From IMG/VR virus record IMGVR_UViG_3300022542_000568, positions 1 through 23,040 of that record: a stretch of DNA of 23,040 nt; one strand, given 5' to 3'. Source of the stretch: a virus. The notes under the pieces are model-generated. The model did no database searches, was not told the DNA's origin, and saw nothing but the letters and a program-made list of their open reading frames with translations. The position numbers and the translations under genes were made by a program. Below, in pieces: positions 1 through 23,040 of the stretch (positions within the stretch are counted from its first letter, which is position 1; each line of letters begins with the position of its first letter).

Positions 1-174
1 AAGACATAATTGTGCCTCATATCCTGTTAAATCTCCAGAAGTAATTTTTTCATTTAAAAATAATTTCCATTCTTTTCTACGACTATTTCTACCTGGATCT
101 TTACCTTGCTTCTTTTCCATCTTGTCAAAAGTATATCTTACTTTTAGACAATTTTGTTTTTCTTCTTCAGTCAT
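1..174 (-). CDS. Hypothetical protein, N-terminal part (cut by window edge)
   Basis: This reading frame is open from an ATG at 174 to the window edge, giving 58 residues starting MTEEEKQNCLKVRYTFDKME. It is rich in Lys, Arg and Glu and has no motif I recognise. The start is supported by AAAGGAT about 8 bases upstream and by its overlap with the stop of the preceding 44-residue gene, as is usual in this genome. It is the third gene of a leftward transcript led by the Dda-like helicase, so an early role is likely, but the function is unknown. Confidence 0.6.
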   Translation of the reverse strand, partial: MTEEEKQNCLKVRYTFDKMEKKQGKDPGRNSRRKEWKLFLNEKITSGDLTGYEAQLCL

Positions 175-301
175 GATTTATATCCTTTAATACACATCTA
201 CAATTATAATGAATAGGTGGAGGAATTATTGCTAAATACCAACGTCCTGTTTTTAGAGAATTGTAATGATTTAAATCTAAATTTAATAAATAATCAATCA
301 T
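167..301 (-). CDS. Small 44-residue protein with a PPPIHYNCRC motif
   Basis: This short gene starts at ATG 301, whose ATGA overlaps the stop of the helicase gene. It has a strong AAGGTGG ribosome-binding site 7 bases upstream. It ends at 167, overlapping the start of the next gene. The protein begins MIDYLLNLDLNHYNSLKTGR and contains PPPIHYNCRCVL near its end. A P-P-x-H-x-N-C-R-C-x-L pattern is typical of the C-terminal end of the Mu gpF/SPP1 gp7 minor head protein domain. Here it stands alone in a tiny protein, so it may be chance, a detached domain fragment or a small metal-binding protein. Coding status is supported by the signals at both ends; function is unknown. Confidence 0.55.
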   Translation of the reverse strand: MIDYLLNLDLNHYNSLKTGRWYLAIIPPPIHYNCRCVLKDINHD

Positions 302-1509
302 ATTAATACCACCTTTTTAATTGCTCTAGATAATGCAACATACATTAATCTAGGATACATATCTGATGACTTCTTAAGATCATCCATTGCTATATATACT
401 GTATCAAATTCTTGACCTTGTGCTTTATGTACTGTTGTAGCAAAACTAAATCTTACATCAAATACAAGATCTTTATGCGCCATATATTTAGACCAAGCTT
501 GTCCACGTTCTTTTACATATTTAGCACCTCTATTAACTCTACACCATTTAGTTAGATCAACATTTTTATCAAGGTTATTCTCTGTTACAACTAGATGCTG
601 AAATTTCTCAACATTCTTTCTAAACTTCTTACTGTTCTCATAATGATTTTTATCACTATATATAGTATAAGTCTCTCCATCAATGTTAACTGGAATAACT
701 TTATAATCAGATAAATCAGTATTAAACTTTTCTATATTCTCTTCAATACCTTCAGAAATATCTGGATCATAAAATAACTTTCCTTTCGATAACATTTTAG
801 GATATACTTTACCGTGACATATCTTTGCTATTCCTTCTTGCAGTTTACAATCTAAACTATTTATAATAATATCTCCTGTAAATTTACCTTGCTTAAAAAT
901 CTCATGGTTAATAGCTGCAACTTTCTGATTTGTAAATGCTAAAGCTCTATCGGTTAATGGATTGAAATCATCTATACTTCCATGTTCAAGATCTACATTT
1001 AACTTACCTTTGCCTGTTTTAATATACTTTACAAATCTCATAAAAGTTTCTACAACTTCAGGAGCTTCTGCACGGTGTTGTGTAGTTAACTCAAAAATAT
1101 CTGAACTGTATTTTTTAGGCTTTATTCTCTTTCCACTTACTGGTGGAAGTTGATATGGATCACCAAATATTGTTACCTCACATGCTTCAGGTATGACTTT
1201 AAGCAGCATATCAAATATATCCTTATTGATCATACTAAACTCATCTATAAATATATCAGTAATAAATTCTAAATCAGTATCACCTACCATTTTAAGATTC
1301 TGTATCTTCTGACCTTTTCTAAAGTTCTGATTAATTGTAGGTACTAACTTTAAAACGCTATGTATAGTATAAGCAATAATGCCTTTCTTCATTAATACTT
1401 CAGCAGCTCTATGTGTTGGTGTCATTACCAATGTAGTTTTAGTTGCTCTCTTAGCAAGTTCTGTTGATTTACCAGATCCTGCAAATCCTGTTACGAATTT
1501 AATTCCCAT
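298..1509 (-). CDS. Dda-like SF1 DNA helicase
   Basis: A 403-residue superfamily 1 helicase of the RecD/Dda type, close in size to T4 Dda. Visible motifs in order are Walker A GFAGSGKST (8-16), motif Ia TPTHRAAEVL (30-39), Walker B IDEFSMI (88-94), motif III FGDPYQLPPV (115-124), HKAQGQEFD (361-369) and motif VI YVALSRA (390-396) with the arginine finger. By family it is an ATP-driven 5'-3' helicase that opens replication start sites and clears DNA-bound proteins. It heads a leftward transcript from the promoter at 1540-1563 and diverges from the main replication operon. Its ribosome-binding site AAGGACGAA (1513-1521) is shared with the exonuclease at 3388 and the tail chaperone at 21372. The fold assignment is firm; the in vivo role is inferred. 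Confidence 0.92.
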   Translation of the reverse strand: MGIKFVTGFAGSGKSTELAKRATKTTLVMTPTHRAAEVLMKKGIIAYTIHSVLKLVPTINQNFRKGQKIQNLKMVGDTDLEFITDIFIDEFSMINKDIFDMLLKVIPEACEVTIFGDPYQLPPVSGKRIKPKKYSSDIFELTTQHRAEAPEVVETFMRFVKYIKTGKGKLNVDLEHGSIDDFNPLTDRALAFTNQKVAAINHEIFKQGKFTGDIIINSLDCKLQEGIAKICHGKVYPKMLSKGKLFYDPDISEGIEENIEKFNTDLSDYKVIPVNIDGETYTIYSDKNHYENSKKFRKNVEKFQHLVVTENNLDKNVDLTKWCRVNRGAKYVKERGQAWSKYMAHKDLVFDVRFSFATTVHKAQGQEFDTVYIAMDDLKKSSDMYPRLMYVALSRAIKKVVLI

Positions 1510-1539
1510 CTTTTCGTCCTTTATATAATGTATACTGAA

Positions 1540-1563
1540 ATTATAATCAAAGTTTGTTTAAAG
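1540..1563 (-). promoter_or_regulatory. Phage promoter motif driving the helicase operon
   Basis: On the minus strand this reads CTTTAAACAAACTTTGAT followed directly by TATAAT (1545 down to 1540). It matches the plus-strand copies at 6104 and 9665 base for base over 24 positions. It lies about 30 bases upstream of the helicase ATG and points at it. There is no TTGACA-like box; the conserved part upstream is A/T tracts. Confidence 0.75.
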
Positions 1564-1619
1564 AATTATTAATACACTCTATTTTAATAGATTGTTTATT
1601 TGATTGTACTTTAATAAAA

Positions 1620-1643
1620 CTTTAAACAAAGTTGTACTATAAT
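1620..1643 (+). promoter_or_regulatory. Phage promoter motif driving the first replication operon
   Basis: CTTTAAACAAAGTTGTAC followed by TATAAT (1638-1643). This is a divergent copy of the motif seen at 1540, 6104 and 9665, differing in the stretch just before the -10 box. The leader to the ATG at 1711 is about 60 bases. It holds a small hairpin, ACGA-TTAT-TCGT (1656-1667), and CCC-AAAT-GGG (1687-1696) just before the AAAGGAAG ribosome-binding site. Between this promoter and the leftward one lies an AT-rich spacer with two GATTGT copies (1590 and 1602). Confidence 0.7.
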
Positions 1644-1710
1644 TTTCTCATGCAAACGATTATTCGTCTTGTAAATACATAAAAATCCCAAATGGGTAAA
1701 AGGAAGTCAA

Positions 1711-2214
1711 ATGGCAAAGTCAGATTATAGATCAGTAGAGTCTATGGGAAATATTATTAAATCACGTATGGATCTTATGAAATCGTGGGATAAAAAAGAT
1801 GCTTTAGCATTAATGTTACCTCAGCGTGTTGAAGATAATGTATTATATAACTTCAGAAATGGTGTTATTGGTGGTTGTGATGGCGAAGATGTTGTTTTCC
1901 ATGAAGATGAAACTATTATTACTGAAACAAATCGTATTACAGATAAATTCTTAAATACATTTTATGCTCCAATGAATGCTTACTTCGCTGGTCCTGGTCC
2001 AGATGATGTTGAAGAAGAAATGGAAGATGCTCCTGCTGCTGATGAAGATAGTGAAGATGAGGTTGAAGAAACTGAAATCGATCTTATTGCTGAAGTTAAA
2101 GATCTTGTTAAAGCTGATGAGCTTAAAAAAGCTAAGAAAGTTTTAAAAGCAAATCCAGATCATGCTGATTATAAAAAAGCTAAAAAAATTCTTAAAAAAG
2201 CGAAAGGAGAATAG
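1711..2214 (+). CDS. Hypothetical acidic protein with Lys-rich tail
   Basis: A 167-residue protein that I do not recognise, first gene of the early plus-strand operon. Residues 1-90 look globular and include FLNTFYAPMNAYFAGPGPD near the end of that part. A strongly acidic linker of Glu and Asp follows at about 95-120. The C-terminal helix region repeats a pattern, with KKAKKVLK and then KKAKKILK spaced by NPDHADY. The ribosome-binding site is AAAAGGAAG. It sits two bases upstream of the ssDNA-binding protein gene, so the two are probably translated together. Position and charge suggest an abundant DNA-associated early protein or a partner of the ssDNA-binding protein; this is inference only. 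Confidence 0.85.
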   Translation: MAKSDYRSVESMGNIIKSRMDLMKSWDKKDALALMLPQRVEDNVLYNFRNGVIGGCDGEDVVFHEDETIITETNRITDKFLNTFYAPMNAYFAGPGPDDVEEEMEDAPAADEDSEDEVEETEIDLIAEVKDLVKADELKKAKKVLKANPDHADYKKAKKILKKAKGE

Positions 2215-2216
2215 TT

Positions 2217-2837
2217 ATGGCTGAAGGTAAACACATTAAGAAAAATGATTACGTTACAAGTCCTAAAGGTTCATTACTATATGTAAACATTACTGGTCAA
2301 GGTAAAGAAAACTATGACGGTGATGGTTATGATTATGTTGCAACTGTTGATGTTCCTAAGAAAGAAGCTAAACAGTTCATTAAAGAGATCGATGAATTCT
2401 TAGAAGATAATTGTCCTTCTAAAAATCATAAAGTTCGTTCACTTCCTTATCGTACAAATAAAGATAGTGATAAAATTCCTAAAGATATGGTTCGCTTTAA
2501 CTTTAAAACTCAAACAACTTTTGAGTCAGGTGATACTCGTAAGATCAATTTATTTAATCACAAAAATGATCGTGTTTCACTTCCTGAAGGTACTAAAATT
2601 GGTAACGGTTCTGTTGGTCTTATCTCTGGTAAGATCACAATCTATACTGGTAAAAAAGATTTTGGTGCTACATTATGGTTAAATGGTATTCAGATCCTTA
2701 AGTTTGAAGAGTATATTGAAGACTCAGGTTTTGAAGAACAAGATGAAGGTGACTTTGAAAACTTCGATAACAATCTTGAACCTGGTGTTGAAGAGAAGAA
2801 GAAAGATAAGAAAAAAAAGAAGAAAGGTAAGAAATAA
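2217..2837 (+). CDS. Phage ssDNA-binding protein, gp2.5-like
   Basis: A 206-residue protein with the features of the T7 gp2.5-like phage ssDNA-binding family. It has an OB-type beta-rich core, with SLPEGTKIGNGSVGLISGKI and the following strands up to LWLNGIQILKFEEY around residues 125-166. By family it coats ssDNA at the fork and recruits replication enzymes. As expected, an acidic segment follows the core (about 168-190). Unusually, it is followed by a lysine run, KKKDKKKKKKGKK, at the very end, where these proteins normally stop on acidic residues. It lies between the 167-residue gene and the MazG-like gene, overlapping the latter by one base (TAATG). The family call rests on pattern, not alignment. 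Confidence 0.75.
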   Translation: MAEGKHIKKNDYVTSPKGSLLYVNITGQGKENYDGDGYDYVATVDVPKKEAKQFIKEIDEFLEDNCPSKNHKVRSLPYRTNKDSDKIPKDMVRFNFKTQTTFESGDTRKINLFNHKNDRVSLPEGTKIGNGSVGLISGKITIYTGKKDFGATLWLNGIQILKFEEYIEDSGFEEQDEGDFENFDNNLEPGVEEKKKDKKKKKKGKK

Positions 2838-3274
2838 TGAAAGAGTTAATACTTTTCCAGACTGATCGTGGTCTGGATAAAAAAGAATATGTTGCTCATA
2901 ATGAAGCTGCGAATATTTTTGAAGAGCTATTGGAAGCTGCTGGTTTTGATGTCGCAAAGAAAGATAGACCAAAATTAAAAACAGAACTTTCTGGTTTTGT
3001 TAGCGATTTGATGGAGGAAGGTATTGCTGTAGCAACTCCAAAACCACCAACTAAAGAAGATCGTGCAGATGCATATTGTGATATTATTACATTCGCTGTA
3101 GGAGCATTACTTAAATTAGGTTACGATCCTGAAAAGGCCATCATTGAATGTGGTAAAGAGATTAACTCAAGAGCTGGTTCAATGGTTGATGGTAAATTTG
3201 AAAAAGATTTATCTGATGAAGCTAAAGCCAATTGGTATAAAGCTGATTATACTGTTGCTGAAATAAATCTGTAA
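2837..3274 (+). CDS. MazG-like all-alpha NTP pyrophosphohydrolase
   Basis: A 145-residue helical protein of the all-alpha NTP pyrophosphatase superfamily (MazG/HisE type). The metal-binding pattern is visible as FEELLE (28-33) and DRADAYCDI (75-83, Asp78 and Asp82). The helix KLGYDPEKAIIECGKEINSR (93-112) follows, matching the usual end of the fold. Such enzymes hydrolyse nucleoside triphosphates to monophosphates and pyrophosphate. In phages they are thought to clean or reshape nucleotide pools, or act on ppGpp. The gene starts on the last base of the ssDNA-binding protein stop codon and is the last gene before a hairpin-rich gap. The substrate cannot be read from the sequence. Confidence 0.7.
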   Translation: MKELILFQTDRGLDKKEYVAHNEAANIFEELLEAAGFDVAKKDRPKLKTELSGFVSDLMEEGIAVATPKPPTKEDRADAYCDIITFAVGALLKLGYDPEKAIIECGKEINSRAGSMVDGKFEKDLSDEAKANWYKADYTVAEINL

Positions 3275-3280
3275 TTACTT

Positions 3281-3302
3281 AGAGCTCTCTTAGGAGAGTT
3301 CT
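3281..3302 (+). terminator. Hairpin after MazG-like gene, possible weak terminator
   Basis: AGAGCTCTC (3281-3289), loop TTAG, and GAGAGTTCT (3294-3302) form a 9-bp stem with one G-U pair, 7 bases after the stop codon. The following U-tract is poor (TTTAG). It could attenuate transcription or protect the 3' end of the upstream message rather than terminate fully. Confidence 0.5.
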
Positions 3303-3321
3303 TTAGTGATGACGATTAGCA

Positions 3322-3355
3322 ATGAGCCAAGAATGGAACTCATGTCAGCCTTTTT
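3322..3355 (+). terminator. Second hairpin with T-run before the exonuclease gene
   Basis: ATGAGCCA, loop AGAA, then TGG-AA-CTCAT gives an 8-bp stem with a two-base bulge (3322-3343). After a short spacer comes TTTTT (3351-3355). With the hairpin at 3281 this makes a tandem structure in the only sizeable gap of the first operon. It may partially separate expression of the ssDNA-binding/MazG part from the exonuclease/polymerase part. No promoter-like motif of the phage type follows it. Confidence 0.35.
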
Positions 3356-3387
3356 AGATCATACTATTAAAACCCAAGGACGAACTT

Positions 3388-3909
3388 ATGAAAAAGAAAA
3401 CAATATGGTTAGATTTAGAAACAACAGGTCTAAATCCAAATGAAAATGGAATTGTACAAATAGCAATGTTGGTTGAAATTGATGGTAAAATAGTTGATAA
3501 GTTTGAAACTAAAATGAATCCAGGTAAGGTTAAATTTAGTCAATATGCTTTAGAAGTAAATAAACTTACTAAAAAGAAAATTCAATCATATCCATCTAAA
3601 GAAGATGTAGTTAAGAAATTAGATATATTTTTAAATGAACATAAAATTAAAGATAAATTAACTATTGGTGGCTATAACGTTAAATTTGATATTAAATTCT
3701 TATCTAAGATCATTAACTTTACTAACTATTTTCATTGGTATGATGTTGATGTATTTGCTTTATTAAAAGTTAAAAGACAACTTGGTAAATACGATGGTGG
3801 TATGAAATTAGTAGAAGCATGTCAATACTTTAAAATTAAACATGACGCTCATGAAGCGATGTCTGACATTAAAGCTACTCGTAAACTATATAAAAAGCTG
3901 CTTAAATGA
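3388..3909 (+). CDS. DEDDh 3'-5' exonuclease (DnaQ/oligoribonuclease-like)
   Basis: A 173-residue protein of the DnaQ-like exonuclease family. Catalytic residues of the DEDDh set are visible: Asp9 and Glu11 in WLDLETTGL, Asp101 in GYNVKFDIKFL, and His155 and Asp160 in HEAMSDIKAT. These enzymes remove nucleotides from 3' ends with two metal ions. The polymerase downstream has its own exonuclease domain, so this protein may act in trimming, repair or RNA turnover. The ribosome-binding region is AAGGACGAAC (3376-3385). The 17 bases 3372-3388, ending on the A of the ATG, recur exactly at 21409-21425 inside a hairpin loop. It overlaps the next gene by ATGA. Confidence 0.88.
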   Translation: MKKKTIWLDLETTGLNPNENGIVQIAMLVEIDGKIVDKFETKMNPGKVKFSQYALEVNKLTKKKIQSYPSKEDVVKKLDIFLNEHKIKDKLTIGGYNVKFDIKFLSKIINFTNYFHWYDVDVFALLKVKRQLGKYDGGMKLVEACQYFKIKHDAHEAMSDIKATRKLYKKLLK

Positions 3910-4196
3910 AACGTGAAGAAGTAATTGACCAAATAACAGATGAAATTTCATGTCCTAGTAATAAATTTAGTTTTATGTATAATGTTGTTGAATACACTGT
4001 AAATAAAATTTATGATGATTTTAAAAAACAAACTTGTGAGAATTGTAAATACTGTATTGAAGATAATAATGATACAGATGTATGGATTGAATGTAGAAAA
4101 AAAGATAGTCCTATGGAACACAATAGTCTTTTAACTGAAAAAGGTTATCCAAATATAATTAATTTTAATTGTAGTGAATGGGAAGAAAAATCATGA
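3906..4196 (+). CDS. Small Cys-rich, probably zinc-binding protein
   Basis: A 96-residue protein of unknown function. The N-terminal 40 residues look helical. The second half carries CENCKYC (44-50), a Cys in WIECRKKD and a final NFNCSEWEEKS. Cys-x2-Cys-x2-Cys with two later Cys, the last before S-x-W, is a pattern seen in many small phage and bacterial proteins presumed to bind zinc. It starts in an ATGA overlap with the exonuclease and ends in an ATGA overlap with the polymerase. Translation is therefore likely coupled, and it may accompany the polymerase, though no role can be assigned. Confidence 0.8.
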   Translation: MKREEVIDQITDEISCPSNKFSFMYNVVEYTVNKIYDDFKKQTCENCKYCIEDNNDTDVWIECRKKDSPMEHNSLLTEKGYPNIINFNCSEWEEKS

Positions 4197-6094
4197 ACAT
4201 CTTTGATATAGAAATATTCTCAAATTATGCTTTATTTGCATTTATGAATGAGAAAGGTAAAGTTAAAACATTTGAAACTTTTGATAAATTTAAACCTAAA
4301 CAAATTAAGAAAATCAATAAGATCCTTAATGAATTAGTTGTTGGTTTTAATTCAATCAATTATGATATGCCAATTATAGAATATGCTTTACATGGTGCAA
4401 CTGTAGAAAATATGTATAAGGCCTCTCAAGCAATCATTAAAGATAATGTTAAACCATATATGCTTTACCGTATGATGAAGATTAAACGTAACTGGGATTA
4501 CAATCATATAGATTTAATGGAACAAGCTCCAGGTGTAAGAGTTGGTCTTAAATTATATGGAACAAGACTTGGATCTGAAAAGTTATGGGAATATGAACTT
4601 GATTTTGATAAACCTATTAAGAAGAAAGAAGTTGAGAATTTAAAACGTTATTGTATAAATGACCTTATGGTTACTAAAGATTTATATGATGCTACTAAAG
4701 ATCGTATTGAACTACGTGAGAAGATGTCTAAACAGTATGGCCTTGATCTTCGATCTAAATCAGATGCACAGATTGCTGAAGCCGTTATTGTTTCAGAGCT
4801 TGGTGGCAAAGTAGATAATGCGCCTAGTCAGAAACCTTTTAAATATGATGCTCCTAAATATCTTAAATTTGAAACTAAGCAGCTTAAAGATTTATTTAAG
4901 ATGATAAAGAAAACTACATTTGTTCTTGATGGTAAAGGATCTCCACAGAAACCTGAGACATTTAAACCATTAACAATAGGTAATACTACTTATGAAATTG
5001 GTATAGGTGGACTTCACTCTCAAGAAAAGAACTTAGTTGCTGAAGCTGATGATGAATATGTTATACGTAATGCGGATTATGCTTCTTATTATCCATATAT
5101 CATTTTAAATAACAAGTTATATCCTAAACATCTTGGTAAAAAATTCTTAAAGATTTATAGAAACATTGTTGAAACTCGTATTGCTGCTAAGAAAAGTGGT
5201 GATAAACTTACAGCAGACTCTCTTAAGATTACAATTAATGGATCATTTGGTAAATATGGATCAAAATATTCTAAACTATATTCACCAAAGCTATTGCTAC
5301 AGACAACAATAACCGGTCAGCTTACACTTCTTATGCTTATTGAAAAGTTTGAGACCTCTGGCATCTCTGTTATCTCTGCTAATACAGATGGTATTGAGTA
5401 TTTATGTCGTAGAAAAGATGTAGATATGGCTGAAGAAATTATAGCAGATCTTGATGCTGCTTCAGGTTATACAATGGAACATGGAGAATATCAAGGCTTA
5501 TATGCGAGAGATGTTTCTAACTATATTGCTAAATATGATGGCTATGTAAAATCCAAGGGTGTATTTGGTGAGCATTCACTTCAAAAGAATACTCAAACAC
5601 CTATATGTTTTGAAGCTGTTCGTGAGTTTATTAACAAAGGTACACCATTAGAAAAAACTATTAAAAAATGTAAAGATATTAAACAGTTCTTATCTGCGAG
5701 AAAAGTAACAGGTGGCGCTAAATGGAAAGGCGAATATATTGGTAAAGTTGTTCGTTTCTATTATTCAACTGAAGGTGAGAATATATATTATGTTAAACCA
5801 AACAAAACTGGTACACATAATAAAGTTCCTTTAACTGATACAGCAAAACCAATGATGGATCTTACTAAAAAGATACCTAAAGATTTAGATTACAATTGGT
5901 ATATTCAATATGCTAAACGCATGCTAGGAGATTGTAATAATAATTATGCTTTATCTGATGAAGAAGTATTTGCTGAAGCTGTAGAAAAAGCTGGTACTGT
6001 TGAAAAATTATATTCTGATATGGGTTATAAAAAAGTTATGGCTAAACTTTCTAATGCTTCTATTGTAAAAATGAAGAAGTATTTATATGGATGA
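4193..6094 (+). CDS. Family B DNA polymerase with proofreading domain
   Basis: A compact 633-residue replicative polymerase. The exonuclease domain shows Exo I FDIEIF (Asp5, Glu7), Exo II GFNSINYDMP (Asp58) and Exo III RYCINDLMV (Asp157). The polymerase domain shows motif A NADYASYYPYI (Asp295), motif B SLKITINGSFGKYG (343-356) and motif C ANTDGIEY (Asp399). Motif C has Asn in place of the usual first Asp of DTDS; the second, metal-binding Asp is kept. I chose ATG 4193, not the in-frame ATG at 4178, because it forms an ATGA overlap with the upstream stop, has GGGAAGAA in front and begins the exonuclease strand directly. It is the last gene before the next promoter at 6104. Confidence 0.95.
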   Translation: MNIFDIEIFSNYALFAFMNEKGKVKTFETFDKFKPKQIKKINKILNELVVGFNSINYDMPIIEYALHGATVENMYKASQAIIKDNVKPYMLYRMMKIKRNWDYNHIDLMEQAPGVRVGLKLYGTRLGSEKLWEYELDFDKPIKKKEVENLKRYCINDLMVTKDLYDATKDRIELREKMSKQYGLDLRSKSDAQIAEAVIVSELGGKVDNAPSQKPFKYDAPKYLKFETKQLKDLFKMIKKTTFVLDGKGSPQKPETFKPLTIGNTTYEIGIGGLHSQEKNLVAEADDEYVIRNADYASYYPYIILNNKLYPKHLGKKFLKIYRNIVETRIAAKKSGDKLTADSLKITINGSFGKYGSKYSKLYSPKLLLQTTITGQLTLLMLIEKFETSGISVISANTDGIEYLCRRKDVDMAEEIIADLDAASGYTMEHGEYQGLYARDVSNYIAKYDGYVKSKGVFGEHSLQKNTQTPICFEAVREFINKGTPLEKTIKKCKDIKQFLSARKVTGGAKWKGEYIGKVVRFYYSTEGENIYYVKPNKTGTHNKVPLTDTAKPMMDLTKKIPKDLDYNWYIQYAKRMLGDCNNNYALSDEEVFAEAVEKAGTVEKLYSDMGYKKVMAKLSNASIVKMKKYLYG

Positions 6095-6103
6095 TTAATT
6101 AAA

Positions 6104-6127
6104 CTTTAAACAAACTTTGATTATAAT
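6104..6127 (+). promoter_or_regulatory. Phage promoter motif, second plus-strand operon
   Basis: CTTTAAACAAACTTTGAT followed by TATAAT (6122-6127), starting 9 bases after the polymerase stop. It is identical over 24 bases to the copies at 1540 (minus) and 9665. Two AAACTTT words (6101 and 6112) lie exactly 11 bases apart, about one helical turn. The leader to the ATG at 6160 is about 25 bases. Confidence 0.75.
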
Positions 6128-6159
6128 ATAGGTATCTTAAACGTCATGGGAGACTTATT

Positions 6160-6300
6160 ATGAAAACAATTAACAAATTAATTGACATTATCCAACCTAA
6201 ACTTGAAAAACTTACTTTTAGTTATGGATCATGTGATATTAGAGAAGCATTAGAGCAATATGATGAAATGACTTATTGTTTACAAGAAACAGTAAAGTAA
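6160..6300 (+). CDS. Small hypothetical protein, 46 residues
   Basis: A short frame MKTINKLIDIIQPKLEKLTF... ending ETVK. It has a GGGAGA ribosome-binding site and is the first gene downstream of the promoter at 6104. The residues suggest two short helices, with two Cys (25 and 40). I do not recognise it. Its place directly behind a strong promoter makes it likely to be expressed early, in a position where phages often keep small host-directed proteins. Confidence 0.6.
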   Translation: MKTINKLIDIIQPKLEKLTFSYGSCDIREALEQYDEMTYCLQETVK

Positions 6301-6348
6301 CAAATGATGATGTTGAACGTATATATATAATTATTTAGAAGAAAAATA

Positions 6349-6429
6349 ATGCCTGGTTATGTTTTACTAGGGATTTTAGTTATAGTGGTTATTGGAACTT
6401 TATGGGTAATGTTTAAGGAGTATTTATGA
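6349..6429 (+). CDS. Predicted 26-residue single-span membrane peptide
   Basis: MPGYVLLGILVIVVIGTLWV and then MFKEYL: one hydrophobic helix of about 18 residues with a charged end. AGAAGAAAAA lies just upstream as a possible ribosome-binding site. Its TGA is in an ATGA overlap with the next tiny frame. The bases 6301-6348 before it contain no clear gene. It is too short for a homology-type call; the clean hydrophobic segment and coupled overlap are the evidence. Confidence 0.45.
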   Translation: MPGYVLLGILVIVVIGTLWVMFKEYL

Positions 6430-6476
6430 AAGCGTTTGAATTATGGTTAGAAAAAATGGCGGAGAAGTGGTTATGA
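6426..6476 (+). CDS. Possible 16-residue coupling peptide
   Basis: MKAFELWLEKMAEKWL, an amphipathic helix-like peptide. Its start overlaps the stop of the 26-residue frame (ATGA) and its stop overlaps the next start (ATGA at 6473). AAGGAG lies 5 bases before its ATG. It may be a real micropeptide or simply a relay that carries ribosomes to the next gene. Confidence 0.3.
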   Translation: MKAFELWLEKMAEKWL

Positions 6477-6913
6477 AAAAAACAATAGATATGAATAGTA
6501 GTTTATATAACTTTCACAATTTTGGAAAACAAAATCTAGTATCACATAATGATGGTTCAGATACTTATGTATGTGAAGATTGTGGGATAAAAGGTAAAAG
6601 AGCCTTTTTATCACCTGAAATATATTTAGCTAGAGTTTCTAAAGAAAAACTAGAAATATGCAATGGTAAGAAAGGTGTATTTGAAATAATTACAAAAGAA
6701 AATATACCTGTAGAATTCACTACAAAAAAAGTTAAAGTTATAGTAGATACAAATTTGGATCCTTTCGGTGTAGTTAATGGTGATATGCTTGATACTATAA
6801 AATGTCCTAATCCTGAAGACAATCATCTTGATGGAGTATGGGTAGTATCAACTAAATGTCCACAAGGTTTTAGAATGTTAAATTATGAATATGAGGAATT
6901 AACAAATGAGTAA
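6473..6913 (+). CDS. Hypothetical protein with CxxC motif
   Basis: A 146-residue protein of unknown function. Near the N-terminus YVCEDCGIKGKRAFL holds a Cys-x2-Cys pair typical of half a zinc ribbon; later Cys residues occur in LEICNGKK, TIKCPNPED and TKCPQGF. The rest looks like mixed strands. I placed the start at ATG 6473, which is in an ATGA overlap with the preceding tiny frame and has GGCGGAG upstream. The alternative at 6443 would add ten residues that overlap that frame. It overlaps the 5'-3' exonuclease gene by 8 bases. Confidence 0.75.
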   Translation: MKKTIDMNSSLYNFHNFGKQNLVSHNDGSDTYVCEDCGIKGKRAFLSPEIYLARVSKEKLEICNGKKGVFEIITKENIPVEFTTKKVKVIVDTNLDPFGVVNGDMLDTIKCPNPEDNHLDGVWVVSTKCPQGFRMLNYEYEELTNE

Positions 6914-7763
6914 AACATTATATATAGATGCAGATAGTCTTTTGTATCTTACGGTATTTTCAAGATCTAATAATGGTACTGATTTTGATGAACAAGAAGG
7001 TGAAGATTTTGGTGTAATTAAACCTGATATGAAAGCTTTAAAAGCACAGTTTAAATCTCTGATATGGGACGTAGTAACATCATGTGAAGTTGAAAGTGCT
7101 ATTGGCAGCATGACTAAATTTAAAGATCATGTTTTAGTATTCACTGGATCAACTAATTTTAGATATGATATTTTTCCTAATTATAAATGGAAACGTAAAT
7201 TTCTAGATCCGAAACCACCTGAATTTTATAAGCTTAAAAAATGGGCTATTAAAAAATTTGGATTAATATCTGAAATTGTTGAAGCAGATGATCATGTAAG
7301 TTTTATGATGAGTAAAGGTCACCCAGGTGCTTCAGCAGATAAAGATGTTTTAAAACAAAATGCAGGTCTTCATTATGATATGTATCATAAATGTTTTATA
7401 AAAGTAACAAAAAAAGAAGCACAAAAATTTCTATGTATTCAAGCAATTAATGGCGATATATCTGCTGATGATATACCTGGACTAAGAACTCCTAAAGCTA
7501 ATAAGTTCGAAGGTGATAAAACTATTGGTAAAAAGCCGCTTACTGCAGCTAATCCAAAAGGTGTTGGTCTTTCAAGAGTTGGTGAAATTAAAGCTGAAAA
7601 ACTTTTGGATGGTAATTATACTTTAGAAAATGTTATTCAGATCTATAAAAATCATAACTTTACAAAAGATTATGCTATAACAATGATACGTCTCGTTCAT
7701 ATGGGTCAGATCAAAAAGATTAGTCGTAAAGGTAAAATCAAATTGGAGTTGTATAATGTTTGA
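6906..7763 (+). CDS. 5'-3' exonuclease / flap endonuclease
   Basis: A 285-residue protein of the phage 5'-3' exonuclease (FEN-like, PIN-fold) family. Visible acidic metal-binding motifs are TLYIDADSLLY at the N-terminus (Asp8, Asp10), IVEADDHVSFM, SADKDVLKQ and then ISADDIPGL. A helix-hairpin-helix-like NPKGVGLSRVGEIKAEKLL follows, where these enzymes grip the DNA backbone. FTGSTNFRYDIFPNYKWKRK matches the region where phage enzymes carry G-x-x-N-FR-x-x--P-x-YK-x-x-R. The expected role is removal of RNA primers and 5' flaps, or degradation of duplex DNA for recombination. It is in the second operon with two helicase/nuclease genes downstream. Confidence 0.88.
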   Translation: MSKTLYIDADSLLYLTVFSRSNNGTDFDEQEGEDFGVIKPDMKALKAQFKSLIWDVVTSCEVESAIGSMTKFKDHVLVFTGSTNFRYDIFPNYKWKRKFLDPKPPEFYKLKKWAIKKFGLISEIVEADDHVSFMMSKGHPGASADKDVLKQNAGLHYDMYHKCFIKVTKKEAQKFLCIQAINGDISADDIPGLRTPKANKFEGDKTIGKKPLTAANPKGVGLSRVGEIKAEKLLDGNYTLENVIQIYKNHNFTKDYAITMIRLVHMGQIKKISRKGKIKLELYNV

Positions 7764-7986
7764 TCCAACTAAAGAACAAATAGAAGTTGAGGTTTATAGA
7801 CTTAATGTTATAACTTATGAAATAGTATATAAATATTATAAAGTTACTCAAGATCGAATACGACTTGGTAAATTATTAAGAAAAAATGGATTACAATTTA
7901 CTACTTTATGGTTTACATATTTACGTATTGTTAGAAAATTTAATACTTATTGTAATCAAGCAAATGGAACTCCACAGAGTTATTAA
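7756..7986 (+). CDS. Hypothetical basic protein, 76 residues
   Basis: A small, basic, probably helical protein rich in Tyr, Leu and Lys/Arg. It starts MFDPTKEQIEVEVYRLNVIT. Its ATG lies inside the end of the exonuclease gene (8-base overlap) and its stop shares a base with the helicase start. I see no known motif. The neighbours are all DNA-processing proteins, so a DNA-binding accessory role is possible but not shown. Confidence 0.7.
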   Translation: MFDPTKEQIEVEVYRLNVITYEIVYKYYKVTQDRIRLGKLLRKNGLQFTTLWFTYLRIVRKFNTYCNQANGTPQSY

Positions 7987-9191
7987 TGGAACTATTACCT
8001 CATCAGGTTAAAGCCTCTAAAAAGATCCAAAAGAAATTAAAAAAGAATGGTGTTTGTCTACTTGCTGGACAACCTCGTTCTGGCAAAACTCTCTCATTTG
8101 TTGATGCTGCTAGTAAATTATTCAAAAAAACACTCATTATTACAACTAAAAAAGCGATGCCTGATATTATTGCTGCTATTAAAGCATATGGTGTATCAGA
8201 TCAATTTGATGTTATAAATTATCATTCATGTCAGAAATTACATATGAATAAATATGACTGTATCATCTTAGATGAATGTCATAACTACATAACAAGCTAT
8301 CCTAAGAGATCTGCTATATGGAGAAACATATTTGAATTCACTAAAAAACGTTTGCCAATTATATATAGCAGCGGTACACCCACGCCTGAAGGTTATGCTG
8401 GACTATATAATATGTTTGCATTATCTTTCTACTCACCATGGGTTAAGTATAGATCATTTAATATATGGCATAAAGATTATGGAATAGCTTATAAAAAAAT
8501 TATTGGCTATGATCCAGATACTGAAAAACATAAATATACCCCTGGCTATGATCGAGTTAAAAATAAGAAAGTTAAAAAATGCATTAAGCCATTAACAGTT
8601 AAGATTACTCGTAAAGAAGCTGGACATAAATATGAAGCTGAAGACAAGCTGCATAATATTCCACTCTCAAAAGAACAATTAGATATTGTTAAAATATTAG
8701 ATCGAGATCGTGTCTATATTAAAAAAAAACCAGGCAAGCGTGTTATCCTTGCTGATCTTGCAGCTTCACTTCCTAGTAAAAAAAGACAAGTAAGTGGTGG
8801 TGTTATTAAATGTGAAAAAGAAAAGCTATTATATATTAAAAATAATCCTAAAATCGATTTTATTAAAGAAAACTTTAATCCAGATGAATGTATAATTCTA
8901 GCATTCTTTGAAGCAGAGCAAAATATGTTATCTGAAATATTTCCAAATGTAGGAAGTATTACGTCAAATGCTGAAGGTGTGGATTATAGTCATTTTAAAA
9001 GTATGATTATTTATTCAATGGGTCATGCTTATAAAACATATGATCAAGTTAGATCAAGACAACTTAATATGATCAAGCGTAAATCAGAGGTTATAATCCA
9101 TTTCTTAATATGTGGAATAGATCAAGATGTTTATAATGCTGTAAGTAATAAACAAAACTTCACAAATAGTTGGTATAGGAAAAACAAATGA
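7986..9191 (+). CDS. SF2 DEAD/H-type DNA helicase
   Basis: A 401-residue superfamily 2 helicase. It opens with a Q-motif-like LLPHQVKA, then motif I GQPRSGKT (28-35), motif II DECH (96-99), motif III SGTPT (129-133, in place of the common SAT) and a motif VI-like QVRSRQLNM near residue 350 with the arginine finger. It is in the size range of short phage helicases such as the T4 UvsW/SNF2-like group. A role in fork remodelling, branch migration or recombination-linked replication is likely. It starts in a TAATG overlap and ends in an ATGA overlap with the winged-helix gene, which together with the VRR-NUC gene forms a tight helicase-nuclease cluster. Confidence 0.88.
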   Translation: MELLPHQVKASKKIQKKLKKNGVCLLAGQPRSGKTLSFVDAASKLFKKTLIITTKKAMPDIIAAIKAYGVSDQFDVINYHSCQKLHMNKYDCIILDECHNYITSYPKRSAIWRNIFEFTKKRLPIIYSSGTPTPEGYAGLYNMFALSFYSPWVKYRSFNIWHKDYGIAYKKIIGYDPDTEKHKYTPGYDRVKNKKVKKCIKPLTVKITRKEAGHKYEAEDKLHNIPLSKEQLDIVKILDRDRVYIKKKPGKRVILADLAASLPSKKRQVSGGVIKCEKEKLLYIKNNPKIDFIKENFNPDECIILAFFEAEQNMLSEIFPNVGSITSNAEGVDYSHFKSMIIYSMGHAYKTYDQVRSRQLNMIKRKSEVIIHFLICGIDQDVYNAVSNKQNFTNSWYRKNK

Positions 9192-9391
9192 GAGATACAA
9201 TTTTAAAGATACTTAAAGAGAATAAATCAGGTTTAATGACTTATGTTGTTAGAAATAAAATACATTATGACTATCAAAATAATCAATCAACATATGTTAT
9301 AAGAGCTTGTTTACGTAATTTAGAAAAAGATGGACTTGTTAAAATAATTCCAAGTGCTTATAAAAAGCAATTGAAATGGGCAATAGTATGA
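9188..9391 (+). CDS. Winged-helix DNA-binding protein
   Basis: A 67-residue protein with the layout of a lone winged-helix domain. Helix 1 is DTILKILKENKSGLMTYVV, the recognition helix is around STYVIRACLRNLEKDGLV, and the wing is KIIPSAYKKQLKWAIV. The pattern 'x-LxxLExxGLVxI' is typical of this fold. It overlaps the SF2 helicase by ATGA and the VRR-NUC gene by ATGA. It could be a small transcription regulator or a DNA-binding subunit of the adjacent helicase or nuclease; the sequence does not decide. Confidence 0.65.
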   Translation: MRDTILKILKENKSGLMTYVVRNKIHYDYQNNQSTYVIRACLRNLEKDGLVKIIPSAYKKQLKWAIV

Positions 9392-9681
9392 GTGAAAGAT
9401 TAGAAAGTAGTATACAAGCTGAGATTATTAGAAAACTTAAAAAACGTAAAAAGAGTTTTACACATAAGCATCCAGCGGATCCACCTGGTTATCCAGATAT
9501 AGAACATCTTGAAAAAGGTAAACTATTCTTATTTGAAGTTAAGAGATCTGCTAAGCATAGACCAGCAGCCTTACAGTTATATAAAATGAAAGAGCTTAAA
9601 AAAGCAGGTGCAATTGTAAAAGTTGTTTGGTCATGGCAGCAAGTTGAAGAAATTCTTAATAAAACTTTAAACAAACTTTGA
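9388..9681 (+). CDS. VRR-NUC domain nuclease
   Basis: A 97-residue stand-alone VRR-NUC protein of the PD-(D/E)xK superfamily. Expected residues are present: Glu12 in IQAEII, Asp37 in PPGYPDI, Glu50 and Lys52 in LFEVKRS, and Gln63 in ALQLYKMKEL, followed by the GAIVKVVWS strand. Phage members are structure-specific endonucleases thought to act on branched DNA. I prefer ATG 9388 (ATGA overlap with the winged-helix gene) to the in-frame ATG at 9376. The last codons, encoding KTLNKL, lie within the promoter motif of the next operon, so the end of the protein and the promoter constrain each other. Confidence 0.9.
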   Translation: MSERLESSIQAEIIRKLKKRKKSFTHKHPADPPGYPDIEHLEKGKLFLFEVKRSAKHRPAALQLYKMKELKKAGAIVKVVWSWQQVEEILNKTLNKL

Positions 9682-9688
9682 TTATAAT
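9665..9688 (+). promoter_or_regulatory. Phage promoter motif, third plus-strand operon
   Basis: CTTTAAACAAACTTTGAT followed by TATAAT (9683-9688). It is identical to the copies at 1540 (minus) and 6104, with AAACTTT words at 9662 and 9673, 11 bases apart. It overlaps the last codons and the TGA stop of the VRR-NUC gene. The next ATG (9715) has ACAAGGAG upstream. Confidence 0.75.
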
Positions 9689-9714
9689 TGAACTATCAAA
9701 ACAAGGAGCTTTAA

Positions 9715-10185
9715 ATGGAAGTTAAAGATATATTAGAACAAAGGCAAGAAACTCATGGTGAGTTTTCAGAAGGTGCTAAATTTGCGCAAGTATATAAAGC
9801 AGCATTACGTCAAACAAATGGTTGGAACCAATTAAGTTATTCTAAAAAAGAGTCAATGGATATGGTTATTCATAAACTTGCTCGTATTTGTGTTGGCGAT
9901 TTTAAATGGTTAGATAGCTGGTATGATGTTATTGGCTATTCTCAGTTAATTGTTAATCAAGAAAAAGAAAATGATAAACCAATTGTAATGGCTGTTATAC
10001 CATATTTTGTTGACTCAGAAACTCTACCGCTTATTTATAAAACAATTATCGAGTCTATTATAACTGAAATATTTACAGCAGTTATAAATCCATCATCAGT
10101 TAAACCATGGAAAAACGTTATTGAATTTGCACAGTTTATTATTGATGATCTTGAAAGTAAAGGAGAAAAACGTGTTGAACGTTAA
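9715..10185 (+). CDS. DUF6378-like protein with C-terminal extension
   Basis: A 156-residue protein. Residues 1-80 show the pattern of the DUF6378 phage family: ILEQRQETHGEFSEGAKFAQ, then SKKESMDMVIHKLARICVGD and WLDSWYDVIGYSQLI. The E-x-x-D and D-x-W-x-D-x-x-G-Y arrangement resembles MazG-type all-alpha pyrophosphatases, so a nucleotide-linked function is plausible but unproven. Residues 85-156 form an additional hydrophobic/helical part that I do not recognise. It is the first gene behind the promoter at 9665 and lies next to pyrimidine enzymes. It overlaps the next gene by 14 bases. Confidence 0.7.
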   Translation: MEVKDILEQRQETHGEFSEGAKFAQVYKAALRQTNGWNQLSYSKKESMDMVIHKLARICVGDFKWLDSWYDVIGYSQLIVNQEKENDKPIVMAVIPYFVDSETLPLIYKTIIESIITEIFTAVINPSSVKPWKNVIEFAQFIIDDLESKGEKRVER

Positions 10186-10819
10186 TGATATTCGTAAGAT
10201 CTTGATGCAGAAGTTAGCAGCACAAGATTTTGTTGAAGATAAATCAGGTGTTAAACTTATTGAAATTGTAGGATCATCTTTTGTTTGTGATGAGTCTACT
10301 ATTTTTGGTACAAGAAATGAAGAATATATTGCTAAAGAGATTAAGTGGTACAATTCACAATCATTAGATGTTTATGCTATGGAAAATCCACCAAAAATAT
10401 GGAAAGACATTGCTGATAGTACTGGTTTTATAAATTCTAACTATGGTTGGATGATATTCTCAACTACTAACGGCAATCAATATGAAAATGTTCTAAATGA
10501 ACTTCGTGAAAATCCATCTTCTAGACGTGCTGAAATGATCTATACAAGACCATCGATGCATTCTGATTATAACTTAGATGGTATGAGTGACTTCTGTTGT
10601 ACATTAGGTGTTGATTATTTTATAAGAGATAATCAGCTTCATGCAATTGTAAAGATGAGATCTAACGATGCTATCTTTGGTTTTAAAAATGATTATGCAT
10701 GGCAACAATATGTTCAATCATCTTTGGCCATGCAACTAGATGTTGAAATAGGTGATATTATTTGGCAAGCCTCAAGCTTACATGTCTATGAGAGACATTT
10801 TGGACTAGTTCATGGATAA
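10172..10819 (+). CDS. Thymidylate synthase / dCMP hydroxymethylase family enzyme
   Basis: A 215-residue protein from GTG 10172, chosen for its AAAGGAG site 6 bases upstream; upstream codons would run through the preceding gene. Family landmarks are INSNYG (87-92), NPSSRR (114-119), catalytic Cys143 in FCCTLGVDYF, RSND (163-166), and LHVY (203-206) for the deoxyribose. The spacing from Cys143 to Arg163 equals that of E. coli ThyA Cys146-Arg166. At the ThyA Asn177 position, which selects dUMP, this protein has Asp174, as T4 dCMP hydroxymethylase does. It lacks the C-terminal part of ThyA. The reaction may be hydroxymethylation (or methylation) of dCMP or dUMP; the residue favours dCMP. The dCMP deaminase gene follows directly. 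Confidence 0.8.
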   Translation: MLNVNDIRKILMQKLAAQDFVEDKSGVKLIEIVGSSFVCDESTIFGTRNEEYIAKEIKWYNSQSLDVYAMENPPKIWKDIADSTGFINSNYGWMIFSTTNGNQYENVLNELRENPSSRRAEMIYTRPSMHSDYNLDGMSDFCCTLGVDYFIRDNQLHAIVKMRSNDAIFGFKNDYAWQQYVQSSLAMQLDVEIGDIIWQASSLHVYERHFGLVHG

Positions 10820-11276
10820 TAAACAATTAAAATTCGATCAAGCAATGTTAACAACTGCTTTTACATTTTCTAAGTTAAGTCATGCTAAGCGTGGCAAAGT
10901 TGGTTGTGTTATAGCTAAGGATAACAGAATTATAGCTAATGGCTATAATGGAACACTTCCTGGACTATCTAATGAGTGTGAAGAAGAATGTCCAGATTGT
11001 CAAGGTTTAGGTCTTAACTGTAAAAGATGTCAAGGTAAAGGTTACGTAACTTCTGAATTCGTTTTACATGCTGAACAAAATGCAATTTCTTATTGTGCTA
11101 GAAATGGAATACCTCTTGAAGGTAGTACATTATATATAACATTAAGTCCGTGTAAAACATGTTCAAAGTTAATAGCTTCTTGTGGAATAACTAGAGTTAT
11201 ATATGAAGATATATATCGTGACAACGGTGGTATTGAATACCTCGAAAAATGTAAAATCAAAGTGGAGAGATTATAA
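10812..11276 (+). CDS. dCMP deaminase with DnaJ-like zinc insert
   Basis: A 154-residue cytidine/deoxycytidylate deaminase. Catalytic zinc residues are His86 and Glu88 in VLHAEQNAI, and Cys114 and Cys117 in SPCKTC. GYNGTLPG (44-51) is the dCMP deaminase substrate loop. Between that loop and the HAE motif lies CPDCQGLG (60-67) and CKRCQGKG (70-77), two Cys-x2-Cys-x-Gly-x-Gly units as in DnaJ zinc fingers. This replaces the short Cys/His region of ordinary phage dCMP deaminases. The reaction is dCMP to dUMP, feeding thymidylate synthesis. It overlaps the preceding thymidylate-synthase-like gene by 8 bases and the methyltransferase start by one base. Confidence 0.9.
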   Translation: MDNKQLKFDQAMLTTAFTFSKLSHAKRGKVGCVIAKDNRIIANGYNGTLPGLSNECEEECPDCQGLGLNCKRCQGKGYVTSEFVLHAEQNAISYCARNGIPLEGSTLYITLSPCKTCSKLIASCGITRVIYEDIYRDNGGIEYLEKCKIKVERL

Positions 11277-12169
11277 TGAAAGTAAAAGATACAGTATACG
11301 TTCTTAATAAAAAAGAACAACAAAAGAAAACTAAGGTAACAAAGATAGATGGTGATCAAGTATGGGTAAAATGTTCTGATAAACCATATCCAATTGATAA
11401 AGTAATGACTGAGAAGAAAATTGATATAAAAGCTAAACCTTATAACAATACTCAGTTAGATCCTGATAAAGCATTTGAACGTCACATCTTTCATCGTGAT
11501 CAATTTGCTCATTACTTTAGATGGACACATGTTCTTAAACTAGCTAAAATTGGTGGTAAAGTTTTAGACTTTGGATCAGGTAGCGGTAACCTTGTTGAGG
11601 TTTTATATCGTAATCAATTCAAACAATCACAATATTTAGGTCTTGAATACAAGCAAGGTACTGTTGATAAAGCAAATGAAAAATATGCTAAAGTTCCTTG
11701 GATTGATTTTAAACAAGCTGATCTTGTTAATGGTGTAGATTATGGAACTGACTGGGACATCATTTGTAGTTTTGAAGTTATTGAACATGTGGGTGTTTCT
11801 AATGGTAAAAAGTATCTTAAAAATCTTAGAAGCCATTGTAATGATAATACTATTGTTCTTATCTCAACTCCTGTTTATGATCATAATACTGCTGCAGCTG
11901 GTAATCATGTTGTCGATGGTGAAGTAAATGAGTATACATATGAAGAGATGGAAAAACTTATTCTTAAATCAGGTTTTGAAATTGAAGAAACTTATGGTAC
12001 TTTTGCTTCAATGAGAGATTATAAGCAACATATGAATGAACACCAAAAATATGTGTTTAATGAATTAAGTAAATACTATGATAGCAATGTTACATCAATC
12101 TTGATGGCACCAATGTTTCCTAAACAATCTAGAAATGTTATTTGGAAACTTAAAAAAGGAAGTAAATAA
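11276..12169 (+). CDS. SAM-dependent methyltransferase with N-terminal beta domain
   Basis: A 297-residue class I methyltransferase. Motif I is KVLDFGSGSGNLVEVL (95-110), followed by YLGLEYKQGTVDKA, an acidic FKQADL and WDIICSFEVIEHV, then STPVYDHN. These are the marks of UbiG/UbiE-like small-molecule methyltransferases. There is no NPPY/DPPY or PC motif of N6A/N4C/C5 DNA methyltransferases. Residues 1-45 (VKDTVYVLNKKEQQKKTKVT... VWVKCSDKPYPIDKV) look like a small SH3-like barrel fused in front. The target is unknown; its place among pyrimidine enzymes allows a base, nucleotide or sugar substrate. It shares one base with each neighbour (TAATG). Confidence 0.82.
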   Translation: MKVKDTVYVLNKKEQQKKTKVTKIDGDQVWVKCSDKPYPIDKVMTEKKIDIKAKPYNNTQLDPDKAFERHIFHRDQFAHYFRWTHVLKLAKIGGKVLDFGSGSGNLVEVLYRNQFKQSQYLGLEYKQGTVDKANEKYAKVPWIDFKQADLVNGVDYGTDWDIICSFEVIEHVGVSNGKKYLKNLRSHCNDNTIVLISTPVYDHNTAAAGNHVVDGEVNEYTYEEMEKLILKSGFEIEETYGTFASMRDYKQHMNEHQKYVFNELSKYYDSNVTSILMAPMFPKQSRNVIWKLKKGSK

Positions 12170-12630
12170 TGAAATCAGAAAATCAATGTGCTAATCTAAA
12201 TATACCTGAAGAGAATTTCTCTTTTCAGGATATGCTTGATCTTCAACATAACTTACAAATAGATTTGGCTCAGAGATTACCTCTAAGCAACATTGATCCA
12301 ACTATGATAGAAACCAAAGGAGAGTTAAAAGAATGGTTTAGAGATAACAGAGATGCTATTTCTGATGAGTTTACAGAGCTTATTGAAGCTATTGGTGGTA
12401 ATAACTCAGCTATTTGGAAAAAGTGGAAGTCAGATCATGTTTCTTTAGGTCAAGAAAAGTGGCAAGATCTATCTGAAGATGAGATGCTTGAACTTAAATA
12501 TGAAGCAATCGATATTATGCATTTTATAAATAATATTTTTATTGCTCTTAAAATGGATGCTGCTGAAATTGGTAGAATGTATGCTGCTAAGAATGCAGAA
12601 AATCTTCGTCGTTATAAATCACAATACTAG
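12169..12630 (+). CDS. dUTPase-like all-alpha NTP pyrophosphatase
   Basis: A 153-residue protein of the MazG/dimeric dUTPase superfamily. The metal site reads SDEFTELIEAIGG (65-77: Glu67, Glu70, Glu73) and KYEAIDIMHFINNIF (110-124: Glu112, Asp115). The helix GRMYAAKNAENLRRYKSQY at the end is the conserved family terminus. Dimeric dUTPases and dCTPases of phages hydrolyse dUTP/dCTP to the monophosphate plus pyrophosphate. With the adjacent dCMP deaminase and thymidylate-synthase-like enzyme this makes a pyrimidine pool module. Whether dUTP or dCTP is the substrate cannot be told. Its stop codon lies inside the terminator hairpin at 12624. Confidence 0.8.
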   Translation: MKSENQCANLNIPEENFSFQDMLDLQHNLQIDLAQRLPLSNIDPTMIETKGELKEWFRDNRDAISDEFTELIEAIGGNNSAIWKKWKSDHVSLGQEKWQDLSEDEMLELKYEAIDIMHFINNIFIALKMDAAEIGRMYAAKNAENLRRYKSQY

Positions 12631-12653
12631 AGTTAATTCTCTAGTATATTTTT
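12624..12653 (+). terminator. Rho-independent terminator between convergent arms
   Basis: ATACTAGAG (12624-12632), loop TTAATT, and CTCTAGTAT (12639-12647) form a perfect 9-bp stem, followed by ATTTTT. The TAG stop of the dUTPase-like gene is in the left arm. The tail fibre gene ends at 12656 from the other side. The T-run is good for plus-strand transcripts only; leftward transcripts get a poorer AT-rich tail. Confidence 0.8.
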
Positions 12654-12655
12654 AA

Positions 12656-14635
12656 TTATGCCTCTACTACCCAAGTTCCTATTTTTTCTAATATAAACCA
12701 ATTTCCATCTCGTAATTCAATTGTAAGTCTTGCACCAATCTCCGTTGAGCTCATGTTTTTACCCGCTACAGTAGAGTCTGGATATATTGCTCTTCCTATT
12801 GATGGGTCAAAAATTATACCATTAATATTTGGCGAAATAATAGTAAGCGGTATCCCTTTATTATCAGCAACTGTTATACCGTCAGTTATTGTTACAGGAA
12901 TACCAACATCGTGCGTTATTTCACTATAAGTTCGTGATGTAATTGTTGAATTTCCACTAAATACTCTCGAAGCTGTTTTGTATTTATCCGAGATATTAAT
13001 CCCGTTCCAACCTATCTGTATCGCATCTCCCTCTGCATCATATCCTGATATTTCTATTGGATCAATAATATTAATATTTTCAAGTTCTGCTCCAGATATA
13101 TCATTATCGAATCCTGTTATACCTCTAAGCATTTTATTAATCGCTCTATTATCTACAATTCTTGGGTTTTTAATAGTAACATTACCAATATTATTTGTAA
13201 GCCCTGAGCCTATTTTTCTGTCAAAATTAATACCTGTTCCATTTGTTGTACTTGATAAACTTAAATCATTAGGGTTTATAATGCTTAGATTATTCAACCA
13301 CAAGTGAGGGGTATTATTTGCCGAATAATCATTAATATATACACCATTGCTTCCATTGTTTGTATACTGCTGTGAATTAATTACAATATTACCTGTTATT
13401 AATTCAGTTGCTCCCTCTGCACATTTTTCCATATTTAAACCATAAATTGAACCATTATCAATATGCGAATTAATTAATATAGATACATCTTTATCATTTC
13501 CACCATTAGGAAAATCCCCAATGTTTATTGAAAGACCAGCTCCAACATTATTTTCAGTAATTAAAGTATCAAAAGTTACATTTATTAGTTCACCTAAAGC
13601 ATCATTTGGCTCTATATCAACACCTGCTTCTGGTGCTGTTCCATTTGTATTACTAGATATTGTTGTACCTGTGAAGTTTAGATTTATTCCTTTATTTATA
13701 GTTATTCCGTTTCTTCTATTATTGTATGCATAGGCATTATGTATTGTTATATCTTCACCATTTCTAACTACGATGCCATCACCCCAAGCATCGTGACATT
13801 TAGGATTAATAATATTAATATTATTAGTTTGAAGTTTACCATCACCACCAACAGCATCTAATGCACTAATATTTAAACAGTGTCCTTGTTCTCCTGTACC
13901 GCCAGTATGTGTAGTTCTGTCTCCGTATATTGTTGGGTCATAAATCCATACGTTTGTTACAGTTCTAATATCCATTACAATATAACTATCTGATGAAGTT
14001 GTTATTGCCTTGAGACTCGCATTTGCTAAAAACCTAAGAGTAGTATTAGACGGAATATTAATATTCTTTGTTACTGCGTCAATCATATATATTCCAGCTG
14101 GAATAATTGTTTCAAACTTTCCAGATGCATAATTTAAACATGCTTGTATAGCATCAGTATCAGTATCATCTGTACTACCATCACCCTTGGCACCAAAAGC
14201 TTTAACACTTATACTTACTTTAGTCTGTCTAATCCAACAACCATTACCAACACCATTACCCTGATTGGCTAATGTTTCACCAGGATCAATAATAGTTCCA
14301 CCATTTGCGGTTGATTTATCTATAGTTGAGTCATAATTAAATGTTCCTTCACCACCATCATTTATAGATGTGTAACCTCTTACATTAACTGTTGTTTTAT
14401 TTACTTTTTCATCAAGTGATAAAAGTTCTGTTATATTATCTAGTCCACCAGTAACGTTTTTAAATCTTAAAACCCATTGATATACAAGATTTTGCCACCA
14501 GTTAAATGATTGAAATGGTGGTTTTTCAGGTACACCCGCTGGTGCTAACCAACCTTCATCTTTATGTTGTTGATCAACCTCTACAATATTAACTTGCGTT
14601 TTATCCCATTCGGGAAGATTATTTGGAATAGCCAT
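12656..14635 (-). CDS. Tail fibre/spike with pectate-lyase-like beta-helix
   Basis: A 659-residue receptor-binding protein candidate. Residues 1-60 form the virion-attachment part (PEWDKTQVNIVEVDQQHKDE... FNWWQNLVYQWVLRF). VSISVKAFGAKGDGSTDDTD near 140-160 is the classic start of the Pectate_lyase_3 right-handed beta-helix. Long Asn/Ile/Gly-rich repeats (INIINPKC, ITIHNAYAYNN, INLNFTGTTISSNTNG) then continue to about residue 540. The last 110 residues look like a separate trimerisation or receptor domain. Such proteins often degrade or bind surface polysaccharide. It is the last gene of the leftward tail operon, with an AAAAGGAG site. No fibre chaperone gene follows before the terminator. Confidence 0.85.
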   Translation of the reverse strand: MAIPNNLPEWDKTQVNIVEVDQQHKDEGWLAPAGVPEKPPFQSFNWWQNLVYQWVLRFKNVTGGLDNITELLSLDEKVNKTTVNVRGYTSINDGGEGTFNYDSTIDKSTANGGTIIDPGETLANQGNGVGNGCWIRQTKVSISVKAFGAKGDGSTDDTDTDAIQACLNYASGKFETIIPAGIYMIDAVTKNINIPSNTTLRFLANASLKAITTSSDSYIVMDIRTVTNVWIYDPTIYGDRTTHTGGTGEQGHCLNISALDAVGGDGKLQTNNINIINPKCHDAWGDGIVVRNGEDITIHNAYAYNNRRNGITINKGINLNFTGTTISSNTNGTAPEAGVDIEPNDALGELINVTFDTLITENNVGAGLSINIGDFPNGGNDKDVSILINSHIDNGSIYGLNMEKCAEGATELITGNIVINSQQYTNNGSNGVYINDYSANNTPHLWLNNLSIINPNDLSLSSTTNGTGINFDRKIGSGLTNNIGNVTIKNPRIVDNRAINKMLRGITGFDNDISGAELENINIIDPIEISGYDAEGDAIQIGWNGINISDKYKTASRVFSGNSTITSRTYSEITHDVGIPVTITDGITVADNKGIPLTIISPNINGIIFDPSIGRAIYPDSTVAGKNMSSTEIGARLTIELRDGNWFILEKIGTWVVEA

Positions 14636-14646
14636 TTTTTCTCCTT

Positions 14647-15327
14647 TTAAATAATGATAGCAAAATTGCCACCAAGTTCTGTATTATTTATATCTGTAAA
14701 ACCTAAAGCATCAGGATCACCATCAAAACCGAAAGGTATAAAAGTGTCTACTGCAATATATGTAACATCACCTAAACCTATTAATAAAGGCAGTATGCTA
14801 AGTAGAGCTATCTCTGAGGCATCTAATATTTTTTCTATTGTATATTGTGGGTGTAAATTTGTCGTTAAAGTATATCTTACTCTAGCATCATCAAACATAA
14901 ATGACACCATTCTTATAGTTTCTTCAACAGTCATTGATGTACTATTAATAATTGCTCTCGCTTTTAAAAGTTTACGATAAGTATCGTCATTAGCTATTTG
15001 AATGGTAGCAGAGTAATCAACAAAATTACCACCTATCTCAGAATCGTTAATATCACCAAAAGATTTAGATGTAGCATCTCCAAAAAAACCAAAGGCACCT
15101 AAAACATCAATAGGTAAAAAAGGTCTAGGAAAGCCTAGAATTTCACCTAATCCATCAAGCTGTTTACCTACTGAACCATCAAATAATCTATCGTTCAATA
15201 AATCATCAAAAGAATTATAAAGCTCTTGATAATCTTCTAATTGAACATTGATTAACCCTTTTAATTTCTCACTCTGTTTGAATTGAAAAGCTAAACGGTT
15301 TAAGCCATGTTCTGATAAATTAATCAT
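14647..15327 (-). CDS. DUF2612-like baseplate protein (gpI/gp48 position)
   Basis: A 226-residue protein matching the DUF2612 tail family: KQLDGLGEILGFPRPF (55-70) and DDTYRKLLKARAIINSTSMT (114-133). It lies between baseplate J and the fibre, where P2 gpI or Mu gp48 sits, so it probably ends the baseplate wedge and holds the fibre. It contains a repeated 24-residue element (79-102 and 199-222) with the shared frame FGF-x-GD ... F-x-DIN-x-x-E-x-GGNF, 14 of 24 positions identical. The second copy closes the protein. It overlaps the baseplate J stop by ATGA. Confidence 0.78.
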   Translation of the reverse strand: MINLSEHGLNRLAFQFKQSEKLKGLINVQLEDYQELYNSFDDLLNDRLFDGSVGKQLDGLGEILGFPRPFLPIDVLGAFGFFGDATSKSFGDINDSEIGGNFVDYSATIQIANDDTYRKLLKARAIINSTSMTVEETIRMVSFMFDDARVRYTLTTNLHPQYTIEKILDASEIALLSILPLLIGLGDVTYIAVDTFIPFGFDGDPDALGFTDINNTELGGNFAIII

Positions 15328-16481
15328 GACGATGAAACCTCAACGAAAGATAAATCATATTTACTTAATTCGTTAAAATCAATAGTAAGATTAGAAGTTC
15401 CTGTTGGACTTGCTGCGAACCCTATTTTTAAATCAATTGATATTACACCAGGTACTGAATTTATAGGAGTGTAAAATTGACTAAGTACAACATCTTCACC
15501 AATCTCATAATTAGCTTTTCCAAACTCTACAATATTATCTTTTATATCTCCATCGCCTGAGCCTGGATAATTCGCATCAGTAGTTACTGTTACACTAAAA
15601 TAAATGTCCTTATCAATAGGTCTTGAAAATTTAACATTTTGTGGAAAACTTTGAGAGTCCGTTATAACTTCTGTAATATCCCCATGAGACAATATTCCTT
15701 GTGGGGTATTCAGCCATATAATGTCTGCAATATCAGAATTTAAACCACCCTCAATAATGGATAAGAATTGATGCGCTGGTATACCGTTCGCATCGGTCGA
15801 ATCTGTACCATTTGAAATAACTCTAGCTGAGGTTACATTGTCTAAATTTGATAATTGACCAAATAGTGCATCAGTTAAATTTTGTCCTGCAGCTTGTGCC
15901 GACTTAGAGCGCCTATCTCTAAGTTCTGCATCAGTCTCTTCATTTGTGCCTTCAGTAGCATCTGCAATATTCGTTACTGTTTGCCATCCGAAAACAGGTG
16001 TGTCTATTTGAGTTAATGAACCAGCAAGTGCAATAACAGTTCCTGTATTAACAGCAGTTGCACCTATTGTTATAGTTCCACCAGAAATAGTAGCATCTAA
16101 ATCTGTAGCAAACTGCTCTGTATTATTTGGGATTGCTACAAGTGATCCACTAGGTATAATAGTTCCATCCACACCAGTTAGTGTTAATGTTACTTTTGAG
16201 TTTGTAGCTTCTCTTCTTTCAATACCATTAAGTGTTACAAGATTAGATAATTGAACACCTTGTGCGGTACTAGGATAAAACGCATTATAAACAAATTCAG
16301 CAAGCTCCCAAATAAGAGCTTCACTTTCTGACTCAATACCTATAATTTGACCAAAATTACTTTGTGGATTTAGATTTATATTATCACCAAAAACTAATTT
16401 AAAAGCTGCTTCTTTTTCAGCTTTAATATCAGCCAATCTTTTACGATTAAATCCATCTATTGTTAATCCAAATTCTGCCAT
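15324..16481 (-). CDS. Baseplate J-like wedge protein
   Basis: A 385-residue protein of the baseplate J family (P2 gpJ, Mu gp47). The N-terminal signature is clear: a short lead, LTIDGFNRKRLADIKAEKEA, then NLNPQSNFGQIIGIESESEA and FYPSTAQGVQLSNLVTLNGI. A beta-rich middle and a C-terminal domain follow. It forms the wedge ring around the hub. It is preceded one base away by the gp25-like gene and followed by the DUF2612-like gene, the standard wedge order. Confidence 0.92.
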   Translation of the reverse strand: MAEFGLTIDGFNRKRLADIKAEKEAAFKLVFGDNINLNPQSNFGQIIGIESESEALIWELAEFVYNAFYPSTAQGVQLSNLVTLNGIERREATNSKVTLTLTGVDGTIIPSGSLVAIPNNTEQFATDLDATISGGTITIGATAVNTGTVIALAGSLTQIDTPVFGWQTVTNIADATEGTNEETDAELRDRRSKSAQAAGQNLTDALFGQLSNLDNVTSARVISNGTDSTDANGIPAHQFLSIIEGGLNSDIADIIWLNTPQGILSHGDITEVITDSQSFPQNVKFSRPIDKDIYFSVTVTTDANYPGSGDGDIKDNIVEFGKANYEIGEDVVLSQFYTPINSVPGVISIDLKIGFAASPTGTSNLTIDFNELSKYDLSFVEVSSS

Positions 16482-16482
16482 T

Positions 16483-16842
16483 TTAAATTCCTAACTCTAT
16501 TGTTTGTGAAATAGTTTCACCAGTATCTTGTATTACTGAAAAATCTACAAGCATTAATTTTTTATCCGCTTCAGGAGATAATATCAATGATTTTAATTCT
16601 TTAATATTATCTGTATTTTTAATTTCATTTCTAAAAATTGTATAAACAGTTGCTATATTTGTATTTTTTTCAAATATAATTTGTGGATATGGAACACCTA
16701 CTGTATTATCAAGAAACCATTCATTTAAAATAAACTGTAAACGAATAGATAAATCTTGTACAACTTCATTATCTGTTGTTGTAAGAGTAAGATCTTGATT
16801 AGTTACAAATAGATCATGTGAATTATCTAAAGCTAAATCCAT
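16483..16842 (-). CDS. gp25/W-like baseplate wedge protein
   Basis: A 119-residue protein in the slot of P2 gpW, T4 gp25 or Mu gp46. It carries VVQDLSIRLQFILNEWFLDN followed by VGVPYPQIIFEK, the L-x-x-x-x-GEWFLD-x-x-x-G-x-P pattern of this group, and a C-terminal strand pair (LMLVDFSVIQDTGETISQTI). The domain links wedge to sheath or hub at the start of sheath polymerisation. AAAAGGAG lies 9 bases before the ATG. The short gap upstream may hold a promoter (16869-16877). Confidence 0.85.
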   Translation of the reverse strand: MDLALDNSHDLFVTNQDLTLTTTDNEVVQDLSIRLQFILNEWFLDNTVGVPYPQIIFEKNTNIATVYTIFRNEIKNTDNIKELKSLILSPEADKKLMLVDFSVIQDTGETISQTIELGI

Positions 16843-16868
16843 ATCTTTACTCCTTTTTTGATTTGTTA

Positions 16869-16877
16869 ATTATACCA
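16869..16877 (-). promoter_or_regulatory. Possible extended -10 promoter before the wedge genes
   Basis: The minus strand reads TGGTATAAT (16877 down to 16869), a perfect TGn-TATAAT extended -10, in the 41-base gap between the spike and gp25-like genes. TTTAAGAAAC lies just upstream and loosely recalls the early motif. In so AT-rich a genome this could be chance. Confidence 0.3.
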
Positions 16878-16883
16878 TGTTTC

Positions 16884-17579
16884 TTAAACTAATGGTGAAG
16901 TACTTGCTCCACCTGAAGTTACACCACTATGAACGTGATCTTTAACTTCAGCTGTTCCAGCAATAAGACTTGTTGAAGCTCCTATATTTGGAGCTGTAAT
17001 AGTTCCTGTGACATCTAAGTTTCCATCAATGTCAACATCATTATGAATTATAGTTTTAGCACTTGTTATTTCAGTATTAGCTGTTGTCTCCATTAATATT
17101 GTTCCATCTGTTTTTAATGTAATTTTAGAATTTCCATTTGTAGATTTAATAACCATATTATCTGGATCAAAATCTGTAACTTTTTGTTTTTGAGAATATA
17201 AAATTGGAACGGCATAAGCATCTGATAAATCAAATTTTCTAGTATCGTTAGGTGATTGTATTCCACCTTCTTCTAACCAATTGTCAATAGAACGTTCTAT
17301 AAAGTATAATGCTACTTCGTCACCTTCTTTTAATGGAAATGTAATTGTAAAATCTCCACTCTTTAAAAATCTAATAGGAACTTTACTAAGTACTGGCAAA
17401 TTAATTAATTCGCCATCTATATTACGTTTTAATTGAGGTTGAATATCTGCTAATTGTTCTACAGGATCAAAGTTAATAATCTGACCAGGTAGCATAGTAT
17501 GTACATCTTTCATATATGTATCAACTGCTACAGCTAAAACGCTTTCTAAACTAGCTCTTCTATCTCCAGTACCAGGCAT
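16884..17579 (-). CDS. Baseplate spike protein, gpV/gp45/gp138-like
   Basis: A 231-residue central spike. Residues 20-100 form the OB-like base (MLPGQIINFDPVEQLADIQP is the family signature, then ALYFIERSIDNWLEEGG). A beta-helix shaft follows (about 140-200) with regular I/T/N steps such as VDIDGNLDVTGTITAPNIGA. The tip has DHVHSG (His215, His217) and ends SGGASTSPLV. His-x-His at the tip binds iron in P2 gpV and related spikes, so the same is expected here. The protein pierces the outer membrane during infection and forms a trimer on the hub. Its start shares a base with the hub stop. Confidence 0.85.
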   Translation of the reverse strand: MPGTGDRRASLESVLAVAVDTYMKDVHTMLPGQIINFDPVEQLADIQPQLKRNIDGELINLPVLSKVPIRFLKSGDFTITFPLKEGDEVALYFIERSIDNWLEEGGIQSPNDTRKFDLSDAYAVPILYSQKQKVTDFDPDNMVIKSTNGNSKITLKTDGTILMETTANTEITSAKTIIHNDVDIDGNLDVTGTITAPNIGASTSLIAGTAEVKDHVHSGVTSGGASTSPLV

Positions 17580-18451
17580 TAGAATTTCCTTGCTTCAATA
17601 TTTGTAAACCAATCATTGCTTTTTGTATCACCAACGTGTTGGATTTTATCTGCTCGATAAATACCTTCACCTATTGTTGGTGGAATTTTTCTAAATATTA
17701 AATTACCAACATTAATCTTCGCACTTATAGATTTAACCTCTATACGTCTTCCAAGTTTAAGTTGAGGTATTAACAGTGATTTAACTTTAACACCAACCTC
17801 AGTAAGCTCTGGACTTCCTATCATACCATTATCTTGTCTAATTTCTAAAATAGGATCATCGTTTAATGGTTTACCTTTAATTGTTGTTTCAATAACATCA
17901 TTATTTATTGAATAATCAAATCCACAATTCTGAGCTAATTTATCAAGCCAATCTTTTACATTACCTGATAATACTAAACCGCGTAATAATGATCTTTTTT
18001 TAGTTATACAATCTTTTAAACCTTCAGTAACACCTTTAGTAACGCCTTCCATCTCATTTACTAATTCATCAAATATACTTTCAGTTGTTTGACCAGGTGG
18101 AAGTGTTTTATTTACTGTTGAACCATTTATAACTTTCATAGCGTCACCACAAAACAAATTTGTAATCCAATCAGGTCCTTGTTTTTCATGAGTAACGTTA
18201 ACTATATCACCTGTAAAAATTAAAGATGAATTTCCTTCATAACCAGCATATAATCGTATCTTTGTAAACTCTTCTTTAATCTTATTTCTATTAGATTTAT
18301 TTAGATTATAAACTTGAATGGTTGCCACACTTGGAAAACCAACAAGAGATAATTCAACATTAAAAGATATTCTTAAATCTATTATTTCAAGTCCACCTGA
18401 ATTAGGATCACCTACAATAAGTCTAGCTTCTCTATTAAAAAATTCAGCCAT
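17579..18451 (-). CDS. Baseplate hub protein, gpD/gp27-like
   Basis: A 290-residue protein in hub position between the gp18-like plug and the spike. The N-terminus (EARLIVGDPNSGGLEIIDLR, then ATIQVYNLNKSNRNKI and YAGYEGNSSLIFTGDIVNV) is the first hub tube-like barrel, as found in T4 gp27/P2 gpD-type phage proteins. GNVKDWLDKLAQNCGFDYSI is the helical insert, and the C-terminal region is the second barrel (GIYRADKIQHVGDTKSNDWF). Three copies should make the platform that binds the spike. It overlaps the upstream gene by 8 bases. Confidence 0.78.
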   Translation of the reverse strand: MAEFFNREARLIVGDPNSGGLEIIDLRISFNVELSLVGFPSVATIQVYNLNKSNRNKIKEEFTKIRLYAGYEGNSSLIFTGDIVNVTHEKQGPDWITNLFCGDAMKVINGSTVNKTLPPGQTTESIFDELVNEMEGVTKGVTEGLKDCITKKRSLLRGLVLSGNVKDWLDKLAQNCGFDYSINNDVIETTIKGKPLNDDPILEIRQDNGMIGSPELTEVGVKVKSLLIPQLKLGRRIEVKSISAKINVGNLIFRKIPPTIGEGIYRADKIQHVGDTKSNDWFTNIEARKF

Positions 18452-18731
18452 TATCTTTATCCAGAACTTCTAATTCAAATTGATTTAAAGTATCTCTTAA
18501 TGGATCATTAGTTCTTTCACTTCTTAAATCAAAAGGAATGCCTGGATGCATGAATAATAAATTTTCTTTTGTTACTATTTTTACTCCATGTATAAAAGCA
18601 TTATCATTAATATCTAAAATATCAAGTGTCCAAAATCCTTGTGTATTCCACATTTGTTTAAATTTATATATAATTCCATCTATATTAAAGCTAAAAGTTT
18701 CTGATGGATTATTTGTTAATGGTAAAATCAT
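18444..18731 (-). CDS. Baseplate plug protein, Pam3 gp18-like
   Basis: A 95-residue all-beta protein. The pattern NPSETFSFNIDGIIYKFKQM, FWTLDILDINDNAFIHGVKI and ENLLFMHPGIPFDLRS matches the small plug protein described in the cyanophage Pam3 baseplate (gp18 type), which closes the hub channel. The position between the Dit-like and hub genes fits. It starts in an ATGA overlap with the Dit-like gene. The family call is from pattern and synteny. Confidence 0.65.
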   Translation of the reverse strand: MILPLTNNPSETFSFNIDGIIYKFKQMWNTQGFWTLDILDINDNAFIHGVKIVTKENLLFMHPGIPFDLRSERTNDPLRDTLNQFELEVLDKDNG

Positions 18732-19261
18732 TTTAAACCACCTTCGGTTGTTGGTGTTGTTTGATCAGCAACATTATCTTCATTGAACTGTTCAGCAGTT
18801 AAAACTTGACTACCTACAAAAATAATTTCTTTTAAATTTGCTGTAAAATGTAAAGAATTAGATGTATCTTTATCTTGTGCAGCTGATAAATTCTCAAGAA
18901 CAACATTATCATAAGCTTTTAAATTTGTTACTAATGTAAATGGAATTCTATCAGCTTGTAATTCTAATAATAATTCCCATCCTTCTTTAGATGGTGTTGA
19001 TTGTTTTGTAAAGGCATTTCCTGAAGCAATCTGTTCTAAAGTATTTAAACCACCTAATGGTGCAACTTTTGTATCAGATATAATCCCACTAATTGAAAAC
19101 GTCATAGGATTAATAACTATATTATCATTAACATCAGATCCATTTTCAACTGGATTAGATGTAATAGTAGAACTTGTATTAACACTTTCAGAAACTATTA
19201 CATCAAGTTCTACCTCATCAATGAAATTGCCTTTTTTAAATATTAATTGTGAAATTCCCAT
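18728..19261 (-). CDS. Dit-like distal tail / baseplate adaptor protein
   Basis: A 177-residue protein resembling the Dit-like N-terminal family of simple myovirus baseplates. Its features are IDEVELDVIVSESVNTSSTI, NPVENGSDVNDNIVINPMTF and FSISGIISD, then PFTLVTNLKAYDNVVLENLS and TSNSLHFTANLKEIIFVG. These proteins join the tail tube to the hub. It follows the tape measure gene after two bases and precedes the plug, as in Pam3-type gene order. The last 20 residues (NEDNVADQTTPTTEGGLK) look disordered. Confidence 0.75.
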   Translation of the reverse strand: MGISQLIFKKGNFIDEVELDVIVSESVNTSSTITSNPVENGSDVNDNIVINPMTFSISGIISDTKVAPLGGLNTLEQIASGNAFTKQSTPSKEGWELLLELQADRIPFTLVTNLKAYDNVVLENLSAAQDKDTSNSLHFTANLKEIIFVGSQVLTAEQFNEDNVADQTTPTTEGGLK

Positions 19262-19263
19262 TT

Positions 19264-20760
19264 TTAAAACCTTGTTGGAGTACTCATATTAAGTTCTGTA
19301 GTTTTGAATTCAGCACCTAATGCTTCTGATACAGCTTGTTTAACCTGTTCAACATTTCCACCTTCAATGTTTATTGTTATATCATTTGTATTATTTGATG
19401 TATTTCCAGAAGCTAATGAAGGTTGCATTCTTACAGGTTGTGGAGCTTCAGTGATACCTAAAAATTGAGTAACTGTATCAAAAGCCTTACCTGTTGTATC
19501 TCCAGCTTCTCCAATAAATGAAGATGTTTTATTTTTTAAACTTTCAAAAGCATCTGTTACAGCATTAATCGGTGCCATTATAAAATCAGCAATTGCTTGA
19601 CCTATATCTTTAATTATAATAATCAATCCTTCAAATGCTGCTTCACCATCACTAAAAATTAATTGCCATCCTTGACCAACCATGGCTAGAACTTCGACAA
19701 TACTTTCTAATGCTATTCTAAATCCATCAGACTTTTTAGCTAAAGCACCCATTTGACTATCTGCACCATTTGCAAAAGCAACTAGATCTTCTATTAATAA
19801 AAATATAGCCGCACCTGCAGCAAGTATCAATACAGGTATCAATAATATTCTAGCATTCATTGCTAATAAGGCTGCAGAAACTGCACCAATAGCAATTTTC
19901 CATCCACCAAAAGAGTCAATAACTGTACTAATAACATTAACTACTCTTTTTGCTACATTAAAAAATGCTGTTATAACTTTTACAGCTGTTTCAAAAAATT
20001 CATTTAGATTTTGTTTTATAAGTTCTTTATTAACTTTAAACCATTCTAAAAATGCATTGATCATCGGCGTAATTTGTTTCATCAACTTTGTACCAATAGC
20101 TGAAGATATACCTTTAACTACCGTTGTTACACGTAACATCTCGTCATTAAACTTTGCCGCAGAAGCTGTCGCATCCTTATCTAATACAAAACCTAAGGCC
20201 TCAACTTCTTCGCGTTGTCTACGTATAGCAGCTGATCCCTGCTCAAGTGTTAGAAGTAATGATGAGTCAATACCTAACTTACTTAACAATTCTAATTTTT
20301 GTGATTGTGAATTTAGCTTTGATATAGAGTCAGCAACATCAAGTAGAAGATCATCGGCTTTTTTAATATTGCCTGAAGCATCTGTAGTACTAATACCTAA
20401 TAAACCAAATGCTTCAACACCTGCACCTAAACCTCTAGCAGCTTCAGATGATACTTTAGCTAGATTTTCCAATGATGAATTCATTGAATTAATAGATCCA
20501 CCGTTAAGTTCTGCAACAAAACCAAGCTCATTCATAGCTTGAGCAGTTATACCAATGATTTGTGCAGTCTTACCAATTTCATCATTTTGTTCTGCAATTT
20601 TAGAAGTGAAAGCGAATATAGCTGCACCTGCAGCAGCAGCACCGGTAGCTACTACAGCAACTGCTTTTGAAGCATCTGCCATACCTTTATTGAATTTCTC
20701 TAAACCTTTACCGTCAAAGTCAAATGATAATTTAGCAACTAATGAGTCAATAACAACCAT
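19264..20760 (-). CDS. Tape measure protein
   Basis: A 498-residue tail length-determining protein. It is mainly helical, with an Ala/Gly-rich hydrophobic segment near residues 32-51 and a second near 305-330 (ILLIPVLILAAGAAIFLLIE), as tape measures carry for membrane entry. N-terminal SLVAKLSFDFDGKGLEKFNK and IIGITAQAMNELGFVAELNG are typical. The C-terminal end (NDITINIEGGNVEQVKQAVS) is the common tail-tip end of phage tape measures. At roughly 0.15 nm per residue it predicts a short tail of about 75 nm. It follows the chaperone frameshift gene and has AAAAGGAA before its ATG. Confidence 0.9.
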   Translation of the reverse strand: MVVIDSLVAKLSFDFDGKGLEKFNKGMADASKAVAVVATGAAAAGAAIFAFTSKIAEQNDEIGKTAQIIGITAQAMNELGFVAELNGGSINSMNSSLENLAKVSSEAARGLGAGVEAFGLLGISTTDASGNIKKADDLLLDVADSISKLNSQSQKLELLSKLGIDSSLLLTLEQGSAAIRRQREEVEALGFVLDKDATASAAKFNDEMLRVTTVVKGISSAIGTKLMKQITPMINAFLEWFKVNKELIKQNLNEFFETAVKVITAFFNVAKRVVNVISTVIDSFGGWKIAIGAVSAALLAMNARILLIPVLILAAGAAIFLLIEDLVAFANGADSQMGALAKKSDGFRIALESIVEVLAMVGQGWQLIFSDGEAAFEGLIIIIKDIGQAIADFIMAPINAVTDAFESLKNKTSSFIGEAGDTTGKAFDTVTQFLGITEAPQPVRMQPSLASGNTSNNTNDITINIEGGNVEQVKQAVSEALGAEFKTTELNMSTPTRF

Positions 20761-20779
20761 GAGAAATTCCTTTTACAAT

Positions 20780-20788
20780 ATTATATCA
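20780..20788 (-). promoter_or_regulatory. Possible extended -10 box before the tape measure gene
   Basis: TGATATAAT on the minus strand, a TGn-TATAAT match whose TGA is also the stop of the frameshifted chaperone. It lies 20 bases before the tape measure ATG. It may supply extra tape measure transcript or be chance in AT-rich DNA. Confidence 0.2.
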
Positions 20789-21372
20789 CTTTTTCTTATT
20801 AGCTTCTTTATTTGCTAAATGTTCCGCCTCTAATTTTAAATTTAAAGCTTCATGAAAATCATGGAGATCTGATAAAGTATATACAGTTCTCAACTCATTT
20901 AACGTACACAATCCTTCTATAATAGGTCTATAGATAAATAGATCTATATTTAATTCTCGAGGTTCTGATTTACCTCTTGGAATATTGAATTTAATCCGAG
21001 CTTTCCCAGCACGTCACTGAAGTTAACCTCTAAAATAAATAAAGCAACTAACCACATATCTGTTGTCTTACCAGAAAAATATGTATTGAATTCAACCGGT
21101 GTATCTATTGGATGACCTTCAGCAACTTTAACATAGAAAATACCCTTTTCAAATAACTTAGTAATTAATGATATAACGTTATGATCATCAATATTATCTG
21201 TTAATTTTGAAATAGCTTTTTTAACACTATCTTTGTCAGCACCACCTGATAATTCACCAAATGATCCACCTAAAATTCTTATTAACTTTGATTGTATACT
21301 TAACGCAGTAAGCGCATCCATTGTAGTAACCTTATAAGTTACGCCATTAATTGTTTTTGACTCTTGTTTCAT
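20786..21372 (-). CDS. Tail assembly chaperone, -1 frameshift product (GT-like)
   Basis: This is the extended form of the gene at 21372-20950. Translation in the zero frame for 124 codons to the slippery GGGAAAG (21007-21001), followed by a -1 shift, continues with GCT CGG ATT. It adds 71 residues (ARIKFNIPRGKSEPRELNID... LANKEANKKK) to a TGA at 20786, for 195 residues in all. The -1 frame has no start codon and is closed by a TGA at 21016-21014, four codons before the site, so it is reachable only by frameshift. The layout matches lambda G/GT: just upstream of the tape measure, same heptamer. The T part should bind the tail tube protein while the G part binds the tape measure. Confidence 0.85.
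20950..21372 (-). CDS. Tail assembly chaperone, zero-frame product (G-like)
   Basis: A 140-residue tail assembly chaperone between the tube and tape measure genes. The helical protein starts MKQESKTINGVTYKVTTMDA, with LTALSIQSKLIRILGGSFGE following. The family resemblance (short gp24/DUF-type Mu/Pam3 tail chaperones) is modest, but position and the internal frameshift site are diagnostic. Ribosome-binding site AAGGACGAAC (21383-21374) is complementary to the loop of the hairpin just upstream (21390-21448), so initiation may be regulated. After the slippery site this form has only 16 further residues. Confidence 0.85.
   Translation of the reverse strand: MKQESKTINGVTYKVTTMDALTALSIQSKLIRILGGSFGELSGGADKDSVKKAISKLTDNIDDHNVISLITKLFEKGIFYVKVAEGHPIDTPVEFNTYFSGKTTDMWLVALFILEVNFSDVLGKLGLNSIFQEVNQNLEN
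21001..21007 (-). promoter_or_regulatory. Slippery heptamer GGGAAAG for -1 frameshift
   Basis: In the chaperone zero frame the codons are CTG GGA AAG, giving the X-XXY-YYZ site G-GGA-AAG, the same heptamer used by phage lambda G/GT. A weak hairpin, GAGGT/ACCTC (20959-20976), follows about 24 bases downstream. No strong pseudoknot is evident, as in lambda. Confidence 0.85.
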
Positions 21373-21389
21373 TGTTCGTCCTTTTAAAA

Positions 21390-21448
21390 TAGATTAATGA
21401 GAGAACATACCCAAGGACGAACTTAAAGTATGTGCTCACATTAATCTA
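21390..21448 (-). promoter_or_regulatory. Long hairpin with loop complementary to ribosome-binding sites
   Basis: The two 21-base arms (21390-21410 and 21428-21448) pair at 19 positions: 10 bp, a mismatch, 3 bp, a mismatch, then 6 bp. The 17-base loop in the late (minus) mRNA contains GTTCGTCCTT (21422-21413). This is exactly complementary to AAGGACGAAC at 21383-21374, the ribosome-binding region of the chaperone gene 18 bases before its ATG end. The order arm-loop-arm-RBS means the loop-RBS pairing would compete with, or make a pseudoknot on, the hairpin. The same loop region is complementary over 17 nt to 3372-3388, the start region of the early exonuclease. A translational control element is inferred. 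Confidence 0.6.
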
Positions 21449-21456
21449 CGATATAG

Positions 21457-21480
21457 GTATAGAGAAATTAATCTCTATAC
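21457..21480 (-). terminator. Hairpin at the end of the tube gene
   Basis: GTATAGAGA (21457-21465), loop AATTAA, TCTCTATAC (21472-21480): a perfect 9-bp stem that includes the tube gene's TAG stop (21477-21475). No U-tract follows on the minus strand, so it is more likely an mRNA 3'-end protector or partial attenuator. That would help make more tube than chaperone. Confidence 0.45.
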
Positions 21481-21894
21481 AATAACCATAGTACCAAAAT
21501 CTGTTCTGAATGTAAATTCAACAGCATTAGCATTTTGTCCACGAACAATATCTGGAGATTTAGAAATCCAAGCATTGTTTCCAACAAATGTTTCTCCAGT
21601 CTCTTTATTGATAACTGTTAATGGCAATACATTAGCACCAGTTTCACGATCTAAATTGTAAAGAGTCATTAGATCTTTATAACTTTGTGAAGTTTGTAAA
21701 AGCTTAACAGTACATGTTGCACGATTATCATTTGTTTGAGTACGTGTAACATCACCTTTAGCACCAGCAACATCAGTGAATTGATCAGTATCAAAAGTGA
21801 TATTGACAACATCGTCACCTTCAGCAAATCCTTGAATTTCAAGAATTCCGAAGATAACATTTACGTTAGTAAAAGAATAATTTCCAAATGCCAT
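21475..21894 (-). CDS. Tail tube protein, DUF3277-like
   Basis: A 139-residue major tail tube protein. The DUF3277 pattern is visible: YSFTNVNVIFGILEIQGFAE at the N-terminus, DTDQFTDVAGAKGDVTRTQT with DNRATCTVKLLQTSQSYKDL following, NAWISKSPDIV, and a final strand VEFTFRTDFGTMVIV. Hexamers stack to form the inner tube. It sits between sheath and chaperone as in Mu-like and Pam3-like tails, with AAGGAGC upstream of the ATG. Its stop lies within a stable hairpin. Confidence 0.88.
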   Translation of the reverse strand: MAFGNYSFTNVNVIFGILEIQGFAEGDDVVNITFDTDQFTDVAGAKGDVTRTQTNDNRATCTVKLLQTSQSYKDLMTLYNLDRETGANVLPLTVINKETGETFVGNNAWISKSPDIVRGQNANAVEFTFRTDFGTMVIV

Positions 21895-21904
21895 TTATAG
21901 CTCC

Positions 21905-23040
21905 TTATATTGATACGATACCACGGACGATAATAGTATTAATACCGCCTGTAAGTTCTGCAGTGAATGTTCCACCAGGTAATTTACGATCATCTCTATC
22001 AGTTTGATCTACATCAGCTCTTTTAGGAAAGAATGTAACAACTGTTTGATCTACAAGAATACCTTGATTTACACCATATGTTTGTAGAAGTGTTTTTAGA
22101 CGTGTATCTACAATTGTAATACCACCATCTGTAAATGGAATAATATCTTTTTCAAGTAAAAGACTCATTAAACCTTCTTCAACACGTGCTTGAAGAAAAT
22201 CAATATTGATGATGATGTCGATATATTCACCTTCTTTATCAATATTCTTACCACCAGTCATAGTGCCAAAATAAATAAAATCAGCACCAAGTGTTGTAGT
22301 ATAAACATTAACATTAACATCTTCAGCAGCATCAATTTGAGTCTGTGTAAGATTTGATGTTTCAATTTCTTGAGTTGCGCCTTGTGCAATACCGGCTAAA
22401 GTTTTATAAGCCCAGTTAGTTGATCCAACATCTTTAGGAAGTTGTTGACCCATCCAAGACCAATCAGGATAAACTAAATCATTATCATGATAAGTTAATG
22501 AAGTACGTTTATAGTTTTTAGCTTTAAGTATTGCAGCTAAAGAGGCTGATGAACCAAGAACTAAAGTATTTGCATCATTTGTAACAGCAATCATAATATT
22601 GCGATTAGACTCAATTTGATCAGCAAGATCTTCAGTGAATTGAATATCTCTTAAAGCTTTAATAAGACCTAAAGCATACCAAGAGTTATTAGCATTTTTA
22701 ATTGCAAGTAACATCTCAGCAGCTGTTTCAGCAATTTGACCTTGAGATAATAATGATCCACCTGGATTAGAAGGAGATTTAATAACATCACCATCTAAGA
22801 AACCTGTACCGCTAATATCTGTACCAGCTGGAATTGCAACAGTTTGAAGTAGTGTAATAGTTGAAGTAATGCCAGTTGTATCACTTGTAAATACAAAGCG
22901 ATTAATAACATAAGCAACACTTACACCAGCTGTTCCAAGTGAAATAACGCTTGCTACATCATCAAGACTTGTTACACCTGAAAAATTCAAACCAGTTACA
23001 TCAACAAGTCCACCATCAATAGTTACACCAAATTCACCAT
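21905..23040 (-). CDS. Tail sheath protein, DUF3383-like (N-terminus outside window)
   Basis: At least 378 codons of a contractile sheath protein. The C-terminal two thirds match DUF3383 sheaths: RTSLTYHDNDLVYPDWSWMG, then GSTNWAYKTLAGIAQG, VNVNVYTTTLGADFIYFGTM, EYIDIIINIDFLQARVEEGL, FTDGGITIVDTRL and DRDDRKLPGGTFTAELTGGI. The frame stays open to the window edge (GEFGVTIDGGLVDVTG precedes NFSGVTSLDDVA), so the TTG at 22990 is internal, not a start. By family, the sheath contracts to drive the tube and spike into the cell. It is the first tail gene visible in the leftward late operon. Confidence 0.9.
   Translation of the reverse strand, partial: GEFGVTIDGGLVDVTGLNFSGVTSLDDVASVISLGTAGVSVAYVINRFVFTSDTTGITSTITLLQTVAIPAGTDISGTGFLDGDVIKSPSNPGGSLLSQGQIAETAAEMLLAIKNANNSWYALGLIKALRDIQFTEDLADQIESNRNIMIAVTNDANTLVLGSSASLAAILKAKNYKRTSLTYHDNDLVYPDWSWMGQQLPKDVGSTNWAYKTLAGIAQGATQEIETSNLTQTQIDAAEDVNVNVYTTTLGADFIYFGTMTGGKNIDKEGEYIDIIINIDFLQARVEEGLMSLLLEKDIIPFTDGGITIVDTRLKTLLQTYGVNQGILVDQTVVTFFPKRADVDQTDRDDRKLPGGTFTAELTGGINTIIVRGIVSI

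Follow-up and report, generated by a model that had tools for sequence, protein, structure and literature searches.

Which ribosome-binding site might the late message of this phage target? The question arises from a 17-base sequence, ACCCAAGGACGAACTTA, that occurs exactly at two places in the window (the whole stretch of DNA analysed, a virus record of 23,040 bases with 31% G+C). Replication genes lie mostly on the plus strand of this record, and the late tail operon lies on the minus strand. One copy, at 3372–3388 (+), covers the Shine–Dalgarno (SD) region of an exonuclease gene (3388–3909 (+); PHROG 192, Pfam RNase_T) through the A of its ATG. The other, at 21409–21425 (+), is opposite the strand of the late message, inside a strong hairpin between a tail tube-like gene upstream (21475–21894 (–); PHROG 280, Pfam KPP10_Orf10) and a tail assembly chaperone gene directly 3′ of the hairpin (20950–21372 (–); PHROG 1613; Pfam Phage_TAC_15, 77.3 bits with a cut-off of 22). 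An initial annotation, which placed both copies correctly, proposed that late RNA acts as an antisense repressor of early exonuclease translation.

The match as a whole is not a product of chance. No further site for ACCCAAGGACGAACTTA is present in the window at up to two mismatches, and the sequence occurred in none of 100 shuffles. The argument from improbability, which holds for the entire 17-mer, is nonetheless weaker than it looks, because AAGGACGAAC is a recurrent extended SD. This 10-mer is found also at 21374–21383 (–), ahead of the chaperone gene, and AAGGACGAA lies at 1521 (–), ahead of the helicase gene. The exonuclease SD is thus the chaperone SD 10-mer plus seven further matching bases. 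Given the core, the probability of the seven extra flank matches is 0.007 (by resampling of window contexts), and a small excess beyond SD usage remains that the shared core does not explain. AAGGACG is a favoured SD form in the phage family of the window: by simple gene calls, the starts preceded by it number 3 of 31 in the window, 4 of 55 in contig G004, 2 of 54 in G005, 10 of 57 in G006, 3 of 66 in G009 and 3 of 31 in G010. It is the most frequent AAGGANN SD in G006 (L035, L036), where many of the 10 genes concerned sit outside the late operon. Judging by these sequences, most of the exonuclease match is shared SD usage.

The minus strand from 21340 to 21480 folds into a strong hairpin (–38.2 kcal/mol, z –5.3). 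Its 5′ arm of 24 nt (21426–21449 (–)), paired at 22 of 24 positions with two mismatches, and its 3′ arm (21389–21412 (–)) are predicted by the fold and supported by covariation in relatives. The predicted loop, UAAGUUCGUCCUU, comprises 13 nt (21413–21425 (–)) rather than the 15 nt of the 17-mer previously described as displayed there; the remaining four bases, ACCC, belong to the stem. Inside the loop, abutting the 3′ arm, is an anti-SD, GUUCGUCCUU (21413–21422 (–)). The chaperone copy of AAGGACGAAC, separated from the stem by a linker of 5 nt, is a perfect 10-nt complement of the loop. This partner, the SD of the adjoining gene, had been overlooked. A consensus scan of 21300–21600 found no intrinsic terminator (a G+C-rich stem followed by a U run), and we reject the reading of the hairpin as a transcription terminator on that basis. 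Rfam returned 12 weak matches in 20700–22000, none near the gathering threshold. A second, smaller hairpin is located right at the tube gene end (21457–21480 (–)); many relatives also have another hairpin at this position, several with a TTCG loop.

To place the element in a wider context, we gathered relatives by IMG/VR scans with the chaperone, tube, exonuclease and sheath proteins. The 33 phages compared are the window and 32 relatives with a readable tube end and chaperone start, the two genes being side by side. Loci without a complete tube–chaperone junction (L064, L065, L073, L074, L077, L090, L097, L101, L103, L106 and L108) were omitted, as were repeats of contigs already counted (L060, L069–L071, L102 and further loci). 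The tube–chaperone gap is 89–117 nt in 14 phages and 9–37 nt in 19. All 14 long-gap phages carry the hairpin, with a loop complementary over 7–12 nt to the SD region that follows it. The 19 short-gap phages have no space for the hairpin and lack the element. Each of the 14 elements, in several sequence versions, has the marks of cis SD sequestration, namely a segment of the same mRNA complementary to the SD and compensatory change. On a tube-protein tree of the 33 phages, the hairpin label needs four changes, of which well-supported branches force only one, so gains and losses are not countable.

In the ten closest phages (the window, L005, L006 and L008–L014), the loop core AGTTCGTCC is invariant (10/10) and the stem varies. 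RNAalifold predicted 24 pairs for these sequences, and for 10 of the pairs at least one sequence carries a change on each side. Across the 14 elements, loop and SD come in matched versions: TTCGTCCTT/AAGGACGAA in 10 phages, TATCCTTTGT/ACAAAGGATA in L068, TCCTCATT/AATGAGGA in L024, TCACCTCATT/AATGAGGTGA in L091 and TTTCTCCT/AGGAGAAA in L107. The L024 and L091 versions are similar, and each loop fits the other's SD, so these may count as one. When nine loops were set against the SDs in a cross-matrix, pairing was high only within a version and low between versions. Loop shuffling gave P values for own pairing of at most 0.0016 in 11 of the 14 elements, the others being 0.0096 (L024), 0.037 (L005) and 0.036 (L107). 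The loop does not follow every SD change, as the common loop is kept in L008 and L013 (SD AAGGACGG) and in L011 (SD AAGGACGAGA); in L005, a change in the loop halts pairing after 7 nt. Stems have 20–27 pairs in 12 elements, and 12–14 pairs plus branches in L024 and L091, where the loop region is branched and less like the others. These last two phages also have two copies of AATGAGG before the chaperone start (L091 4634–4740, L024 4839–4932), each complementary to the loop, an arrangement in which one SD might be masked and the other remain in use.

The loop–SD relation is also specific to this junction. We scanned 37 sources, 401,421 bases in all, for ORF starts preceded by a hairpin whose loop and the SD share 8 nt of complementarity. 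The scan returned 10 start codons in nine sources, every one at the chaperone gene (9 of the 12 hairpin-bearing sources in the set), and no such device away from a chaperone start. Decoy scans gave 1, 0, 1, 0 and 1 hits with shuffled SDs and 0 with reversed ones. Hairpin-bearing L005, L006 and L038 fall below the scan thresholds, and L091 and L107 were found after the scan. A pattern scan for loop plus SD across all IMG/VR contigs yielded ten stretches, eight of which are tube–chaperone junctions. Two other candidates from it were set aside: L026 falls within a coding region, and L028 is an unrelated contig end with a similar hairpin and no start codon afterwards. On the strength of the scan and the relatives, we reject chance as the source of the loop–SD relation. 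The end of an unrelated 41-kb contig (G012; L041 1–120) has a hairpin loop with GTTCGTCCTT, followed by AAAGGACGAAA, with no start codon nearby.

How does the exonuclease fare as a target? We searched for its gene by tblastn (E 1e-3) in five nearly whole contigs besides the window (G004, G005, G006, G009 and G010, with G009 searched minus 595 nt). The gene was found in G004 and G010; in the same search it was not found in G005, G006 or G009. All three contigs in which no exonuclease gene was found keep the hairpin with its invariant loop, and G006 looks complete, because the sheath gene spans its two contig ends. G010 stops short of the tube–chaperone junction. In G004 and G010 the flanks of the exonuclease SD have drifted (AAAAAGGACGAATA and TATAAGGACGGACATT), with AAGGACG retained and the 17-mer lost; the 17-nt match is therefore private to the window. 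Pairing between the two loci is thus not conserved in these relatives, where the proposed target is either not found (3/5) or drifted (2/5), and one site has changed with no corresponding change at the other, the loop being the same in the close phages. We accordingly reject the exonuclease as a conserved target of the loop.

Repression of the exonuclease by late RNA does have points in its favour. The window holds the 17-nt complement of the exonuclease start region, the predicted loop:SD duplex is strong (–17.2 kcal/mol in the window, –16.8 kcal/mol in G004), and AAGGACG lies within the SD of all three exonuclease genes found. Yet the hairpin and loop are retained where no such gene was found, four of the 17 nt belong to the stem, and the loops of L068, L024, L091 and L107 have other sequences, each fitted to its own SD. 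Taken together with the loss of the 17-mer in relatives, these observations make the exonuclease barely credible as the main target; a side effect on it may occur, perhaps only in the window. What survives of the antisense idea is that the late hairpin loop is antisense to a ribosome-binding site and conserved as such. The exonuclease SD region, for its part, has the shared extended SD and is not conserved as a loop partner.

We favour the view, at a probability of roughly two in three, that the hairpin (21389–21449 (–)) is a cis-acting RNA element of the late tail operon in which loop–SD pairing gates chaperone translation. The loop anti-SD would pair with the SD of the directly downstream chaperone gene, and ribosome binding there would be held back. 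The anatomy may be that of an H-type pseudoknot, in which stem 1 would be the inner part of the hairpin and stem 2 the loop with the SD. The 12 unbranched elements (all except L024 and L091) have an anti-SD that reaches the 3′ arm or stops no more than 3 nt short of it, and a short, often U-rich stretch precedes this anti-SD. The linker from stem to SD is 0–10 nt in 13 of the 14 elements and 19 nt in L091. The order of segments fits an H-type pseudoknot, but a linker of 0–10 nt (13/14) is too short for the full stem. Hence the full stem and the loop–SD helix would hardly coexist in a single molecule; for both to form, the stem would have to open at its base.

Energy estimates bear on which state prevails. 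The loop:SD duplex is predicted at –10.8 to –16.0 kcal/mol in 12 elements. Pairing of the SD with an assumed 16S tail sequence comes to –5.3 to –5.7 kcal/mol for nine SDs, –9.0 kcal/mol for L008 and L013, and –13.1 kcal/mol for L024. The difference between pseudoknot and full hairpin ranges from –3.1 to +5.6 kcal/mol in nine elements, a rough estimate built on an assumed pseudoknot penalty and a home-made geometric rule. In eight of the nine, the full hairpin is the predicted ground state, by 1.2–5.6 kcal/mol, and the SD is then free. This counts against the gate, since the predicted ground state leaves the SD unmasked. So do the SD changes that the common loop fails to follow, the branched loop regions of L024 and L091, the 19 of 33 phages that manage with no such element, and the nine named-phage loci described below. 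As the two states lie within a few kcal/mol of each other on this rough estimate and would hardly coexist, we read the element as a poised switch. With the hairpin closed, the SD would be free and translation on; with loop and SD paired, translation would be off. We infer repression as such, the direction of the gate and its trigger, which might be ribosomes upstream, cleavage of the long stem by RNase III, a protein of the phage or the transcript level. Tail chaperone and tail tube are encoded by neighbouring genes, and the amounts that phages require of the two are very different. The likely purpose of the gate would be to keep the chaperone, needed in small amounts, low beside the highly made tube protein.

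Two other readings make the SD complementarity secondary. Stems of about 22 pairs suit RNase III, and the hairpin might be a site of RNase III processing or RNA stability between the tube and chaperone messages. The stems here have about that length, with a mismatch often near pair 11–13, and a strong stem is preserved through compensatory change. This gives no reason for the loop to follow the SD from one sequence version to the next, and we regard it as improbable. More improbable still is that the loop serves as a protein-binding operator whose likeness to an SD complement is a by-product. Such an operator would be consistent with the AG of AGTTCGTCC, which is invariant (10/10) although most SDs do not pair with it. 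However, the consensus fold pairs AAG with CUU at the base of the loop, which could explain the invariance, and the joint change of loop and SD argues against a protein site.

An extension of the gate reading deserves separate consideration. The loop may act on two SDs of the late operon, that of the adjoining chaperone gene and that of the gene immediately following the major capsid gene, some 4 kb further 5′ in the same transcript, through long-range or intermolecular pairing. To assess this, we ranked as many as eleven orthologous late genes per locus, each with a readable start, by how well their SDs match the loop. Eight loci, covering four sequence versions, contain both the chaperone and the post-capsid gene, and in all eight these are the two best loop partners. 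In G006, which is split over two loci, each ranks top in its own locus, and the match between loop and post-capsid SD extends to 11 nt in L068. The run shared by the chaperone and post-capsid SDs is 9, 9, 13, 13, 9, 12, 7 and 7 nt in phages with the hairpin, versus 6, 8, 7, 6, 6, 5, 6, 5, 8, 10 and 4 nt in those without (P = 0.0026, rising to 0.05 once the main family is counted as one and doubled contigs are removed). The value of 7 for L024 is a hand count for the start used in the partner ranking (the other start gave 6), two of the values without hairpin (L044 and L060) represent one contig, and the comparison omits L067, which has no post-capsid ORF, and L099 and L105, for which no chaperone start was set.

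On the other side, L024 and L091 each have another gene that comes close behind, and G006 has several other genes with a better loop match than either candidate. Hairpin-less L079 shares a run of 10 nt, and the post-capsid start has no hairpin of its own. Moreover, these genomes favour AAGGACG and AAGGATA as SDs, and the sharing may come down to plain SD usage. We therefore hold action on both SDs to be rather unlikely, and treat the post-capsid gene as a possible lead, not a result. If borne out, the late mRNA would carry its own antisense hub, with one loop and two SDs whose pairing, over a long range or between mRNA molecules, would tune the genes for head and tail assembly together, a tentative picture to which we give the same low weight. 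Under this hub reading, loop and both SDs would change together between phage lineages.

We then turned to named phages. None was found to be a relative at the DNA level. The element did not appear in nine named-phage loci with similar tube genes (at most 36% identity), and six of these nine have a junction sequence free of any such hairpin, although other hairpins are present in Hafnia phage Zyzzx and Listeria phage B054. In the remaining three (MW202816, pOW20-A and FP_Brigit), the annotated tube–chaperone gaps are about 10 nt. The L107 chaperone has no match in named phages. Among genome contigs, a first scan gave no match and a second scan gave one partial locus without the junction. In Zyzzx (L115 2939–3014), a gap of 76 nt separates the tube and chaperone genes and a simple hairpin is predicted to cover the SD region, which may be another way of answering the same need.

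Two further features of the window were noted in passing. Close to the chaperone gene end, GGGAAAG was read by eye at 21001–21007 (–), in the frame G GGA AAG; this heptamer is the slippery sequence of phage lambda G/GT. A –1 shift there would extend the chaperone ORF to a stop at 20786, ahead of the tape measure gene. A repeated promoter-like sequence, AAACTTTAAACAAACTTTGATTATAAT, is present at 1539–1563 (–), 6101–6127 (+) and 9656–9689 (+), partially at 1611–1630 (+), and also upstream of the G004 helicase gene.

If the gate reading is true, a loop that mirrors the neighbouring SD and co-evolves with it would be a compact, sequence-flexible way of setting the chaperone:tube ratio, and a rare phage case of SD control via a loop–SD helix. 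The natural versions offer a ready-made test set, because each loop would be expected to affect only the SD of its own version. Our search of the open-access literature, subscription papers being outside its scope, found no such element at tail chaperone genes.

Related devices are known elsewhere. Pseudoknots at or near the SD occur in preQ1-type riboswitches and the rpsO operator, and staphylococcal RNAIII acts in trans through an unpaired segment complementary to SDs. Unlike the preQ1 and rpsO cases, the phage element has no known ligand pocket or ribosomal protein. The rpsO pseudoknot is also named in a paper on the gene 32 leader of phages T4, T2 and RB69, in which gp32 binds a pseudoknot located 67 nt ahead of the start and from there extends across the ribosome-binding site (PMC3014915). 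As described there, this is likewise a phage mRNA leader structure that controls translation of the next gene, and an H-type pseudoknot is proposed for our element too; in the latter, however, the SD itself would be a helix strand. Closer in one respect is the aapA3 type I toxin mRNA of Helicobacter pylori, in which an upstream anti-SD masks the SD in cis through competing folds (PMC6733600). Both systems have the anti-SD segment upstream on the same mRNA as the SD. In aapA3, anti-SD and SD form a plain nested hairpin, whereas the phage anti-SD is in the loop of a separate long hairpin. The phage element also belongs to a structural operon, for which neither a toxin nor an antisense RNA is known. 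Pneumococcal csRNAs use unpaired SD-complementary segments in trans (PMC4387999). These and RNAIII are separate small RNAs, whereas the phage segment is part of the operon mRNA, beside its own partner SD. Gene 32, aapA3 and the csRNAs all differ from the architecture seen here, in which the loop of a long hairpin carries an anti-SD and the SD that it matches follows directly, at a tail chaperone gene. Within this company, the phage element looks, from its sequence and that of its relatives, like a cis SD-sequestering element.

Follow-up and report, generated by a model that had tools for sequence, protein, structure and literature searches.

Does the short gap between the tail tube and tail chaperone genes of a phage hold an RNA structure that sets how much chaperone is made? 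The question is raised by a 23,040-base virus fragment (IMG/VR record IMGVR_UViG_3300022542_000568, positions 1 to 23,040), here called the window, the minus strand of which carries a tail operon with the sheath, tube, chaperone and tape measure genes. The tube gene (21475..21894 (-), KPP10_Orf10 / phrog_280 family) ends with a stop codon at 21477-21475 (-), and the chaperone gene (20950..21372 (-), Phage_TAC_15 / phrog_1613) starts with the ATG at 21372-21370 (-), which leaves a gap of 102 nt. Close to the end of the chaperone gene there is a probable -1 frameshift site of the lambda-like G/GT type, GGGAAAG (21001..21007 (-)). In nine of the ten relatives checked, this heptamer or AAAAAAG occurs at nucleotide 365 of the chaperone gene, in the same phase (in L004 the position is numbered from an upstream ATG, the site is the same). 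The protein is probably a tail chaperone of the G/GT type.

Layout of the leader

The leader, read along the minus strand, begins with a hairpin, P0 (21457..21480, GTATAGAGA-TTAATT-TCTCTATAC), which overlaps with the stop codon of the tube gene; in most relatives a small hairpin, often with a UUCG loop, occurs at this place. Further downstream are arm A (21428..21448), the 5' strand of the predicted helix S1; the segment L1 (TTTAA, 21423..21427); the loop word S2a (GTTCGTCCTT, 21413..21422); arm A' (21390..21410), the 3' strand of S1; a 6-nt link, L3 (TTTTAA, 21384..21389), joining the stem to the ribosome-binding site (RBS); and the RBS word S2b (AAGGACGAAC, 21374..21383), which contains the chaperone Shine-Dalgarno. 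An earlier note on this DNA had located arm A, the loop word, arm A' and the RBS word, and all four are where it placed them, within the 102-nt gap. Its description of the pairings was also accurate: the two 21-nt arms, separated by 17 nt, are 90% complementary with two mismatches, and the loop word and the RBS word are perfect reverse complements across 10 nt. A hairpin that carries in its loop the complement of the Shine-Dalgarno region farther downstream is one of the features expected of Shine-Dalgarno-sequestering H-type pseudoknots, and the leader has it. In leaders of this kind, called type I below, the strand that enters the second predicted helix, S2, covers the Shine-Dalgarno and the spacer.

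The hairpin with its loop:RBS complementarity is a correct observation and stands above chance. The fold of 21480-21370 has an energy of -36.9 kcal/mol, compared with -16.4 +/- 2.9 for shuffled sequences (z = -7.05), and when the stem was kept fixed and the 39-nt interior was shuffled, an equally stable loop:RBS helix appeared in 2 of 2000 shuffles. A blind scan for the same signature in 241 gene leaders of five phage contigs, the window and four related ones, put the five chaperone leaders at ranks 1-5 with energies from -50.0 to -39.0 kcal/mol, the sixth leader being far behind (-24.9). Among the leaders scanned the signature is confined to the chaperone gene.

Some other noncoding features were recorded in the same contigs. 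The sequence AAGGACG is over-used as a Shine-Dalgarno, making up 3 of 13 AAGGA sites in the window and 9 of 28 in contig G005; such sites lie at 1515-1521 (-) and 3376-3382 (+) of the window, and also in L084 and L085. About 64 nt of noncoding sequence, GTGATGACGATTAGCAATGAGCCAAGAATGGAACTCATGTCAGCCTTTTTAGATCATACTATTA, at about 3292-3362 (+) of the window, recurs unchanged in contig G009 (L086, about 18297-18367), where it precedes a different gene, and an AAGGACG RBS follows both copies. Between divergent genes, upstream of the gene at 298-1509(-), there is a 35-nt imperfect A-T-rich inverted repeat (window 1538-1645, RNA fold z = -3.0), which is possibly a replication or control site.

Conservation in close relatives

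Type I leaders were compared in ten phages, the window and nine IMG/VR contigs whose tube proteins are 82-96% identical. Both pairings and the architecture are retained in all ten. The loop is almost invariant, AGTTCGTCC, followed by TT in nine, L1 keeps at least three T in all ten, and the RBS is AAGGACG in all close relatives. With S1 and S2 pooled, standard pairs fill 92.5% of the cells, compared with 85.0 +/- 1.0% after column shuffles and 37-49% with slid partners.

The earlier note had called for covariation of both helices, and for S1 this was found: two-sided changes occur at 11 pairs, every one of them in S1, and the predicted helix formed by arms A and A' is supported by these compensatory changes. 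For S2 the type I leaders did not give the same result, six of its ten pairs never vary, three show one-sided variants and none a two-sided change, so in the close clade S2 alone is not proven by covariation. In L003 a 1-nt insertion cuts S2 down to 7 bp; L001 and L002 retain loop:RBS helices of 12 bp.

Distant relatives

The evidence that S2 covaries comes from more distant phages. Three of them, L064 (tube protein 63% identity), L133 and L069, have leaders, here called type II, with the same layout, each with a different S1 and with other words that are still complementary. Their stems are perfect or near-perfect and enclose an inner hairpin, and are only about 10-11 bp long, compared with about 20 bp for the S1 of type I leaders. 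L133 pairs TCACCTCATT with AATGAGGTGA over 10 bp, a match reached in 2 of 5000 shuffles. L064 pairs CCTCATTG with CAATGAGG, and L069 pairs TCCTCAT with ATGAGGA; these two matches are only moderately rare (p about 0.03 in each), and taken alone they are weak evidence for an S2 in these leaders. The putative helix of L069 sits just upstream of the likely Shine-Dalgarno. In L064 and L133 the loop-matched word, AATGAGG, occurs twice in the last 35 nt before the chaperone start, and the loop could pair with either copy. Compensatory change is thus seen in both helices, in S1 by pair counts and in S2 by replacement of the whole word between type I and type II. The outcome named beforehand as refuting, loss of both helices without compensation, did not occur within the leader-bearing phages.

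At least 11 other distant relatives have the same genes and no such element; their chaperone start lies 9-37 nt past the tube stop, mostly 9-24 nt. This makes the element a lineage-specific addition. In seven GenBank phages that share this gene neighbourhood (MiCath, POR1, MW202455, MW202816, pOW20-A, PSKM and RHEph04) the annotated tube-chaperone gaps are 9-83 nt, and in the five gap sequences inspected there was no comparable element; the gap of PSKM has a terminator-like hairpin. In a chaperone tree the type I leaders group together and the type II leaders are scattered among leaderless relatives, a pattern compatible both with a single origin followed by losses and with repeated gain. A blastn search with the leader region matched no phage record, and scanning bacterial genomes for prophages yielded just a single truncated contig.

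Two further pattern matches were set aside. The one in L014 is located within apparent coding sequence and was judged a chance match, and the one in L017, at the contig end of an unrelated phage, was not counted. At the latter place (L088 1-125, minus strand, at the start of contig G010) a hairpin has the loop GTTCGTCCTT and, downstream of it, AAAAGGACGAA; the contig belongs to a different phage, whose genes include amidase and holin-like ones, and it ends before any start codon.

Pseudoknot or competing folds

Can the two helices form together, or do they exclude each other? If S1 and S2 were mutually exclusive, the RBS would open and close with the balance between them, which might respond to a ribosome at the tube stop or to invasion of arm A by P0. 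Some leaders would suit such a switch: in L006 the nested fold closed by S2 equals the best fold in stability, in L009 and L133 the two differ by no more than about 2 kcal/mol, and inspection by eye shows that P0 of several relatives can extend into the basal GTAG of arm A. In most type I members, the window among them, however, S1 is ahead by 5-18 kcal/mol when only exclusive nested folds are allowed, and the S1 hairpin is transcribed ahead of the RBS, which would leave a mutually exclusive RBS-closed state almost empty. When the loop:RBS helix was imposed on a nested fold, about 10.4 kcal/mol was lost in the window, with losses of 17.6 for L001, 13.0 for L002 and smaller ones for others. The view of the earlier note that the two pairings probably compete is weakened by these energies, as the lead of S1 over a nested S2 is about 10 kcal/mol for the window and reaches 18 in relatives, and we regard a two-state switch as unlikely.

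That S2 is conserved even though it would be nearly unpopulated as a nested helix in most members argues for the co-formation of S1 and S2. Likewise, the retention of a 12-bp S2 in L001 and L002 despite its energy cost is explained mainly by joint formation of the two helices in a pseudoknot.

The earlier note had considered a complete pseudoknot improbable because of the short link. By an A-form estimate about 11-12 nt are needed to cross 20-21 bp of S1, and 8 nt to cross 11 bp. With the 6-nt link of the window, about 3-4 A-T-rich pairs at the base of S1 would have to open, or S2 would have to be shortened. The link is thus a weaker obstacle than had been thought: S1 and S2 together appear sterically possible if about 3-4 A-T-rich pairs fray. 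Some relatives have a link of 10-14 nt or an 11-bp stem; the link is 10 nt in L006 and L009 and, if the second copy of the word is used, 14 nt in L064 and 20 nt in L133.

Pseudoknot energies were calculated with a generic penalty of 9.6 kcal/mol and simplified A-form geometry and are rough. Of the nine close relatives evaluated, eight had a pseudoknot energy below that of the nested fold (the window, -3.6; L002; L004-L009), and in L001 the two folds were equal within 0.2 kcal/mol. For L003 the script gave no allowed pseudoknot, probably because the preferred extension of S1 leaves no first loop. The type II leaders entered in the model were L064 and L069, and their pseudoknots came out about 8 kcal/mol worse, in a crude model that ignores their inner hairpin.

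Processing, trans-acting RNA and termination

An RNA-processing site is a somewhat less probable alternative than the two-state switch. RNase III or another RNase would cut S1 and so separate the chaperone mRNA from a stable tube mRNA, whose 3' end P0 would protect; with the loop word cut away, the RBS would become accessible. The S1 of type I leaders, at about 20 bp, and the small stable hairpin after the tube stop in most leaders are in line with this, but the type II stems of just 10-11 bp are not, and the conserved loop:RBS complementarity would be left unexplained. Processing could also coexist with a pseudoknot.

Alternatively, the hairpin might act in trans, within an RNA derived from the 3' UTR, by pairing its loop with the RBS of further phage genes sharing AAGGACGAA. 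Such RBS words do exist, AAGGACGAAA at gene 298-1509(-) and AAGGACGAAC at gene 3388-3909(+), in keeping with the over-use of AAGGACG as RBS. Every copy of the element, however, retains its downstream cis partner, the type II loop word changes together with the cis RBS, and no promoter or terminator delimits a separate RNA; we think this reading very improbable. Least credible of all is a transcription terminator or attenuator, to which a strong hairpin between two late genes might point, since it leaves the loop:RBS word unexplained, and an intrinsic terminator was rejected because no T-tract follows the stem and no terminator-like site turned up in 20900-22000.

Comparison with known systems

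The SAM-II and preQ1-II riboswitches are bacterial H-type pseudoknots that sequester the Shine-Dalgarno, and the first loop of SAM-II is U-rich. In these, as is predicted for the leader, a hairpin loop pairs with the Shine-Dalgarno region into a pseudoknot, and the leader would, by analogy, share this design. The leader differs from them in its lack of an Rfam sequence match, in the much longer S1 of type I, and in its position between cistrons of a phage late operon rather than ahead of a metabolic gene. In Rfam no family scored above its gathering score, and the sub-threshold matches to miRNA and snoRNA models were at chance level, no more than is expected for a bare hairpin.

Among phages, the gene 32 mRNA of T4, T2 and RB69 has a pseudoknot about 67 nt upstream, which nucleates gp32 binding over an unstructured RBS (PMC3014915). 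Like the predicted leader fold, this pseudoknot precedes the start codon in a phage mRNA and is linked to translation control, but in the leader the RBS itself would be one strand of the pseudoknot, in helix S2, so that the gene 32 arrangement, a pseudoknot well upstream of an unstructured RBS, is not found here. A 2010 review held gene 32 to be perhaps the only viral pseudoknot serving translational autoregulation (PMC3014915). In T4 genes e, soc, 49 and I-TevI the Shine-Dalgarno is hidden in an RNA helix at the start site, which lowers initiation, and for gene e and I-TevI open transcripts arise from a late promoter that lies within or beside the structure (PMC3014915). The leader would similarly sequester a phage Shine-Dalgarno in an RNA helix, with the difference that the pairing partner is the loop of another hairpin. 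A sigma-70-type scan, the consensus of which may not be that of the late promoters of this phage, detected no promoter inside the element. The E. coli rpsO operator is a pseudoknot bound by its own ribosomal protein, S15 (PMC4684408). It is, as proposed for the leader, a translation-start pseudoknot controlling translation; its structure is unrelated in sequence to the leader, and it is bound by S15, whereas no such protein is known for the leader.

Proposed mechanism and significance

The reading we favour, and hold to be fairly probable on sequence comparison and modelling, is that the leader folds into an H-type pseudoknot, sequesters the Shine-Dalgarno and so throttles translation of the tail chaperone, uncoupled from that of the abundant tube protein. 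The tube-chaperone gap would encode a cis-acting mRNA leader in which helix S1, formed by A and A', presents the loop word. With a few A-T-rich pairs at the base of S1 frayed so that the link can reach, the loop word would pair with the chaperone Shine-Dalgarno region as helix S2. The occluded Shine-Dalgarno would throttle initiation on the chaperone, uncoupled from tube translation, and the reduced output of chaperone relative to tube protein would set the chaperone:tube stoichiometry. In relatives that lack the leader, by contrast, the two genes lie nearly end to end. We infer that the pseudoknot forms in the cell, represses translation and sets this stoichiometry; the direction of the effect, repression of chaperone initiation, is the one that occlusion of the Shine-Dalgarno would suggest. 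It is possible that some trigger, be it a protein, a ligand, a ribosome or an RNase, opens the pseudoknot.

The conserved T-run in L1, beside the A-rich S2b, may resemble the arrangement in triple-helix pseudoknots. A bolder proposal, which we put forward only tentatively, is that the leaders represent a new class of phage regulatory RNA, a long-stem, possibly triple-helix Shine-Dalgarno pseudoknot that would sense a phage signal, e.g. free tube or chaperone protein, and adjust chaperone synthesis to tail assembly.

We found no earlier report of such an element before a tail chaperone in the open-licence literature, and there is scant documentation of viral pseudoknots controlling translation through engagement of the Shine-Dalgarno. 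Related phages with and without the leader form a natural contrast that makes the function directly testable. Lambda uses frameshifting to set the ratio of gpG to gpGT at about 30:1, a ratio that is important for assembly (PMC5009743). Tails depend for their length and assembly on the proportions of the chaperone products, and the leader, if our reading is true, would be a second RNA-level control on the chaperone gene, acting at initiation, before frameshifting.
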